NCBI RefSeq assembly: GCF_030734285.1
Contig: NZ_CP132294.1
Span: forward strand, 1,550,001 to 1,614,000
Direction: 5' to 3'
From: Natronococcus sp. AD-5
GTDB lineage: Archaea > Halobacteriota > Halobacteria > Halobacteriales > Natrialbaceae
Length of the DNA: 64,000 nucleotides
The stretch's first letter is position 1. Each line of letters starts with the position of its first letter. Positions 1-64,000 of this stretch are shown piece after piece. Both the position numbers and the translations under genes were made by a program. The notes under the pieces are model-generated. The model was not told where the DNA came from. It did no database searches and saw only the letters and a program-made list of their open reading frames with translations.

Positions 1-993
1 ACCGGCGTTGCCGGGCTCACCCTCGGCGGCGGAATCGGCTGGCTGATGCGCAAGCACGGCCTCACCGTCGACAACCTGCTCTCCGCCGATGTGGTTACCG
101 CCGATGGCGAGTTCGTCCGAGCCTCGGAAGACGAGGACTCGGACCTGTTTTGGGCGTTGCGGGGAGGCGGTGGAAACTTCGGGATCGTAACCTCCTTCGA
201 GTTCGCCCTCCACCCTGTCGGTCCCACTGTACTCGCCGGCCCCGTGTTCTGGCCAGCGGACGACACCGCCGACGTGCTGTGCTTCTACCGCGACTTCGTG
301 CGGGATGCGCCCGACGAGTTGGGCACTGTCGTCAAGTTCGGGACCATCCCTCCTCTCCCGGTCGTCCCCGAGGAGCTTCACTGGCGACCCGCCGTGGCCA
401 TCAACGCCTGCCACGCGGGCCCAGTTGAGGGGGGTGAAAGCGTGCTCCGACCGCTGCGCGAACACGGCACACCGCTTCTCGACCTGGTCTCTCCCAAGCC
501 GTATGTGGCGCATCAGAGCGGGCTCGACAGCACCGTTCTCCATGGATGGCACTACTACTGGAAGTCGACCGACTTGCCCGAACTGTCCGACGACCTAATC
601 GACGTGTTCGTCAACCACGCCTTCTCGGCGGAATCACCCCGTTCGTACTCGGTGCTGTTCCATCTCGGCGGAGCAGTGAGCCGGATCGATAATGACGCCA
701 CCGCCTACACCGGTCGGCACGCGCCTCACAACATCAACATCAACGGCGTGTGGCGTCCCGACGAGGCGGAGGAGTTCGCCGAGTCGGAGATCGCGTGGGT
801 CCGTCGATTTTTGGATGCACTCGAACCGTACCGAGAGGGCGTCTACGTGAATTTCCTCGATGCCGATGACGGCACCCAACGGGTCCGTGAAGCCTACGAT
901 GAGCACACCTACCGACGGCTCGCCGAGATCAAGGCCGAATACGACCCCGACAACGTGTTTCACCTCAACCAGAACATCGAGCCGACAGGCTGA
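1..993 (+). CDS. FAD-linked oxidoreductase, berberine-bridge type (5' partial)
   Basis: The reading frame is open from the first base, so the N-terminus lies outside the window; 330 residues are visible. It starts in the glycine-rich FAD-binding core (TLGGGIGWLMRKHG) and continues with GGGGNFGIVTSFEF, both typical of PCMH/FAD_binding_4 oxidases. The last 45 residues (YVNFLDADDG through YDPDNVFHLNQNI) match the BBE domain, whose DPxNxF motif closes these proteins. The family oxidises sugars, alcohols or alkaloid-like substrates using bicovalently or covalently bound FAD. The substrate cannot be read from sequence, and the His/Cys flavin attachment sites would be in the missing part. No downstream partner is close. 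Confidence 0.88.
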   Translation, partial: TGVAGLTLGGGIGWLMRKHGLTVDNLLSADVVTADGEFVRASEDEDSDLFWALRGGGGNFGIVTSFEFALHPVGPTVLAGPVFWPADDTADVLCFYRDFVRDAPDELGTVVKFGTIPPLPVVPEELHWRPAVAINACHAGPVEGGESVLRPLREHGTPLLDLVSPKPYVAHQSGLDSTVLHGWHYYWKSTDLPELSDDLIDVFVNHAFSAESPRSYSVLFHLGGAVSRIDNDATAYTGRHAPHNININGVWRPDEAEEFAESEIAWVRRFLDALEPYREGVYVNFLDADDGTQRVREAYDEHTYRRLAEIKAEYDPDNVFHLNQNIEPTG

Positions 994-1308
994 AGGTTCT
1001 TGTCCGAGCTAGCTCACAGCCTTTCGCACCCCATACTGCATTCCTTCAAGTGGCCGTCACAGAAGGGTTTACACACTCCGACGCTGTCTCGCGGTCGATG
1101 TCCGCGTAATCGGCTTCTTTAAGGTAAAGGTGGAAATATTAATCGCCTGATTGGATGCAGAATACGCTAGTCGTTAACATGAATCGCGACAAGTATTCTG
1201 TGACGGGCTCATATCTGTCACCGACCCACCGACGAAGGAAAGCGCAACTACCGGAAGAAAATCGTCGTGCTATATTCTACGTGCAGGCCTTCAGAAGTCC
1301 GTTTTCGA
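994..1308. other. Intergenic region, no gene seen
   Basis: This 315-nt stretch separates the convergent oxidoreductase and chorismate mutase genes. It is more AT-rich than its surroundings near 1120-1200. A short open frame begins around 1155 but has no homology I recognise, is rich in Arg/Ser as expected for a shadow frame, and runs into the chorismate mutase gene. I see no terminator hairpin or RNA gene. Confidence 0.5.
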
Positions 1309-1635
1309 CTACCGGTTGCTCCTTTGCTCCACTTTGTTCAGTTCGATCAGCAGCCGGAAGATCGCTTTCACGAGATTCGCGTCGACGTCGAACTGCTCCG
1401 CGTTTCGCCCCGCACGCTCCATCACCTGTTCCTCCTGTTTCTCGTCGGTCGTCGGCAACCCCTTCTCGCCTTTGACCGCCGCGATCGTATCCGCGACGTA
1501 GGTGCGCTGGGCGATCAGTTCGACGATCTCGCGGTCGATCGTCTGAATCTCCTCGCGCAGTTCCTCGAGGTTCATCTCTTCGGGTACTCGGTCCGTCGTG
1601 TCGCTGCCGTCCGTCGTGTTCTCGTCTGCTGTCAT
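1309..1635 (-). CDS. Chorismate mutase, AroQ class
   Basis: This 108-residue protein would convert chorismate to prephenate, the first committed step to phenylalanine and tyrosine, in the cytoplasm. An acidic disordered tail of about 20 residues precedes the AroQ helical core: LEELREEIQTIDREIVELIAQR, then VADTIAAVKGEKGLP, and finally an IFRLLIELNKVEQR helix. The arginines and lysine in these helices are the usual chorismate-carboxylate ligands. The ATG overlaps the stop of the upstream shikimate kinase gene by 4 nt (ATGA), so the two are translationally coupled. That arrangement is common in haloarchaea and puts both aromatic-pathway steps in one transcript. Confidence 0.93.
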   Translation of the reverse strand: MTADENTTDGSDTTDRVPEEMNLEELREEIQTIDREIVELIAQRTYVADTIAAVKGEKGLPTTDEKQEEQVMERAGRNAEQFDVDANLVKAIFRLLIELNKVEQRSNR

Positions 1636-2504
1636 GTCGTTCGTGTTCCGTCGGTTCGCGTCGTCAGTAATCGTGTCGTTCCGTCGCGGTCGTTCCACCG
1701 ATCCCGTACTCCCTCGAGCGTCGCCCGGTCGCCGACGGCGACGTAGCTCGGCCCCGTTCCCGAGAGCGAGACGCCGGTCACGTCGGGCAGGGCCTCGAGC
1801 ATCGGTCCCGTCGGGAACTCGAGCGCGCCGCAGAAGGCGAAGCCGTTGACCGTCATCGCCTCGCCGTAGCGCCCTTCGAGCGCGAGTTCCTCGACGAGTT
1901 CGGCCATCGGCGCGATCCGCTTGCAGGCGGCGACGTCGGCGTCGGCGCTGTAGGCCTGCTCCGGCGGCGTGTAGACGAGCGCATTCCACTCGATCGGTTC
2001 GCGGGCGAGCAGTTCGTCGCTGGTATTGTCGGTGACGGTGACGCCGCCGAGCATGCTCGCGCTGGCGTCGTCGAACGCGCCCGTCGCCGTCACGCCCGCC
2101 TCGCGGGCCGCCCGGACGCCGAGGCGGCAGGCCTCGATGCGTTCCACGGCGTCGCGAATCTCGAGGGCGTCGAGCGTCGCGAGCACCGTGGCGTTGGCCG
2201 CGGCGCTGGAACTCTTCAGTCCGGCGGCCATCGGGACGTCGCTGTCCGTCGTCACGCGAGCGCCGACGTCGGTCGACGTCAGCCCCGCCGTCGCTGCGTA
2301 CTCGTCGATCGTCAGCGCCGCACATCGCTCGATGAGCGTGGCGTCGGCCTCCGGTCGGCCCGCGATGGTTCCGTCGACCTCGCCGTCGGTCGTGAGTTCG
2401 ACGGTTGCGGTCGTCTCGAGGTCGATCGCGAACGCCGATCCGCGGCCGGTCGCCAGTGCGTTCAACACCGTTCCGGCCGCCGGAGCTACGGCCCGGCCAT
2501 CCAT
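1632..2504 (-). CDS. aroK: Archaeal shikimate kinase (GHMP family)
   Basis: This 290-residue protein phosphorylates shikimate to shikimate 3-phosphate. It is the archaeal GHMP-kinase type, unrelated to bacterial AroK. The signature P-loop-like motif is visible as PMAAGLKSSSAAANA (about residues 90-105). A glycine-rich LSGTGPSYVAVG motif lies near residues 245-257, and SASMLGG falls in the middle. Length fits the family (270-300). It is the first gene of a two-gene unit with chorismate mutase. The start is the first Met of the frame, followed at once by conserved MDGRAVAPAAGTVLNA. Confidence 0.94.
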   Translation of the reverse strand: MDGRAVAPAAGTVLNALATGRGSAFAIDLETTATVELTTDGEVDGTIAGRPEADATLIERCAALTIDEYAATAGLTSTDVGARVTTDSDVPMAAGLKSSSAAANATVLATLDALEIRDAVERIEACRLGVRAAREAGVTATGAFDDASASMLGGVTVTDNTSDELLAREPIEWNALVYTPPEQAYSADADVAACKRIAPMAELVEELALEGRYGEAMTVNGFAFCGALEFPTGPMLEALPDVTGVSLSGTGPSYVAVGDRATLEGVRDRWNDRDGTTRLLTTRTDGTRTT

Positions 2505-2646
2505 ACCGTTCTCTCTATCGCGGTGTCTATTTACGGCTGGCGGTCACGGCGAGTAGTGGGTTATCCGCGTCGGACGCGGAAATCAGTCAGCGAGCGGCGA
2601 CCGGCGGAGCACACCGTTTTTCTCCGCGCCGTTCGAATCGATACGC

Positions 2647-3078
2647 ATGAGCCAACGCAGCAACGTCGCACCCAGCACGATCGGCGTCGACCTCGTGGAG
2701 GGCGGCGTCGTCGTCCAGTACCTCGACGGCCGGGACGTGTTCTACCACGGGCCGCCGACGCCGGTCGAGGGCGCGGTGAAGACGCCGCCCGGAAAGGAGG
2801 TCCACGTTCTCGTCACCGACCCCGACGGCGTCGAGGGCGTCATGACCTACGTCAACGACCGCAACACGCACGACGACATCCTCGAGTCGACCGGCGTCGG
2901 CCGCGTGATGCTCGAAGGCGACGACGAGGAAGAGCTGTTCCCGGGCGTGACCGTCTCGACGGCGGCGTACTCGATCCGCGTCGAGGCCGACCTCTCGGCG
3001 GTCGACGGCCGCGTCTTCGTCTTCGCGGAGGACGAGATGAGCGAACACGCCTACGAGCTCGTCGACGAGGCCGACTGA
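2647..3078 (+). CDS. Conserved haloarchaeal protein (DUF5796-like)
   Basis: A 143-residue acidic protein with beta-rich pattern and no signal or membrane segment. Recognisable stretches are TIGVDLVEGGVVVQYLDG, VYHGPPTPV-like HGPPTPVEGAVKTPPGKE and VTDPDGVEGVMTYVNDRN. I associate this with the haloarchaeal family DUF5796, from memory only; its biochemical role is unknown. It overlaps the next gene by one base (TGATG) and is divergent from shikimate kinase, with 142 nt between them that hold both promoters. Confidence 0.8.
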   Translation: MSQRSNVAPSTIGVDLVEGGVVVQYLDGRDVFYHGPPTPVEGAVKTPPGKEVHVLVTDPDGVEGVMTYVNDRNTHDDILESTGVGRVMLEGDDEEELFPGVTVSTAAYSIRVEADLSAVDGRVFVFAEDEMSEHAYELVDEAD

Positions 3079-3323
3079 TGCCGTTGCGAAAGCCCTGGCG
3101 CGACCTCGACCGGAACGCGGTCGCGCGCGCACCCGACCGACCCGGCGTCTACGAACTCGGCGACGGCTCGGGAACGGTTCTGTCGGTCGATCACGGGGTG
3201 TTGCGCGACGAACTCAAGACCGCGCTGGCCTACGGAGACGGCGAGCGCGTCCGCTGGACGGAGACGCACACCCTGGATCGGGCTCGAGAACTCGCTACCG
3301 ACCACCGCGACCGGCTCGAGTAG
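3078..3323 (+). CDS. Small conserved haloarchaeal protein (DUF7508-like)
   Basis: An 81-residue soluble protein whose ATG shares a base with the stop of the preceding gene, indicating translational coupling. It opens with MPLRKPWRDLDRNAV and contains RPGVYELGDGSGTVLSVDHG, reminiscent of the start of a GIY-YIG-like fold (PGVYEL) but far too short for a nuclease and without the catalytic Arg/Glu pattern. I think it belongs to a haloarchaeal DUF (DUF7508), with no known function. It probably acts with the upstream DUF5796-like protein. Confidence 0.72.
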   Translation: MPLRKPWRDLDRNAVARAPDRPGVYELGDGSGTVLSVDHGVLRDELKTALAYGDGERVRWTETHTLDRARELATDHRDRLE

Positions 3324-3342
3324 CACGGCCGTTCGCCCGCGT

Positions 3343-3477
3343 TCACTGGATGTAGGATGGATCGCTTCCGTCGCAGTGTCGCTCGTGTTCGGTGGCGTCG
3401 GACTTCTCGTCGAAGAGGAGTCCGCAAGTCTCGCACTCGTACCAGGTGGCGTCGTCCCGTTCGGTCTGGACCACCAT
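3343..3477 (-). CDS. Small one-zinc-finger protein (DUF7128-like)
   Basis: A 44-residue protein with one C-x2-C...H-x4-H-x-x-C cluster (YECETCGLLF, then EHERHCDG), i.e. a C2H2-like finger. It starts MVVQTERDDATWYECE. Very small zinc-finger proteins of this kind are abundant in haloarchaea and are often conserved, usually without known role. It lies between the convergent DUF7508-like gene and the divergent cdc48 gene (109 nt away), so it must carry its own promoter in that gap. Nucleic-acid or protein binding is inferred only from the finger. Confidence 0.75.
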   Translation of the reverse strand: MVVQTERDDATWYECETCGLLFDEKSDATEHERHCDGSDPSYIQ

Positions 3478-3586
3478 GGCAAACGGTGGGATGCGGAGAC
3501 CCAAATGCGTTTCTCCGGCAGCGGCCGAAGGACGTCGCGTCGGCTCGAGGGCAATTCTCAAGACCGCTGGCCGGAAAGAACTCCGT

Positions 3587-5800
3587 ATGAGTGGGTCGGA
3601 TGCGAACGGAGTTCGCCTATCGGTTCGAGCCGCGGAAAAGCGCGACGCGGGTCGCGGCGTCGCGCGCATCCCGGAGCGGGCGCGGCGCCAGCTGGGCGTG
3701 TTGAGCGGCGACACCGTCGTGATCGAGGGCTCGAAGACGACGGTCGCGAAGATGTGGCCGGCCGATCCGTCGGTCCCGGAGACCGTCGTCCAGATCGACG
3801 GCGATACCCGCGCGAACGCCGGCGTTCACGTCGGCGACTCGGTTACCGTCAGGCCGAAAGACACGTCGACGATCCGGGAGGCCGAGCGAGTGACGCTCGC
3901 GCCGCCCCCATCGCTCGCCGCGAGCGAACGGCAAGTCGCCGAGCGAAACGCCGCCCAGAAGCTCCGAAATCGGCCGGTCCGATCCGGCGAACAGATCCGG
4001 ATCGAGGGCGTCAGCCAGGACCCGTTCAGCGTCGTCGACACCACCCCGGACGGCGACGTGCGGATCACCAGTACGACGACGGTCCGGATCGCCGACCCCG
4101 AGGCCCGGACGAGCGGTGACGACGGATCGAGCGCTCGGTCGTCCGCCTCCGCGTCCGGCACGAGCGCCGGCGGAGACGCCGATCCGGACGCCGTCGTCGA
4201 ACCCGAGCAGACCGCCGGACCGACCTACGAGGACATCGGGGGCCTGGACGAGGAACTCGAGCAGGTCCGCGAGATGATCGAGCTTCCGCTGTCGGAGCCG
4301 GAGCTGTTCCGGCGACTCGGCGTCGAACCGCCCTCGGGCGTCCTGCTCTACGGCCCGCCGGGGACGGGCAAGACGCTGATCGCCCGCGCCGTCGCGAACG
4401 AGGTCGACGCCTCCTTCGAGACGATCTCCGGCCCGGAGATCATGTCGAAGTACAAGGGCGAGTCCGAGGAGCAACTCCGCGAGGTGTTCGACCGGGCCCG
4501 GGAGAACGCCCCGTCGATCATCTTTTTCGACGAGATCGACTCCATCGCCGGCGCCCGCGGTGACGACAGCGACGCCGAGAACCGCATCGTCGGCCAGCTG
4601 CTGACGCTGATGGACGGTCTCGACGCTCGCGGCGAAGTGATCGTCATCGGCGCGACTAACCGCGTCGACGTCATCGACCCCGCGCTGCGCCGCGGCGGCC
4701 GGTTCGACCGCGAGATTCAGATCGGCGTCCCGGACAAGGAGGGCCGCAAGGAGATTCTCGAGGTCCACACCCGCGGGATGCCCCTCGCGGACGACGTAAG
4801 CGTCGAGACGATCGCCCGGCGGACTCACGGCTTCGTCGGCGCGGATCTCGACGCCGTCGCGAGCGAGGCTGCGATGGCCGCGATCCGGGAGCGGCCGACC
4901 GAGGCCGACGACCGGGAGGAGTGGAACCGCGATCCGAAGGTCACCAGGGCCCACTTCGACACCGCGCTCGCGTCCGTCGAACCCTCGGCGATGCGGGAGT
5001 ACGTCGCGGAGTCACCAGGGATCGACTTCTCGGACGTCGGCGGACTCGAGGACGCCAAGGCCACGCTTCGGGAATCGGTCGAGTGGCCGCTCACCTACGA
5101 TCGGCTCTTCGAGGAGACGAACACCGAGCCGCCCTCCGGCGTGTTGCTGTACGGTCCGCCGGGCACGGGCAAGACGCTCCTCGCCCGCGCGCTCGCCGGG
5201 GAGACGGACGTCAACTTCGTGCGGGTCGACGGGCCCGAGATCGTCGACCGCTACGTCGGCGAGAGCGAGAAGGCGATCCGGAAGGTGTTCGAGCGCGCCC
5301 GCCAGGCCGCCCCGTCGATCGTCTTCTTCGACGAGATCGACGCCATCACGGCCGCCCGCGGCGAGGGCCACGAGGTGACCGAGCGCGTCGTCTCGCAGCT
5401 GCTGACCGAACTCGACGGGATGCGGGAGAATCCGAACCTCGTCGTGCTAGCCGCGACGAACCGCAAGGACCAGATCGACCCCGCTCTGCTCCGGCCCGGC
5501 CGCCTCGACACCCACGTCCTCGTCGGCGAACCGGACCTCGAGGCCCGCGAGAAGATTCTCGAGGTCCACACCCGCGGGAAGCCCCTGGCCGACGACGTGG
5601 ACGTCGCCGACCTCGCGGCCGAACTCGAGGGCTACACCGGCGCGGATCTCGAGGCGCTCGTCCGAACGGCCTCCATGAAGGCGATCCGCGAGGTCGCGAA
5701 CGCCTACGAGCCCGAGGAAGCGAACGAGCGGGCGGACGAGGTCCTGATCGAGCGGCGGCACCTCGAGAAAGCGCGCGAGAAGGTGGATGCCTCCGGCTGA
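3587..5800 (+). CDS. AAA+ ATPase of the Cdc48/VAT family, tandem AAA domains
   Basis: A 737-residue ATPase that would unfold or extract protein substrates, feeding the proteasome. Order of domains: double-psi barrel N-domain (about residues 10-170, with [12 protein letters not shown] and SGDTVVIEG), an unusual Ser/Gly/Asp-rich linker (about 172-215), D1 and D2. Both AAA modules have Walker A GPPGTGKT (near 255 and 522) and Walker B (IIFFDEID near 310; IVFFDEID near 577), sensor-1 Asn and GGRFDRE / PGRLDTH arginine regions. The start chosen is the ATG just before [10 protein letters not shown]; an upstream in-frame extension overlaps the zinc-finger gene and looks non-coding. The N-domain is divergent from canonical haloarchaeal Cdc48, so this is probably a paralogue. 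Confidence 0.95.
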
Positions 5801-6009
5801 GTTCTCGGTTCAGTTCCGTCGTTACGCGGCGTTCGAGACCGCGGTATAGGTACGAACGGCGTTCCGTCGTTTAGAGCGTGCTTATCGATCGTCGAAGGGC
5901 GCGAAAGTTGCTACAGGATGATAGTACGCCAGCACTTCGTTCACGACCTATAAATTAAGAACCGGATACTCTCGATAATAATTTACACCGTTGTGTGGAA
6001 CCACGGAGC

Positions 6010-7095
6010 ATGAATAATTCGTCCTCCTCCTCTGGTGATTCACCCTCCTGCAGCTCCGAGTCGTCCGGATCGAACGCTGTCGGCGTCACGCGCTCGGAAC
6101 CGACCGCGACGCGACGACGACATCTCGCGATAACTGCGGGCGTCGGTCTCATCGCGACCACCGGCGGGTGTTTGTTCATCGATTCCGACGAATCGATAGC
6201 GGAGTCCGGAACGCCGGGGCAAACCGCGAGGATACCGGACGACTCGGAGACCGTCGACGACCTTCCGCTGTTCGACGCTCACACGCACGTCGTCCCGACG
6301 AAAGCCCGAGGTCGCGACCCGCTTTCCGCCGACGAACTCGTCGACCGGATGGACGACCACGGCGTCGATCGTGCGGTCGTCCTCGCGTTCGACTCTCCCG
6401 AGAGCTATCCGGTCCAAGCGCCGAGCTGGTGGGTGCTCGAGGAGACCGACGCCTATCCCGACCGACTCGTCCCCTTCTGCACGATCGACCCGCGCACCCT
6501 GATCTACGGGACGGACACCGCCGACGAACTCCTCGAGCGCTACGTCGAGCGCGGCGCTCGCGGGTTCGGCGAACTGAAAGTCGGGATGGCCGTCGACGAC
6601 GAGCGCCTCGAGACGCTGTACGAGCGCTGTGCCGACTACGAGTTGCCGATCCTCTTTCACACCGATCGGCAGATGATGACGGACGAGGTCGGTCTCCCGC
6701 GCCTCGAGAACGTGCTGGCCTCGTACCCGGAGGTCGATTTCGTCGCCCACGCCCACGGGTGGTGGGCACACATCTCCGCTGACGTCGAGCCGGAGGATCG
6801 CGGCCGTCTCCCGGAGGGATCGATCGAATCTCCCGGCCGCGTTTCGGAACTGCTCGCGGAGTACGACAACATCTACGGTGACGTCTCTACGCTGGCGGGA
6901 TGGAACGCGCTCACCCGCGACGAAGCGTACGGGCAAGCGTTTCTCGAGTCGCACCACGACCAGCTCGTTTTCGGGAGCGACTATCTCTTTCCCGGACAGG
7001 ACGTTCCGCAGTTCGACCTGTTCGAGCGGTTCGAGCTCGAGCTCGACGCGTGGGCGAACGTTCGGTATCGCAATCTCGAGGGGCTGCTTCGCTGA
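6010..7095 (+). CDS. Exported amidohydrolase (COG2159-like), probable Tat lipoprotein
   Basis: A 361-residue predicted metal-dependent hydrolase or decarboxylase of the amidohydrolase superfamily. The N-terminus has a Tat motif (RRRHLAI) and hydrophobic segment ending in a lipobox-like TTGGC, so the mature protein is likely anchored outside the membrane via Cys near residue 55. Metal ligands visible: DAHTHV (HxH), a His in LFHTDRQM, His residues in AHAHGWW and the Asp in FGSDYLF. A GTG 15 nt upstream is an alternative start; ATG at 6010 fits the Tat signal. A TATA element (tataaatta) sits about 55 nt upstream. Substrate unknown; most family relatives are cytosolic. Confidence 0.85.
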   Translation: MNNSSSSSGDSPSCSSESSGSNAVGVTRSEPTATRRRHLAITAGVGLIATTGGCLFIDSDESIAESGTPGQTARIPDDSETVDDLPLFDAHTHVVPTKARGRDPLSADELVDRMDDHGVDRAVVLAFDSPESYPVQAPSWWVLEETDAYPDRLVPFCTIDPRTLIYGTDTADELLERYVERGARGFGELKVGMAVDDERLETLYERCADYELPILFHTDRQMMTDEVGLPRLENVLASYPEVDFVAHAHGWWAHISADVEPEDRGRLPEGSIESPGRVSELLAEYDNIYGDVSTLAGWNALTRDEAYGQAFLESHHDQLVFGSDYLFPGQDVPQFDLFERFELELDAWANVRYRNLEGLLR

Positions 7096-7134
7096 AGCGG
7101 CATCCGAAACGACTCTCGGTATCCGGAATCGCCG

Positions 7135-7884
7135 TCACGACGCGCCGGTTGCGGTATCGTCGGACTCGCTCGAGGGCGAGTCTCCGAGTCCCGCATCGAG
7201 CAGCGAATCCTCGGTCGCTGACTCGAGCACGACCGTCTCGCCGGCGGTCGTCGAATCGCCCTTCGCGACGGCGACGTCCTTGAGGTCGACGCTGGGCGGA
7301 AAGAGCAGGTCGACGCGGCTTCCGAAGGCGATGTGACCGAGCCGTTGCCCGCGCTCGAGCTCCTCGTCGGGTTCGACGTAGGGAAAGATCCGGCGGGCGA
7401 ACGCGCCGGCGATGAACGTGACGGTCGCCGGCGCCGTCGTCGGTCCGACCGGGTCCGTCTCGTCGCTCGAGCCGTCGCCGACCGCCAGGTCGGGAAGGTG
7501 CGGCGAGTCGGTCTCGAACTCGACGTGGACGCGTTCGTTGCGGTCCGACTCCTTCGAGAACGCGGGGCGATTCGCCCCGGGGACGTGCTCGACGTCGGTG
7601 ACCGTACCCGCGAACGGCGCGCGGACGACGTGGACGTGCCAGACGTTCATGAAGATCCCGAGGCGGACCCGCTCGCCCTCCTCGCGGAGGACCGAGACGT
7701 TCCCGTCGGCGGGCGAGACGACGCCGCTCGGCGGCGGGGTCCGGTCCGGATCGCGGAAGAACGCGAGCGCCGCGGCCCCGACGACGAGTGCGACGAAGCT
7801 GGCTGCGACGCTGTAGAGCAGCGCGAACGGCGCCGCCAACAGGGGGACGATGGCGTACTTCCAGGCCCCCGGAGCGAAGTTCAT
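7135..7884 (-). CDS. asd: Archaetidylserine decarboxylase (phosphatidylserine decarboxylase family)
   Basis: A roughly 249-residue membrane-associated enzyme converting archaetidylserine to archaetidylethanolamine. After a hydrophobic N-terminus (about residues 8-45) come FFRDPDRTPP and VSPADGNV, the Psd core, then MNVWHVHVVRAP and the self-cleavage region HIAFGSRVDLLFP, in which the Ser after Gly becomes the pyruvoyl group (family knowledge). The C-terminal 35 residues are a Ser/Asp-rich tail. Two possible starts, at 7896 and 7884; the second (MNFAPGAW) resembles family members. It follows the Lhr helicase gene after 62 nt on the same strand. Confidence 0.9.
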   Translation of the reverse strand: MNFAPGAWKYAIVPLLAAPFALLYSVAASFVALVVGAAALAFFRDPDRTPPPSGVVSPADGNVSVLREEGERVRLGIFMNVWHVHVVRAPFAGTVTDVEHVPGANRPAFSKESDRNERVHVEFETDSPHLPDLAVGDGSSDETDPVGPTTAPATVTFIAGAFARRIFPYVEPDEELERGQRLGHIAFGSRVDLLFPPSVDLKDVAVAKGDSTTAGETVVLESATEDSLLDAGLGDSPSSESDDTATGAS

Positions 7885-7946
7885 GTGCAAAGCCATGCGA
7901 GCGAGTCGTATGGCCGTTACGATGAACGCGAACGGGACGCGGCCGG

Positions 7947-10772
7947 TTAATCCCAGAACGACTGGGTGCGGGCGTACTCGCGCTCCTTCGAGAGGATGTC
8001 CCGGTAGAAGTCCTCCTCGTTCTCCCGGAGCTTGCTGATGATCTGCGCCGCGTTGTGCGGGCCGACGCCGCGAGCGGCCATCGCGATCACGGCCTGCTTG
8101 CCGTGGCCCTGAACGAGGCTCGCGCTCCGGAACGCGCGCCGGGTCATCCGCTCCTGTTCCTCGTCTTTCTCCTCGGCGCGAACCGCCGCGACGACCTCGT
8201 CGGCCCACGGGTTCAGCGCCGCGATCCGCGTCGAGCCGCACTCGGGACACTCCGGCCGGTCGGCGACCCGTCTGACCTTCGTCTTCACCTTCCACTCCTC
8301 GCAGTGCGTACACAGCAGGATGACGCGATCGTTCCGGATGCGCTCTTTGACCGTCTCGATGACGCTGGCGTCGGCGTTCTCGGGCGCGAGCAGCTCCTTG
8401 CCGGAGGAGCGCCCGCCTAGCCCGACCGGGGTTCGTCCGCGGTGGGTGACGAGGTCGAGTTCGCCCGACTGGATCTCCTCGAGTACGCGACCCGCGCGGT
8501 CGACGTCCAGATCCTCGTGGAACACCTCGCGGATCGCCTCGTCGTACATCGGCGTCTCCTCGAGCGCGGCGAGGAGCCGCTCGTTCGACATCCGGCCCGA
8601 CCCCTGCCAGCGCTTGAGCGCGCCGAACTTCGCGGAGACCTGGGCGAGCCGGAAGGCGAGCGCGTCCGAGCCCTTCAGCCCCAATTCGACGATCGTCTCG
8701 ACGTGGTTCGGATCGGTCTCCTCGAGCACCTCCAGCACGTCGCTCGTCGCGATCGAGGTCGGGACCTCGAGTTCGATCCGGTAGGGATCCGTCTCGAGTC
8801 CCACCGACGAACCGGCCCGCTGGCCGAGCAGCGCCGACAGCACGCGGCCGAGCGTCTCGTTCGCCTTGTGTCCGAAGGGGGCGTTGAGGACGATCGTCCG
8901 ACCCCGACGCTCGAGGACGAGCCGGTCGGCCGTCGGCATCGGCGCCTCGGCGTCGACCTGGTCCTCGAGCTGCGAGCAGGCCTCGGCGAGGGTGTACTCG
9001 TCGGCCGGATACCGGTTCGCGAGTTCGCGGCCGACTGCGGCGGCGTCGGCCCCCTGCTGGAGTTGGGGCTCGGCAACCGAACGGATTTCGCCGACCTCGC
9101 CGGCGACGGCTGCGGGGACCGGGATCTCCTGGCCGATCCACGACGGGACCTCGCCGGCGGGGTCCTCGATCGGACTCACTTTTACCTTCCCATCGTCGTC
9201 GTCGATCTCGGCGATCCGCCACATCTCGCCGCGCTGGATGAACACCTCGCCCGGCTGGGCGAAGTTGACCACGAACCGCTCGTCTAAGGTCCCGATCCGC
9301 GAGCCCGAGGCGATGTCGTGGACCTCGTAGGTCTCCTCGTCGGGGATCATCGAGAGGTTCGCGTAGACGTACTGCCAGGTCCCGCCGGTCGTCTCGATGC
9401 GCTCTTCGCTCTCGTCGAACCAGACGATCCGGTTGCGGTGTAGCTCTCCCAAGATATCGCGGATCGTCTCCTCGGCGACGTTCCGGAACGGGTACGCGCG
9501 CGTGATCGTCTCGACGGCCTCCTCGACGCGGGTCGCGCCGCGGCTCTGGACGATCGCCGGGAGCTGGTTCGCGACGACGTCGAGGCTTCCCTCGTGGATC
9601 GCCGCCGGCTCGACCTCGCCGTCGCGGGCGCGGCGCGCGATCGACAGCGCCTCGAACGCGTCGTCCGGACGGGTCGTGACGATCGTCCCGCTCGAGACCT
9701 CGTCCTGGCGGTGGCCCGCCCGGCCGATCCGCTGGAGGAGCCGGGCGACCTGGCGCGGGCTCTGGTACTGGATCACGTGGTCGACGCGCCCGACGTCGAT
9801 CCCGAGCTCCATCGAGGAGGTACAGAGCAGGGCGTCGAGTTCGCCGGCCTTGAACCGATCCTCGACGTCGATCCGGGCCTCCTTCGAGAGCGAGCCGTGG
9901 TGGACGCCGATCGGCAGGTCGAGTTCGGTAAACCGCGAGCCGAGCGCCTCGGCGGTCTGGCGGGTGTTGACGAAGATCAGCGTCGACTCGTGTTCCGCGA
10001 CGAGGTCGCGGATCAGCCGGACGTGACTCGCCGTCGAGGCGTCGGTCACGAGCGCTCCGGCGAGCTCCTCGTCCTCCTCCGTAACCGCGGGGCTGCGGAC
10101 GGTAACGTCGACGTTGCTGCCGACATCGATCTCGCGGATCTCGCACGCGCGACCGCCCGTGAGGAACCGTCCCACGGATTCGGGATCGCCGACCGTCGCC
10201 GAGAGGCCGATCCGCTGCATCCCGCCGGCGAGATCGCGGAGGCGCTCGAGTCCGATCGACAGCTGCGCCCCTCGCTTCGAGGCCGCGAGTTCGTGAACCT
10301 CGTCGATCACGACGTGGGAGACGTCCTCGAGCGCTTCCCGGAGGCGTTCGCCGGTGAGCATCGCCTGCAGCGTCTCCGGCGTCGTCACGAGGACGTCCGG
10401 CGGATCCTCGGCCTGCTTGCCCCGCTGGTACTGTGTCGTATCGCCGTGGCGAACGTCGACCTCGAGGTCCAGGTACTCGCCCCACCACTCGAGGCGTTCG
10501 CGCATGTCGCGGTTGAGCGCCCGCAGCGGGGTGACGTAGAGCGCGCCGAACCCCTCGGGCTGTTCGTCGACCAGGTGGTCGAAGACGGGCAGCATCGCCG
10601 TCTCGGTCTTGCCACTCCCGGTCGGCGCGATCACGAGCGTGTTTTCGCCGGCCGACAGCGGCGGAATCGCGAGTCGCTGCGGCGCCGTCGGCGTCGAAAA
10701 ACCGCGTTCGGAAAGCGCCCCGCGAACCGTCGCACCGAGGTGCGTAAAGGCGGCGACGTCTCCCTCAGTCAT
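7947..10772 (-). CDS. lhr: Lhr-type superfamily 2 DNA helicase
   Basis: A 941-residue ATP-dependent helicase. Motif I APTGSGKTE lies near residue 48, the DEVH box (VVIDEVHELAASKRG) near 154, motif III LSATVGD, and motif VI QRIGRAGHR in the second RecA domain. The Lhr winged-helix and beta-barrel core fills the middle. Near 815-845 a four-cysteine cluster (CTHC...CPEC) forms a zinc ribbon, followed by a helical stretch with a hairpin-like VQGHGKQAVIAMAARGVGP (HhH-like). Archaeal Lhr enzymes are DNA-repair helicases translocating on single strands (family knowledge). The ATG at 10772 is preferred to the upstream frame extension, which lies in the promoter. Confidence 0.93.
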   Translation of the reverse strand: MTEGDVAAFTHLGATVRGALSERGFSTPTAPQRLAIPPLSAGENTLVIAPTGSGKTETAMLPVFDHLVDEQPEGFGALYVTPLRALNRDMRERLEWWGEYLDLEVDVRHGDTTQYQRGKQAEDPPDVLVTTPETLQAMLTGERLREALEDVSHVVIDEVHELAASKRGAQLSIGLERLRDLAGGMQRIGLSATVGDPESVGRFLTGGRACEIREIDVGSNVDVTVRSPAVTEEDEELAGALVTDASTASHVRLIRDLVAEHESTLIFVNTRQTAEALGSRFTELDLPIGVHHGSLSKEARIDVEDRFKAGELDALLCTSSMELGIDVGRVDHVIQYQSPRQVARLLQRIGRAGHRQDEVSSGTIVTTRPDDAFEALSIARRARDGEVEPAAIHEGSLDVVANQLPAIVQSRGATRVEEAVETITRAYPFRNVAEETIRDILGELHRNRIVWFDESEERIETTGGTWQYVYANLSMIPDEETYEVHDIASGSRIGTLDERFVVNFAQPGEVFIQRGEMWRIAEIDDDDGKVKVSPIEDPAGEVPSWIGQEIPVPAAVAGEVGEIRSVAEPQLQQGADAAAVGRELANRYPADEYTLAEACSQLEDQVDAEAPMPTADRLVLERRGRTIVLNAPFGHKANETLGRVLSALLGQRAGSSVGLETDPYRIELEVPTSIATSDVLEVLEETDPNHVETIVELGLKGSDALAFRLAQVSAKFGALKRWQGSGRMSNERLLAALEETPMYDEAIREVFHEDLDVDRAGRVLEEIQSGELDLVTHRGRTPVGLGGRSSGKELLAPENADASVIETVKERIRNDRVILLCTHCEEWKVKTKVRRVADRPECPECGSTRIAALNPWADEVVAAVRAEEKDEEQERMTRRAFRSASLVQGHGKQAVIAMAARGVGPHNAAQIISKLRENEEDFYRDILSKEREYARTQSFWD

Positions 10773-11166
10773 CGATGGTTCTACGGTCGAACGGCGGATA
10801 AGCACCACGTTTCATCCCGCCGAGAGTGGTTGCAGCTGACGCAAACAGACGGATGACTGCGAACACACCGGTCGATTCCTTCCTCGGATTTTTCGCGGAT
10901 ATCGCTCTCGCGTTCGCTGTCCACTCCGGGTCGAACTCGCGATAAAATCATCTTCGTCACTCACTATCTTGATCGGTTCGGTCCGTTCATCCCCGACATT
11001 GGATTCCGCGCGTAAAGCGAACTCCTCGCAGTTCTAGATCGGTACTGTATCAGGTAGAATATTAGTTTCTAGTAGTAAACAGTAACTCTATTCTGGCACT
11101 AGGATTTACTTCCGTGTGAAGATCGCATCAGATCTGATCCGAGGCCAAGAGAATCGGTTGTCGTTC
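10773..11166. other. Intergenic region, AT-rich, no gene seen
   Basis: Both flanking genes are transcribed leftwards. The part at 11040-11120 is clearly AT-rich and contains repeated tag/tagta steps (for example tagtttctagtagtaaacagt), but I could not define a promoter, tRNA or protein. It probably contains the lhr promoter near its left end and the 3' region of the aminotransferase gene at its right. Confidence 0.45.
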
Positions 11167-12474
11167 TCAGGCGGTCGCCTCGAGTGCCATCCGGAGTTCA
11201 CTGACGGCGTACTCGAGTTGGTCCCGAGAAATCGTCAGGGGCGGTTGGAAGCGCATGACGTTCTTGTAGTAGCCGCCCACGCCCATGACGACGTTTGATT
11301 CGTCCTGAAGATACTCGCTCACTGCCGACGCGCGATCGTTATCCGGTTGCGGAGCGACGTTTCGCGGCCCCGTCGTATTCGGCTCTACGAGTTCGACACC
11401 CCACATCAAGCCGAGTCCACGCGCTTGTCCGACGGCGTCGTACTCGTCCTCAAGTGCCTCGAGCTCGGCCCCGAGCCAGCGTCCGTGTTCGCGAGTGGCG
11501 TCGATGATTCCGTCTTGCAGTTCGTCGATAGTCGCCAGCGCAGCGGCACACGCCACCGGATTGCCGCCGAACGTCGAGAGGTGGTCGCCGGACTCGAACG
11601 CGTTCGCAATCTCTTCGGAGGCCGTGAATGCGCCGAGCGGAAGTCCGTTCGCGATCCCCTTCGCCTGCGTCAGGATGTCGGGCTCAACGTCGAAGTGGCT
11701 GCTCGCAAATAGTTCTCCGGTTCGACCATAACCGGTCTGGACCTCGTCGATGATGAGAAGCGCGCCGTGATCGTGGGCAATCTCCTTGATACGCTCGAGC
11801 CACCCCCGTGAAGGGACGATGATTCCCGCTTCGCCCATAACCGGTTCGACGACGACCGCCGCGAGGTCCCCACTCGTGTGGGATCCGATAATCCGTTCCA
11901 GTTCGTCGGCACAACGTGCGTCGCACTGATCGCCGTTACATCGCGGACAGCGGTAGCCGTACGGTGGTGCGGTGTGAGCGACGTCGTTGAGCGTCGGTGC
12001 CATCCCCCGTTTATAGGCGTTGTTTCCCGTCAGCGCGAGACTCCCGAGGGTACGGCCGTGAAAACCCATCTCCAGCGCGATGACTTCCTTCGAGCCGGTG
12101 TACTTTCGTGCGAGCTTGACGGCGCCCTCGACGGCTTCCGTCCCGGAGTTACAAAAGAACGTCTTCCGCAGGTCGCCCGGCGTTACGTCGGCGATCGTTT
12201 CGGCGAGACTCGCCACCGGCTCGTTCGGATGGACGTACGAACAGCCGTGGACGAACTCGTCGAGTTGGGCCTTCGCAGCATCGACGACAGCATCGTTTCC
12301 GTGCCCGACGTTCGTAACCGAAATCCCAGAGAAGACGTCGAGATACTCGTTCCCCTCGAAATCCTCGAGCGTACATCCGGACGCCCGCTTTACCGGGACG
12401 TTCAACGACTTCCAGATGGGCATCACGTAATCGTCATACGCGGACGCGACGAGTTTATTCGAACTCCGTTCCAT
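11167..12474 (-). CDS. Class III PLP-dependent aminotransferase
   Basis: A 435-residue cytoplasmic transaminase. Key motifs: FFCNSGTEAVEGA (phosphate-binding), ALEMGFHGRTLG, IIDEVQTGYGRTG (Asp contacting the pyridine N) and the PLP lysine in ILTQAKGIANGLPLG. An HLSTFGGNPVACAAA stretch completes the second substrate site. Family members act on 4-aminobutyrate, alanine/glyoxylate, ornithine or taurine; sequence alone does not choose. The segment YRCPRCNGDQCDARC carries four cysteines. The ATG at 12474 is chosen: a TATA-like element (agtttattag on this strand) is 27-36 nt upstream; a GTG 18 nt further out is possible. Neighbours are a divergent Lrp regulator and an amino-acid permease, suggesting amino-acid catabolism. 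Confidence 0.9.
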   Translation of the reverse strand: MERSSNKLVASAYDDYVMPIWKSLNVPVKRASGCTLEDFEGNEYLDVFSGISVTNVGHGNDAVVDAAKAQLDEFVHGCSYVHPNEPVASLAETIADVTPGDLRKTFFCNSGTEAVEGAVKLARKYTGSKEVIALEMGFHGRTLGSLALTGNNAYKRGMAPTLNDVAHTAPPYGYRCPRCNGDQCDARCADELERIIGSHTSGDLAAVVVEPVMGEAGIIVPSRGWLERIKEIAHDHGALLIIDEVQTGYGRTGELFASSHFDVEPDILTQAKGIANGLPLGAFTASEEIANAFESGDHLSTFGGNPVACAAALATIDELQDGIIDATREHGRWLGAELEALEDEYDAVGQARGLGLMWGVELVEPNTTGPRNVAPQPDNDRASAVSEYLQDESNVVMGVGGYYKNVMRFQPPLTISRDQLEYAVSELRMALEATA

Positions 12475-12500
12475 TATATCTAAATTCCCCACACTACATC

Positions 12501-12510
12501 CTAATAAACT
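12501..12510 (-). promoter_or_regulatory. TATA-like element of the aminotransferase gene
   Basis: On the minus strand this reads agtttattag, 27-36 nt before the ATG at 12474, the spacing expected of a leaderless or short-leader haloarchaeal mRNA. It lies in the divergent region shared with the Lrp gene. Confidence 0.5.
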
Positions 12511-12651
12511 ATTCTATAGGATACTGGGTTCAAAACACCGGCATCGCTACTCGATCGGGAGCGGGGGAGAGAGCCATCGAGGCGCGTTCCCTGAGCGGGC
12601 GGGTCCCGAATTTAATTCTGGTTCGAAGACGGACCGTTCTTTCGAATGTAG

Positions 12652-12658
12652 TTTATCT
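12652..12658 (+). promoter_or_regulatory. TATA-like element of the Lrp regulator gene
   Basis: The tttatct sequence lies 21-27 nt before the ATG at 12679, consistent with a leaderless transcript. A second AT-rich site (tttaattc near 12611) is further out and could belong to regulator binding. Confidence 0.45.
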
Positions 12659-12678
12659 GTCCGTTCCGTACGCGAAAT

Positions 12679-13167
12679 ATGGACGAACGCAGTATCCGGA
12701 TCCTTCAGGCGGCTGCAGCGCTGGGAACCGGTAGCCCTGACGAGATAGCGGCGTACACCGAGATCCCGAAATCGACGGTTCACTATCGAATCACGAAGCT
12801 CAAAGAGGATGGTACCCTGACGAACGACCTATTCGATGTCGATTTGACGGAGTTAGGTATCGAAATCACGATAATTTCAGAAATCATCGCAGAATACGAC
12901 GAGCAGTACCACAAACGTGTGGGCGAGAAACTCGCCGACATCGAAGGGGTGAATCAGGTATACTTCACAATGGGAGATACCGATTTTATCGCCATTGCGC
13001 ACCTCGCGGACCGCGAGATGGTGCACCGGCTCATCAGCGACTACGAGCGCATCGACGAGGTCGTCCGCACGAGTTCCCAATTCGTCGTCGAGACGATAAA
13101 GGACGAACCCAATCCGCTCAACGACTTCACGTTGGAGACGCTTATCGACATTACCAACGGCGGGTAG
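12679..13167 (+). CDS. Lrp/AsnC family transcriptional regulator
   Basis: A 162-residue DNA-binding protein. N-terminal winged helix-turn-helix (about residues 5-55: RILQAAAALG, SPDEIAAYTEIPKSTVHYRI) is followed by a RAM-like alpha/beta effector domain (IIAEYDEQYHKRVGEKLADIEGVNQVYFTMGDTDFIA). Lrp-family proteins form octamers and sense amino acids. Divergence from the class III aminotransferase (204 nt) and closeness to the APC permease suggest it controls both, sensing their substrate. The pattern is the same as in other haloarchaeal Lrp-controlled catabolic loci; the ligand is unknown. Confidence 0.9.
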   Translation: MDERSIRILQAAAALGTGSPDEIAAYTEIPKSTVHYRITKLKEDGTLTNDLFDVDLTELGIEITIISEIIAEYDEQYHKRVGEKLADIEGVNQVYFTMGDTDFIAIAHLADREMVHRLISDYERIDEVVRTSSQFVVETIKDEPNPLNDFTLETLIDITNGG

Positions 13168-13171
13168 TAAG

Positions 13172-13202
13172 TGAAGTACCTCGTGGGCAAGCCCCGAGGC
13201 AC
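13172..13202. repeat. Imperfect hairpin with CAAG loop between convergent genes (possible IS200/IS605 end)
   Basis: The sequence agtacctcgtgggcaag then ccccgaggcact folds into a stem (agt/act, cctcg/cgagg, ggg/ccc) around a short loop. It sits just after the Lrp stop and before the convergent permease. Its composition resembles the hairpin at about 25348-25380 and the subterminal palindromes of haloarchaeal IS200/IS605 elements. A simple transcription-termination role is equally possible. Confidence 0.4.
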
Positions 13203-13313
13203 TCGTCCTGCTTTCCCTGTAGAATCAGCGAGAGTACCGTTCATCGCTGCCCGTTTCAGTGAGCGATACGATCGCCACTCTCTCGTTCCCGGACGGATTA
13301 GTTCGAAATCGAA

Positions 13314-14711
13314 TTATTCGAGATCCCCCACGCTGAGATCCTCGAGTTCGATCTCCGAGTCCGGCGACGAAACGGAGTAGAGGACCACGCCGAGTATCGT
13401 CCAGAGGAGGACGATCCCCCACTCGTAGGGCCACACGAGCGCCGACGGCCCGCCTGGCAGATACAGCCCGATGAAGCCGACCGTCAAAACGAGTGCGACG
13501 GCCCCGAACACGTAGCCGTACGGAAGTTCGAGCGGACGATTCAAGTCGGGTTCGCGGCGGCGGAGAACGAAGAAGGAGACGACCACGAGGAACCACGCGA
13601 CGACGAGTCCGAGGCCGCTCGCGTTGACGATCCAGATCAACATCTGCTCGCCGAACAGCGGAGCGAAGATCGAGAGGCTGCCGATGAGGACGATGGCGGT
13701 CGACGGCGTGTTGTACTCGGAGTGGAGCGCGCTGATCCGCTTCGGTATCATTCCCGAGTCTGCGAGCGCGAAGACGGCGCGGCTGGCGCCGAGCAAGAAC
13801 GAATTCCAACTCGTCAGGATTCCCGCGATCCCGGCCAGAGCCATAATTCGACCGATCAACTGACTGTCGAAGATCGCTTCCATTGCGGACGCGGCGGGAA
13901 GCGGACTCTCGACGAGTTCGAAACCGGGCATCGCCTGCCCGGACGCCCAGATAACGCCGATGTAAAACAGCGCGGCGAGCGAGACGGACGCGGGGATGAG
14001 TAATCCGATCAAACGGGGAGACACATCCGCCTCTTCGGCCGATTGCGGTATCACGTCGAATCCGACGAACATGAACGGCGTCATGATCGCAACCGTAGCC
14101 ACGCCGGCGGCGCCGACATCGGAAAGCGGCGGATTCGACTGCGACTGCCCGTTTAGGAGGGCGCCGACGACGAGCATGATCCCCGCGAGACCGATGACGA
14201 GCGCCAGCAGCGTTTGGAACTGAGCTGCGGGCTTCACGCCCCGATAGTTAAGCGCCGTCATTACGATAGCACCGATGCCACCGACGACGATCCACGATGC
14301 GTAAACGGGCTCTCCGGCCACCGTCCACAGTTCACCGACGTTGAATCCGGGGACGATGTACGCCATCGCGGACGGCAGTGCGATGACCTCGAAAACGACG
14401 ACGCCGACGTATCCGAGCACGAGCGCCCAGGTACACGCGAACGAACCGATCGGACCGAGTGCGCGAAAGCTGTACACGTGTTCGCCCCCAACGAACGGCA
14501 TCGCAGAAGCCAGTTCGCCGTAAATCAGTCCGACAACGCACACCATCACCGCGCCGACGACGAATCCGAGAACGGAACCGCTAACTCCGGCTTCATCGAT
14601 CCAAAACCCGGTCTGAATGATCCATCCCCATCCGATCATCGCACCGAACGCGAGGACGAAGAGGTCCTTCTTCGTCAAAATTCGTTCGAACTGATTGTTA
14701 CTTTCACTCAT
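13314..14711 (-). CDS. APC-superfamily amino-acid permease
   Basis: A 465-residue integral membrane protein with about 12 hydrophobic segments. It begins MSESNNQFERILTKKDLFV and enters the first membrane helix with GAMIGWGWIIQTG, the glycine-rich unwound helix of APC/LeuT-fold transporters. Other features are ALNYRGVKPAAQFQT after TM5 and FVGFDVIPQSAEE, the conserved TM6 region. It probably imports an amino acid or amine by proton or sodium symport. The ATG at 14711 is preceded by an AT-rich element (atatatagaa on this strand, 14751-14760). With the aminotransferase and Lrp gene it forms a plausible uptake-and-degradation locus. Confidence 0.9.
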   Translation of the reverse strand: MSESNNQFERILTKKDLFVLAFGAMIGWGWIIQTGFWIDEAGVSGSVLGFVVGAVMVCVVGLIYGELASAMPFVGGEHVYSFRALGPIGSFACTWALVLGYVGVVVFEVIALPSAMAYIVPGFNVGELWTVAGEPVYASWIVVGGIGAIVMTALNYRGVKPAAQFQTLLALVIGLAGIMLVVGALLNGQSQSNPPLSDVGAAGVATVAIMTPFMFVGFDVIPQSAEEADVSPRLIGLLIPASVSLAALFYIGVIWASGQAMPGFELVESPLPAASAMEAIFDSQLIGRIMALAGIAGILTSWNSFLLGASRAVFALADSGMIPKRISALHSEYNTPSTAIVLIGSLSIFAPLFGEQMLIWIVNASGLGLVVAWFLVVVSFFVLRRREPDLNRPLELPYGYVFGAVALVLTVGFIGLYLPGGPSALVWPYEWGIVLLWTILGVVLYSVSSPDSEIELEDLSVGDLE

Positions 14712-15182
14712 ACCATCTACTGCCGAACGGTAGAACTTAACACTACCTATTTCTATATATTTGAACCTAGTACCTGTTGACCACAATACTTCGGACAGGA
14801 GCCAACCCATCCGAAATACGCATCTGCCACCAGGCGGCTCGAAACTACACTTGAGCGAAATAGCGCCCTATTTTCAAATGGGCGGTATAGATGTAAAACC
14901 GGCGCGTCGATACGCCACGGACGAATCAACACGGGTTACGACTGGTACCGTAATGAAGGCGTCTGAGACGCGGGTATCGTTCTCGGACGCAGTCCGGGAC
15001 CGGTCCGAACGATCGCTCGCGTCAACCGTACACCCGTTTTACTCCTGCCACCCGAGGGGTCGCGCACGTCGCAGTTGAGTGTTCGAAACGGATGACATAG
15101 AGCGCGTTTTCGCTGGCCGATGACGAGCGGATAAGTGCCACGTTCGCGGTACGCGGCGAAGCGCACGGACGCGTCGATACCG
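14712..15182. other. Intergenic region, no supported gene
   Basis: This stretch of 471 nt holds the permease promoter near 14750. Open frames of about 90-105 codons exist on both strands, but they have shadow-like composition (many Arg, Ser, Pro) and no recognisable motif. No repeat or RNA fold was evident. Confidence 0.45.
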
Positions 15183-15668
15183 CTACGCTTCGTCTTCCTG
15201 TTCCCCGTCATCCTCGCGGACCTCGCCGGCGACGTCCTCGTCGATCGTCATCTCGCCCGGCGTCGCGGGTTCGTCCCGTACGTCGGACGCCGCCCGCTCG
15301 TCGATCGCTTCGGGCGAGCGTTCCTCGGCGGTGAAATCCGCGTTCGTCCCGTCGTCGATCGGATCGGCGTCGTCGCTCGCGTCAGGGTCGGTCGCCGCCT
15401 CCGTTCGGGCGGTCTCGTCGGACGCTCCGATCTCGATCCGCGTCCGTCCGCTCGGCGTGGATCCGCCACGCCGCTTTCTGACGTCGTCGACCGCGGCCGC
15501 CGGACCGACCGACTCGAGATACCGGGCCGCGAGGTCGGCGAGGACGATGAGGGCGATCCCGACGACCGCGAGGCGTACGATCCGCCCGACCCGAACCGGC
15601 GTGACGAGCGAGGTCGTCAACCGCGCGTTCGACCTGGTCGACTCGCTGCTGGCGGCTCGAAAACCCAT
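15183..15668 (-). CDS. Hypothetical single-pass membrane protein with acidic tail
   Basis: A 161-residue protein with one predicted membrane helix (about residues 28-47: RIVRLAVVGIALIVLADLAARYL) after a short basic N-terminus, then a long, very acidic Asp/Glu/Thr/Ala-rich tail lacking cysteines. The topology suggests the positive N-terminus inside and the tail either side. I recognise no family. It is divergent from the surface-protein gene and has no operon partner. Confidence 0.6.
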   Translation of the reverse strand: MGFRAASSESTRSNARLTTSLVTPVRVGRIVRLAVVGIALIVLADLAARYLESVGPAAAVDDVRKRRGGSTPSGRTRIEIGASDETARTEAATDPDASDDADPIDDGTNADFTAEERSPEAIDERAASDVRDEPATPGEMTIDEDVAGEVREDDGEQEDEA

Positions 15669-16038
15669 CAGGCTAGTTTCACCCGATATCGGTAAATCGA
15701 TTCGGCGTGCGCAAGCAAGTCCCGGTTCGGGTGACCGTGGTCGCGTTTGGTGCCCGCTACCGGACGGGCCGCGGATACCTGTCCGGCCGTGAACGATGAG
15801 TAGCCGGCTCCTACCGACGGGTAGGTCACGGATAGTATACTTCCGTGCTCTCGGCGGTACACCCGGATGATCACTACAGGTTCGAGACAGTCATCGGATC
15901 GAATGACTCGAGGCGGAGAGACTCGAGTCGTAACGATTCGCGAGGGAGCGATCGCGCGCCGGCGCGCGGACTCGATCGAGCAGCCGCGAACCACCGCGCC
16001 GCGGAGCGACCGCGAGACGGTCGCCGCTTCGGTGTAAC
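15669..16038. other. Intergenic region, no gene seen
   Basis: This 370-nt gap lies between divergent genes and must hold both promoters. It contains direct and inverted cgagtcg/gactcg steps (around 15905-15935) and a GC-rich cgcgcgccggcgcgcg stretch near 15950-15970. I see no coding frame with convincing composition. Confidence 0.4.
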
Positions 16039-17025
16039 ATGGCCCGCGATCGTACCCTCTCGGACGGCCGCGCTGCGGTCGTCAGCGGGCTCCTCGCGGT
16101 GGTCGCCGGACTTCTCGCGGTCGGTCTCCTCGTTGCGACGCCGGCCGTGGGATCGGCGACGGCCACCGGCGTTGCCGTCTCCGAAGAGGCCTACCAGCAA
16201 CCCGTTCCGGAGCCGGGCGATCCGTACTTCGAAGCGGCCGCGGACGACGGCAGCTGGATCAGTTACATCAATCCCCGCGACGAGTACCGCAGCCCGTACC
16301 TCGGCGACGGCTCCGGAAAGATCTGCGTCACGCTACTCAACGAGGCGGGCGAGCCGATCGTCGGCGAAACGGTCCCGAACACGACCGTCACGGTGCCGAC
16401 CGGCGACGAAATCGGGTGGCACACCCGCGCCGACCCGATGGTCGTCGAGTACCCGCTGACGGACAACTACGAGCGACCGCTCGACGCCGACCAGTTCGGG
16501 ACGACCTCCGAGTTGCCCCAGGGCGACGGCTACCTCGACGCACACTGCATCGAGACGCACGGCAATCCCGAGACCGCCACGATCGAGTACGGCGAGGTCG
16601 AGATCGACGGCGAGCACGCCGATCGGATCGAGGTCGTCGGATACGTACAGCAGCAGCCGGGAGGGGACGGCTGGGACACCTCCGTCGACCCGATCGAGGA
16701 CGCCGAATCCTACGAGGACGCCGGCGGTAGCTGGACCTACCGACCGGACGCGTCGCACGGGCAGGTCGTCGCGGTCCTCCAGCTGACCGGCGGCGAGCAC
16801 GTCGACGGCGACAACGAGACGAACGCGGATCGAGACCAGAACGGGAACGACGACACGTCGGTGGAGAACGACGCAACCCGTGACGATACCGACGACGCGG
16901 ACGGAGCGGCCGGCGACGGGACCGCAAGCGGCGCCAACGCCATCCCCGGATTCGGTGCCGGAGCCGCCGTACTCGCGCTCTCGATCGCCGCGTTCGCCGC
17001 GCACCGGCGGTCGTCTCGAGAGTGA
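16039..17025 (+). CDS. Secreted surface protein with PGF-CTERM sorting signal
   Basis: A 328-residue exported protein. It has a hydrophobic signal segment at residues 12-37 ending near VGSATA, a mature domain with NPRDEYRSPYLGDGSGKICV and Tyr/Trp-rich strands, and a Thr/Asn/Asp-rich, glycosylatable linker (about 255-300). The C-terminus is the tripartite PGF-CTERM signal: IPGFG, a hydrophobic helix (AGAAVLALSIAAFAA) and a basic tail (HRRSSRE). Archaeosortase A would cleave here and attach a lipid (family knowledge). The mature domain is unrecognised; similar haloarchaeal proteins are annotated only as hypothetical. It stands alone. Confidence 0.85.
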   Translation: MARDRTLSDGRAAVVSGLLAVVAGLLAVGLLVATPAVGSATATGVAVSEEAYQQPVPEPGDPYFEAAADDGSWISYINPRDEYRSPYLGDGSGKICVTLLNEAGEPIVGETVPNTTVTVPTGDEIGWHTRADPMVVEYPLTDNYERPLDADQFGTTSELPQGDGYLDAHCIETHGNPETATIEYGEVEIDGEHADRIEVVGYVQQQPGGDGWDTSVDPIEDAESYEDAGGSWTYRPDASHGQVVAVLQLTGGEHVDGDNETNADRDQNGNDDTSVENDATRDDTDDADGAAGDGTASGANAIPGFGAGAAVLALSIAAFAAHRRSSRE

Positions 17026-17169
17026 CGATCGCCGGGCGAACCGAATCGATCGACGGGAGCGGTGGGGCCGTACGCCGAGGTCGCCCCGCTCCGTCGGACG
17101 CGACCAATAGCGTCTTGTGCGACAACACCGTTTCGGTTACCGAACGCTGACGCCGAGTTCGAGCTACCC

Positions 17170-17418
17170 ATGACCGACAATAGTGCCGAGTGGATGGAAC
17201 CCCTGGACGACGAGATTCTCGAATTACTGCAGGACGAGGACGTTTTCATGCCCGATCAGATCGCCGACGAGGTGGAGCCCCGCGCCCCCCACGTGGCCTA
17301 CCGGTGTCGCGAACTCGCCGATCACGGCCTCGTGACGAAGCACGCGCCCGGGATGTACGACATCACCGAGCGGGGCGAGCGGTACCTCGCGGGCGACCTC
17401 GAGTCAGACGACGCGTAG
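17170..17418 (+). CDS. Small winged-helix protein (PhiH1-repressor-like)
   Basis: An 82-residue one-domain wHTH: MEPLDDEILELLQDEDVF, then QIADEVEPRAPHVAYRCRELADHGLVTK as the recognition part and GMYDITERGERYLAGDL as the wing. This profile is common for short haloarchaeal DNA-binding proteins related to the PhiH1 repressor. The ATG follows an acidic non-conserved upstream frame that I reject. It is convergent with the thioredoxin-like gene (15 nt between the stops). Confidence 0.82.
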   Translation: MTDNSAEWMEPLDDEILELLQDEDVFMPDQIADEVEPRAPHVAYRCRELADHGLVTKHAPGMYDITERGERYLAGDLESDDA

Positions 17419-17433
17419 CCTTCTTCCCGGCCG

Positions 17434-17787
17434 CTACTCCGTTTCGACGGCCTCGCCTGCGTGCTCGTTCACGAAGGTGACGACTGCGCCCGTCCCCCGG
17501 AACCCCTCCGCGATCCGGCCGGTCTCCGAGCCGTCTTCGAAGAGCACGAGCGTCGGAACCGATTCGACGTCGAACCGATCGACGAGCCGGACGTCGTTGC
17601 CGGGATTGATCAGTCCGACGGCGACGCCGGTCGCACGCGCGACGTTCCCGAGCACCGGTTCCATCGCCTGACACCTCGCGCAGCCCTTCGTGTAGAACTC
17701 GACGAGCGCGAGGTCGTTCCGTTCGACGAAGCGATCGAGATCGGCACCGTCCTCGAGTCGCGTCGGTTTCGGGGCTCGATCGTTCAT
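17434..17787 (-). CDS. Thioredoxin-like protein with CARC active site
   Basis: A 117-residue thioredoxin-fold protein. Motifs: LALVEFYTKGCARCQAMEPVL (redox Cys pair near residue 36-39), GLINPGNDVRLVDRFDVESVPTLVLFEDG with the conserved cis-Pro, and a final helix. The active site reads C-A-R-C rather than C-G-P-C, which changes redox potential in relatives. It would reduce or isomerise disulfides in the cytoplasm; there is no signal sequence. No reductase gene lies beside it. Confidence 0.88.
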   Translation of the reverse strand: MNDRAPKPTRLEDGADLDRFVERNDLALVEFYTKGCARCQAMEPVLGNVARATGVAVGLINPGNDVRLVDRFDVESVPTLVLFEDGSETGRIAEGFRGTGAVVTFVNEHAGEAVETE

Positions 17788-18033
17788 ACCCCGCGTACGG
17801 ACCGCCGTCGGAAACCGGTAGTGCTGGAACGGCAGTTCGAGGGCCGGCCGTCGTCGCGTTCGATCGACACGGAAGTTGACCGGTCAGCGAGAAGCGGTAC
17901 GACAGAATTACTGTAACATACATCCAGATATATACTCTATATACTCGATGTGTTCGGCAAACCACGCACAGAATGTACGAACAACAATCATCCGGGAAAG
18001 GTAATTTATAACGGGCGCTCCTACGGACAGACG

Positions 18034-18357
18034 ATGACTCCGTCCACCAGTCACGACCACGAGGCGCTCGAGCGACGGAAGGCGACGCTTTACTGCTGGG
18101 AATGCGACCACGCGAGTCCCGTCGAGGGTGACTGGGTCCGCGACTCGCGGGGGGAGTCCGTCACGTACGTCTGCCCCGACTGTGACACCGTCATCGCCGA
18201 GCGGCCGCGAGAGCGCGAGGAGTCCGAACGGCGGCCGCAACCGACCGCTGCGTGGGGTCGAGTCGTCCGGACCTCCGTCTCCGTCTGGCGAGCGAGCTTC
18301 GACGCCGGGCTGGCGGCCGTAACGACGCCGGTTCGCGATCGACCAGGCGACCGCTGA
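18034..18357 (+). CDS. Haloarchaeal zinc-ribbon protein
   Basis: A 107-residue protein with one four-cysteine ribbon (YCWECDHASP at about 24-33, then VCPDCDTVIAERP), followed by a basic/acidic low-complexity stretch and a C-terminal segment VVRTSVSVWRASFDAGLAAV that could be an amphipathic helix. ATG at 18034 is the best start; upstream codons include an AT-rich promoter. The family is widespread in haloarchaea as hypothetical zinc-binding protein. Function unknown. Confidence 0.72.
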   Translation: MTPSTSHDHEALERRKATLYCWECDHASPVEGDWVRDSRGESVTYVCPDCDTVIAERPREREESERRPQPTAAWGRVVRTSVSVWRASFDAGLAAVTTPVRDRPGDR

Positions 18358-18587
18358 GTCGATCGCCACCGCTCCGTCCAGTATTCCGTCCCTCGCTCTA
18401 CGGACGGTTTCATTGGACGAACCCGTTCGCCGGAGTAGTCCCGCCGGGCAGAATCGATCCGCACGTTCGCAACTTTTCGCCGTCGATTCGCGGTCGTCTT
18501 TCACCCACGCGCGCTACCAGCACCGTTATGATGGGACAAACGTCCAATTTTATCCCTCGTCGAGTATATTCGCCCACAACAGTAGAG

Positions 18588-18594
18588 CTTTAAT
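18588..18594 (+). promoter_or_regulatory. TATA-like element of glnA
   Basis: The ctttaat sequence is 32-38 nt before the glnA ATG, within an AT-rich window that contrasts with the surrounding GC. It predicts transcription starting about 10 nt before the start codon. Confidence 0.45.
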
Positions 18595-18625
18595 GGATGG
18601 TTCCGTTGCATTACTCGAGTAGAAG

Positions 18626-19981
18626 ATGCCAGATGGGAACTTGACCACTGCAGAACAGGAGGTACTGGATCAGATCGAGGCGGAGGACGTCGACTTCCTT
18701 CGCCTGCAGTTTACGGACATCCTGGGGACGGTCAAGAACGTCTCCGTGCCGGCACGACAGGCCGAGAAGGCGTTCACCGAGGGGATCTACTTCGACGGAT
18801 CGTCGATCGAGGGCTTCGTGCGCATTCAGGAGTCGGACATGCGTCTCAAACCCGACCCCGGAACGTTCGCCGTTCTCCCGTGGCGGACGAACGACGAGAG
18901 CGCCGCCGCGCGGATGATCTGCGACGTGATCGACACCTCGACGGGCGACCCCTTCGAGGGCGACCCGCGCTACGTCCTCAAGCAGGCCTTAGAGCGCGCC
19001 AAAGAGATGGGTTACACGGTCAACGCCGCGCCCGAACCCGAGTTCTTCCTGTTCGAAGAGGACGAGGAGGGGCGCGCGACGACCGAAACCAACGACCACG
19101 GCGGTTACTTCGACCTCGCGCCCAAGGACCTCGCCAGCGACGTGCGTCGCGACATCATCTACGGCCTCGAGAACATGGGCTTCGAAGTCGAGGCCAGCCA
19201 CCACGAGGTCGCCGAAGGGCAACACGAGATCAACTTCACCTACGACGACGCGCTCACGACCGCCGACAACGTCGCCACCTTCCGCACCGTCGTCCGTGCA
19301 ATCGCCGCCCAGCACGATCTGCACGCGACGTTCATGCCCAAGCCGATCCCGAAGATCAACGGTTCGGGCATGCACACCCACCTCTCGCTGTTCACCGAGG
19401 ACGGCGAGAACGCCTTCCACGACGAAACCGACGAGTTCAACCTCTCCGAGGAGGCCCGCGCCTTCACCGCCGGGCTCCTCGAGCACGCCCCCGCGATCAC
19501 CGCCGTCGCCAACCCGACGGTCAACAGCTACAAACGCCTCGTTCCCGGCTACGAGGCGCCGGTCTACGTGGCGTGGTCCGACCGCAACCGCTCGGCGCTC
19601 ATCCGCAAGCCGGCGGCACGCACGCCCGCGGCCTCGCGGGTCGAACTGCGCTCGCCCGACCCGTCCTGTAACCCCTACCTCGCGCTCGCCGTCATGATCC
19701 ACGCGGGTCTCGAGGGCATCGAAAACGACCTCGAGTGTCCGGATCCGGTCCGCGAGAACATCTACGAGTTCGACGAGACCAAGCGCGAGGAGTACGGCAT
19801 CGACACCCTGCCGTCGAACCTCGGCGGCGCCGTCGACGCCCTCGAAGAGGACGAGGTCGTCTCCGACGCCTTGGGCGAGCACATCAGCGAGAAGTTCGTC
19901 GAGGCCAAGTCCCAGGAGTTCGAGGAGTACCTCGTCGACGTCTCCCAGTGGGAGCTCGACCGCTACCTCGAGACGTTCTGA
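18626..19981 (+). CDS. glnA: Glutamine synthetase, type I
   Basis: A 451-residue cytosolic enzyme making glutamine from glutamate, ammonia and ATP; it forms a dodecamer in this family. Beta-grasp N-domain includes [19 protein letters not shown] and [16 protein letters not shown] (near 57). The catalytic core has [17 protein letters not shown], the ATP/glutamate segment [14 protein letters not shown] (near 242) and [11 protein letters not shown]. Length matches archaeal GS-I. The C-terminal region NIYEFD holds a tyrosine where some bacterial enzymes are adenylylated, but archaeal forms are generally regulated by other means (2-oxoglutarate, PII). Single gene with its own promoter. Confidence 0.97.
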
Positions 19982-20085
19982 GCGACGCGTAGCCGCTACG
20001 AATTTTCCGCTCTCTCGGATCGGCGCCCGGCCGCGAGGCTCGAGTGACGGGGGTTTTAGCCGCGCCGCGCCGAGGTATCGACGGG

Positions 20086-20394
20086 ATGAACGACTCCGAG
20101 CGACCAGTTCCGCCCGACGATCTCGAGCCGGACCTTCGCGCGGTTCTCGAGGCGCTCGGCGACGAAGACGCCGAGACCCTCCGGACCGTCGCGGACTACG
20201 TCGACGATCTGGCGACGTGGGCCGAATCGAGTACCGACAACGAATCGGGGTCGCCGGTCGACGGGGGGATTCCGTTTCCGAACGACGTCCCGGATCGGGC
20301 CAGCGTCACGCTCACGGAGATCGGCGACGAGGAGTACTATTACTTCCAGTGGCGCGACGGCGACAGGATCAGATCGAAAACCGAGCGTCGGTAA
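20086..20394 (+). CDS. Conserved haloarchaeal hypothetical protein
   Basis: A 102-residue acidic protein: helical N-half (PDLRAVLEALGDEDAETLRTVADYVDDLATW), disordered middle, then a beta-like end EEYYYFQWRDGDRIRSKTERR. The ATG at 20086 comes after a non-conserved upstream extension. I recall similar haloarchaeal hypothetical proteins ending in this YYYFQWRDG pattern but no function. Convergent with the next gene (18 nt). Confidence 0.68.
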   Translation: MNDSERPVPPDDLEPDLRAVLEALGDEDAETLRTVADYVDDLATWAESSTDNESGSPVDGGIPFPNDVPDRASVTLTEIGDEEYYYFQWRDGDRIRSKTERR

Positions 20395-20412
20395 GCGAGC
20401 GGCCGGCTGCCG

Positions 20413-20715
20413 TCAGCCGAGATTCCACTCCTCGTCGTCGATCCGGACGGCCGTCAGCTCGTCGCGATCGCCGAGCAGTCGAACCGTAAAGCCGCCGTCG
20501 TCGCGTTGCACCTGGAGGTCGATCGTCGTGACGTCGGCGGTGATCTCCCGACTCTCGACGGGCGATTCCTCCCGCTCTTCGGGCACGTCGAGGTCGAAGT
20601 CCTCGTAGGAGATGCGCGTCGATTCCTCGATCAGGTCGTCGGCACCGTATACGTCCGCATCGATTCCGGACGCGTCGGATTCCCGCACCTCGAGTCGGTA
20701 CGTTTCCATCGCCAT
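20413..20715 (-). CDS. Conserved haloarchaeal hypothetical protein
   Basis: A 100-residue acidic, beta-rich protein opening MAMETYRLEVRESDASGID. No cysteine cluster, signal or membrane segment. The start is either of two nearby ATGs (20715 or 20709). It follows the phosphoesterase gene by 65 nt on the same strand and may be the distal member of the RPA transcript, though that is only inferred from spacing. Confidence 0.62.
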   Translation of the reverse strand: MAMETYRLEVRESDASGIDADVYGADDLIEESTRISYEDFDLDVPEEREESPVESREITADVTTIDLQVQRDDGGFTVRLLGDRDELTAVRIDDEEWNLG

Positions 20716-20780
20716 ATCCCGGTGTTTTCCCGACTGGTGAATGGTGATTCGGCTTTCGTGCGCCGGCCGCGCTCCTCGTC

Positions 20781-21575
20781 TCAGACGGCGTCGTACAGAC
20801 CGAGTCGGGTTCCGTCGAGCAGGTACGCCTCGCCGTCCGCGAGCCCCTCCGGCAGGAACGGCGAGAGAAACGACTGACCCGGCACGTTCACCCACGTGCC
20901 GCCGACGAGTTCGTTGAACGCCGGCAGGACGACGAGTCGCGGCGGCGTCTCGGCGCCCTCGAGCCACGAGACGTGCGCGTACTCGGGGCGCTCGCGAAAC
21001 GGCTCCGGATCGAGCCGTCCCCGGAGCCAGACCGGTTCCACGCGGCTGCCGCCGACCTCGTCCTCGAGACGCACGCAGGGGTGTTCGTGTCCGAGACAGA
21101 GCACCTCGCTCTCGAGCGCCGCCGGCGACGGCCAGGTGTGGCCGTGACAGACGCCGACCGGGCCGAGAACGGTGCCGGCGCCGGGGACGATCGTCGCGTC
21201 CTCGAGCCAGGAGCCGATGCCGCCGTCGTGGTTCCCCTTGACGACCGTCACGTCGAGCGTCGCGGGAACCGACTCGAACAGCACCTCGAGTTCGCCGCGC
21301 TCGGCGCCGCCGGGGTCGCCGATCGAGTGCATGAGGTCGCCGAGGACGACCAGTCGATCGGGCTCGGTGCGCTCGAGTACCGAGAGAAGGCGTTCGCGAC
21401 GGTCGGGCGCGTGACTGGGAACGTCGACGCCGCGCTCGTAGCGCAGGCCGGCCTCGTAGCCGGCGTGGTAGTCCGCGATCAACAGCGCGCGCTCGTCTCC
21501 GACGGTCGCGACCGCGGCCGGCTCGCCGGGGACGGGTTCGACGGCTGCCCCCGAGCGGTGCGCGTCGGGTCCCAT
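20781..21575 (-). CDS. Calcineurin-like metallophosphoesterase linked to RPA
   Basis: A 264-residue two-metal phosphoesterase. All five metal-ligand motifs are visible: DYHAG (near 35, where most relatives have DxH), GDLMHS, GNHDG, CHGHTW and GHEHPCVRLED. The order and spacing match the YkuE/SbcD-like archaeal group. It starts 10 nt after the end of rpap3 on the same strand, and rpap3 overlaps rpa3, making a three-gene unit. In haloarchaea this triad is conserved (my recollection), so the enzyme may act on DNA-repair intermediates; its substrate is not known from sequence. Confidence 0.88.
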   Translation of the reverse strand: MGPDAHRSGAAVEPVPGEPAAVATVGDERALLIADYHAGYEAGLRYERGVDVPSHAPDRRERLLSVLERTEPDRLVVLGDLMHSIGDPGGAERGELEVLFESVPATLDVTVVKGNHDGGIGSWLEDATIVPGAGTVLGPVGVCHGHTWPSPAALESEVLCLGHEHPCVRLEDEVGGSRVEPVWLRGRLDPEPFRERPEYAHVSWLEGAETPPRLVVLPAFNELVGGTWVNVPGQSFLSPFLPEGLADGEAYLLDGTRLGLYDAV

Positions 21576-21585
21576 ACTCGCCCGT

Positions 21586-23265
21586 TCAGATCGCCTTCAG
21601 CGTCTCGTCGTCCGGTTCGTAACACTGGCCCCCCATCAGCGCCTCCTCGATGGCGTCTTCGACGTCCTCTTCGGCGGCGCCGGTGTCGACGGCGACGGTC
21701 TCGACGAGTTCCGATCGGTCGGCGCCGTCGCCGTCGTCGAGCTCTTCCATCGTCTCGACGACGTAGCTCTGCAGGTCGACGTCCGCTGCGGGCTCGTCCG
21801 CCTCGTCGGCCGGCCCCTCCGCTTCGGGTTCCGTATCGGCCTCGGGTTCGTCCTCGTCCTGGACGGACTCCGTAGCTTCGTCCTCGTCGGCTTGAGGTTC
21901 CGATTCGGCCTCGGGTTCGGGTTCGACCTCGGACGACGGTTCGGCGTCGACGGTCGACGCCGGCGGCTCGCCGAGGTCGTCGTCGGCAGCGTCGGGTTCG
22001 GACTCGGCCTCGAGCTCGCTTTCGGGTTCTTCGTCCGGTTCCGGCACATCGATGTCGCTCTCGCCGGGGCCGTCGACCTCGGTTCCGGTGGCGAACTCGG
22101 CGCCGAACTCCTCCTCGAGCTGTTCGCGCTCCTCGTCGTCCATCTCGTACATGCCGGAGTCGCCGGCGTCGAAGTCGCCGAGGTCGTCGGACTCGTCCGA
22201 CGCGTCGGCGGTCTCGACCGCGTCGTCGAACTCGACGGTCTCTCCGTCCGCGTCGGGTTCGATATCGTCGACTTCAGCTGCTCCAGCGTCGGCCTCGGTC
22301 CCCGCGTCGCTCGCGTCCGGCTCGAGCGCCGTCTCGGCGTCGGTCTCGTCGGCTTCGAACGAGGGGTCCTCGCCGGCGGCATCGGTCGGGACGTCGTCCG
22401 CCGCGGAGAACTCGTCGGCCGTGGCCGCGGACATCGATTCCGGCTCGCTTCCGCCGGCCGTCGCGGCGACGGGGTCGGGCTGCGCGTCGGCCTCGACGGA
22501 CGCGGAATCGACGTCGACGTCGGCGAGTTCGGCCAGCGACCCGAACGTCGTCTCGTACTCCGGACTCGACTCGTCGGGGCGGATCGAGAGGCCGCTCACC
22601 TGGTCGCGGTCGCCCGCCACGACTTCGACGGCCTCGAGGGCGCAGTCGCGCAGGGCGGCGAGGTACGCCGGCGTCGTTCCGTAGTGGTCCTGCGCGAGCG
22701 GGATCCCGTCCGCGAGTCCGGACTCGACGCCGTCCTCGAGGAGCACACCCGAGAGCGCGTCTCCCTCAGCTTCGAGTTCCGCTGCGGCGGCGTACGTACC
22801 GATCCGCTCGAGCGTCTGCTCGGCCGCGCTGACGACCCAGCGGTCGCGCGTCGCGGCGTCGACGGTCGCGATCGACTCCGGCCGGATCGACGTGTAGACA
22901 CGATCGGAGTCCTCCGGCTGGAAGGTGCGCGCCTTTCCGGTGACGGCGACGAACTCGGGGGGGTCGAGCTGTTCGAGCGTCGCCAGTTCGTCCGGCTGGT
23001 ACTGGCCGGCGTAGACGACGAACGCGCCCGTCGGATCGACGACGCGAGCGCGGACCATCTCGTCGTTGACCGACGTCACTTCGGTGAGCGTACCGACGGC
23101 GAACAGGCGGTTGAGCCGGGCGCCGGTCGGCGCGATCACGTAGTTGGGCGCCCGCTCCTCGTCGCTCTCGGCGTAGGAGAGCGAGGCGTCGTCGTACTCG
23201 GCGGCGAAGACGCGGTAGGCGATCTCGCGGCCCGGAATCTCTTCGCCGTCGTCGTTGGCGCTCAT
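21586..23265 (-). CDS. rpap3: RPA-associated protein with long acidic linker
   Basis: A 559-residue partner of RPA3 (COG3390-type). The N-terminal ~230 residues form an OB-fold-like region: VIAPTGARLNRLFAVGTLTE, DEMVRARVVDPTGAFVVYAGQY, FVAVTGKARTFQ. Residues about 270-490 are a nearly pure Asp/Glu/Ser/Ala/Pro low-complexity linker. The last 65 residues (SYVVETMEELDDG, ELVETVAVDTGAAEEDVEDAI) look like a winged-helix module, echoing RPA32 architecture. Its ATG overlaps the rpa3 stop by 4 nt, so the two are produced together. Linker length probably varies between species. Confidence 0.88.
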   Translation of the reverse strand: MSANDDGEEIPGREIAYRVFAAEYDDASLSYAESDEERAPNYVIAPTGARLNRLFAVGTLTEVTSVNDEMVRARVVDPTGAFVVYAGQYQPDELATLEQLDPPEFVAVTGKARTFQPEDSDRVYTSIRPESIATVDAATRDRWVVSAAEQTLERIGTYAAAAELEAEGDALSGVLLEDGVESGLADGIPLAQDHYGTTPAYLAALRDCALEAVEVVAGDRDQVSGLSIRPDESSPEYETTFGSLAELADVDVDSASVEADAQPDPVAATAGGSEPESMSAATADEFSAADDVPTDAAGEDPSFEADETDAETALEPDASDAGTEADAGAAEVDDIEPDADGETVEFDDAVETADASDESDDLGDFDAGDSGMYEMDDEEREQLEEEFGAEFATGTEVDGPGESDIDVPEPDEEPESELEAESEPDAADDDLGEPPASTVDAEPSSEVEPEPEAESEPQADEDEATESVQDEDEPEADTEPEAEGPADEADEPAADVDLQSYVVETMEELDDGDGADRSELVETVAVDTGAAEEDVEDAIEEALMGGQCYEPDDETLKAI

Positions 23266-24536
23266 GCGTCCACCTCCTCGAGGAAGGCCGACGCGCGCGC
23301 GGCCGGATCGTCGTCGCTCTCCTCGAACGTTTCGGCGTCGAGGTTGGCGCCGTACTCGTCGACCGAGAGGTGGCCGCGAACGCGGTACTCGCGGCCGACG
23401 ACGCGTTCGCGGATCGCGTCCGCGACGACTTCCTGGTCCATCGCCTCGCGAGCGGCCTCGAGCGCGTCCTCCAAGGTGCCGCCGTAGACCTTCTCGGTCA
23501 GGTCGTCGTCGAGCACGGCGGTCACGGTTCCGGTGCCGTCGTCGAGGATCGCCTTCACGCGGAGGTCGTCGATCCCGTCGACGTCGCCGTGGGTGCGACA
23601 CTGCCCCTTCTGGATGACCCGGTAACACTCCGGACAGCGCTGGATCAGGCCGGAGCCGTCCCGGACCGCGATCACGTTGCCGACGAGTTCGACGTCGTAG
23701 ACGCCGCCGGTGTGGACGGCCTCGCCGACCGCCATCGTCGTCGCGTCGGCGCCGACGTCGATCTCGCGCTCGAGCGCGGTGACCGTCGAGAACTCGGAGA
23801 CGTTCACCTCGGGGACGCCCCGGAACTCCTGGACGTAGGCGTTCTCGATGCGGACCGAGCCGCCCTCCTCAATCTCGGGGGCCGGATCCCAGTTCGTGAA
23901 CGGGAGGCGGCCGCTCTCGTCGCCGAAGACGCCGCTCAGGATCTCCGTCTCGCCGTCGCGGCCGTCGATCGTCCGGCGCTCGCACTCGAGGACCGCGACC
24001 TCGACGGTTCTCGCGCGGTCGCCCGTCCGGAGGTCGGTCAGCTGCGCCTCGCCGCCGATCTCGTAGGGCACCTCGAGCCCCTCGTCCTGGAACGAGAGCG
24101 CGGTGCTCTCGCCGAGGTTGAGTTCGGGCTCGCCGTCCCACTCGCGGACGCCGGCGTTGCCCGCGGTAATCGTATCGCCGGGCGAGAGGCCGAAGTCCTC
24201 CCAGGCGGTGTAATCGATCGTTCCGGTCTCGTCGGCCAGGCGACCCTCTACGATGACGTGGTCCGATCCCTGGTAGCGGATCGACCGCTTCCCCGCGGTG
24301 AGGACGACGCTGGTTACGGTGACGTTGCCGTCGTCGGGCGTGATGTCGGCGACGTTCTTCGCCGACGGGGTGCCGCCCCCGCTGCTGCTCCCGTCGCCGT
24401 ACTTCCGGCGGAGGCTCTGTTTGGCCTCGTCGACCGGGACGCTGTACTCCACCAAGTTCTGCAGGTCGGATTTGACCTCCTCTTTGTCGACGCCGAGGTC
24501 GGAGGCGAGATCCTCGGCATGATCGTCGAGTTCCAT
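23262..24536 (-). CDS. rpa3: Replication protein A, single-strand DNA-binding subunit (RPA3)
   Basis: A 424-residue ssDNA-binding protein. It starts with a helical UBA-like segment (DDHAEDLASDLGVDKEEVKSDL), then three OB-fold repeats, seen from strands such as VIVEGRLADETGTIDYTAWEDFGL and GVFGDESGRLPFTNWD. Near 300-316 a zinc-finger-like C-x2-C-x8-C-x2-H (CPECYRVIQKGQCRTH) lies within the last OB domain. It protects ssDNA in replication and repair. It is first in the rpa3-rpap3-phosphoesterase unit. Confidence 0.94.
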   Translation of the reverse strand: MELDDHAEDLASDLGVDKEEVKSDLQNLVEYSVPVDEAKQSLRRKYGDGSSSGGGTPSAKNVADITPDDGNVTVTSVVLTAGKRSIRYQGSDHVIVEGRLADETGTIDYTAWEDFGLSPGDTITAGNAGVREWDGEPELNLGESTALSFQDEGLEVPYEIGGEAQLTDLRTGDRARTVEVAVLECERRTIDGRDGETEILSGVFGDESGRLPFTNWDPAPEIEEGGSVRIENAYVQEFRGVPEVNVSEFSTVTALEREIDVGADATTMAVGEAVHTGGVYDVELVGNVIAVRDGSGLIQRCPECYRVIQKGQCRTHGDVDGIDDLRVKAILDDGTGTVTAVLDDDLTEKVYGGTLEDALEAAREAMDQEVVADAIRERVVGREYRVRGHLSVDEYGANLDAETFEESDDDPAARASAFLEEVDA

Positions 24537-24662
24537 CACCGGGTTTTCGAGTGGCGGGTTAAAAAGCGTTCCCGCAACGGACTGAAAGTGAAGCGCTCGA
24601 GAGTGACCGTCGAACGTACGGGAAGGCGGTACGTTCATTCCGGATCCGGTCGAACGGCGCGT

Positions 24663-24872
24663 ATGGAACGCGTCGGCGCGGCGCTCGGCGGATTGGCGTT
24701 CGTCGTACTGATCTTCGGCGGCCTCGTGGCCGTGCGGATCCTCACGCGGGCGCTGTACGCCGCGATCTGGTTCGCCGAAACCGTCGCCACGTTCGGCTTC
24801 GCGCTCCTGGTGGGGTACGTCGTCTATCGGATTTTGCTGGGCTCGAGCGACGATCCGCGTCGGACGCGGTGA
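24663..24872 (+). CDS. Small two-pass membrane protein
   Basis: A 69-residue protein with two hydrophobic stretches (about 5-28, LGGLAFVVLIFGGLVAVRIL, and 36-60, ETVATFGFALLVGYVVYRIL) and a charged C-terminus (SSDDPRRTR). The ATG is divergent from rpa3 (126 nt). No family recognised. Composition with genuine TM helices and good haloarchaeal codon bias supports a real gene. Confidence 0.62.
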   Translation: MERVGAALGGLAFVVLIFGGLVAVRILTRALYAAIWFAETVATFGFALLVGYVVYRILLGSSDDPRRTR

Positions 24873-24989
24873 CGGCACGAGAGCGACTCGAGCGCCTCCG
24901 CGGCTGCAGACCCGCTCGTACGACCCCCGAGAGCTTCGAGCCCGCGCTGCTGGCAGCTCGCCGTCGGTCGAATCGCGTTCGCGGCCACG

Positions 24990-25105
24990 TGGCGCGCGCT
25001 GGCGACGCGCCCGAGCGCTGCGAGGGGGCGTCGCCGGCGTTGCGCGAGGGACGAGTGAGCGAGCGAAGAGAGCGAACGAGTCGGCTGGGGAGGGTGAGGC
25101 CATGG
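24990..25105. repeat. Dispersed intergenic repeat A, copy 1
   Basis: A GC-rich stretch with internal cgagtgagcgagcgaa then gagcgaacgagtcggctggg. A related copy lies at about 31751-31815 (gggaagagtgagcgacggaa, then gagcgaacgaatcggc). The similarity starts further left, at the gtggcgcgcgctg / gtggcgcgtgctg segments. Not coding in any convincing frame. I recall comparable intergenic units in other haloarchaeal genomes. Confidence 0.6.
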
Positions 25106-25204
25106 GCGAGCGTCCCGGGGGCGTCTGGCAGGACGAGTTACGGGCTTCACGCTCCTCGAGTCGATCCCTTCCCGCTACTCTCCCCCGGTTCAAACAGTAG
25201 AGCT

Positions 25205-25400
25205 AAGTCACAACGAGTCAACTAATTGAGCTGAAGTCGGTCTCCCAGAGGGGTACGAAAACGCCCCGGGTGCCCAAACACCCGAGACCTGGCTTCCAAA
25301 GCGGCAGCTTCGGTAGCCATGGTCCGGTCCATTCTACCGAGACGTGAATCGCCTCGGGGTCAAGCCCCCAGGTATTCTCCTATACCGCTGATAAACGTCT
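25205..25400 (+). mobile_element. Possible IS200/IS605-type tnpB relic and terminal hairpin
   Basis: A short frame (about 25208-25348) with no start reads ELKSVSQRGTKTP and ends in TGA. Right after it a hairpin folds from gaatcgcctcggggtcaag and ccccaggtattc: gaat/attc, cct/agg and gggg/cccc around a 5-nt loop. Frame tail followed by terminal palindrome is how IS200/IS605 right ends are built. No transposase core, zinc finger or left end remains. Identification is tentative because I cannot match the tail to a named element. Confidence 0.35.
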
Positions 25401-25471
25401 CGCACGACCGTCGAATCGCCCGATACGACTGGAATCAGCGCCGTCCGCCGCCTCGAGTCGGACGAGGAGCC

Positions 25472-25642
25472 GTGATCGCCGTGGATGATCCCTCGTCCTC
25501 GAGCGACGACGCTGCGTCGGCTCCCGACTGCCCGCGCTGTGGCCGGTCGGTCGTCGTCCTCGTCGTCACCGGCCCGCAGACCGGTTCGGTCAGCCCCTGC
25601 GGGTGTTCGGTTCCGCCGGAGCTGCTCGAGCGCGAGTCCTAA
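25472..25642 (+). CDS. Small CPxCG-type zinc-finger protein
   Basis: A 56-residue protein from a GTG start (another GTG nine bases on is possible). A Ser/Asp-rich lead precedes CPRCGRSVVVLVV, then SVSPCGCSVPPELL: one CPxCG knuckle and a CGC pair that could complete a zinc site. Haloarchaea encode many such mini zinc-finger proteins. No ATG is available in frame nearby. Confidence 0.55.
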   Translation: MIAVDDPSSSSDDAASAPDCPRCGRSVVVLVVTGPQTGSVSPCGCSVPPELLERES

Positions 25643-25689
25643 CGAGGCGCGCTCGAGTCCCGGCGGTCAGCCGGTCGTTCGACGCCGTC

Positions 25690-25760
25690 GATCGAAACCA
25701 CCACTGCGGCGATCACGCCGCTCCCGTCGGACGACCGGCCCGCAAGCGGGGCTCGAGGAC
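25690..25760. repeat. Dispersed intergenic repeat B, copy 1
   Basis: Contains accactgcggcgatcacg followed by ccgctcccgtcggacgaccg. A second copy is at about 31823-31880 (same 18-nt core, then tcgcccgccgtcggacggcc). Read on the minus strand both copies give V-I-A-A-V-V flanked by R-x-G-R-P-T, hinting that the repeat descends from coding DNA, but no intact frame exists. Confidence 0.6.
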
Positions 25761-25878
25761 GCGGTTCGCGTCCGGAAGTTCGTTCTCGGCTCGAGCGAGG
25801 ATCTCCGTCAGGCGCAGTGAGCGAGAGGCGCCGGGCGGCGAACGAACAATTATCAAACCGAGCGACGAACGTGAGCGC

Positions 25879-26544
25879 ATGCACGTCGTCGTCAACGCCG
25901 CCGTGAGTGCCGACGGGAAGCTCTCCACGAGACGCCGCGAACAGCTCGCGATCAGCGGCGACGAGGACTTCGCGCGCGTCGATCGGCTCCGGGCCGAAAG
26001 CGACGCGATCGTCGTCGGCGTCGGGACCGTCCTGGCGGACGATCCGCACCTGACCGTCAAGGACGAGTCGCTGATCGCGGAGCGCCGCGAGGCCGGCGAG
26101 TCCGATCACCCTGCCCGCGTCGTCGTCGACTCGAAGGCGCGCACGCCGATCGACGCGGCGATCCTCGACGACGCGGCGGCGACGTACGTCTGCACGAGCG
26201 AGGTCGCGCCGGTCGACAACCGGATGGACCTCGCCGGGCGAGCCGAGTTGATCACGGCCGGCGACGACCGCGTCGACCTCCTGCGGGCGTTCGCGGCGCT
26301 CCAGAGACAGGGTCTCGAGCGGATCATGGTCGAGGGCGGCGGCGAACTCATCTTCTCGCTGTTCGAGGTCGGCCTCGTCGACGAACTGCGGGTGTTCGTC
26401 GGCCCGAAAGTGATCGGCGGTCGGGACGCCCCGACGCTGGCCGACGGCGAGGGCTTCGTCGACGAGTTTCCGACGCTCGAGCTCGCCAACCTCGAGCGGC
26501 TCGGCGACGGCGCGTTGCTGACCTGGCGAACCGGCGGGCAGTGA
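25879..26544 (+). CDS. 2,5-diamino-6-(ribosylamino)-pyrimidinone 5'-phosphate reductase (RibD C-terminal type)
   Basis: A 221-residue NADPH-dependent reductase of archaeal riboflavin/F420 precursor synthesis. Motifs: MHVVVNAAVSADGKLS, DAIVVGVGTVLADDPHLTV, IMVEGGGELIFSLFEVGLVDELRVF and PKVIGGRDAPTL, matching the archaeal stand-alone reductase (ArfC/RibD_C). The whole length corresponds to one domain; no deaminase is fused. The ATG at 25879 follows the repeat-B region; no operon partner is visible, as the downstream antiporter is 95 nt away. Confidence 0.92.
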   Translation: MHVVVNAAVSADGKLSTRRREQLAISGDEDFARVDRLRAESDAIVVGVGTVLADDPHLTVKDESLIAERREAGESDHPARVVVDSKARTPIDAAILDDAAATYVCTSEVAPVDNRMDLAGRAELITAGDDRVDLLRAFAALQRQGLERIMVEGGGELIFSLFEVGLVDELRVFVGPKVIGGRDAPTLADGEGFVDEFPTLELANLERLGDGALLTWRTGGQ

Positions 26545-26639
26545 CGGCGGGCCGACCCGGTCCTCGATCGGCCGGATGCGCGTCGTAGCTGCACTCGCAA
26601 GCCGATCGCTTTCTGTCACATTCGTTCGATGTGGCGAGG

Positions 26640-27809
26640 ATGGAGCCGCTGAACGTCGCACTGGCGCTTCTCGGCGGACTGCTCCTCGCGCTGAACCTCT
26701 CGAGCGAGTTCGTTACCGACCGCGTTCCCGTCCTCTCCCAGCCGCTTCTCGCGACGGCGTTCGGCGCCGCTGTCGGCCCCGCGGGGCTGGGGCTGCTCGT
26801 CCTCTCGGCGTGGGGCGATCCGATCGCGATCCTCGAGCACGTCGCGCGGGTGACGGTCGGCTTCGCGGTCGTCGGCATCGCCCTCCGGGTCCCGGTTCAG
26901 TACGTCCGCCGACGGGCGGCCGCGCTCGCCGTCGTCCTCGGGCCGGGGATGGTCTCGATGTGGCTCGCCAGCAGCGCGCTCGTCTACGTCCTGCTCGGCG
27001 TGCCGGAGCGGACGGCGCTGTTGCTCGGCGCGATCGTGACGCCGACGGATCCGGTGATCGCCAACACCATCGTCACCGGCTCGCTCGCGGAGTCGCAGAT
27101 CCCCGACCGGCTCAGACGGTTCCTTTCGACCGAAGCCGGCGCGAACGACGGACTCGCGTACCCGTTCGTCTTCCTCGCGATCTTCGCGCTCTCGCACCCG
27201 CTCGAGGGGGCCCTCTCGCGCTGGCTCGTCGACGCGGCGCTGGTGGGCGTCGGCGGCGCCGTCGCGCTCGGCGCGTTCGGAGGGACGGTCGTCGGCGTCC
27301 TCGAGCGGGAGGCCGAGCGCCGCGGCGCGCTGCTCGGGACGAGCGACGTCCTCGCGGCCTTCGTCGCCGGAATGGCGTACAACACGTTCGCCAATCCGCG
27401 CGACGAGGCGCTCGAGAGCGAGGTGCAGGACGCGATCAAGCGCCTGCTGACGATCCCGGCGTTCGTCGTCTTCGGCGCCGCGCTCCCGTGGGCGGAGTGG
27501 CGGACGCTCGGGGCGGCCGGAGTCGCACTCGGGATCGCGATCGTCCTCCTCCGTCGCCTTCCCGCGTGGCTCGCGATCGCCCCCGTCGTCGCTCCCCTCC
27601 GGACCCGCGACGACGCGCTGTTCGTCGGCTGGTTCGGCCCGATCGGCGTCGCGGCGCTGTTGTACGCGACCATTTCGGTCCGCGAGACGGGAACCGAGAT
27701 CGGGTGGATCGTCGGGAGCCTCGTGATCGCGGCGTCGATCGTCGCGCACGGCGCGACGGCGACCCCGCTGACGAACGCCTACGGCCGCGCGTCGCGGTCG
27801 TCCGAGTGA
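26640..27809 (+). CDS. CPA1-type Na+/H+ antiporter
   Basis: A 389-residue membrane protein with about 12 helices. The CPA1 signatures are plain: GAIVTPTDPVIANTIV (the TDP pair of the crossed helix) and LSTEAGANDGLAYPF (the ND ion-binding motif). It expels sodium in exchange for protons, central for salt-adapted cells. Start: ATG at 26640 (a GTG 9 nt earlier is possible). Compared with most NhaP proteins there is no long cytosolic C-terminal domain; the last residues are RASRSSE. Single-gene unit. Confidence 0.93.
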   Translation: MEPLNVALALLGGLLLALNLSSEFVTDRVPVLSQPLLATAFGAAVGPAGLGLLVLSAWGDPIAILEHVARVTVGFAVVGIALRVPVQYVRRRAAALAVVLGPGMVSMWLASSALVYVLLGVPERTALLLGAIVTPTDPVIANTIVTGSLAESQIPDRLRRFLSTEAGANDGLAYPFVFLAIFALSHPLEGALSRWLVDAALVGVGGAVALGAFGGTVVGVLEREAERRGALLGTSDVLAAFVAGMAYNTFANPRDEALESEVQDAIKRLLTIPAFVVFGAALPWAEWRTLGAAGVALGIAIVLLRRLPAWLAIAPVVAPLRTRDDALFVGWFGPIGVAALLYATISVRETGTEIGWIVGSLVIAASIVAHGATATPLTNAYGRASRSSE

Positions 27810-27923
27810 GGCGACTCTCGCCGGTCGAGTCGATCACCCCGGCTTCGCGACGACGCCGGCGATCGAGGGGCGAAGCGACGCGCTCCCGTCACACCTTTCC
27901 TCGCGCAGCGCCTACGGTCGGAC

Positions 27924-28457
27924 ATGGAACGAGCGACGTTTGGCGGCGGCTGTTTCTGGTGCGTCGAGGCGGCATTCGAGGAACTCGAGGGCGTCGAATC
28001 GGTGACCTCCGGTTACGCGGGCGGCCACGCCGAGAACCCGACCTACGAGGCGGTGTGCAGCGGCGAAACCGGCCACTCGGAGGTCGTCCAGCTCGAGTAC
28101 GATCCCGACGTCGTGCGCTACGAGGACTTACTCGAGGTCTTCTTTACGATCCACGACCCGACGACGATGAACCGCGAGGGGCCGGACGTCGGCAGCCAGT
28201 ACCGCTCGGCGATCTACGCCCACGACGACGACCAACTCGGGACCGCCGAGGCGTTCGTCGAGGAACTCGAGAACGAGGGGCTCTACGAGGGGATCGTCAC
28301 CGAAATCGAGCCGCTCGAGACCTTCTACGAGGCCGAGGAGTACCACCAGAACTACTTCGAGAAGAACCCCAACGACGCGTACTGTACGATGCACGCGGCC
28401 CCCAAGGTCGAGAAGGTTCGCGAGAAGTTCGGCGAGAAGCCGGCGGCCGACGACTGA
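27924..28457 (+). CDS. msrA: Peptide-methionine (S)-S-oxide reductase
   Basis: A 177-residue cytosolic repair enzyme. The catalytic motif GGGCFWCVEAAFE (nucleophile Cys near residue 10) is at the N-terminus, followed by VTSGYAGGHAENPTYE and GSQYRSAIY, with YHQNYFEKNP near the end. Full length and no MsrB fusion. The C-terminus lacks extra resolving cysteines other than YCTMHAAP. Immediately downstream is degraded DNA rather than a gene. Confidence 0.96.
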   Translation: MERATFGGGCFWCVEAAFEELEGVESVTSGYAGGHAENPTYEAVCSGETGHSEVVQLEYDPDVVRYEDLLEVFFTIHDPTTMNREGPDVGSQYRSAIYAHDDDQLGTAEAFVEELENEGLYEGIVTEIEPLETFYEAEEYHQNYFEKNPNDAYCTMHAAPKVEKVREKFGEKPAADD

Positions 28458-28529
28458 CCGTTCGGCGATCTCTGGTAGTCACCTCCGGTGGTATCGGGTG
28501 GGAAGCGATTGTAGCCGGATGTGTCACTC

Positions 28530-28850
28530 TGGGAAACTATCGATGGAGCGTCGCGACAGGAATGCGGATTCCGCGGCACCGTCCTCGTGGGTGACGCCAA
28601 ATGCCACGGCCGCGTCGGTGGGGGAGTGGCACGGGACGCGATCGCTTCGACCTCGAAGCTCTCCGGCTGGGTACCCCGGTCTTCGTCGTCATCGCTGGCA
28701 GTGGCGATGCCGCTGGCCACTGAGAGCGCGGCACCAGCACTGAGCGCTTTCAGCAGCGGACGCCGCCCGACGCCGGCCCAGTTGCCGCTCGTTCGGTCCG
28801 CGCTTCCCCGCCTTATTCCTCCATTGGCGGTGTCATGATTCGACTCTCTT
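28530..28850 (-). pseudogene. Frameshifted remnant of a Tat-exported protein
   Basis: On this strand a frame without a start codon reads GVGRRPLLKALSAGAALSVASG, a clear twin-arginine signal, then ATASDDDEDRGTQPESFEVEAIAS. Sense then breaks: continuing in the same frame gives Pro/Arg-rich nonsense, while a neighbouring frame gives HSPTDAAVAFGVTHEDGAA up to a stop near 28530. One indel around 28640 would join them into one protein. No start codon is found in the first frame either. Function of the ancestor unknown. Confidence 0.65.
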
Positions 28851-28884
28851 TTCGATGGTTTGAAAAATTCGATCGTGGATGATC

Positions 28885-29967
28885 CTATGGCTTCGCTTCG
28901 AAGACCAGACTGGTCGGCGTCTCTGCCGCGCGGCGAAAGCGCGTAAATCCGCCCTCGGCGACGACTCCGCGAGTCCGCTCCTCACCCGCTTGTGCGCCGA
29001 GACCGTAGCCGACATCCTGACTGAGCGAATTCGGCGTACAGGCCACCGTCGAGATCGAGTACGCGAGACGGCCAAACGGGGTGAGGTTATCTTCGACCCG
29101 GTCCTCGGCATAGGGTTCGACGATCATCCACGCGCCGTCGTCGGTGAGCGTCTCCCGGACGTGGGCCGCCACACCGACAGGATCACCCATGTCGTGGAAG
29201 CAGTTGAACATCGTTACGAGGTCGTAGTCGGTTCCGTCGTACTCCCTCGCGGTCGCCACCTCGAAGTCGACGCGGTCTGCGACGCCCGCCGTGTCCGCCC
29301 GCTCGCGTGCCACCTCAATCGATGCCTCGTGGTAGTCGATCCCGACGACCGTCGAGTTGGGGTACGCTTCGGCCATGCGGATCGTCGGTGCGCCGTGTCC
29401 ACAGCCCACGTCGACGATCCGCCCGCCCGCTTTCAGACTCGCATCGACTCCGTCGAGCGCCGCGATCCAGTCCAGGAGATACGCCCCGTATGACGGCCCG
29501 AAGAAGCGTTCGGTGCCGTGAAACATGTCCCCGTCGTGTTCGTGCCAGCCGATTCCCTCGCCGGTTCGAAACGCTTCGCGGAGTTCGGGTTCGATCTTGC
29601 TCGCCGACGCGACCAGCTGGAACGCGCCCGGCATGAACACCGGGCTTTCCTCGTTGGCCAACACGTAGGCCTGCTCCGGGGAGAGATCGTAGCGGTCGGT
29701 CTCGGGATCGTAGGTCACGTACCCGCCGGCGGCCTGCGAGCGCAGCCACTCTCGGACGTAGCGCTCCGCGGTGTCCGTTTGCTCGGCCACCTCGGCGGAC
29801 GTGAGCGGCCCGGCGTCGTCCAGTGCCGCGTAGAGACCGAGTTCGTCGCCGACGACGGCCAGCGCGGCGTGGACCGTCGCGCCGAGATCGACGAGCGACG
29901 TTTCCACGAGTTCGTTCAGTTTCTCTTCGTCGATCGGGTCCGCTTCCGCTCGGGTTTCTGTTGTCAT
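28885..29967 (-). CDS. SAM-dependent methyltransferase with N-terminal winged helix
   Basis: A 360-residue protein of the Rv2258c-like type. N-terminal wHTH/dimerisation domain (about 15-110: ALAVVGDELGLYAALDDAGPL, SAEVAEQTDTAERYVREWL) is typical of small-molecule methyltransferases rather than a regulator. The Rossmann core has motif I IVDVGCGHGAPTIRMAEAYP (near 185), VVGIDYHEASIEVARERA and TMFNCFHDMG. The extended C-terminus includes a CTPNSLSQ stretch. Its start lies 16 nt after the DUF1059 gene stop on the same strand, so both are likely co-transcribed. Substrate unknown. Confidence 0.9.
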   Translation of the reverse strand: MTTETRAEADPIDEEKLNELVETSLVDLGATVHAALAVVGDELGLYAALDDAGPLTSAEVAEQTDTAERYVREWLRSQAAGGYVTYDPETDRYDLSPEQAYVLANEESPVFMPGAFQLVASASKIEPELREAFRTGEGIGWHEHDGDMFHGTERFFGPSYGAYLLDWIAALDGVDASLKAGGRIVDVGCGHGAPTIRMAEAYPNSTVVGIDYHEASIEVARERADTAGVADRVDFEVATAREYDGTDYDLVTMFNCFHDMGDPVGVAAHVRETLTDDGAWMIVEPYAEDRVEDNLTPFGRLAYSISTVACTPNSLSQDVGYGLGAQAGEERTRGVVAEGGFTRFRRAAETPTSLVFEAKP

Positions 29968-29983
29968 GGGGTCGTCTCCGTTG

Positions 29984-30157
29984 CTATACGATTTTCAGGT
30001 GTTCACTCCGGAGTTCCTCAGCCGTGTAGTCTCTCCCGTGAACGTCGCTCATGTGGGTTTTTGCCAATTCGATCGCTTCCTCTTCGTTTTCCGATTGAAC
30101 GATGAACCGGCAATCGGCTGCTGCCGCTTCACAATCCAGCCTGTGGGCTTGTGCCAC
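29984..30157 (-). CDS. DUF1059 small metal-binding protein, copy 1
   Basis: A 57-residue protein, predicted from a GTG start at 30157 with a strong Shine-Dalgarno-like GGAGGTG 9 nt upstream (30167-30173). This start gives the same length as its paralogue at 41899. Conserved Cys9, Cys16, His35 and His40 form a C-x6-C-x18-H-x4-H pattern. A longer form from an upstream ATG at 30184 is possible but adds poorly conserved residues. It is upstream gene of the DUF1059-methyltransferase pair. Confidence 0.82.
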   Translation of the reverse strand: MAQAHRLDCEAAAADCRFIVQSENEEEAIELAKTHMSDVHGRDYTAEELRSEHLKIV

Positions 30158-30390
30158 TTCTCTGTACACCTCCAGATATACCATCGGCTGCAATCGAAAT
30201 AAGCGTAATTAGAACGATATTTCTATTGGATTCTCGATCGAACGTAGTTTCTAAAAAACACTTGATAGAAGGCAGTTTCCCGAACTACCTCGTAACAGCC
30301 GATACCACTCCTAAAGAGCGATACTTCGGCCGACAATGATTTGAGTTAACATGTGGCAAGCCCTTTGGCCGAGCTCGTTGTTTCTTCCGT

Positions 30391-31362
30391 ATGGACCCGC
30401 CGATCACGAACGAAACGATACGGACGAACCCGCCCGCCGGAAACGAGGCGTTCCAACTCCTCTCTGACGAAACCCGCCTTGCAATACTGCAAGCTCTCTG
30501 GGAGGCGTACGATCCAGCAGACGATACGCCGATGCCGTTTTCCGATCTCCGCGCGTCCGTCGACGTTGACGATCCCGGTCGCCTCAACTACCACTTAAAC
30601 AAGCTCTCGACCCACTTCGTCCGTCGGAAAGAGGACGGATACGAGCTCAGGGACGCGGGAAAGCGGATCGTCAGAATGCTGCTTTCGGGCACCGCGATCG
30701 ATGACCCAGAGATTGACCCGGTAGAGGTGGATTTCTCGTGTTGGTACTGCGGGGGCCAACCGGAATGGAGCTACCGGGAAGGATGGCGCATTTTGGAATG
30801 CACCAGCTGCGACGCTCGGTGCGTCGATACCTTCCCGCCCGGCGTCATCAGCAAAAACGAGTTCCCACCATCAGGGTTACGAGACCGAACCCCGAACGAA
30901 ATCAACGACGCGGATCGGATTTGGGGCGCCCATCGACGAGCATCCGTGATGGATGGTGTGTGTCCGGAATGTGCGGGTGAGATGCCTGTCACCGCGATCG
31001 AAATCTGTGATGACCACCGCCCGGATTGGGACGAGTTCCAGTTCTGTGAGGCCTGTGGATCGATCTTCTGGATGCTCGTCTCGCACGTCTGTGAGGGGTG
31101 TAAATATCGATGGCGGATGCCGACGTTGTTCTACCCGACGAGACTGCCGGCGGTGGTCGCGTTCTACTACGAGCATGGCATCGAGTTCGATCTCGCCACG
31201 TACGAACAGCGCACCTTCCTCCTCGACTACCACCAGGAACTCCTCTCGGAGGACCCGCTTCGCATCCGCATCTCGATCCCGTTGGAGGACGAAGCGCTGC
31301 GGCTCATATACGATGAACGAATGGAGGTGGTGGATGTGAATCGGCGAGGGAGAACGCGCTGA
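30391..31362 (+). CDS. ArsR-like regulator with multiple zinc ribbons
   Basis: A 323-residue protein: N-terminal ArsR-type wHTH (about 18-100: AFQLLSDETRLAILQALW, FSDLRASVDVDDPGRLNYHLNKL), followed by a cysteine-rich region: CWYCGGQP, CTSCDARC, CPECAGEM, CEACGSIF and CEGCKYRW. These five pairs can form two or more zinc ribbons. The C-terminal alpha/beta segment runs AVVAFYYEHGIEFDLATYEQ. This architecture recurs in haloarchaeal regulators. It is divergent from the DUF1059-methyltransferase unit (233 nt), so it may regulate it. Confidence 0.82.
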   Translation: MDPPITNETIRTNPPAGNEAFQLLSDETRLAILQALWEAYDPADDTPMPFSDLRASVDVDDPGRLNYHLNKLSTHFVRRKEDGYELRDAGKRIVRMLLSGTAIDDPEIDPVEVDFSCWYCGGQPEWSYREGWRILECTSCDARCVDTFPPGVISKNEFPPSGLRDRTPNEINDADRIWGAHRRASVMDGVCPECAGEMPVTAIEICDDHRPDWDEFQFCEACGSIFWMLVSHVCEGCKYRWRMPTLFYPTRLPAVVAFYYEHGIEFDLATYEQRTFLLDYHQELLSEDPLRIRISIPLEDEALRLIYDERMEVVDVNRRGRTR

Positions 31363-31689
31363 ATCAAGTAGCTGCCTGTTTCTCGGCGGATGGTACTCGA
31401 ATACCCGATCCGGTCAGACCCACCGATGATCAGCGTGGTCGCTATGATGAATACACCCTCTGTATTTAGCACGCAGTTTTTGACAGCTATCAGTGAGCTC
31501 GATTGCTGCTCCGTTACCGTAACGGCCGTTTCACGGGATTCCTTGAATAAAGAAACCGTATCGCAACTACCACTGTGACACGTGGCGTTCCGAGTTCTCA
31601 TTTATAAGTTGTTAGTCAGCGGAACGTACGAGTTTGTGACCGGGATGACGAAAGCTCGCGAGTCGCTCGTCGGAACGCCGGGATGACAG
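31363..31689. other. Intergenic region, no gene seen
   Basis: This gap is AT-rich in parts and contains no convincing frame; a promoter-like ttataagttg occurs near 31600. It leads into the dispersed repeat region. Confidence 0.4.
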
Positions 31690-31990
31690 CAGGCCCACCT
31701 TCCCCAGGTCAGACGGCTCTCGCTGTCGTTCGAGCCCTGCTCCCGGCCGCGTGGCGCGTGCTGATGTCACTGGGCGAGGGAAGAGTGAGCGACGGAACGG
31801 AGCGAACGAATCGGCCGGAGATCACCACTGCGGCGATCACGTCGCCCGCCGTCGGACGGCCGGTCCGGAAGCGGGAATCGAGTACGGAGGTTCGCGAACA
31901 GTTCGAAGAGGAGTCGGCGGCCGACGAGTACCGTCGTTCAATCAACTCCGGGCGTTCTCCGGCGAAGCATATCCCGGACGGAAAAATTAT
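31690..31990. repeat. Dispersed repeats A and B, adjacent copies
   Basis: Repeat A (31751-31815, ggcgagggaagagtgagcg and gagcgaacgaatcggccgg) is directly followed by repeat B (31823-31880, caccactgcggcgatcacg). At the other locus A and B are about 600 nt apart, with the IS-like relic and a small gene between them. The right-hand part reads in one frame as Arg/Ser-rich sequence without motif. No terminal inverted repeat was seen. Confidence 0.6.
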
Positions 31991-32032
31991 ACGCGGGTCC
32001 AATTTCGGCGGCTCGACGTCGCTCGCCGATCG

Positions 32033-32272
32033 TCACTCGCTGATCGTCAACACGCCGTTGTTGACCGTGACGTCGTTCGCGCCGGCGGGGAGATCGAACT
32101 CGAACTGGCGGTCGCTCGTGACGACGATCACCGTCTCGTCGACGACGTCGATCGACATGTCCGCGGCGTCGGGGCCGAAGTCGACCATGATGGTGCTGCC
32201 GCCGTCGTCTTCGATCTGGCGAACGACCGCGTCCTCGGTGTGGCCATCACGGAGTTGTTTGGGGACTCTCAT
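32033..32272 (-). CDS. Small beta-rich protein, DUF7127/Hsp20-like
   Basis: A 79-residue protein: MRVPKQLRDG, ADDGGSTIMVDFG-type strand, then MSIDVVDETVIVVTSDRQFEFDLP and NDVTVNNGVLTISE. The last motif (NGVLTI) is a hallmark of the alpha-crystallin/Hsp20 beta sandwich, and I believe the family is DUF7127. It could be a mini-chaperone, but the fold assignment is inference from two motifs. The ATG at 32272 begins the conserved part; upstream frame is intergenic. Confidence 0.72.
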   Translation of the reverse strand: MRVPKQLRDGHTEDAVVRQIEDDGGSTIMVDFGPDAADMSIDVVDETVIVVTSDRQFEFDLPAGANDVTVNNGVLTISE

Positions 32273-32542
32273 ACTCGGGTTAGGTCGCCACCGAGTGTAA
32301 GCACCACGCACGCAACATCCGGCCGCCGAACAGTTCAGTGGCGTAACTACTTCCCGTCGGTGCACGCCCGGTCGCCCGACGACTGCGTGATCGGCACGGA
32401 ACCCGGGTTGGCTCGCTCCTGCACGACGGGTGGCGGCCTGCCCCGAGGAGACGACCGCCGCTCGAGAGGCGGAACCGGCCCGGACTGCGTTCATTCGAAA
32501 GCCCTACGTTAACGAGTGATCCGGTCGTCGGTCCACGTGACT

Positions 32543-32968
32543 ATGCCCGTAGGTAAGCTTGGTCCGGAAGACGTCGTTACGGCACAGCGAGACGACGACC
32601 TCGAGACGGTGACGGGGCTGTTCGCCGAGGAAAACGTCGGTGCGGTCGTCATCACCGAAGACGAGGAACCGGTCGGCATCGTTACCGACCGCGACGCGGC
32701 GCTCGCGATCCCCGAAAACGACGACGTCGGATCGGTCTCGGTCGAGGACGTGATGACCGCGGATCCCGCGACGCTCCGGGAAGACGACGAGGCGATCGAG
32801 ATCTCCCGCGCGATCGAGGAGTACAACGTCCGTCGATTCCCGGTCGTCGACGAGGACGGCGCGCTGACGGGGATCGTCACGTTGGACGATCTCGTCGCGA
32901 CGATCGGCGAGCAACTCGAGAACGTCGCCGATACGGTCGAAGTCCAGTCCCCCGACTACAGTCCGTAG
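32543..32968 (+). CDS. CBS-domain pair protein
   Basis: A 141-residue protein composed of two CBS motifs: first about residues 5-60 (ETVTGLFAEENVGAVVITEDEEPVGIVTDRDAAL), second about 70-130 (VMTADPATLREDDEAIEISRAIEEYNVRRFPVVDEDG). CBS pairs bind adenosyl nucleotides and sense energy state. There is no fused catalytic domain, so it should act by binding a partner, which is not obvious here. Own promoter; next gene is 339 nt away. Confidence 0.93.
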   Translation: MPVGKLGPEDVVTAQRDDDLETVTGLFAEENVGAVVITEDEEPVGIVTDRDAALAIPENDDVGSVSVEDVMTADPATLREDDEAIEISRAIEEYNVRRFPVVDEDGALTGIVTLDDLVATIGEQLENVADTVEVQSPDYSP

Positions 32969-33307
32969 CGTCCTACCGACCGTTTCGAGTCGGTACGACA
33001 CCTCGATTGTTTTCGTTCGTCGACCGTAGGCAGCGTCTGCGAATCGTTGCAGTGGTGAAAATCATCCGTACGAGAACGTTTCGACGCCCCGGCGCGCGAT
33101 CGGTTCCAGTCCGGTCGGCCGAGATCGCCGCTCGCCGTCGAGTCGCGGGGTCGGAACGCAAACCGGCGGGCGGCTGCCCGTCGCCGAAGCGAGCCCGCCC
33201 GAGCCCACACTACTCGTTAGTAGAACGGCAGTAAATCGCTGCCTGGGGGGAATAAGCGTCTCTGAAACAATGAGTGGTGGCGACGTTCGTCGGCGTGAGA
33301 CTCTCCC
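32969..33307. other. Intergenic region between CBS gene and ABC exporter
   Basis: The 339 nt contain no gene that I can support. An open frame on the minus strand is Arg-rich and looks non-coding. The right end should hold the ABC operon promoter; a weak AT element (aataagcg) lies near 33250. Confidence 0.4.
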
Positions 33308-34075
33308 GTGACGATTATCAACCGGGCAGTTCGGAAGACGCTTTCGTCAGCATCGGAGGCACCCGACGAGCGCGCGTCGACGACGGCCGTTCGGCTCGCG
33401 AGCGTAAGCCATGAGTACGGGACCGGCGGCGGGTTTCGATCCCGGCGCGATCGGACGGTGACCGCGCTGCGCGACGTTTCGATCGAGGTCGATCCGGGCG
33501 AAGTCGTCGGTCTCGAGGGGCCGAGCGGCAGCGGCAAGTCGACGATCCTGCACGCGGTCACCGGCCTCCTGGTACCGACGGAAGGAGCGGTCGAACTCCG
33601 CGGGACCGACCTCACGACGCTCTCCGACCGGAAACGGACGCGGATCCGCCGCCGGCACGTCGGCATCGTGTTCCAGCGCTTTCACCTCCTCTCGTCGCTG
33701 TCGGCGCGGGCGAACGTCGCGCTCCCGCTCGTCCAGGCCGGGGTTCCGAAGTCGGCCCGCCGGGAACGGGCGGTGACGCTGCTCGAGGAGGTCGGACTCG
33801 GCGACCGAATCACGCACCTGCCGGGCGAGTTGAGCGGCGGCGAGCAACAGCGCGTCGCGATCGCGCGGGCGTTGGCGACCGATCCGGACGTGATCGTCGC
33901 CGACGAGCCGACGGGCGAACTGGACACGGCGACCGGGACGGCGGTTCTCGATCTCCTGACCGAGGTCGGCCGGGACCGGACGATCCTGGTCGCCTCGCAC
34001 GACGATGCCACGCTCTCCGTCACCGATCGGGTGATCACCCTGCGTGATGGAACGGTGGTCTCGGATGGCGGATGA
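33308..34075 (+). CDS. ABC transporter ATPase, MacB/LolD type
   Basis: A 255-residue ATPase. After a 30-residue variable N-terminus come the Walker A GLEGPSGSGKSTILHAV (near 75), Q-loop, signature LSGGEQQRVAIARALA (near 178) and Walker B VIVADEPTGELD. The motif EPTGELD is diagnostic for the LolD/MacB/FtsE subfamily, which powers mechanotransmission by FtsX-like permeases rather than substrate channels. GTG is the start used here. Its stop overlaps the first permease gene by 11 nt. Confidence 0.93.
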   Translation: MTIINRAVRKTLSSASEAPDERASTTAVRLASVSHEYGTGGGFRSRRDRTVTALRDVSIEVDPGEVVGLEGPSGSGKSTILHAVTGLLVPTEGAVELRGTDLTTLSDRKRTRIRRRHVGIVFQRFHLLSSLSARANVALPLVQAGVPKSARRERAVTLLEEVGLGDRITHLPGELSGGEQQRVAIARALATDPDVIVADEPTGELDTATGTAVLDLLTEVGRDRTILVASHDDATLSVTDRVITLRDGTVVSDGG

Positions 34076-35315
34076 CCGCGAGCGTCGCCGCGCGCGCTGG
34101 CTCGGGATCGCCGGCCTCTCGGCGACGCGGCTCCGGAGGCGAGCGGTGCGAATCGGGTCGGGGCGGCTCGCGGCGACGATCGCCGCCGTCGCGCTGACGA
34201 TCGCGCTCCTGTTGATGGTCACCGGGATCGCACTGGGGCTCGCCGACGGCGGAATCGACTCCCGGGACGACGCCGACGTGCGCATCACGCCCGAGGACGA
34301 GCGCACGCTGTCGGCAGTCGACGGGGTCGAAGAACCGAACCTCGGCGCGACGAACGAACGGGCCGAGATGATCCGCTCGCAGGACGGCGTCGATCACGCC
34401 TCGCCCGTGCTCGTCGAGCCGGTTCGGCTCGAGTCGGCCGACGGCGAGGCCGAGACCGTGCTGCTCGTCGGCGTCGTCCCCGACGGCGAGTCGCGGACCG
34501 TCGCGGGCCTGTCGACGACCGGCCTCGAGCCGGGAGATCCCCACTACGCCGAGGGCTCGTACGACGGACCGCGGGAGGGTGCGATCGTGCTCTCGGAATC
34601 CGCCGCCGAGCGGCTCGACGCGACGGCGGACGACGAACTCGCGCTCTCGAGCGTGCGAGCCGACGGGAAGGCGCCGACGGTCGTCGTGGCCGACGTCGAG
34701 GCCGCGACCGAAGGCGGCGACTCGGCGCCGGTCGCGCTCGCACACCTGAGCGAACTCCAGTCGGCGTCCGGCGCCGCCGACGGCGAACTCGCCGATCGAA
34801 TCCTGGTGTGGGGGGAGTCGGAGTCGGCGGCGGCAGCCGCCGCCGACGCGTACCCGGACGCCGCGGTCGAATCGACGGGTACCGGTAACCCGTCGTCGCT
34901 GTTCGACGACGGCCTGGCGTTCGCGACGAGCGCCCTCGCGCTGATCGTGGGGGTGGCGATCTGCGCGTCGTTCGTCGCGACGACCATGGGGATGACGGTC
35001 AACGAGGATCGCGCCGCCCTCGCGATCCTCGCGGCGGTCGGCTTCCCGACGCACAGTCGGCTCGCGATCGTGGCGTTCTCCACGGCGCTGACGACGCTGT
35101 GCGGCGCGCTCCTGGGAATCGCGCTCGGCGTCGGGGGTATTCACGTCGTCAACGCCGTCGCCGGAGCGACCGTCGCCTCGGGCGCCGTCGCGGCGATGCA
35201 CCCGCTGTTCGTCCCGTACGCGATCGCCGTCGCGCTCGTCTCGGGGCTGATCGCCGTTCCCTATCCGCTCGCGGTCGCCGCGCGAACGACGATCCTCGCG
35301 GAGGTGGAACGGTGA
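34065..35315 (+). CDS. FtsX/MacB-like ABC permease, first of two
   Basis: A 416-residue membrane protein with the FtsX plan: one N-terminal helix (about 36-58, ATIAAVALTIALLLMVTGIAL), a large extracytoplasmic domain (about 60-285), and three C-terminal helices (from FATSALALIVGVAICASFVATT). It overlaps the ATPase gene upstream and the second permease gene downstream (GTGA), so the three form a tight operon. The Asp/Glu-rich outer domain would bind cargo or a partner. Function unassigned; relatives release lipoproteins or export peptides. Confidence 0.86.
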   Translation: MADDRERRRARWLGIAGLSATRLRRRAVRIGSGRLAATIAAVALTIALLLMVTGIALGLADGGIDSRDDADVRITPEDERTLSAVDGVEEPNLGATNERAEMIRSQDGVDHASPVLVEPVRLESADGEAETVLLVGVVPDGESRTVAGLSTTGLEPGDPHYAEGSYDGPREGAIVLSESAAERLDATADDELALSSVRADGKAPTVVVADVEAATEGGDSAPVALAHLSELQSASGAADGELADRILVWGESESAAAAAADAYPDAAVESTGTGNPSSLFDDGLAFATSALALIVGVAICASFVATTMGMTVNEDRAALAILAAVGFPTHSRLAIVAFSTALTTLCGALLGIALGVGGIHVVNAVAGATVASGAVAAMHPLFVPYAIAVALVSGLIAVPYPLAVAARTTILAEVER

Positions 35316-36544
35316 GCGTTCGCCAGGCGCTCGCCCGAACCCGCGCCGTCGCCGGACTCGCGATCGCGCAGCTGCGCCGGTCGCCCGGGCGCGTCGCGCT
35401 GACCGTGCTCGCGGTGGCGCTCGCCGTGCTGTCGGTGACGCTGCTCGCGAGCCTCGGCGTCGGCGTCGTGGACAAGGGCGAGGAGGGACTCGAGGCGGCC
35501 GACCGCGACATCTGGATCTCGAGCGATCCGGTCGATCCGGCGGCGAGCGGGACGCAGAATCCGATCGTCGGCACGCACGGGGTCGCGGCCGAGATCAACG
35601 AACGGGACGACGTTCGAAGCGCCACGCCGATCGCGGTCCACGACGTCTACGTCGGCTCGGATCCCGACGACTTACGGCGCCGCTCGGCGGTCGGCGTCGA
35701 ATCGACCCACAGCGGGTACGACTTCGAGGAGGGCGGCGGGTTCTCGATGCGGGACGATCCCTACGACGGTACGCCCGCCGACGAGCCCCGGACGGCCGAA
35801 ATCGTGCTCGATCCGCGGATCGCCGAGGAACTCGACGTCGGCGTCGGCGAGACGGTCTACGTCGGAACCAGTCGGGAGACGGCGGCGGCCGCCGAGTTCA
35901 CCGTGGTGGGCACCTCCCGACACCACTCCCAGTTCCTGGGCTCTCCCGCGGTGACGGTGCCCTTCGCGGACCTGCAGGCGATCGCGGGAACGGCGGGAAC
36001 GGACCGATCGACGTTCCTTACCGCCGACGTCGCTGACGACGCCGACCGCGAGGCCGTCGCGGACGACCTCGCCGCGGAGTACCCCGAGTACGACGTCAGG
36101 ACGAGCGACCGGCAGGTACGGGCGATGTTCGAGGAGCGGCCGCTCGTGCTCGCGAGCGGCGCGACGCTGGTCGGTCTCGCCGTCCTCGGCGGGATCGTCC
36201 TGACGGTCAACCTCTTCGCGCTCGTCGCCTACCAGCAGCGAGAGGAACTCGCCGCGCTCCGGGCGATCGGCCTCTCGCGGTGGGTCCTCGCGGGGACGAT
36301 CGGCGCGCAGGGGCTCGTCATCGGCCTGCTCGGCGGCGTTCTCGGCGTCGCCGCCACGCCCCTGTTCGCGCGCGTGTTGAACTACCTCGCCGCCGACGTC
36401 ATCGGCTTCGAGCGGCTCCTCCGGACGCCGCTCGAGGTGTACGCCGTCGGCCTCGTCCTCGCGGTCTGCGTGGGAACGATCGTCGCGATCGCCACCGGCT
36501 GGCGAACCGGCCGGTACGCCAGCCTCGAGCACCTCGACGGATAA
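35312..36544 (+). CDS. FtsX/MacB-like ABC permease, second of two
   Basis: A 410-residue protein with GTG start overlapping the preceding stop. N-terminal helix GRVALTVLAVALAVLSVTLLASL, outer domain about 65-280 with VYVGSDPDD and SAVTVPFADLQ-like MacB-periplasmic core features, then three C-terminal helices with LAALRAIGLSRWVLAGTIGAQGLVIGLLGG, the conserved FtsX loop. Unlike MacB homodimers, this and the preceding protein differ, implying a heterodimer. Confidence 0.88.
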   Translation: MSVRQALARTRAVAGLAIAQLRRSPGRVALTVLAVALAVLSVTLLASLGVGVVDKGEEGLEAADRDIWISSDPVDPAASGTQNPIVGTHGVAAEINERDDVRSATPIAVHDVYVGSDPDDLRRRSAVGVESTHSGYDFEEGGGFSMRDDPYDGTPADEPRTAEIVLDPRIAEELDVGVGETVYVGTSRETAAAAEFTVVGTSRHHSQFLGSPAVTVPFADLQAIAGTAGTDRSTFLTADVADDADREAVADDLAAEYPEYDVRTSDRQVRAMFEERPLVLASGATLVGLAVLGGIVLTVNLFALVAYQQREELAALRAIGLSRWVLAGTIGAQGLVIGLLGGVLGVAATPLFARVLNYLAADVIGFERLLRTPLEVYAVGLVLAVCVGTIVAIATGWRTGRYASLEHLDG

Positions 36545-36929
36545 CGGATGCCGGTACTTCTTCGAGTCCCCGAACGGGACGCTCAAGGACCATATCGTTA
36601 TTTAGCAGCGTGGCTGAATTGGACTACCGCTGTTCCGTACGGACGCGAACTGAACGGTCAATACACTTTTATCAGGGTTAGGTAACAGTAGCTAGTAGCA
36701 TGGTTTCTTTATTCAGAAATACTTGTGAAACGACTGTTACGTACAGGTGGAGCAGGTAACGAAGCGGCGATTGATTTCACTGATATCTATCAAGAATTGC
36801 GTGCTGGCTACAGTGATTGTATTCAGCGCACCGACGTTATTTATTTCAATTAACTTTCTTTGAATAATGCTTGTCTGATTTTATTGAGTATATAGAGCAC
36901 GTTATCCCGGTTGGAAGCGTCCAACCGAT
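36545..36929. other. AT-rich intergenic region with TATA-like element
   Basis: From about 36600 on, composition shifts strongly to AT, with repeats of agtagctagtag and many T-runs. A TATA-like gtatatag at 36888-36895 lies 35-42 nt before the DUF2270 start. No frame is convincing. The low GC could mark transferred DNA. Confidence 0.5.
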
Positions 36930-37643
36930 ATGGACGAGACATCCGACCGACACGATACTCAAGATCAGGAGGTTGCGGCCGATGCCGGCACTGATCCGGA
37001 GGAATTCCTCTCGCTCCTCCCGCACTTTTATCGAGGCAGTGTGACTCAGGCGACCAGCGCACAGGATCGGCTCGACCGGACAACCGACTGGGCGATCACC
37101 CTGATCGCCGCATTACTCTCTATCGTGTTCGCAAGCGAGGATATACCGGCGTACCTCCTGTTGATCGGGCTGGTACTGCTGAGTATGTTCCTCTTTTTTG
37201 AAGTCCGACGCTACCGGTTCTACGATGTGTGGCGGTCTCAAGTCCGGTTCGTTCAGGAGAACGTCTTCGCGAACGCCTTCGATCCCGCGGGCGTCGAACA
37301 GCATCCGAACTGGAGAGAAGAGATCGGCAACGACCTCCGTCAGCCAACGTTCAAGGTCTCATACCTCGAAGCCCTGTCCCGTCGGCTCCGTCGGGTGTAC
37401 GCGTTACTCTTTGTCGTCGTCGGACTCGCCTGGGTATCTAAGATTATCCTCTTTAGCCCCGAAGCACAGTGGACCGAGGCGGCGGAGCTCCCGGGCATCC
37501 CTGGGGTGGTCGTCATAACGGCGCTAACCGTGTTCTATATCGCAGTCCTGTTGATCGCGTTCTGGCCGGACGAACGCGAGGCGAAGGGGGAAATTCACGA
37601 CGTTGAGCCCGGCCAGTGGAAGGAGACGAACAATGAGCGTTAG
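36930..37643 (+). CDS. DUF2270 membrane protein
   Basis: A 237-residue protein: acidic N-terminus, EEFLSLLPHFYRGSVTQATSAQDRLDRTTDWAI, two TM helices (about 52-66 and 70-88), a central amphipathic segment with FYDVWRSQVRFVQENVFANAFDP, and two TM helices near the C-terminus (about 150-170, 190-215). The pattern LPHFYRGE/S...R.D.T..WA is typical of DUF2270, a family of unknown function found in archaea and bacteria. Flanking DNA is AT-rich and gene-poor. Confidence 0.82.
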   Translation: MDETSDRHDTQDQEVAADAGTDPEEFLSLLPHFYRGSVTQATSAQDRLDRTTDWAITLIAALLSIVFASEDIPAYLLLIGLVLLSMFLFFEVRRYRFYDVWRSQVRFVQENVFANAFDPAGVEQHPNWREEIGNDLRQPTFKVSYLEALSRRLRRVYALLFVVVGLAWVSKIILFSPEAQWTEAAELPGIPGVVVITALTVFYIAVLLIAFWPDEREAKGEIHDVEPGQWKETNNER

Positions 37644-37975
37644 TAATCCGTTTCGATCGCGAGCGCCGCGGAGAATGGCGGGCGTGTGTCTTCCTCATCA
37701 CTGTAGACAAACGGCGTGAGAGGAGTCCTGTATCCGGAGCTCAACTTTCTACAGCATTGGCGAGTAATCATCGAAGGTCCCTGAACATCTCCAATAGAAG
37801 GATATCTGAATCAGTGTTGAATACCTACTGAATAAATGTCTTATATCATGTCAATACCTCCAGTAGATGATAGAAATACCAATGGTAAGTTTGCATAGCT
37901 ACGTAACGAATCGGCCATCTCAGATTCAGGTCCGAGACCGAATAAAGAATCCGTAGTACTAACTACTGGTAAGTA
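37644..37975. other. AT-rich intergenic region, no gene seen
   Basis: A long AT-rich stretch (especially 37740-37960) after the DUF2270 gene. There is no convincing frame, RNA or inverted repeat. It continues into a possible coding remnant. Confidence 0.45.
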
Positions 37976-38218
37976 TCGGGCACGGTACCAGAACTTCTAC
38001 TCAGTGCGACGGCCGTTCTCGGATTATCGTTCCTCGGAGGCGTCTTGGCCGCGTCGTACGCCGGAACGACGCTGGCACTGAAGCGATTTTTTGGAGACGA
38101 GTATCAGGAACGCCCAAAGAGCGAAAATGGACAATCGTCTAATCCGTGCGTAACGAGTGTTTTGCCCGATAACGGTCGGCAGTACTGGTTCGGTATTCCG
38201 TTTCGATCGAGGTGCTAG
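37976..38218 (+). pseudogene. Possible coding remnant with one membrane helix
   Basis: A frame between a TAA near 37970 and a TAG at 38216 reads VPELLLSATAVLGLSFLGGVLA, then ASYAGTTLALKRFFGDEYQER, a natural-looking membrane helix followed by a basic/acidic tail. No ATG, GTG or usable TTG occurs before the helix, so it is not a complete gene. It may be the 3' end of a decayed membrane-protein gene. Confidence 0.3.
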
Positions 38219-38258
38219 GTCCCGATTTCTCGCAGTCTCTTCTGATCCGGTGGGACGG

Positions 38259-38615
38259 TCAGATATTTCCCTTCCAGAGGGCGATCGAGTGGTCGTTCGA
38301 GCGTTCGACGTCGACACGGACGTCCCGATCGTCGTCGAGGGCGATCGCGATCCGATCGAAGTCCGTGACGTACCGGGACTTCTGTTCGCGACCCGGTCGA
38401 GCGCCGACGGTCTCCCTGACCAGTCCGGACTCGGTCAGCCGATCGAGTTTGCGGTAGGTCGTCGAGAGCGGGCGCTCGATCTCGTCGGCGATCGCCGGAA
38501 CGGTCAGCGGTTCCTCGAGGACCGCGATGATCTCCCGACACGCGTCGTCGGTCAGCACGCCGATGACGTGCTCGCGCGCGGGAGCGTCATCCGACGAGGA
38601 AAACTCGAGTGACAT
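38259..38615 (-). CDS. ArsR-like winged-helix regulator
   Basis: A 118-residue protein: an acidic lead, then REHVIGVLTDDACREIIAVLEEPLTVPAIADEIERPLSTTYRKLDRLTESGLV as wHTH, and a beta wing (GREQKSRYVTDFDRI) with a short tail ending LWKGNI. Characteristic of haloarchaeal single-domain repressors. Its start is 101 nt from the divergent cobA-type gene, so the regulator may control cobalamin adenosylation or autoregulate. Confidence 0.82.
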   Translation of the reverse strand: MSLEFSSSDDAPAREHVIGVLTDDACREIIAVLEEPLTVPAIADEIERPLSTTYRKLDRLTESGLVRETVGARPGREQKSRYVTDFDRIAIALDDDRDVRVDVERSNDHSIALWKGNI

Positions 38616-38716
38616 ACGGGTACGCCCGGGTTAGGAGCGAAGCCTAAAGACACGTTTGGTCGGATCGCCCGCGACAATGTGGCACTTACATGTGGGAGGC
38701 GTGCGAGGGTCACCGT

Positions 38717-39406
38717 ATGAGCGACGACCAGTCGCCCGACTCCGTCGTCGAGAACACGCCGGGGCAGGGGCGAACGCCCGAACCCGAACGCATCGAACCC
38801 GCCGCGCCCGAGGAGTTCGGCCTCGCGCAGGTCTGGTGGGGCGACGGCAAGGGGAAGACGACAGCCACGCTCGGGATGGGACTGCGAGCGGCCGGGCACG
38901 GCTACCGCGTCCACATGCTCCAGTTCATGAAAGGCGGCGCCTCGAGCGTCGACGCCGTGCGTGGCGAGTACAACGCGATCGCCGCCCTCCCGGGGATGAG
39001 CTACGAGAACCTCGGCCACTACGGCTGGCACGGGATGGCCGACGGCAGCGAGGACGCGGACCACGAGGCCGAGGCCCAGGCCGGCCTCGAGCGCGCCCAC
39101 GAGTTGCTCGAGGCGGCCGCGGCCGCCGACCTCTCGGCGCCGATCGACCTCGAGGCCGACCCCGAAGCGGGGATGCACATGCTCATCCTGGACGAGGTGC
39201 TGTACGCGGCGGACCGGGGGCTGATCGGGGAGGACGACGTTCACGACCTGATCGACGCCAAACCCGACGACCTCGAACTGGTGCTCTCCGGGAGCCACGC
39301 CGAACCGGCGTACCTCGAGGATCGCGCGGACCTGATCACCAACGTCCGGAAGGTGAAACACCCGATCGAGGGCGGCCAGCGCGCGCGGCGCGGCACCGAG
39401 TTCTGA
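38717..39406 (+). CDS. cobA: Cob(I)alamin adenosyltransferase, CobA/CobO type
   Basis: A 229-residue enzyme transferring the adenosyl group from ATP to cobalt of corrinoids. The P-loop WWGDGKGKTTATLGMGLRAAG (near residue 40) is the CobA signature; FMKGGASS follows, and a Walker-B-like LILDEVLYAADRGL lies near 158. The C-terminus includes VLSGSHAEPAYLEDRADLITNVRKVKHP. ATG at 38717 follows a GGAGG-like site at 38694-38698; an ATG at 38690 is a longer alternative. The N-terminal 30 residues are acidic extension. Confidence 0.93.
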   Translation: MSDDQSPDSVVENTPGQGRTPEPERIEPAAPEEFGLAQVWWGDGKGKTTATLGMGLRAAGHGYRVHMLQFMKGGASSVDAVRGEYNAIAALPGMSYENLGHYGWHGMADGSEDADHEAEAQAGLERAHELLEAAAAADLSAPIDLEADPEAGMHMLILDEVLYAADRGLIGEDDVHDLIDAKPDDLELVLSGSHAEPAYLEDRADLITNVRKVKHPIEGGQRARRGTEF

Positions 39407-39495
39407 GCGGCAGGGATCCGGTCGCGTCCGCCGCGGGTTGGTTCCACGGCTGTCGCCACAGTTATTATCGGATGCTGTGAAAGTCACGCCATCAG

Positions 39496-40245
39496 ATGGG
39501 TGTCATCAAGGTAGACGGACTCGCGAAGTCCTACGGCGCGGTCCGCGCGGTAGACGGCATGGAATTTCGCGTCGAGCGCGGCGAACTGTTCGGCTTTCTC
39601 GGCCCGAACGGGGCCGGCAAGACGACGACGATCCGGGCGCTGACCGGGCAGATCGAGCCCGACGAGGGGACCGTCCGCGTCCTCGAGACGGATCCGGTCG
39701 CGGAGCCGATCGAGACGCGACGCCGGGTCGGCATCCTGCCGGAACAGGAGTCGCCGCCGAGCTTTCTCACCCCGCGGGAGTTCCTCGCGTTCGTCGGCCG
39801 GGTTCGCGACCTCGAGCCCGCGACCGTCGAGGAGCGGACCGCGATCTGGGCGGAACGGCTCGGCTTCGAGAGCAAGCTCGAGACGCTGCACACGGATCTC
39901 TCTCGAGGACAACAGCAGAAGGTGATGATCGCCCAGGCGTTCCTCCACGAGCCCGACGTCGTCTTCATCGACGAGCCGCTGGCGAACCTCGATCCGCTCG
40001 TCCAGGAGCAGGTCAAGCGGTTTCTCGTCGCTTACGCGGCCGACGACAACGCGGTGTTCGTCTCGACGCACAACATCGAGGTCGCCGAGGAGATCTGCAC
40101 GCGCGTCGGGATCGTCGCCGACGGTCGGATCGTGACCGAGCGGTCGCTCGAGGCGACCGACGAGACCCTGCTCGAGGTGGTTCTCGAGCACGTCGAGGAC
40201 GAGGCCGTTCGCGATACCCCGGCGGTCGGTCGAGTCGAACCATGA
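39496..40245 (+). CDS. ABC transporter ATPase, CcmA/DrrA-like
   Basis: A 249-residue ATPase: Walker A FLGPNGAGKTTTIRALTG (near 35), signature DLSRGQQQKVMIAQAF (near 135), Walker B VVFIDEPLANLDPLVQEQV. Its C-terminal 35 residues (VVLEHVEDEAVRDTPAVGR) are typical of export ATPases. Its stop overlaps the permease gene start by 4 nt, so the pair is coupled. The substrate is unknown; CcmA-like proteins of archaea act in drug, lipid or peptide export. Confidence 0.92.
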   Translation: MGVIKVDGLAKSYGAVRAVDGMEFRVERGELFGFLGPNGAGKTTTIRALTGQIEPDEGTVRVLETDPVAEPIETRRRVGILPEQESPPSFLTPREFLAFVGRVRDLEPATVEERTAIWAERLGFESKLETLHTDLSRGQQQKVMIAQAFLHEPDVVFIDEPLANLDPLVQEQVKRFLVAYAADDNAVFVSTHNIEVAEEICTRVGIVADGRIVTERSLEATDETLLEVVLEHVEDEAVRDTPAVGRVEP

Positions 40246-41687
40246 CGACGGACCGCACTCGCACCGGCTGGACGGTCTTTCTCGCCCTCGCTCGCGAGGA
40301 GTGGCGGCTCCACACCCGGCTGTTCGGCGGCTGGCGGTTCGTCTGCTTCCCGTTCCTGATCGCGGCCCTCTCGCTGGGCGCCTCGGTCGCGCTCGTCGAG
40401 ACGGGGACCGCGGAACGGACGATCGTCGACGGCCTCCACGTCCTCGCCTTCGGCTTCGGACTCTACTGCGGAACGGCCGGCTTCGCGGGCTCGGACATGC
40501 TCGAGAACGTCTTCGGCCGACTCTCGCTCGTGCTCTCGACGGCGACCGCGCTGCCGCTGTCGCGCCGGCGAGTGCTCGGCGTCTTCCTCCTGAAGGACGC
40601 GCTGTTCTACGGCCTCGTCTTCGTGCTGCCGATGGCGACGGCCGTCGTCCCGCTGGTCGGCCTCTCGCCCGGCGCCCCCGCCGCCGTCGGCGCGCTCTGG
40701 CTCTCGCTCTCGCTTTCCCTCGCCGCCGGGATGGTCCTGACCGTCGCGATGATCGCCGCCCGAACCCGCGGCGTTCCGACGTGGGGAATCACGCTCGCCG
40801 CTGTCCTCGTGGTCGTCAGCGTGTGGACCACGGGGCGCGCCGCGGACGCTCGAGGCGCACTGATCCCGCTCCGCGGCTCGTGGCCCGCCGCCGTCGGCCT
40901 CGCGCTCGCGACCGCCGTCGTCGGGATCGTCTCGCTCGTCGCGTACGATCCCGCCTACAGCCGTCCCTCCCGGACCGCGAGCGATCGCTTCGCGCGGGTC
41001 AGCGACGCTCTGCCGGTCGGTCGGGACGCCCTCGTCATGAAGGCGCTGCTCGACCTCGCGCGCTCCTCCGGCGGCGTCTGGAAGCCGTTCGTCTCGGTGA
41101 GCATCCTGTTCGCGCTCGTGGCGGCGATGGTCGGGTTCGTCCGCGAGATCACCGGGCTCGCGCCGGCGCCGGGGATCTTCTTCGGCGGCGTCCTCGGCCT
41201 CTCGGCGTTCACGACGTACAACTGGCTCACCCAGTTCGACTCGCTCGAGGCCTACCTCGCCTACCCCGTCTCGATCGCGGCCGTCTTCCGGGCGAAGCGA
41301 ACCGCGTTCGTCGCCGTCGGCGCGCCGACCGCCGCGGCGCCGTACCTCGTCGCCGTCGTCTGGCTCGAGGCGACGCTCGTGGACGCCGTCGCCGGCGCGA
41401 CGATCCTCGCGGGCTACGCGCTGTACTACTACGGCCTCACCGTCTACGTCGCCGGCTTCGACCCCAACGAGTTCCTCTTCGACGCCGTCCGGTTCGCGCT
41501 GTTCACCGTCGGCGTCGCCGTCGCGCTCGTGCCGACGCTGGTCGTCGGCTTCGTCGTCGGTCCGCCCTCGGCCCCGCTCGCGGCCCTGCTCGTCTGCGCC
41601 GGCGTCGGGTTCGGGATCGTCGGCTACGCCCTCTCGAGTCGCGCGGGGCCGCGCTGGGAGGGGCGCTATCGGGCCGGATTGCAGTAA
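40242..41687 (+). CDS. ABC-2-like membrane permease
   Basis: A 481-residue protein with about 10-12 hydrophobic segments beginning after a basic N-terminus (TGWTVFLALAREEWRLHTRLFGG). Helical stretches are Val/Ala/Leu-rich, for instance FGLYCGTAGFAGSDMLENVFGR near 75-95. Recurrent STATALPLSRRRVLG and LAYPVSIAAVFRAKR motifs resemble coupling helices of multi-pass ABC permeases. It belongs with the ATPase immediately upstream. No close substrate inference is possible. Confidence 0.84.
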   Translation: MTTDRTRTGWTVFLALAREEWRLHTRLFGGWRFVCFPFLIAALSLGASVALVETGTAERTIVDGLHVLAFGFGLYCGTAGFAGSDMLENVFGRLSLVLSTATALPLSRRRVLGVFLLKDALFYGLVFVLPMATAVVPLVGLSPGAPAAVGALWLSLSLSLAAGMVLTVAMIAARTRGVPTWGITLAAVLVVVSVWTTGRAADARGALIPLRGSWPAAVGLALATAVVGIVSLVAYDPAYSRPSRTASDRFARVSDALPVGRDALVMKALLDLARSSGGVWKPFVSVSILFALVAAMVGFVREITGLAPAPGIFFGGVLGLSAFTTYNWLTQFDSLEAYLAYPVSIAAVFRAKRTAFVAVGAPTAAAPYLVAVVWLEATLVDAVAGATILAGYALYYYGLTVYVAGFDPNEFLFDAVRFALFTVGVAVALVPTLVVGFVVGPPSAPLAALLVCAGVGFGIVGYALSSRAGPRWEGRYRAGLQ

Positions 41688-41898
41688 TCGGGAGTTCCGG
41701 GTGGGGCGTCTCGAGACCTCCTCCGAGGCGGCCGCTCCGTTACGCGCAGATTCGCGTCACCGTCGATACTCGAATCACCGTTCGTGTCGACGGTGCTCGG
41801 ACGACTGGATTGGTATCCGGACGGTTCGATTCACTCATGAATGGTTTTCCCCGAAAAAGCTCTAAGTAACGCACCGGGGTAGGACCGTGTGACCTCGT

Positions 41899-42072
41899 AT
41901 GACAGACGCACACAAGCTCGACTGTGAGGCGGCGGAGGCCGACTGCCGGTTCATCGTCCAGTCGGAGAACGAAAAAGAAGCGCTCGAACTGGCCAGAAAC
42001 CACATGCAGGACGTTCACGGGCAAGATTTCTCGGACGACGAACTCCGGGAAGAGTACCTGCAAGTCGTGTAA
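41899..42072 (+). CDS. DUF1059 small metal-binding protein, copy 2
   Basis: A 57-residue paralogue of the protein at 29984, sharing the same length and most positions (AHKLDCEAAEADCRFIVQSE versus AHRLDCEAAAADCRFIVQSE). The Cys9/Cys16/His35/His40 quartet is conserved. Here the ATG and stop are unambiguous. The gene stands alone, with an AT-poor upstream and a degraded frame on the other strand downstream. Confidence 0.86.
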   Translation: MTDAHKLDCEAAEADCRFIVQSENEKEALELARNHMQDVHGQDFSDDELREEYLQVV

Positions 42073-42161
42073 CGATCCGACGAGGTTGGGCCACCGCGGA
42101 TTCCCCGCGTCCGGTCTTTCGCTCTCGTCGGATCCCGGGTCGATCACTAACTGGTCACCGT

Positions 42162-42471
42162 TCACCTGCGTCGATTTACCGACTTCTCGGGCATCCCGTA
42201 CCGGCCGGGAATCGTCCGCGTCTCGCAGTAGGCCTCGCCGCCGGCGTAGTCGACGCCCGACTGGACGAACGGATGCGGGCCGTCCGCCGGCGTGTTTCGC
42301 GACCCTGTCCGCGCCGTCGAACTCGAAACCCGGGCGCGACCGCGGATTGTCGTAGTAGACGTGATGGCGCGGCGCGAGGTGGCCGTGGCGATCGCTCACG
42401 TGTGCGAAGACGAGGTCGGGGCCGCCGGTGACGGTTCGCCAGTCGCTCGCGTACTGGTCGTCGAGGTTCAT
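42162..42471 (-). pseudogene. Frameshifted conserved haloarchaeal gene
   Basis: From an ATG at 42471 the frame gives MNLDDQYASDWRTVTGGPD, then HVSDRHGHLAPRHHVYYDN and FEFDGADRVAKHA. At about 42285-42300 (gtccgccggcgtg) sense continues in a different frame as ADGPHPFVQSGVDYAGGEA and GRYGMPEKSVNRR to a TGA at 42162. One extra G/C would explain it (length 310 nt is 3n+1). Both halves have natural amino-acid composition. It is either a recent pseudogene or a sequencing error; the intact protein would be about 102 residues. Confidence 0.62.
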
Positions 42472-42526
42472 CGGACCGGAAGGCCATCCGCGGACCGGAA
42501 AGGTAGCGGTCGGCCGGTCGATCGTC

Positions 42527-43450
42527 TTATTTTCGGTTGCGTACCGCCCACGGACGGAGGATCGCATAGACGGCTTCACTCATCGGAACCGCGACTTCGT
42601 TCTCTCGGCCTCGCCGAACGACCGTTCCGTGAAGCGCCTCGAGTTCCATGGGTTTGTCGCGGGTCATATCGTAGTGAAGAGAGGAATACGAATCGGCGTC
42701 GAGTTCGTCGGCGAACTCCATCCACCGAGCCACCGTTCCGTCCGGTAACTCGACACCGGTAGCCCGACCGACACTGCACACCTCCTCGATGATTCGTCGG
42801 TACATGTCCCACGATTCCCGCGTGTCTCGGATCTCACCTACCGGAAGACGGACGGCTGCGGTCATTCCGGCTTGGGCACAGATGAACGCGGCCTTCTCCC
42901 AGAGGACTGCCCGAATCCCCTCCGAGAGGTCCGCTTCCATCCCGTCGGCGCGCTCACACCACTCCAGGAAGCGCTCCGCCCGGTCGCTACGTGTGCCGTC
43001 CATCTCGCCGTAGGTGATGCTGGTCGGTCCGCCCGTATGCTCGATCACTCCCGGCTCACCGATCGTCGAGAAGATGTACGCAGCACCGCTCACGACGTGA
43101 TCGGCGCCGATCACGGCGGCGAGCTTCTCCTCGTTGTCGAGGCCGTTCTGGAGCGAGATGACGGACGTCCCGTCGTGGAGTAACGGACCCAGCTCTCGGG
43201 CGGCCTCGGTAGTGTCGAAGGCTTTCACGGTGAACAGGACGTAGTCGCACGGGCCGATCGACGCGGGGTCGTCGGTTGCCGGCAGCTCGACCTCGAAATC
43301 ACCGTAGACGCTTTTGACACGAAGGCCCTCCCGGCGGAGCGCGTCGAGGTGGTCGCCCCGCGCAACGAGGCGGACGTCGGCTCCGGCCTGCGCGAGGCGG
43401 CCACCGAAGTACCCGCCCACTCCACCTGCACCGTAGATAGCGATCTTCAT
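42527..43450 (-). CDS. Ketopantoate reductase family protein
   Basis: A 307-residue NADPH-dependent 2-dehydropantoate 2-reductase family protein. Rossmann motif GAGGVGGYFGGRLAQAGADV starts at residue 7; the catalytic Lys is in LFTVKAFDT, and the Asn of SLQNGLDNEEKL follows. The C-terminal helical domain includes KPMELEALHGTVV. Pantothenate/coenzyme A synthesis in archaea uses such enzymes, but paralogues with other substrates are common, so I give no symbol. Divergent from cbiP, 267 nt. Confidence 0.9.
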   Translation of the reverse strand: MKIAIYGAGGVGGYFGGRLAQAGADVRLVARGDHLDALRREGLRVKSVYGDFEVELPATDDPASIGPCDYVLFTVKAFDTTEAARELGPLLHDGTSVISLQNGLDNEEKLAAVIGADHVVSGAAYIFSTIGEPGVIEHTGGPTSITYGEMDGTRSDRAERFLEWCERADGMEADLSEGIRAVLWEKAAFICAQAGMTAAVRLPVGEIRDTRESWDMYRRIIEEVCSVGRATGVELPDGTVARWMEFADELDADSYSSLHYDMTRDKPMELEALHGTVVRRGRENEVAVPMSEAVYAILRPWAVRNRK

Positions 43451-43717
43451 GGGATTCCCGCTCCTGACTGGTTCCTGGTCGTGGCCGTCCGTTGGTCTGC
43501 CATCGTCTGGAGTTCTTCAATGCGGATCACGGTAACCGTTATCATCCCACTGCTATCCGAGGTTCTCTCGGCGCTCGTCCAACCAGGGCAGGTGCACGCC
43601 CCGTACGTAACGGCAGTTTCACGAGCGGCTCTACGAAACAAAATCGCGACCCCCTGCGAAGAACTCGAGCGTACGAACCGACAGGACGATAGCCCGCGCT
43701 AAACGAGTGGTGCGTAA

Positions 43718-45349
43718 ATGAGCCGGACCCTTCTCGTCGCCGGGACCGCGAGCCACGTCGGCAAGTCGACCGTCGTCGCGGGGCTCTGCCGACACCTGTC
43801 GGATCGAGGCGCCTCGGTCACGCCGTTCAAGGCCCAGAACATGAGCAACAACGCTCGCGTCGTCGTCCGTGCGGATGCGGACGACGAGAGCCGGAGCCGG
43901 GTAACCAGCACCGCGGACGGCGACGCGGGGCGGGGCCGAGCGAGCGACGAGGCCGATACGACGGGCGACGCGGTCGATCGGTGGGGCGAGATCGGCGTCT
44001 CCCAGTTCGTCCAGGCTCGAGCCGCCCGCGTGACGCCGACGACCGACTGCAACCCGGTGTTGCTGAAACCGCGCGGCGACGGGGAGAGCCAGCTCGTGGT
44101 CCAGGGCCGGGCCCGCGAGCACGTTCCCGCCGGCAGCTACTACGAGGAGTACTGGGACGAGGCGCGCCGCGCCGCCGAATCGTCCTACCGCCGGCTGGCC
44201 GCCGACCACGAGGTGATCGTCGCCGAGGGCGCGGGGAGCATCGCCGAGATCAACCTTCACGACCGCGACCTCGCGAACCTCGAGACGGCCCGCTTCGCCG
44301 ACGCCGACGTGCTGTTACTCGTCGACATCGAGCGCGGCGGGGCGTTCGCGAGCCTCTACGGGACGATCGAACTCCTCCCCGACGACATCCGCGAGCGGGT
44401 CGTCGGGGCCGTCGTTACCAAGTTCCGCGGCGATCCGTCGCTGCTCGAGCCGGGCATCGACGAGATCGAGTCCCGGACCGGCGTCCCGATCCTCGGCGTC
44501 CTGCCGTACGACGATCCCGGCCTCCCCGAGGAGGACAGCGTCGGGCTCCCCGGCCCCGAGGAGCGCGGCGTGATCGGCGACGACGACGGCGTTCCCGACG
44601 GTCGGCGCCTGACGATCGGAGTGCCGCGGCTACCGCGCATCTCGAACGCGACCGACCTCGAGGCCCTCGCCGCCGAGCCGGGGGTCGCGGTCGAGTACGT
44701 CCCGCTCGAGGGGAGCGACCGCGGCGATCCGCTCGCGAACGCGGACGCGGTCGTCCTCCCGGGGACGAAGAACACGGTCGACGACCTGCGCGCGCTCCGC
44801 GAGGCGCCGATCGGGAGGGCGCTCGAGGCGTTTTCTGGCCCCGTCGTCGGGGTCTGCGGCGGCTATCAGTTACTCGGCGAGCGGATCACCAACGCCTCGC
44901 TCGAGGGCACCGGCGGGACCGACGTCGTCGAGGGGCTAGGCCTGCTGCCGGTCGAGACGCGGTTCGAGCCGGAGAAACGTCTCGAGCGAACCGCCGTCTC
45001 GGTCGACGGGGCGGCGTCGCCCCTGCTCGCGGCGGCCGACGGCGCTACTGCTCGCGGCTACGAGATCCACGCCGGCCGGACGCGGGCGCTCGAGTCGGTC
45101 GATCGGCCGCTCGGCGACGCGAGCGCGGCCCGCGGGCGGGTGCTCGGTACGTACCTCCACGGCTTGTTCGACAACGAGGTCGTCCGGGCGGCGTTTCTCG
45201 AGCACGTCGCGGCGTCGGCGGGGCTCGACCGATCGACGTCCGGCAACGGTTCCGGCGCGCTCGCGGACGCGGAGGCGCCGGCGGATCGCGCCGCCCGGCT
45301 GGTTCGCGAGCGCGTCTCGCTCGAGGCGCTCGGAGAGCCGTACCGGTGA
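43718..45349 (+). CDS. cbiP: Cobyric acid synthase (glutamine-hydrolysing)
   Basis: A 543-residue enzyme amidating four carboxylates of adenosylcobyrinic diamide. N-terminal ATPase-like domain starts [20 protein letters not shown] (P-loop near 8-16), [12 protein letters not shown], then an unusual insertion of about 35 Asp/Arg/Ser/Thr residues (residues 52-88) before [13 protein letters not shown]. The glutaminase domain has the nucleophile Cys in [13 protein letters not shown] (near 388) and catalytic His in [10 protein letters not shown]. Belongs to aerobic/anaerobic cobalamin salvage; no neighbouring cob gene is in the same transcript. Confidence 0.93.
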
Positions 45350-45385
45350 GACACGGCGAGAAGCGTCGAAAGGGATAGACCGGCG

Positions 45386-45775
45386 CTACGAGCCGCCGTC
45401 CCGGTAGGTACCGAGCAGTTCCTCGAGGATGATACACTCCTGGTCCGTCGGATCGTAGTGACTGTCGATGAATCGCTCTGCGGCCTCGTAATTTCCCCGA
45501 AGCCCCTGTTTGCGAACGGTGATGACGGCGTCCAGGAAGAACGTTCCACCGTCGGCACCCAGCGCGTTCGCGTGGACCTCCTCGGGGATGTCGAGTTCGG
45601 ACTTGATCTCCTCGAAGTTGAAGGTCTTCACTTCGTGTTCCGGGTCGACCAGCGTGAGAACGTACTCCGCGGAGAATCGGTAGAACTCGGATTTGCTCTC
45701 GAACATACCGTCGTCGACGAGTGCATCGATCTTTTCGACGACCTCGTCGGGATATCTGACGGTATCTTTCGCCAT
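45386..45775 (-). CDS. Ribbon-helix-helix regulator with extended C-terminus
   Basis: A 129-residue protein whose first 45 residues are an RHH module: KDTVRYPDEVVEKIDALVDDGMFESKSEFYRFSAEYVL. The rest (LGADGGTFFLDAVITVRKQG, SHYDPTDQECIILEELLG) may bind ligand or mediate dimerisation. It can start at 45775, or 15 nt upstream. The convergent side is cbiP (36 nt); the other side is divergent from the MTH865-like gene (111 nt), probably an autoregulated shared promoter. Confidence 0.8.
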   Translation of the reverse strand: MAKDTVRYPDEVVEKIDALVDDGMFESKSEFYRFSAEYVLTLVDPEHEVKTFNFEEIKSELDIPEEVHANALGADGGTFFLDAVITVRKQGLRGNYEAAERFIDSHYDPTDQECIILEELLGTYRDGGS

Positions 45776-45852
45776 GCCGAAACCCTTCATACTACTGAAC
45801 CATTACTGTTTCGGGCCCGTCCGCTCCCGATCGGTGACGCAACTACCTACAA

Positions 45853-45867
45853 ATTTATTATTTATTA
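45853..45867. promoter_or_regulatory. AT-rich divergent promoter region
   Basis: The run aatttattatttatt lies 20-34 nt before the MTH865-like ATG. It is an ideal archaeal TATA region in otherwise GC-rich DNA and may also serve the divergent RHH regulator gene. Confidence 0.55.
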
Positions 45868-45886
45868 TCCATAATCGGAAGACGCA

Positions 45887-46138
45887 ATGGCAGACGAAAC
45901 AGAACTCCGCGACCAGATGATCGAAGCGTTCGAGGGCGCCGATTATCCGATCTCGAGTCCGATGGACCTCGTCCCGGCACTGCCGAACGGGCCGGGAACG
46001 AAGTTCGAGTCGGGTGACTTCTCCATGACGGCCATGGAACTCAACACCAAGACGTCCGGCGGAGACTTCCCCTACGAGGACCCCGAGACGTTCGTCGACG
46101 ACATCATCGAGGACCTGAAAGAACAGGGCGAACTCTAA
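45887..46138 (+). CDS. MTH865-like small protein
   Basis: An 83-residue acidic protein with motifs ELRDQMIEAFEGADYPISSPMDLVPALPNGPGTKF and PYEDPETFVDDIIEDLKEQGEL. These match the MTH865 family (a small EF-hand-like helical fold found in archaea), which has no defined function. Strong promoter-like upstream sequence suggests high expression. It has no operon partner. Confidence 0.88.
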   Translation: MADETELRDQMIEAFEGADYPISSPMDLVPALPNGPGTKFESGDFSMTAMELNTKTSGGDFPYEDPETFVDDIIEDLKEQGEL

Positions 46139-46414
46139 CTCGGGGTCCGATCGACAGGAGACCCCGCGCAGACTCCGTCGCCGAGCGACGGGTGTCTCGA
46201 CTCGAGCGGTCTACGCCGGATCCGACGAGCATCCGAGGAAAAACGCGTTTAACCGGCTCTCGTAGCCGCAGTCCGGAGATTTACGGGCGGCTTACCATGT
46301 TTCATTCTGATATTTATTACTAGTACAAATAGTAAGGGCTTAACCATAGCCCGATAACAAGCACGTAACAGACTTGCTGATGCGGACAGGTGGGCCGCCG
46401 ATCCCGGTGACGCT

Positions 46415-48442
46415 ATGGAACATGTGAATCGAAACGGGGGCGTCGTCTTGATCACGGAGCACGGAGAGGGAAAACTGTCGGCGGCGATCGAGGGCGCGTC
46501 GTCGCTGGACGTTCGGCTGGTGTCGCTCGACCGCGCGGTCGACGTCGTCGGCAACTCGCTCGCGGAGAGTACGAACGCGGACGCGACGATCGATACCGCG
46601 ACCGCCGGGAAGCCGAGCGGCGTCGTTCTCGAACTCGATCAGCCGTCGGCGATCCGGTCCGTCGTGGCGCGCGTCAAGGCGGATCTCCCCGGCGTTCCGA
46701 CGATCGTCGTCCCGCAAGAGGGGAGCGAACGGGCCGCGGCGGCCGCGCTGCGGGCGGGAGCGAACGAGTACGTGCCGACGGACGAGGCGGAGCGTGCCGC
46801 CGACCGGATCGTCGAAGCGGTCGCGGCCGCGCCGTCCGGGTCGACGACCGAAGCGTCGGCGGAGTACCACCGCATTCTGGCGAACGAACTTCCCGACGAG
46901 GCGTTCGTCATCAGCGAGGACGGGACCTACCTCGAGGCGAAGATTCGGCCCGGTTCGGCCTCGCTCTATACGGTCTCCGCCGAAGAACTCGTCGGAAATC
47001 GGATCCAGGACGCCTTCCCCGACGACGTCGCCGCGAGGCTCCTGTCGTGTCTCGAACGGGCGATCGAAACGAGCGACGTCCAGTCCGTCGAGTACGGTGC
47101 GGACACGACCGAGGGCCGGCGGCGGTTCGAAGCGCGCGTCGTTCCGATCGAGGAGCGAATCGAGGGCCGTCGCGCCGTCGTCTGGCTGGCCCGGGACATC
47201 ACCGAACGGGCGAAGCGCGAGCGCCAACTCCAGTTACGGCAGGATCGACTCGAGACGCTCAACCGAATTAACCAGGTCGTCCGTCAGGTGATCGAGACGC
47301 TCGTCGAGGCGCCGACGCAGGGCACCATCGAGCGGAAAGTCTGCGACCAGCTCGTCGAGTCGGAACTGTACTGCGCGTCGTGGATCGCCGAGCGAATCGG
47401 CGAGGGGCAGCTCTCCTACCGAACCGGGGCCGGGAAAGCCGAGACGGTTCTCGAGACCGTCGAGAGCCGTTCATTCGAAGGGGCACATCCGGCCCGGTGT
47501 GCCGTCGAGCGCGGCGAGATTCGGACGGTAAACGACGTCCACGAGTCCGAATTGATACCCGACGAGTTGCAGGATGCAGCCCGGGAGGACAACGTCGACG
47601 CCGCGATCGCCGTTCCGATCAGTCACGGGGATACGATCTACGGCGTGCTCTGCGTGCTCGCGAGCCGCAACGACGCCTTCACCGAGAGCGAGCAGAACGG
47701 CTTTCAGCTGCTCGGCGAGACGATCGGGTTCACGATCAGCGCCGTGAAGAACCGGCAACTGCTCTTCTCGGACAGCGTTCTCGAACTCGAATTCCGTATC
47801 GACAACGGAGAGACGTTCTCATTCGATCTTTCGACGAAGTACGACTGTACGTGCTCGCTCGAGTGGGCGGGATCGACCGTCGACGGCCGCATCTTCCAGT
47901 ACGTGACCGTCGAGGGGATCGACGGCGAGACGGTGCTCGAGGAAGCCTCGACGCACGACTCCGTCGAAGAGTGTCGGCTCATTCACGACGGAACCGACCA
48001 GTGTACGATCGAGATCCGGCTCACCGAATCGGGCGTCCGTACGCTCGCCAACCACGGCGCGACGATCAGAGACGTGACGGTCGAAGACGGCGTCGGTCAC
48101 CTGCTGGTCGAGGTGCCGCGCGACGCGGACGTCCGCGAGATCGCCGAGGCGCTGAAGTTCGTCTACGAGGACACGGAACTCGAGGCCCGGCGGGAGGTGG
48201 ACCACCCCGTCAGGACGGCCGTCGAGCGGCGCAAACGCGTCCTCGATCAGCTCACGGAGCGACAGCTCACGACCCTGCGTCTCGCCTACTACGGCGGCTT
48301 CTTCGACTGGCCCCGGGAGAGCACGGGCGAGGATATCGCGGAGGCGATGGACGTTTCTCCGCCGACGATGCACCAGCACCTCCGGAAGGGGATGAAGACG
48401 GTTCTCGGCGAGTTTTTCGAAGAAAGCAGCGGAACGATGTGA
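46415..48442 (+). CDS. Bat-type regulator: receiver-like, PAS, GAF, Bat and HTH_10 domains
   Basis: A 675-residue regulator. Order: receiver-like alpha/beta (about 1-135) lacking an evident phospho-accepting Asp (the expected strand reads GVVLELDQ), PAS (about 149-270: DEAFVISEDGTYLEA, ARDITERAKRERQL), GAF (about 280-450), Bat sandwich domain (about 455-610: LEFRIDNGETFSFDLSTKYDC) and C-terminal HTH_10 (about 615-665: LTERQLTTLRLAYYGGFFDWPRESTGEDIAE). Bat proteins couple light/oxygen or redox input to gene expression. The target is not evident from neighbours. TATA-like atatttatt lies near 46310. Confidence 0.92.
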   Translation: MEHVNRNGGVVLITEHGEGKLSAAIEGASSLDVRLVSLDRAVDVVGNSLAESTNADATIDTATAGKPSGVVLELDQPSAIRSVVARVKADLPGVPTIVVPQEGSERAAAAALRAGANEYVPTDEAERAADRIVEAVAAAPSGSTTEASAEYHRILANELPDEAFVISEDGTYLEAKIRPGSASLYTVSAEELVGNRIQDAFPDDVAARLLSCLERAIETSDVQSVEYGADTTEGRRRFEARVVPIEERIEGRRAVVWLARDITERAKRERQLQLRQDRLETLNRINQVVRQVIETLVEAPTQGTIERKVCDQLVESELYCASWIAERIGEGQLSYRTGAGKAETVLETVESRSFEGAHPARCAVERGEIRTVNDVHESELIPDELQDAAREDNVDAAIAVPISHGDTIYGVLCVLASRNDAFTESEQNGFQLLGETIGFTISAVKNRQLLFSDSVLELEFRIDNGETFSFDLSTKYDCTCSLEWAGSTVDGRIFQYVTVEGIDGETVLEEASTHDSVEECRLIHDGTDQCTIEIRLTESGVRTLANHGATIRDVTVEDGVGHLLVEVPRDADVREIAEALKFVYEDTELEARREVDHPVRTAVERRKRVLDQLTERQLTTLRLAYYGGFFDWPRESTGEDIAEAMDVSPPTMHQHLRKGMKTVLGEFFEESSGTM

Positions 48443-48640
48443 TCGGACGCTGACCTACCGTCGTCGAAAGTACCGGTCGAGGGAACGGTAGGTGGTGGCG
48501 TTTCGAATGATCCCCCCGTCCCGGTGCCTTCGGTAATCGAAGGCAGGTACTCGTACGTCCTCAACCCTGATAACCTTACCCGAACCGATCGGTAGCGCTC
48601 GTGATCGGCACCCGGCGTAGGGTCGAGGAATCGACGACCG

Positions 48641-50275
48641 TCACTCCCCCGCCCCGGGAACGCTCGACCCGTCGACGGCGCGCTCGAGCGTCTCGTCGAC
48701 CAGTCCCCGCGCGAGGAGGGCGGCGACCCGGTCGACGTCCGTGTGGACCGGTCGATCCGCCTCGAGCGACGGGATGACCTCGCGAACCAGGTCGCAGACG
48801 GCCGCGGTGCCGACGCCGAGCGACAGGGGCTCGTCGGCGTCGAAGGCGTCGTCGGCGTACTCGGCGGCCTGGGCCGCACAGACGAGTTCGGCGGCGACGA
48901 CCTGCGTGGCGTTTTCGACGGCGGTGCGGGCGTGAAGCGCCGACTGGGCGCTCATGCTGACGTGATCCTCCTGGCCGCCGCTGACCGGCGTGTTGTCCGC
49001 CGACGCGGCCCCGAGCGACCGGAGTTCGTTGACCAGCGCGGCGGCCGTGTACTGGGCGATCATGTAGCCCGACTCGACGCCGCTGTCGGCGGCGAGAAAC
49101 GGCGGCAGGTGGGGCTCCTGCAGGTTCGGGTTCAGCAACCGATCGATCCGGCGCTCCGAAATCGCCGCGAGATCCGTCAGCGCGAGGCGAGCGTACTCGA
49201 GTCGCAGCGCCAGCGGCGCCCCGTGGAAGTTACCGCCGGAGAGGATCGCGGCGTCGTCGGTCCCCGAGGCGCGCTCGTCGACGCGGCCGCCGGCGAAGAC
49301 GAGCGGATTGTCCGTCGCGCTGTTGAGTTCGATCTCGACGGCCTCCCGAAGGTGCGCTAGCGCGTCCCGGACGGCGCCGTGGACCTGCGGGAGACAGCGC
49401 AGCGAGTAGGCGTCCTGCACGCGATCGCAGTTGCGGTGGGCCTCGACGATCTCGCTGCCCGCGGTGAGGTCGCGGATCGCCGCGGCGCTCTGGAGTTGAC
49501 CCGAGTGCGGGCGCACCTCGTGGATCGCCGGATCGGCGGTGGCCGTCGTCCCGAGCGTCGTCTCGACGGTCAGCGCGCCCGCCGCGTCGGCTCCGCGGAC
49601 GAGCCGTTCGCCGTCGACGACCGCGAGCGCCGCGAGCCCGACCGTCAGCTGGGTGCCGTTGATGAGCGCGAGTCCCTCCTTGGGTTTCAGGGAAAGGGGC
49701 TCGAGGCCGATCTCGGCGAGCGCGTCCGCGCCAGACAGTCGTTCGGCCCGCGACTCGTCCGTCGATTCCCCGCGAGTTCGGTCGACGACGGCCTCGCCCT
49801 CGCCGACGAGCACCAGCGACATGTGCGCGAGCGGCGCGAGGTCGCCGCTGGCGCCGAGGCTTCCCCGGGATCTGACGACGGGATGGACGCCCTCGTTGCA
49901 CATCGCGACGAGGTGGTCGACGACGGTCTCGCGGATGCCCGAGTAGCCCTTGACGAGGGCATTGATCCGGGCGACCATCATGGCGCGGACCTCCTCGCGC
50001 GAGAGGTCGCGTCCCGCGCCGGCCGCGTGACTTCGCAGCAGGTTGAGCTGGAGCTGCTCGATCTCCTCGGGCGGAATGCGCTCGTCGACCAGTTCGCCGA
50101 AGCCGGTGTTGAGCCCGTAGACGGGCTCGCCGCTCTCGATGACGTCCTCGACCCGGGCGCGCGACTCCTCGATTCGCTCCCTGGCGTCCTCGGATACCTC
50201 GATCCGGGCGCCCTCTCGCGCGACCGCGACGACGTCCTCCGGGGTGAGCGACTCGCCGTCGACGACGACCGTCAT
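48641..50275 (-). CDS. hutH: Histidine ammonia-lyase
   Basis: A 544-residue enzyme removing ammonia from histidine to give urocanate. The self-formed MIO prosthetic group arises from the Ala-Ser-Gly in SLGASGDLAPLAHM (near 143). Other family stretches: YGLNTGFGELVD, QLNLLRSHAAG, NGTQLTVGL and SATDNPLVF. A Shine-Dalgarno-like gaggtga is about 8-14 nt before the ATG, unusual in this mostly leaderless genome, suggesting a leadered mRNA. It is separated from hutI by an antisense DsrE-like gene. Confidence 0.97.
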   Translation of the reverse strand: MTVVVDGESLTPEDVVAVAREGARIEVSEDARERIEESRARVEDVIESGEPVYGLNTGFGELVDERIPPEEIEQLQLNLLRSHAAGAGRDLSREEVRAMMVARINALVKGYSGIRETVVDHLVAMCNEGVHPVVRSRGSLGASGDLAPLAHMSLVLVGEGEAVVDRTRGESTDESRAERLSGADALAEIGLEPLSLKPKEGLALINGTQLTVGLAALAVVDGERLVRGADAAGALTVETTLGTTATADPAIHEVRPHSGQLQSAAAIRDLTAGSEIVEAHRNCDRVQDAYSLRCLPQVHGAVRDALAHLREAVEIELNSATDNPLVFAGGRVDERASGTDDAAILSGGNFHGAPLALRLEYARLALTDLAAISERRIDRLLNPNLQEPHLPPFLAADSGVESGYMIAQYTAAALVNELRSLGAASADNTPVSGGQEDHVSMSAQSALHARTAVENATQVVAAELVCAAQAAEYADDAFDADEPLSLGVGTAAVCDLVREVIPSLEADRPVHTDVDRVAALLARGLVDETLERAVDGSSVPGAGE

Positions 50276-50382
50276 CGACCCTCACCTCGATTTGCGGCGG
50301 TACGAGACCCCGGATACGGTCGGGGGCACCGTGCACACGAGCGCACAACAGGGATACGGCGCGTGCCCGAATCGCGGAGCAC

Positions 50383-50736
50383 ATGCCAGACGCAGCAATC
50401 GTCGTTCTCGCCGGTACCGAATCCCCGTCCGACCTCGGCCGCGTCGTCAACGCCCTCCAGACCGCCGAGGAGTTCGACGAGGCCGGAGACGACGTCGAGA
50501 TCGTCTTCGACGGCGCGGGAACGCAGTGGATCCCCGAACTCGCCGACGAGGACCACGACTATCACTCGCTGTACGCCGGTCTGACCGACCTCATGACGGC
50601 GTGTCACTACTGCGCGAACGCTTACGACGTCGCCGGCGAGGTCGAGGACAGTCCGGCCGAGCTGCTCGACGAGCACGAGGGCCACCCGAGCATCCGGTCG
50701 CTCGTCGAGGACGGCTACGAGATCATCACCTACTGA
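50383..50736 (+). CDS. DsrE-like protein inside the hut cluster
   Basis: A 117-residue protein of the DsrE/DsrF alpha/beta fold: AIVVLAGTESPSDLGRVVNALQTAEEF, VEIVFDGAGTQWIPEL, and ACHYCANAYDVAG, where a Cys pair (C-H-Y-C) sits at the likely active loop. Relatives handle sulfur transfer or are uncharacterised. It is oriented opposite to hut genes, divergent from hutH (107 nt) and convergent with hutI (107 nt). Confidence 0.85.
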   Translation: MPDAAIVVLAGTESPSDLGRVVNALQTAEEFDEAGDDVEIVFDGAGTQWIPELADEDHDYHSLYAGLTDLMTACHYCANAYDVAGEVEDSPAELLDEHEGHPSIRSLVEDGYEIITY

Positions 50737-50843
50737 CTCCGTTCCGCGCGATTTCCGTTCGACCTCCGGGACTCGAGCCCCCGTCGGGCTCGACAAGCGT
50801 CGATTCGCGCCGCCGGTCGCCGGCGCCGCTGCCGTCGCGACCG

Positions 50844-52073
50844 TCATCCGTGCACCACCTCGCCCGCCTTGAGCACCGTATCGACGGCCGACGTGTCGAA
50901 CCGGTAGGCGACGTGGACGTACGACGACGCCTCGAGCACGACGGCGTCCGCCGAGGCGCCCTCCCGAAGCGTGCCGGTTCCGTCCTCGAGGTCGAGCGCC
51001 AGCGCCGCGTCGTGCGTCGCCGCGAGCAGCGCTTCGGCCGGCGTCATCCCCATCTCGACCGCGCCGAGCGTTTGCGTGAACCCCATGCTACGCGAGTGAC
51101 AGTTGGGGTTGAAGTCGGTCGCGAGGGCGACCGGCGCGCCCGCCTCGAGGAACGTTCGCGCGTCGGCGTACTCCTCGCCGAGTCCGAACGCGGTGCCCGG
51201 CAACAGGACGGGGACGACGCCGGCGTCGACGAGCGCGTCGACGTCGTCCTCGGTCGCGAAGAGCAGGTGGTCGGCGCTCGCGGCCTCGAGGTCGGCCGCG
51301 AGCTGCGTCCCCCCGAGGCGGGTGAACTCCTCGGCGTGGACCTTCGGCCGTAGGCCGTACTCCGCGCCGGCCTCGAGCACCCGCCTCGACTGCTCGACGT
51401 CGAAGACGCCCTCCTCGCAGAAGACGTCGCAAAAGCGGGCGATCCCCTGGTCGGCGACCGCCGGGAGCTGATCTTCGACCACGGCGTCGACGTACCCCTC
51501 GGCGTCCTGCTCTTCGGGGACCGCGTGGGCGCCCATGAACGTCGCCACGAGATCGACCGGCTGAGCGTCGTCCGCGCGGTCGACGGCCTCGAGCAACCGG
51601 AGTTCGGTCTCGGTATCCAGTCCGTACCCCGACTTGACTTCGACCGTGGTCGTCCCGTGCGCGAGCATGGTCTCGAGGTGGCCGCGACAGTTCGCGAGCA
51701 GGCGCTCGTCGCTCGCCTCGCGGGTCGCCCGGACGGTTCGGAGGATGCCGCCGCCCTCCTCGAGGATCTCCTGGTACGTCTTCCCGCGGAGCTTGGCCTC
51801 GAACTCGTCGGATCGATCTCCTGCGAAGACCGCGTGGGTGTGCGGATCGACGAAGCCGGGAACGACCGCCCGTCCTTCGGCGTCGATCGCCGTCTCGGCG
51901 TTCTCGGGCGGATACTCGCGGGTTACGTCCTCGCTCGAACCGACGGCGACGACCTCGCCGTCGACCGCGGCGATCGCGGCGTCCTCGCGGATCTCGAGCG
52001 GCCCGTCTCCCTCGCTCGGACCGACGACGAGTTCGCCGACGTCGAAAACGACGCAGCCGGCGGTCTCGCTCAT
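50844..52073 (-). CDS. hutI: Imidazolonepropionase
   Basis: A 409-residue amidohydrolase cleaving imidazolone propionate to formiminoglutamate. N-terminal metal site [17 protein letters not shown] (near 76), [37 protein letters not shown] with the catalytic Asp. Start ATG at 52073 overlaps the hutG stop by 4 nt. Third of the translationally linked hutU-hutG-hutI genes. Confidence 0.96.
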
Positions 52074-53092
52074 CGTCGTCCCTCCCGGTAGCCGGCCAGG
52101 AAGTGGGCGATCGCGCGCGCCGCCGCGTCCGTCGTCAGCCCCTCGCGATCGAGCGGCGGGGCGCACTCGACGACCTCGAAGCCGGCGATCCGGTCGTCGC
52201 TCGCGAGCAGCCGCAGCAGCCGGAACAGCTCCCGCGTCGTCAGCCCGCCGGGCGTCGGCGCGCTCACGCCGGGTGCGGCGCTCGCGTCCAGGACGTCGCA
52301 GTCGACGCTGACGTAGAGCCGGTCGACGTCGCCCATCGACTCGAGCGCGCGGTCCGCGGCCTCGACGACGTCGTCGCCGACCTCCTCGCTCGTGACGACC
52401 TCGCCGCCGCGCTCGCGGAGGTGCTCGTGGTACGCCGTCGAGGTCTCGAAGTGTCGGGCGCCGACGCAGGCGTAGCCGTCGAGACCGTTCTCGAGGAGCT
52501 GTCGGTACGGCGTCCCGCTCGTCGCGTCGTGGTCGGCCTCGCGAACGTCGAGGTGGGCGTCGAGGTTGATCACGCCGACCGATCCCTCGCGAAGCAGCGG
52601 CGCGACGTTCGGGTACGTGAGCGAGTTGTCGCCGCCGAGGAAGATCGGCAGCGCGTCGATCTCGTGGACGAGCCGGGTCGTCTCCTCGAGGTCGGCCTGG
52701 ACGTCCGCGACCGATTCGTCGACGGCGTCGGTCTCGAGGCGCTCGACGAGCGAGCGCGCGTCGCCGAGGTCGGCGACGCCGCCGAGCGGACCGCCGTCGA
52801 AGTGGTGGGTCTTGGTTCGCGCGAGCGACCGTCTGATTGCGGGCGGCGCTTCCCGCGCGCCTTTCCGTCCGATGACCGCGCCGTCGTACGGTTCGCCGAC
52901 GAGAACGGCGGTCGCGGCCGCGGCGTCGAGGGACTCGAGGTCGACCCGTTCGACGACGCGGCCGAACAGTTCGTCGTTCGGGTCGCCGCCGCGTGCGAGT
53001 TCGTCCCAGCCGCCCGTCGTCTCCCAGACCGGATGCGTCGCAAATCGGCTCGCATCGCCGCCGTCGGTTCGCTCTCGATCGTCAGCGCTCAT
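52070..53092 (-). CDS. hutG: Formimidoylglutamase, arginase family
   Basis: A 340-residue protein converting formiminoglutamate to glutamate and formamide. Ureohydrolase motifs: [17 protein letters not shown] (near 171), [25 protein letters not shown] and [22 protein letters not shown]. The first metal motif has Asn where most arginases have His (GGDHS), worth checking against other HutG proteins. Overlaps hutU and hutI by 4 nt on each side, so stoichiometric expression is likely. Confidence 0.93.
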
Positions 53093-54834
53093 AGTCGATC
53101 CTCCATCGGGACGCGGACGTTCGAGTCGCGGGCTTCGGAGAGCGCCTCCTCGTAGCCGGCGTCGGCGTGGCGGATGACGCCCGTCCCTGGGTCCGTGGTG
53201 AACACCCGTTCGGCCTTCTCGGCGGCCAGGTCGGAGCCGTCGAGGACGACGTGGTTGTTCGCGTGGAGGGCGTTGCCGATGCCGACGCCGCCGCCGTCGT
53301 GGACGCTGACGATGTCGGCGCCGGCCGCGCAGTTGAGCAGCGCGTTCAAGATCGGCCAGTCGGCGACGGCGTCGCTGCCGTCGCGCATCGCCTCCGTCTC
53401 GCGGTTCGGGCTCGCGACGGAGCCGGCGTCCAAGTGGTCTCGCGTGACGACGATCGGCGCCGCGATCTCGCCGTCGGCGACGAGCTCGTTGATCCGCAGG
53501 GCGAAGCGGGCGCGCTCGGTGAGCCCCTCGCCGCCCTCCCCCTCGGTGTTGTATCCGAGCCAGCAGACTCGCGAGGGCAGCCCCTGGAACGCGACCTGCT
53601 CCTGTGCGAGGTCGATCCAGCGGTGCAGGTGCTCCTTCTCGGGGAAGAGTTCCCGAACTGCGTCGTCGGTCCGGTGGATATCGGCCGGATCGCCGGAGAG
53701 GGCGACCCAGCGGAACGGTCCCTTCCCGCGACAGAACAGCGGCCGGATGTAAGCCGGAACGAAGCCGGGATAGTCGAACGCGGACTCGTGGTCGCGGTGG
53801 TCGGCGACCTGGCCGCGGATGTTGTTGCCGTACTCGAAGGCGATCGCGCCCCGCTCCTGTAGCTCGAGGATCGCGTCGACGTGGCGCTCCATCGTCGCGA
53901 GGCTCTCCTCGACGTACGCGTCGGGGTCTTCCTCGCGCAACCGGTCGGCCTCCGCGACGGCGTAGCCCGACGGGTAGTAGCCCTCGAGTTCGTCGTGGGC
54001 GCTGGTCTGGTCGGTGACGACGTCCGGAACGAACTCGCGCTCGAGCATCGCCTCGAGCATATCGGCGGCGTTCGCGTGGACGCCGACGCTGTAGGGCTCG
54101 CCGTCTGCCGCGGCGGCTTTGGCGTTCTCGATCGCCTCGTCGAGGTCGTCGGTCTTCTCCCGGCAGTAGCCCGTCTCGAGGCGGCGGTCGATCCGCTCTT
54201 CGTCGACCTCGGCGGCGATGCAGACGCCGCCGTTCATCGTGACCGCGAGCGGCTGGGCGCCGCCCATGCCGCCGAGGCCGCCGGTGACGACGATCTTGCC
54301 GCGCAGTCCCTCCGTCTCGGGATAGTGCTGGTTCGAGAGCTCCGCCAACGTCTCGTAGGTGCCCTGGATGATCCCCTGGGTGCCGATGTAGGCCCACGAG
54401 CCGGCGGTCATCTGTCCGTACATGATCAGCCCGTCGGCCTCGAGTTCGTGGAAGTGCTCCCAGTCGTCCCACTTGCCCACGAGGTTCGAGTTGGCGATCA
54501 GCACCCGCGGGGCGCGCTCGTGGGTTTCGAACCGGCCGACGGGCTTGCCGCTCTGGACGAGCAGCGTCTCGGTCTCGCCCAGGTCGCGGAGTTCGTCGCA
54601 GATCGCGTCGTAGGCGTCCCACGAGCGCGCCGCTCGACCGGTCCCCCCGTAGACGACCAGGTCCTCCGGCCGCTCGGCGACCTCGGGATCGAGGTTGTTG
54701 TTCAGCATCCGGAAGGCGGCCTCCTGGCGCCAGCCGCGACACTCGAGGTCGGCCCCCGTCGGTGCGCCCTGGTACTCCTGCCACTGTTCGCTCGGAGAGC
54801 CCCTTTCGAGAGACGATCGGTGCTCGTTACTCAT
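53089..54834 (-). CDS. hutU: Urocanate hydratase
   Basis: A 581-residue NAD-dependent enzyme hydrating urocanate to imidazolone propionate. Features: [38 protein letters not shown], the NAD loop [20 protein letters not shown] (near 183-200), and the active-site Cys region [21 protein letters not shown] at 54834; first gene of the leftward hut operon, divergent from the HTH_10 regulator. Confidence 0.97.
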
Positions 54835-54890
54835 ACTCGGTAGAACGATGCGCAGAACTAACACCTCTCACGTTCCGTTCGGAAGTGGGT

Positions 54891-54897
54891 TTATAAG
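54891..54897. promoter_or_regulatory. Symmetrical TATA element of the hut divergent promoter
   Basis: The ttataag core contains the palindrome ttataa. On the plus strand it is 25-31 nt before the regulator GTG, ideal for a leaderless transcript. On the minus strand it would start hutU transcription about 30 nt before the ATG. The 87-nt divergent gap makes shared use likely. Confidence 0.5.
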
Positions 54898-54921
54898 TCG
54901 ACGGCCGCCTACTGGGAGCAC

Positions 54922-55572
54922 GTGTACGAGTCAACCTTCGCCATCTCCGACTCGAGCGCCTACACCGAGCCGACCGACGGGGCGGACTGTCGAATCGAAC
55001 TCTGGTGTAACGAGCACGCGGATCTCCTCTACGTCGCCGGATCGGCGATCGAGTCGGTCCTCTCTCAGGTCCGTTCCGACATCGGGATCGACGAGTGCGT
55101 GCGGGGGGACGGAGAGGCCGTCGTCATCACGAGTTCGTGCCTGAAACGCCACGAGACCACGTATATCGAACGGTACCTCGAGTCCCACAACTGCCTCTTT
55201 CTCCCGCCGCTCCGGTACGAGAACGGGAAGAAACGCTGTCGAATCCTCGCGCTCGACTCGGAGAGTCTCACCGCTCTCTACGCCGATCTCGTCGACGACC
55301 AGTTCGAGATCGACGTCCTGAGCAAACGCGAGATCGACGTCCCGTCTCGGTCGTCCCCGCTGTTGTCCCTCGACGAGGTACTCCCGGAGCTAACGGACAG
55401 ACAGCGGGAGGTCCTCTCGCGCGCGATCGAGAGCGGATACTACGAACTGCCCCGGGAGACGACGACCGAACGGCTCGCCGACGAACTGGGGGTCAACCGG
55501 CGAACGGTGGAGGATCACCTTCGACGGGCCGAGAGAAAGCTGGTCAGGTCGCTGCATCCGTATCTGTACTGA
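54922..55572 (+). CDS. HTH_10 (Bat-like) regulator, probable hut regulator
   Basis: A 216-residue protein starting with GTG. N-terminal ~150 residues form a Bat-like sandwich (CRIELWCNEHADLLYVAG, VVITSSCLKRHETTY), without PAS or GAF sensor. C-terminal HTH_10: LTDRQREVLSRAIESGYYELPRETTTERLADELGVNRRTVEDHLRRAERKL. Divergence from the hut operon with a shared promoter is the usual arrangement for a pathway-specific regulator, perhaps sensing urocanate or histidine directly. Confidence 0.88.
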   Translation: MYESTFAISDSSAYTEPTDGADCRIELWCNEHADLLYVAGSAIESVLSQVRSDIGIDECVRGDGEAVVITSSCLKRHETTYIERYLESHNCLFLPPLRYENGKKRCRILALDSESLTALYADLVDDQFEIDVLSKREIDVPSRSSPLLSLDEVLPELTDRQREVLSRAIESGYYELPRETTTERLADELGVNRRTVEDHLRRAERKLVRSLHPYLY

Positions 55573-55729
55573 TTTCCGGACCGCACTCGCGAGAAGCGTA
55601 TTCGCGTCGCGTACGGGTCCGCTCGTTTTGGATCGACGGCGTCAGCGTTCCGCACTACCGACGGAGCGACTGTCTCTCGAGGGTATCAGTTCCGTGTGAC
55701 TGACTGTCGTGGCGTCGTAAAGGTCACGC

Positions 55730-56125
55730 ATGTTAACCCGAGCGGCGATAGGGACGGTCCCGCTCGACCCGAGTGACGATGGATCGGCGAACCCGTCGGA
55801 GAGGCACGTATCGAGTACCGGAGGTCGAACCGTCGTGATCGAGGACGTCCCCGTCGACGCCGTGCTCGAGGGCTCGAACGGTCGGTACTACACCGACTGG
55901 GAGGTCGAGCGGCGCCTCCGGGCGGGCGCGTGGCGGCGCTGTCTTCGGCAGACCGATCCCGGTCGGCTGCTGGTCGAAGTCGAAGCGGGCGTTTTGCTGC
56001 TGCTCGCGCCGGTCGATCCGGACGAACTGCCGGCCTGGACCGAACTTCGCATTGACGGCGATAGCGCTCGGATCGTCGACACGAGGCGTCCGTTTCCGTC
56101 CCCGTTCGTCGAAGGGCGACCCTAG
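55730..56125 (+). CDS. Hypothetical haloarchaeal protein
   Basis: A 131-residue protein: disordered N-terminal 40 residues, then a compact region VIEDVPVDAVLEGSNGRYYTDWEVERRLRAGAWRRCL and GRLLVEVEAGVLLLLAPVDPDEL. No TM segment despite the VLLLL strand. I recognise no family. The start ATG at 55730 is the first in the frame, although a later start closer to the compact region cannot be excluded. Confidence 0.5.
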   Translation: MLTRAAIGTVPLDPSDDGSANPSERHVSSTGGRTVVIEDVPVDAVLEGSNGRYYTDWEVERRLRAGAWRRCLRQTDPGRLLVEVEAGVLLLLAPVDPDELPAWTELRIDGDSARIVDTRRPFPSPFVEGRP

Positions 56126-56336
56126 CCGCAGTTCGGGAATCGCGATCCCGTTCGATCCCCCGGCATTCTGCGACGGTACCGTCCTCGAGGCGCCCCCGAG
56201 TCGTCGCTTCGATCGCCGAGTGTACGGCCATCCTGACGGTCCGTAATCCGAATGTAACCGTTTTAGGCGCGGTCGTCCTAGTTCGTAGGGACGACCATCC
56301 CCGACCGACGCTCGCGGCCCGCCCGATCACAGAGAC

Positions 56337-57152
56337 ATGAGCACGGAGAGGCCCGCGGACCCGAGCACCTGGTCCGTCAGGCGCCGCCTCGTCCTGGGCG
56401 GAATCGGATCGCTACTCTCGCTTGGCGCCCTGGGAACGCTCGGTTACGCCACGCGGTCGCCAGCCGAGACCCTCGAGGTGCGGGTCTGGTTCTCGGAGCG
56501 GGCGGCCCGGTACGACGGCGTCGACGACCGGGTCCTCGAGTATCTCGACGCGCTCCTCGACTACGACTACTGGCGACTCGAACTCTCCCGCGGCGGCGTC
56601 GTCCGGACCTCGACCGAGGACGGCGCCCGCGTCACCACCGGCGGCGAGTGGCCCGCGGCCGTCGCAGCGGGTGCGCTCGGCGCGCGCGACCTCGAGCCGG
56701 CGGCGGACGTCAACCTGCTCGTGACGGACGGCCAGCTGACGACCGCACCGACCGGATTCGCGATCCCGCACGTCGCCTCCGTCGGCGGCGCGCAGTACCT
56801 CGCCGCGCTGCCACCGTTCGACGACCTGGAGACGACTCGAGACGACGGATCGATCCACCGGATCGTCGAAAACGAGCGGCCGACGCGGGCGATCCAGATC
56901 CTGCTGCACGAACTCGGCCACGCGCTCGGGCTCGAGCACGATCACGGCGTCGCGTTCCGCGACGGGGACGCGGTCGTCGCGACGCCGATGCTCAGCAGCT
57001 ACGCGTGGGATCCGGACTACGACACCGGCGATCGGTCGCGGTGCGGCGCGGTCTACGCGAGAACGGAGGGGCGCGACCAAGTGCTCAGTCTCACCTTCTC
57101 CGCGTGTGCCCAGCGCGAGTTCGAGGAGTATAGCGGCGGTCTCGCGCTGTAA
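56337..57152 (+). CDS. Membrane-anchored or exported metzincin-like metallopeptidase
   Basis: A 271-residue protein with Tat-like RRRLVLGG and hydrophobic helix (about 16-38) at the N-terminus, then a domain with catalytic zinc motif LLHELGHALGLEHDHG (HExxHxxGxxH, near 199) and a Met-turn-like ATPMLSSYAWDPDY some 20 residues later. These two marks define the metzincin clan (M10/M12-like). Two cysteines (RCGAVYA, SACAQRE) near the end may form a disulfide. An exported protease or peptide-processing enzyme is the most direct reading. Confidence 0.88.
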   Translation: MSTERPADPSTWSVRRRLVLGGIGSLLSLGALGTLGYATRSPAETLEVRVWFSERAARYDGVDDRVLEYLDALLDYDYWRLELSRGGVVRTSTEDGARVTTGGEWPAAVAAGALGARDLEPAADVNLLVTDGQLTTAPTGFAIPHVASVGGAQYLAALPPFDDLETTRDDGSIHRIVENERPTRAIQILLHELGHALGLEHDHGVAFRDGDAVVATPMLSSYAWDPDYDTGDRSRCGAVYARTEGRDQVLSLTFSACAQREFEEYSGGLAL

Positions 57153-57259
57153 CGCCGTCGCTGGACGGTGTGGGCCCGCACCGCGCGGCTCGCGCGGCGA
57201 AACGGATCGACGACGCCCTGGAAAACAATTGACCGGCGATCGATCCGGAACCGGGGTCG

Positions 57260-57610
57260 TTACTCGTCGTCGTCTTCGCTCTCGCCGCGAGCGAAACTGA
57301 CCTGGCCGTTGCCGTGTTCACCGTCCGCCTCGGCGCTGGGTCCTTCGATGAGGTCCTCGAAGTCGTCGGCCTCGTCGTACTGGTCGCGGTAGACGAGCGC
57401 CGCCTTTCCCAGCGAGGTGATCTCGTACAGCCCCGATCGTTCGGCCGGCCCGATCTTTCGAACGAGGCCGTAGTCCTCGAGCACCGGCAGTCTCGTGTTG
57501 ATGTTCTTGCGGCTCTTTCCGGTGTGGGCGGCCAGGTTAGTCGCGACGTTGCGCCCCTTATCCTCGAGTTCCTCGAGAATCAGGAAGTCAGTTGGTTGTC
57601 GTAATTTCAC
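57260..57610 (-). CDS. PhiH1-repressor-like winged-helix protein
   Basis: A 116-residue regulator, GTG start. wHTH at residues 5-80: TDFLILEELEDKGRNVATNLAAHTGKSRKNINTRLPVLEDYGLVRKIGP, with wing SGLYEITSLGKAALVYRD. The acidic C-terminal 35 residues are disordered. A TATA-like gaaatatagt is 24-33 nt upstream, giving a leaderless mRNA. No regulated neighbour is obvious, though otsB lies just downstream on the same strand order. Confidence 0.83.
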   Translation of the reverse strand: MKLRQPTDFLILEELEDKGRNVATNLAAHTGKSRKNINTRLPVLEDYGLVRKIGPAERSGLYEITSLGKAALVYRDQYDEADDFEDLIEGPSAEADGEHGNGQVSFARGESEDDDE

Positions 57611-57632
57611 TCTCGGTCACGCTCTCACCCGC

Positions 57633-57643
57633 ACTATATTTCC
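57633..57643 (-). promoter_or_regulatory. TATA-like element of the PhiH1-like regulator gene
   Basis: On the minus strand ggaaatatagt sits 23-33 nt before the GTG at 57610, a spacing typical of leaderless transcription. Confidence 0.5.
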
Positions 57644-57747
57644 AGTGGTGACTAATACTTTCGACTCCGACCGGTTCCGTCGCTATCGGACGCTCCCGTT
57701 GTAATAGCGCGATAGCGCCGGCGAAGGACCGATCTGCGGCGATCTCG

Positions 57748-58593
57748 CTACCGGCTATCGGCGACCCGCATCCGCGAACGGATCGACCGTCCGCGAACGT
57801 GTTCGACGCCGGTCGTGCCGAACCACTCGAGCAGCGAGGCGACCTGCGCCGGCGAGCGGACGCGACCGGACGCCGCGGTCGGCTCGTCGCCGCCGACTCG
57901 CACGCCGATCCCCTCCGGCTCGACCGCCCGGAACGCCGACTCGTCGGTGACGTCGTCGCCGATGTAGACCGGGACCGCCTCGTCGGGAAGATCCGCCATG
58001 ATCAGTTCGACCGCGTTCCCCTTACCCCAGGGGATGTCCGGCCCGATTTCGAGGATTTGCTTGCCCGTCGATACCTCGAGGTCGTCGCCGCCGAACCGGT
58101 CGACCGCGTCGTACGTGAGTCGCTCGACCTGCGGCTGATCGCTCGGCGGGACCGACCGAAAGTGAACCGTCGCGGTCAGCCGCTTGTTCTCGATGCGAGC
58201 GTTCGGTACGGACTCGAGGTCGCGCTCGAGCGCTTCGCAGACCGCGTCGACGCGTTCGGCGCGTCTACGCGCGACCGGGTGGACGGCGACCGATCCGCCG
58301 CGAACGAGTTCGAGTCCGTGGTTGCCGGCGTAGATCCGGGGTCCGTCGACGCGCCGGCGCACGTCCGCGAGCCCCCGGCCGCTGACGACTGCGGTCGTCA
58401 CGTCCGGGTCCGTCGTGACGGTCTCGAGCGCCTCGGTGACGGCCCGCGTCGGCTCCGCCTCGTCCGGCTCCTCGACGATCGGCGCGAGCGTCCCGTCGAA
58501 GTCGAGACACAGGAGCAACTCCGCGGCGTCGGTCAGCTCCGTCCGGAGCTGCGGCACCAACTCGTCTATCGGTCGCGTCTCGCGTTCCGACAT
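57748..58593 (-). CDS. otsB: Trehalose-6-phosphate phosphatase
   Basis: A 281-residue HAD-superfamily phosphatase releasing trehalose. Motif I LCLDFDGTLAPI (near 31), motif II VVSGRGLAD, cap-domain NHGLELVRGG and RLTATVHFRSV, and motif IV YIGDDVTDESAFRAV. It begins 2 nt after the otsA stop, on the same strand, so both enzymes are made together. The Arg-rich C-terminus (RSIRSRMRVADSR) is unusual. Confidence 0.95.
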   Translation of the reverse strand: MSERETRPIDELVPQLRTELTDAAELLLCLDFDGTLAPIVEEPDEAEPTRAVTEALETVTTDPDVTTAVVSGRGLADVRRRVDGPRIYAGNHGLELVRGGSVAVHPVARRRAERVDAVCEALERDLESVPNARIENKRLTATVHFRSVPPSDQPQVERLTYDAVDRFGGDDLEVSTGKQILEIGPDIPWGKGNAVELIMADLPDEAVPVYIGDDVTDESAFRAVEPEGIGVRVGGDEPTAASGRVRSPAQVASLLEWFGTTGVEHVRGRSIRSRMRVADSR

Positions 58594-58595
58594 CG

Positions 58596-60281
58596 CTACA
58601 CCGGTGGCGTCTGCGCGTCCGTATCTCGATTCGAGTTCGATCCTCCGTCCCCATCGCCCTCGTCCGACTCGATATCCGCGTGAACCCGCCTGATCTCCTC
58701 GAACTGGCTCCGCATCCACGACCCGAGATCGGCGTCGAACACCCGGTTGCGGAGCGCGTTCATCCGGCGGTGGCGTTCCTCGGCCGGCATCGATAACGCG
58801 GTCTCGAGTTGCGTGGCGAATGCGTCGGTGTCGGTCGGGTCGATCGTCAGCGTGGTGGCCCCGAGTCGCTCGTGGGCGCCGGTGCGGTCGCTCAGCAGCA
58901 GGACGCCGTCGCCGTCGACGCTCGACGCGACGTACTCCTGTGCGACGAGGTTCATCCCGTCGAGCAGCGGGCTGATGACCATCACGTCCGCTCGCCGGTA
59001 CAGCGCGCAGAGATCCTCGTGGGGAACGTAGTCTTCGGTGTAGACGATCGGCTGCCAGTCGTCGGTCCCGAACCGAGTGTTGATGCGTTCGACCTCGCTC
59101 CGGACCAGTTCGCCGAGCCGTTGGTAGGCGGGGATGCCGGTTCGAGAAGGGGTCGCCTTCTGGAAGAACGTGAACTCGCCGTGGCGCTCCGGACTCCGCT
59201 CGAGGAAGCGCTCGATCGCCGAGAGCCGCTCCGGAATCCCCTTCGAGTAGTCGAGGCGATCGAAGCCGAGTGCGAGGGTCGTGTCGGCGGGGATGTCGTA
59301 GCGCTCGAGCAGCGACGTCGCCCGCTCGTCGTCGACCGATCGGGCGTCCCGGTCGTACGACTCGGCGTCGATCCCCATCGCGGACGTGACGAGCTGCGTC
59401 GTCGTTCCGTCGTAGCGGACGAGGCTCTCGTCGCGATCGACGACCGCGTCGGTGAGGAACTCCTCGACCGCGTCGAGGAAGAGGGTGGCGTACTGCTCGA
59501 CGTGGAACCCCAGCAGGTCGTTCCCGAGCAGCCCCTCGAGGATCTGCTCGCCGTTCGGACACCGTGCGAACGTCTGCGGCGTCGGCCAGGGGATGTGCCA
59601 GAAGTGTGCGATCGTCGCCTCCGTCGGAACGCGCTCGCGGATCATCCGCGGCGCGAGCGCGAAGTGGTAGTCCTGGATCCAGACGACCGACTCGTCGGTC
59701 GCGTGTTCCGCGACGGCGTCGGCGAAGCGCTCGTTGACGGTCCGGTACCACGCGAAGTCGTTCGACCAGTCGTCGTCCTCGATCAGGTCGGGGAACTCGT
59801 GACACAGCGGCCAGAGCACCTGGTTGCTGAAGCCGTAGTAGTAGGAGTCGACCGCCTCCTCGGAGAGGTCGATGCGGTGAAGCGTGTACGCGTCCTCGCC
59901 CGGCGGGACGGTAACGCAGTCGTTCTCGTCCGTGACGTCGAAGTCAGCGCCGCCGTCGCCCCAGGCGATCCAGGTTCCGTTAGCCTCCTGGACGATCGGA
60001 TCGAGCCCGGCGGTCAGGCCGCCGGCCGGTTCGTCGACGGCGATCGATCGCTCGGCGGCCCCGCCGGTCGAACCGCCGGCCGTACCGTCGGCGTCCGCCG
60101 CGGTTTCCGGCCCGTCGTCCTCGTATTCGTGCCGATACGGCTGCCGGTTCGAAACGACGATCAGCGATCCGGGACAGCTCGACCCGATGTCGTCGTCGGA
60201 GTCGTCGCTGGATCGCGTTCCGCCGTCGGTTCGTGGTTTATCCGCGAATCTCTCCGGCAGTCGCTGCTCCGTGAGTCGCAT
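58596..60281 (-). CDS. otsA: Trehalose-6-phosphate synthase (GT20)
   Basis: A 561-residue glycosyltransferase joining UDP-glucose (or ADP-glucose) and glucose-6-phosphate. Motifs: VVSNRQPYRHEY, AVDEPAGGLTAGLDP, GFSNQVLWPLCHEF, VWIQDYHFAL, FWHIPWP, and GFDRLDYSKGIPERLSAIERFLE. Within the N-terminal region a Gly/Ser/Asp-rich stretch of about 25 residues (GPETAADADG, GGSTGGAAE) is inserted after the first motif. ATG at 60281 preferred; a TTG 12 nt earlier is in frame. Confidence 0.95.
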   Translation of the reverse strand: MRLTEQRLPERFADKPRTDGGTRSSDDSDDDIGSSCPGSLIVVSNRQPYRHEYEDDGPETAADADGTAGGSTGGAAERSIAVDEPAGGLTAGLDPIVQEANGTWIAWGDGGADFDVTDENDCVTVPPGEDAYTLHRIDLSEEAVDSYYYGFSNQVLWPLCHEFPDLIEDDDWSNDFAWYRTVNERFADAVAEHATDESVVWIQDYHFALAPRMIRERVPTEATIAHFWHIPWPTPQTFARCPNGEQILEGLLGNDLLGFHVEQYATLFLDAVEEFLTDAVVDRDESLVRYDGTTTQLVTSAMGIDAESYDRDARSVDDERATSLLERYDIPADTTLALGFDRLDYSKGIPERLSAIERFLERSPERHGEFTFFQKATPSRTGIPAYQRLGELVRSEVERINTRFGTDDWQPIVYTEDYVPHEDLCALYRRADVMVISPLLDGMNLVAQEYVASSVDGDGVLLLSDRTGAHERLGATTLTIDPTDTDAFATQLETALSMPAEERHRRMNALRNRVFDADLGSWMRSQFEEIRRVHADIESDEGDGDGGSNSNRDTDAQTPPV

Positions 60282-60460
60282 TCGCTGAAGCAAAACAGTT
60301 CGCCTACGTGTTGATTCGCGGCCTGCAACTGCATGGGGCTCTAATGGGCCCCGGTATCATTCAGGGCGGTGGACCATTGAACAATCGTTGCGACCGGCCA
60401 TCCGTCGTAGGCCGTTTCGGAGACCCGAACGTTCTTCTCCCGATCGGCCGAAGCGCCGCC

Positions 60461-61618
60461 ATGCACCCACCGTTCGACGCCCGCATCGACGCCTGCCGGC
60501 GCCGCCTCGAGGACGCCGGCGCGGACCTGCTCGTCTGCTTTCCGAGTCCGAACCTCGCCTACCTCACCGGCTTCGCCGAGTCGCCGTCCGAACGCCACCT
60601 ACTGCTGTTCGTACCGCGAGCCGGCTCGCCCGCCCTCGTCGCGCCGACGATGTACGAAGAACGGCTCGAGGCCCTCGGCGTTCCCGGCCTCCGGCTCTGG
60701 GACGACGAGGACGATCCGCTCGCGCCCGTCGAGCGGGCGCTCGGGGACTACGCGCTCGAGGCCGACGGCGACGCGCCGACCGTGCTCCTCGACGACCGCA
60801 TGTGGACGACGTTCAACCGGGACCTGCGCGCGCTGCTCCCCGAGGCCGAGTTCGGCCTGGCGAGTACCGTCCTCGAGCCGCTACGAATCCGCAAGGACGA
60901 GGTCGAACGCGACGCCCTCCGGCGGGCGGGAGAGATCGCCGACCGCGTCTCGCTCGAGATCCGCTCGCGCGGCGAGGACCTCGTCGGAACGACCGAAGCC
61001 GAACTCGCCGCGGAGATCGATTCGCTGCTCGCGGCCGAAGGCGGCGGCGAACCGGCGTTCGAGACGATCGTCGCCGCGGGGCCGAACGGCGCGCGGCCGC
61101 ACCACCACGGCGGCGACCGCGAGATCCGGCGCGGCGATCCGATCGTGCTCGACTTCGGCGCGTTCGTCGACGCCGGCCTCGAGGCCGGCGCGGCCCGCTA
61201 CCCCGGCGACCAGACCCGGACGATCGTCGTCGGCGAGCCGCCAGCCGAGTACGAACGGATCCACGAGGTCGTCGCCGAGGCGCAGCAGGCCGCCGTGGAG
61301 GCCGTCGAGCCCGGCGTCGAGGCCAGCGAGATCGACCGCGTCGCCCGCGCCGTGATCGAGGAGGCCGGCTACGGCGACGCGTTCGTCCACCGGACCGGCC
61401 ACGGCGTCGGCCTCGAGGTCCACGAGCCGCCCTACGTCGTCGACGGCAACGACCGCGAACTCGAGCCGGGGATGGCGTTCAGCGTCGAACCCGGGATCTA
61501 CCTCGAGGGGCAGTTCGGCGTCCGGATCGAGGACCTCGTCGTCGTCACCGAGGACGGCTGCGAGCGGCTGAACGACTCGCCCCGAGACTGGGCGATCGGA
61601 GACCGAGTACGGCAGTAG
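60461..61618 (+). CDS. M24 metallopeptidase, Xaa-Pro type
   Basis: A 385-residue peptidase: N-terminal creatinase-like domain (RIDACRRRLEDAGADLLVCFPSPNLAYLTGF) and pita-bread catalytic domain. Metal ligands: Asp in IVLDFGAFVDAG, second Asp in YPGDQTRT, His in VHRTGHGVGLEVHEPPYV, Glu in FSVEPGIYLEG and FGVRIEDLVVV. Between the two Asp ligands there is an extra loop of about eight residues (LEAGAARY) compared with standard prolidases. Start at the ATG before HPPFDARI. Confidence 0.93.
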   Translation: MHPPFDARIDACRRRLEDAGADLLVCFPSPNLAYLTGFAESPSERHLLLFVPRAGSPALVAPTMYEERLEALGVPGLRLWDDEDDPLAPVERALGDYALEADGDAPTVLLDDRMWTTFNRDLRALLPEAEFGLASTVLEPLRIRKDEVERDALRRAGEIADRVSLEIRSRGEDLVGTTEAELAAEIDSLLAAEGGGEPAFETIVAAGPNGARPHHHGGDREIRRGDPIVLDFGAFVDAGLEAGAARYPGDQTRTIVVGEPPAEYERIHEVVAEAQQAAVEAVEPGVEASEIDRVARAVIEEAGYGDAFVHRTGHGVGLEVHEPPYVVDGNDRELEPGMAFSVEPGIYLEGQFGVRIEDLVVVTEDGCERLNDSPRDWAIGDRVRQ

Positions 61619-61637
61619 CCGGACGGATTCGCCGAGG

Positions 61638-61886
61638 CTACTCCCCGAGGAAACTCCGTAGCTCCTCGCGGTAGGCCTCCGGCCGATCCTCGGTCACCCG
61701 GCGGTTCGCCTCCTCGAGCCCGACGAGTTCGGCGGCGTCGGCGTCCACCTCGAGTCGGTCGGTCCACTCGACGTACCCCGCGGTCGGCGGTCCGACGCCC
61801 GACCGAACGGTGGTGTGGCCCGAGAGCGAGCCGGCGGTGCGGCTCGGTTCGACCCGGAAACGCTTAGGAGTCTCGCGGTCGCACAC
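61638..61886 (-). CDS. Conserved small haloarchaeal protein, GTG start
   Basis: An 82-residue soluble protein: PKRFRVEPSRTAGSLSGHTTVRSGVGPPTAGYVEWTDRLEVD, AAELVGLEEANRRVTEDRPEAYREELRSFLGE. No ATG is present before the conserved part, so GTG at 61886 is taken. It is divergent by only 6 nt from the next gene, hence both promoters would need to overlap coding DNA; real start could be within. No function known. Confidence 0.6.
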   Translation of the reverse strand: MCDRETPKRFRVEPSRTAGSLSGHTTVRSGVGPPTAGYVEWTDRLEVDADAAELVGLEEANRRVTEDRPEAYREELRSFLGE

Positions 61887-61892
61887 TCGGAC

Positions 61893-62120
61893 GTGAGCGA
61901 GAATCGCGTCGTTCAGGGGCGAATGGTTACGGCCGAGAAACTCGCGGAGCTGATCGAGGGCGACTCCGTCATGGAGGTCGACTCGATCGAGGAGGCCGAC
62001 AGGGAGTGTCCCGACTGTGGCGGCAACGTCCTGAAGGTCGGCTACATGCCCTCCGTCACCGAGTTCGTCACGGGCTGGAAGTGCCAGGACTGCGACTGGA
62101 ACGAGACCGACAGGGACTGA
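61893..62120 (+). CDS. Zinc-ribbon protein, DUF5795-like
   Basis: A 75-residue protein from a GTG start. Body: GRMVTAEKLAELIEGDSVMEVDSIEEADRECPDCGGNVLKVGYMPSVTEFVTGWKCQDCDWNETD. The two C-x2-C pairs are 29 residues apart and form one zinc ribbon. I associate it with haloarchaeal DUF5795. A second in-frame ATG (nine codons later) is a possible start. Confidence 0.8.
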   Translation: MSENRVVQGRMVTAEKLAELIEGDSVMEVDSIEEADRECPDCGGNVLKVGYMPSVTEFVTGWKCQDCDWNETDRD

Positions 62121-62196
62121 CGCGCTTCCGGCCGGTTTTCTCCTCCGCCGTCCGGTTCGTCGAGCGCCGAAGCCCATTGCCACCCGTCGAGACGAC

Positions 62197-63057
62197 CTAC
62201 AGCGACGCGGCCGCGTAAGAGGTCTCGATCCCGTGGTTCCGGAGGAGGTAGCCTGCCAGCGACCTGGCCCACTCGATCCGGGTCTCGAGGGTCGTGTCGT
62301 ACCGCGTAACCTCGGTGATGTAGCCGGCGCGCTCGAGGTCGCCGGCGACCTTGTGGATGAGCCGCGGGTGCTCCCCCGAGAGGGTGTTCCCGAGCGTGAA
62401 CGCGTAGTCCTCGGGGTACGAGTCGTCGACGACGTTCCGGTTCATGCAGTCGGTGACGCGGCTCGCGATCCCCCTCGAGGCGCCCGCCGCGGACGGGAAG
62501 ATCGCCTGGCCGTACCCGTCCGGCCCGAGATCCGAACCCCAGATCCCCATGGAGCTGTGCATGTCGATGACGACGTCCGCATCGTGGCCGATAACGAGGT
62601 TCCAGATCTCCTCCGCGATCGGCGTCGTCGGGGACGCGCCGGTCGGGAACTGCTGATTGAGGTCCCCGTCGGGACCGCTGTACGTTCGCTCTTCGACCGC
62701 GGGGGCGTTCGCTTCCGGCAGGACGACGAGCGTACCGCGATCGAACGTCCACTCCGCGACGTCGTGGGCTGCTTCGACGCCGGCCAGTTCGTTGCCGTGC
62801 ATCCCGCCGACGACTACCGCGGTCGGGCCCGACCGGTCGGCGTCGCCGATGTACGCGGTGGTCTCGTACTCGGTTCCCGCGCGCAACGTGTGCGTGTCCC
62901 GACTGATCGGACCGAATCCGTCGTCCGCGCTCGCGGTTCCAACGCCGAGGAGTGCAGCGGCCGTCACTGTCGTCCCGGTCGCGATAAACGAGCGCCGTGA
63001 CGGCCTCGTCTGTTCGGTACGGTGCGCTAACTGCTCGTCCGTCGAGTGGTCGTTCAT
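62197..63057 (-). CDS. Exported M14-like (AstE/AspA type) carboxypeptidase-fold protein
   Basis: A 286-residue Tat substrate (SRRSFIATG, hydrophobic ATGTTVTAAALLGVGTASA). Zinc site: GGMHGNELAGVEAA (His and Glu), VVIDMHSS (second His), and a Glu candidate in ITEVTRYD. Also PDGDLNQQFPTGAS resembles the DLNRxFP stretch of succinylglutamate desuccinylase/aspartoacylase. The enzyme would remove acyl groups from an amino acid or peptide outside the cell; substrate unknown. Start ATG at 63057. Confidence 0.88.
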   Translation of the reverse strand: MNDHSTDEQLAHRTEQTRPSRRSFIATGTTVTAAALLGVGTASADDGFGPISRDTHTLRAGTEYETTAYIGDADRSGPTAVVVGGMHGNELAGVEAAHDVAEWTFDRGTLVVLPEANAPAVEERTYSGPDGDLNQQFPTGASPTTPIAEEIWNLVIGHDADVVIDMHSSMGIWGSDLGPDGYGQAIFPSAAGASRGIASRVTDCMNRNVVDDSYPEDYAFTLGNTLSGEHPRLIHKVAGDLERAGYITEVTRYDTTLETRIEWARSLAGYLLRNHGIETSYAAASL

Positions 63058-63469
63058 TGAATCAACCGAATACACCAAGCGTAAACGCGTATGAAAGTAT
63101 ACTGTCTTTTCCGCTCGTCAAAGAACCCCATATCGCCACCGCTTCGATTCGTACCGGTCGCCGCCGTCGAACGGAGACGACGTTCGAGCCGTCCACAGAC
63201 CGAGATCGGCCGTTTCGACCGGCGTCGATCGGACGAATCGGACGTCCTCGCTCGAGTTCTCGCCGCCGGTCCGATCGGTTCCGTACTCCCCTCGTACTCG
63301 CCGGCCGCTGGTTGCAAAACTGCAACCGGCGCGCCAGGCGGTCGCTACCGACCGTTTCAGCGCGCGAATCGAGCGGTCGGCGGCGCAGAGAGGCGCGTTC
63401 GGGTTCGTTTCGCTCGCGCGTACCGTCCGGACCGAAAACACTACCAGCGTCTGATCGTTGTCGATCAGT
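63058..63469. other. Intergenic region, no gene seen
   Basis: The 412 nt lie between divergent genes. Open frames here are Arg/Ser-rich shadows. AT-rich gtaaacgcgtatgaaagtatactg near 63080-63105 probably carries the M14-like gene promoter. The ggttgcaaaactgcaaccgg inverted repeat (63309-63328) is a short perfect hairpin, possibly an operator for the nucleotidyltransferase gene. Confidence 0.5.
63309..63328. promoter_or_regulatory. Perfect inverted repeat ggttgcaaaactgcaacc
   Basis: ggttgca and tgcaacc are perfectly complementary with a 4-nt spacer (aaac). It lies 142 nt upstream of the nucleotidyltransferase gene in the divergent intergenic region. Palindromic operators of this size are typical of dimeric wHTH regulators; a relic of an RNA hairpin is an alternative. 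Confidence 0.4.
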
Positions 63470-64000
63470 ATGAGAGAGTGTTCAGCGATCGTTCTCGCGG
63501 CGGGGGAGGGGAAACGGCTTCGGCCGCTCACGAAACACCGGCCGAAGCCGATGCTTCCCGCGGCGACGAAGCCGATTCTCGAGCACGTCTTCGACGCGCT
63601 GATCGAGGCGGGCGTCACCGATATTACGGTCGTCGTCGGGTACAAGCGCAACCGCGTCCAGTCGCACTTCGGGCCGACGTATCGTAACGTGCCGCTGCGG
63701 TACGTCGCGCAGGAAAAACAGCTCGGCAGCGGGCACGCGCTGCTGGCGGCGGAGTCGGCGGTCGACGGCCCGCTGCTCGTCGTCAACGGCGATCAGCTGG
63801 TCGACGAGCGGATCGTCGAGGACGTCCTCGCGGCGCACGACGCGACCGCGGCGACGCTCGGGCTGGTCAGGCGATCCGACGTCGCGAGGTACGGCGGCGT
63901 CCTCCTCGAGGACGAGCGCGTGACGGAGATCGTCGAGAACCCGCGCGACGAGCGGGGATATCGCCTCAACGCGGGCGTGTACGCGTTCGAACCGTCGATC
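63470..64000 (+). CDS. Sugar-1-phosphate nucleotidyltransferase (3' partial)
   Basis: The frame is open to the window end; 177 residues are visible. Its start MRECSAIVLAAGEGKRLRPLTKHRPKPMLPAATKPILEHV shows the NTP-binding G-x-G-x-R-L-x-P-L-T signature and KPML lysine. Later VVNGDQLVD carries the metal Asp and GHALLAA the uridine/thymidine-ring loop. It forms NDP-sugars from sugar-1-phosphate for N-glycosylation or cell-surface polysaccharides; a C-terminal acetyltransferase-like beta-helix could follow outside the window. Confidence 0.92.
   Translation, partial: MRECSAIVLAAGEGKRLRPLTKHRPKPMLPAATKPILEHVFDALIEAGVTDITVVVGYKRNRVQSHFGPTYRNVPLRYVAQEKQLGSGHALLAAESAVDGPLLVVNGDQLVDERIVEDVLAAHDATAATLGLVRRSDVARYGGVLLEDERVTEIVENPRDERGYRLNAGVYAFEPSI

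Follow-up and report, generated by a model that had tools for sequence, protein, structure and literature searches.

The methyltransferase (MT) gene, the DUF1059 gene and the divergent regulator gene described here from Natronococcus sp. AD-5 probably make up a self-contained, horizontally exchanged regulator-enzyme cassette, switched at an operator by its divergent regulator in response to a small organic compound. What is new here is the operator, together with its match to the regulator. The cassette lies in the window, which is the whole stretch of 64,000 nucleotides that was analysed, in a genome of 5.17 Mb in two contigs.

Gene content and layout

The three-gene layout of the initial annotation was recovered by open reading frame and profile searches (Table 1). 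The Cys/His pattern of the DUF1059 protein, its spacing to the MT gene and all five CxxC pairs of the regulator are also present, and C206/H209 can be added to the latter. The statement that all three proteins have potential metal sites holds for the regulator and the DUF1059 protein, which have candidate sites, but not for the MT, where none was seen. The GTG is the best reading of the DUF1059 start, with relatives beginning at the same place and having the same length of 57 aa, and with the GGAGGTG in front. The short gaps suggest that the DUF1059 and MT genes are co-transcribed.

Table 1. Features of the cassette, numbered from the first letter of the window.
Feature	Position	Strand	Remarks
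Rv2258c/TnmJ-type SAM-dependent methyltransferase (MT)	28885..29967	-	360 aa; ORF, profiles, fold of L063 relative
DUF1059 small protein	29984..30157	-	57 aa, GTG start 30157; C-x6-C-x18-H-x4-H; 16 nt upstream of MT
Shine-Dalgarno-like GGAGGTG of DUF1059 gene	30167..30173	-	30173-30167, precedes GTG 30157
TATA-like element CTTATTT	30197..30203	-	6 nt downstream of proximal operator
Proximal operator (predicted)	30210..30225	.	perfect inverted repeat TAGAA-N6-TTCTA
Distal operator (predicted)	30238..30253	.	TAGAAACTACGTTCGA on - strand; 28 bp from proximal operator
DUF7347-DUF7351 regulator (winged HTH + zinc ribbons)	30391..31362	+	323 aa, divergent; recognition helix DPGRLNYHL

Distribution and exchange of the trio

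Homologues of the MT at E <= 1e-120 were found in 40 of 392 haloarchaeal genomes. The full trio, about 2.5 kb in size, is present at eight loci with unrelated flanks: the window, L060 (Haladaptatus salinisoli plasmid), L064 (Halegenticoccus soli), L068 (Halogranum amylolyticum), L069 (Halorarius litoreus), L105, L109 and L116. Five of these are within the 392-genome search (G000, G237, G152, G321 and G296) and the other three come from the named set only; L106, L110, L111 and L115 duplicate L060, L065, L062 and L066, and each locus was counted once. The trio is conserved beyond close relatives, in the four named families Natrialbaceae, Haladaptataceae, Haloferacaceae and Natronomonadaceae. Gene order and orientation are the same in all eight loci, with a gap of 10-16 nt between DUF1059 and MT.

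At seven loci (L063, L065, L107, L112, L114, L118 and L120) DUF1059 and MT occur without the DUF7347-DUF7351 regulator. A FilR1-type regulator is found in its place at seven loci of clade A, defined as MT loci at 79% identity or more, and at two loci at 72-76% identity, some of them with OsmC and an ArsM-like enzyme. These FilR1/HVO_A0261-type regulators have the equivalent place beside the sister MTs but belong to another protein family, and boxes of the present kind were found in none of seven such loci tested over 700 nt upstream. No regulator was found at L108, L113 and L119 among the query proteins used in neighbour mapping, and the sole regulator match at L070 is a 32% homologue located downstream. 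The regulator homologues at L069 and L070 lie at most 3 kb from an MT.

The 13-kb neighbourhood of the window was compared by BLASTN with 13 loci. At the seven other trio loci the similarity spans regulator, DUF1059 and MT (in two pieces in three loci), and none was found more than about 110 bp past the trio; at six loci without the regulator the match comprises DUF1059 and MT only and extends at most about 70 bp in front of them. Because the similarity is confined to the trio and the flanks are unrelated, the trio appears to be a discrete cassette moving between lineages, and these comparisons argue strongly for a conserved, discrete unit. In the MT tree the trio label takes three changes, a number as low being reached in 0 of 500 shuffles, and the window groups with the Haladaptatus plasmid copy with moderate support (89/86).

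Operator sequences

The trio loci carry the inverted repeat TAGAA-N6-TTCTA on the DUF1059 promoter side, and a second copy, looser in most loci, is found 28 bp further out. The conserved palindromic pair falls inside 30158-30390, the stretch earlier proposed for regulator binding. None of 100 shuffles gave a match to the proximal repeat of the window, and the exact repeat is present as a single copy in the genome. In nine other genomes the exact repeat has 0-3 copies each, against 0-1 control matches; it occurs away from the MT once each in G240, G142 and G056, and there are extra copies in G237 (two) and G321 (one). The exact repeat on its own lacks specificity, and some of the copies away from the MT are probably due to chance.

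The upstream regions of all 15 regulators contained the motif, with 28 matches in total and at least two matches in 12 of the regions, while shuffled regions gave a mean of 0.034 and a maximum of two (1000 shuffles). All 13 spacings between neighbouring motifs are exactly 28 bp, a distance that does not correspond to an integral number of helical turns. The tandem pattern gave 16 distinct sites in 14 of the 392 haloarchaeal genomes, with no matches for the reversed control. Of these sites, six were new and unused in deriving the motif, and the other ten had been known before. A regulator homologue is located within 1.5 kb of 15 of the sites. At the 16th (G147), a 32%-identical homologue is next behind the gene that the boxes precede, which is peptidase-like by our own reading. 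At two known regulator sites, in G152 and G092, one box is degenerate, so that the strict tandem pattern passes them over. The own genome has two tandem sites, one at the cassette and one at a SnoaL-linked regulator paralogue, and cross-talk is therefore possible.

If DUF1059 and MT were the unit and the regulator an incidental neighbour, the seven loci with the pair and without this regulator would be expected. The operator, however, is present in all eight trio loci, and the motif had no matches in 700 nt upstream at any of 18 MT loci examined without the regulator, a control that leaves out the clade-B MT loci, L123 and L124. The recognition helix and the operator also co-vary, as described below, and an incidental regulator is very improbable. 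The comparisons argue strongly for shared control of the cassette and its operator.

An NTTA element is found at a fixed distance past the proximal box in 18 of 21 loci, and no conserved box was seen in the proximal upstream region of the regulator's own promoter. The regulator is predicted to bind, probably as dimers, both 16-bp inverted repeats at their 28-bp spacing. The operator pair would abut the TATA region of the DUF1059-MT operon, and the switching of this operon by the regulator is a well supported prediction. The fixed distance of the NTTA element suggests an action on basal factors, and because a TATA-like element is placed in this way, activation by recruitment is somewhat favoured over simple blocking.

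Recognition helix and genes under similar switches

The regulator was initially annotated as cysteine-rich and ArsR-like. It is instead a DUF7347-DUF7351 protein, with both domains over their cut-offs (104.7 bits against 27.6, and 124.7 bits against 31.2), and not of the classical ArsR type. The fold match is good for residues 12-102 only, a winged HTH with Z 10-11 to CzrA, SmtB, YodB and NadR, and the predicted model of the DUF7351 half is weak (mean pLDDT 60.9 from 7 sequences). The protein shares this winged-HTH fold, and the divergent position from its target, with the ArsR/SmtB and MarR/HxlR one-component regulators. It differs from them by the DUF7351 half, by a score under the metalloregulator cut-off and by the predicted tandem operator, which has a 28-bp spacing and lies next to a TATA-like element. 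The literature search found no paper naming DUF7347 or DUF7351, and searches on haloarchaeal zinc-ribbon regulators and on TrmB and TATA operators gave no relevant match among those listed.

The recognition-helix sequence tracks the operator repeat. Boxes were found at all 21 homologues examined with DPG in the recognition helix and at none of 22 without it; six of the DPG loci (L231, L233, L234, L235, L236 and L257) were found via the motif, and the unbiased count is 15 of 15 against 0 of 22. The proximal box is TAGAA at all 11 loci with a DPGRLNYHL or DPGQFNYHL helix and TTGAA at all eight with a DPGQ(I/V)HYHL helix; two loci with DPGQCHYHV have mixed boxes. Homologues of the regulator at E <= 1e-15 numbered 10, 14, 11 and 2 in the four genomes searched; the box check of these 37 matches covered 11 non-DPG loci and L257, and L245 repeats L236. 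The abundance of DUF7347/DUF7351 homologues in some haloarchaea is what makes deduction of the operator matter. In the DPG subgroup the operator, the promoter geometry and the helix correlation are directly testable, and targets should be predictable from DNA alone.

Away from this MT, seven regulator homologues with 57-69% identity are all divergent from a SnoaL-type gene; they include the own-genome paralogue, and Pfam confirmed SnoaL for two. Six of these loci have TTGAA-type boxes and one, L148, has a TAGAA box. One internal TAA was flagged in the own-genome paralogue, and this may be the gene end only. In L236 a different MT, without DUF1059, is found beside a 76%-identical regulator with boxes. 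A DUF5694 gene adjoins a regulator with about 30% identity in L231 (by Pfam) and in L233 (similar by eye). Because the switch also precedes SnoaL, another MT, DUF5694 and a peptidase-like gene, an organic signal is favoured over a metal. A small organic compound would be the most likely signal by analogy with these neighbouring genes, the case for a small-molecule signal being moderate to weak.

Cysteines and a possible metal response

The candidate zinc ligands of the regulator are 12 Cys/His residues, the five CxxC pairs and C206/H209. Eight of them (C117, C120, C137, C140, C191, C194, C234 and C237) are kept in all 33 homologues that are not beside this MT, and 24 of the 33 retain the full set of 12. 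In the other nine, including the operator-bearing L231, L233 and L257, the residues C206, H209, C219 and C222 are wholly or partly lost. Because the eight ligands are invariant beside other genes, they look like structural zinc ribbons, which would account for most ligands. The four variable residues may be a sensing set. The winged-HTH half is without cysteine, the first being residue 117, and the NCBIfam HTH_metalloreg model gave 19.3 bits, under its 55-bit cut-off.

The trio had been read as a metal- or redox-responsive methylation unit. In such a unit the regulator would sense metal or oxidation through its cysteines, DUF1059 would hold metal, and methylation by the enzyme would follow. 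Such a unit fits a cysteine-rich regulator with a set of four ligands that differs between homologues in the way a sensing site might, an intact DUF1059 quartet in all eight trio loci and the OsmC family genes that adjoin sister MT loci. It fits poorly with the invariance of eight ligands beside other genes, with three operator-bearing regulators that lack the full variable set, with the score under the metalloregulator cut-off and with like switches in front of SnoaL, DUF5694 and peptidase-like genes. A metal or redox response of the cassette is disfavoured, and the unit as first proposed is unlikely.

The enzyme and its possible reaction

The MT matches the profiles of the Rv2258c-like winged HTH (PF21320, 59.8 bits, cut-off 24.1) and of a SAM-methyltransferase (PF13847, 71.1 bits, cut-off 27). 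Its closest solved relatives by sequence are Rv2258c and TnmJ (PDB 5f8c and 8g5s; E 5e-39 and 4e-50). The same two were best in a Foldseek search with the predicted DUF1059-MT fusion of L063 (mean pLDDT 88.5), with TM-scores by target length of 0.85-0.90. The winged-HTH domain is shared, and the SAM motif VDVGCGHG and the HD motif align with both proteins, the glycine motif of TnmJ being partly different. The present MT differs from both in being haloarchaeal, with a DUF1059 partner and a regulator of its own.

The histidine of the HD motif is catalytic in O-methyltransferases. The fold and the conserved His-Asp motif make a moderate to weak case for O-methylation; the MT would methylate, probably at oxygen, the signal compound or its product, and the outcome may be detoxification or tailoring. 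According to the part of PMC9464397 that was available, TnmJ is assigned to an enediyne pathway. In the available parts of two other papers Rv2258c is named once each, in the reference list of one on a fatty-acid methyltransferase (PMC5426589) and as a structural homologue in one on RedM (PMC10784701), and neither mention is of use for the substrate.

Relatives of the MT outside the haloarchaea have 44-62% identity and, from a reading of translations, are found near other regulator kinds. The enzyme may therefore serve as a single inducible activity. The neighbour in L086 has a C-terminal end that matches LuxR-type response-regulator models, all below cut-off. For the 131-aa gene that precedes the MT in L081, neither Pfam nor NCBIfam bore out a SnoaL-like assignment, which was dropped.

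DUF1059 and its partners

The DUF1059 protein matches PF06348 (28.1 bits, cut-off 21.1). Without the regulator the Cys/His quartet is intact in L063, L107, L114 and L118, ligands are lost in L065 (both cysteines), L112 and L120, and in L119 the DUF1059 is an out-of-frame remnant only. The dN/dS of DUF1059 is 0.082 with the regulator (27 of 28 pairs usable) versus 0.239 without it (21 pairs), and that of the MT is 0.102 versus 0.106; the contrast compares 8 with 7 related sequences, and one of this size or more arises in 92 of 6435 label splits. Together with the ligand loss, these few and related sequences give hints of a function of DUF1059 in the regulated state. It would be an accessory expressed along with the enzyme, with a Cys/His site that is important chiefly where the regulator is present.

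DUF1059, which the literature search found named in two papers, once in each, is tied by the cassette to two unrelated MT families, since it precedes both the Rv2258c/TnmJ-type and ArsM-like enzymes. In a survey of 30 ArsM-like loci out of 39 matches, a FilR-type regulator was found at 22, OsmC at 19 and DUF1059 at nine, two of the nine at 33-37% identity and one convergent. Five of nine loci with the same DUF1059 subtype have the OsmC/ArsM-like setting. The quartet is also found in subtype copies far from this MT, with a search pattern that demanded the quartet and matched 16 of 30 loci (L181 in the wrong frame) but not the other 14. The haloarchaeal DUF1059-OsmC-ArsM-like operon resembles the cassette in having this DUF1059 subtype upstream of an MT gene, but the MT and regulator families are unrelated.

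The pair of DUF1059 and MT could on this ground be an offshoot of the operon with FilR1-type regulator, DUF1059, OsmC and ArsM-like enzyme, acting in metalloid (As/Se/Te) methylation and thiol-stress detoxification. DUF1059 is 12-14 nt upstream of an ArsM-like MT in L183 and L187, both OsmC and an ArsM-like gene accompany the present MT in L062 and L066, OsmC accompanies it in L061, L067 and L121, and the neighbour in L081 (Solirubrobacterales) scores above the NCBIfam cut-off as an arsenite methyltransferase. The present MT, however, is of the different Rv2258c/TnmJ family and gave 24.5 bits against 240 with the NCBIfam ArsM-type model, the best of that type among the best 25 of 69 families. 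The haloarchaeal ArsM-like protein itself reached 220 of 263 bits, below the arsenite methyltransferase cut-off, and neither OsmC nor the ArsM-like gene was found in the stretches searched at any of the eight trio loci. The offshoot is doubtful; with OsmC and ArsM-like genes next to sister loci, the cassette may have a role with metalloids or thiols. Literature searches on OsmC/ArsM/AhpD/haloarchaea, on DUF1059 and on small metal-binding protein/COG5466 gave no relevant match among those listed, which for the last were 15 of 35.

The preferred reading of an operator-switched cassette can be extended, tentatively, to one where DUF1059 is a metal-site partner tuning the regulator rather than the enzyme, and where the switch is a modular plug-in with a helix-to-operator code, attached to different small-molecule enzymes; this joint proposal is of low probability. 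A regulator partner would explain that quartet and sequence are kept with the switch and tend to decay, by lost ligands and frame loss, where the MT persists without it. The code, if true, would read DPG-R-L-N and DPG-Q-F-N for TAGAA and DPG-Q-I/V-H for TTGAA.

The PDB sequence search with DUF1059 gave one weak match (E 0.17), and its first 20 residues have a pLDDT of about 53 in the model of the L063 fusion. This in-frame fusion of DUF1059 and MT, in Natrinema gelatinilyticum, is the one case observed.

Gene contexts of DUF1059

In Natrinema gelatinilyticum, DUF1059 and the methyltransferase form a single in-frame protein, with TGG at the position of the DUF1059 stop. At another locus (L119, G082:C3) a DUF1059 remnant lies out of frame ahead of the methyltransferase; we read the genes upstream of it as resembling transporters of sulfur compounds of the TauE/YeeE-like kind. 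The DUF1059-methyltransferase pair is preceded by an FAD-binding monooxygenase-like gene (PF01494) at locus L107 and, judging from similarity of the translation, probably by another such gene at L110.

A repeated haloarchaeal gene order is DUF1059, OsmC, ArsM-like methyltransferase and small membrane protein (loci L199, L202, L203, L204 and L209). Four of these loci also have a FilR1-type regulator upstream, and at L204 the Rv2258c/TnmJ-type methyltransferase is also present. The window itself contains a second DUF1059 gene, and queries for the methyltransferase, OsmC, ArsM-like and FilR gave no match up to 1.5 kb away from it.

Positions of the DUF1059 genes and of the tandem-box locus
Feature	Sequence	Positions	Strand	Remarks
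DUF1059-methyltransferase fusion	L063	7818-9080
Second DUF1059 gene	Window	41899-42072	+	57 aa; same subtype; quartet of candidate metal ligands intact
Tandem boxes and genes	L257 (G147:C3, 358,865-base contig)	3032-6044

Tandem boxes at L257 are followed by a peptidase-like gene and then by a DPG-type homologue of the regulator, and a ParA-like gene adjoins this group; the gene names at this locus are our own reading.
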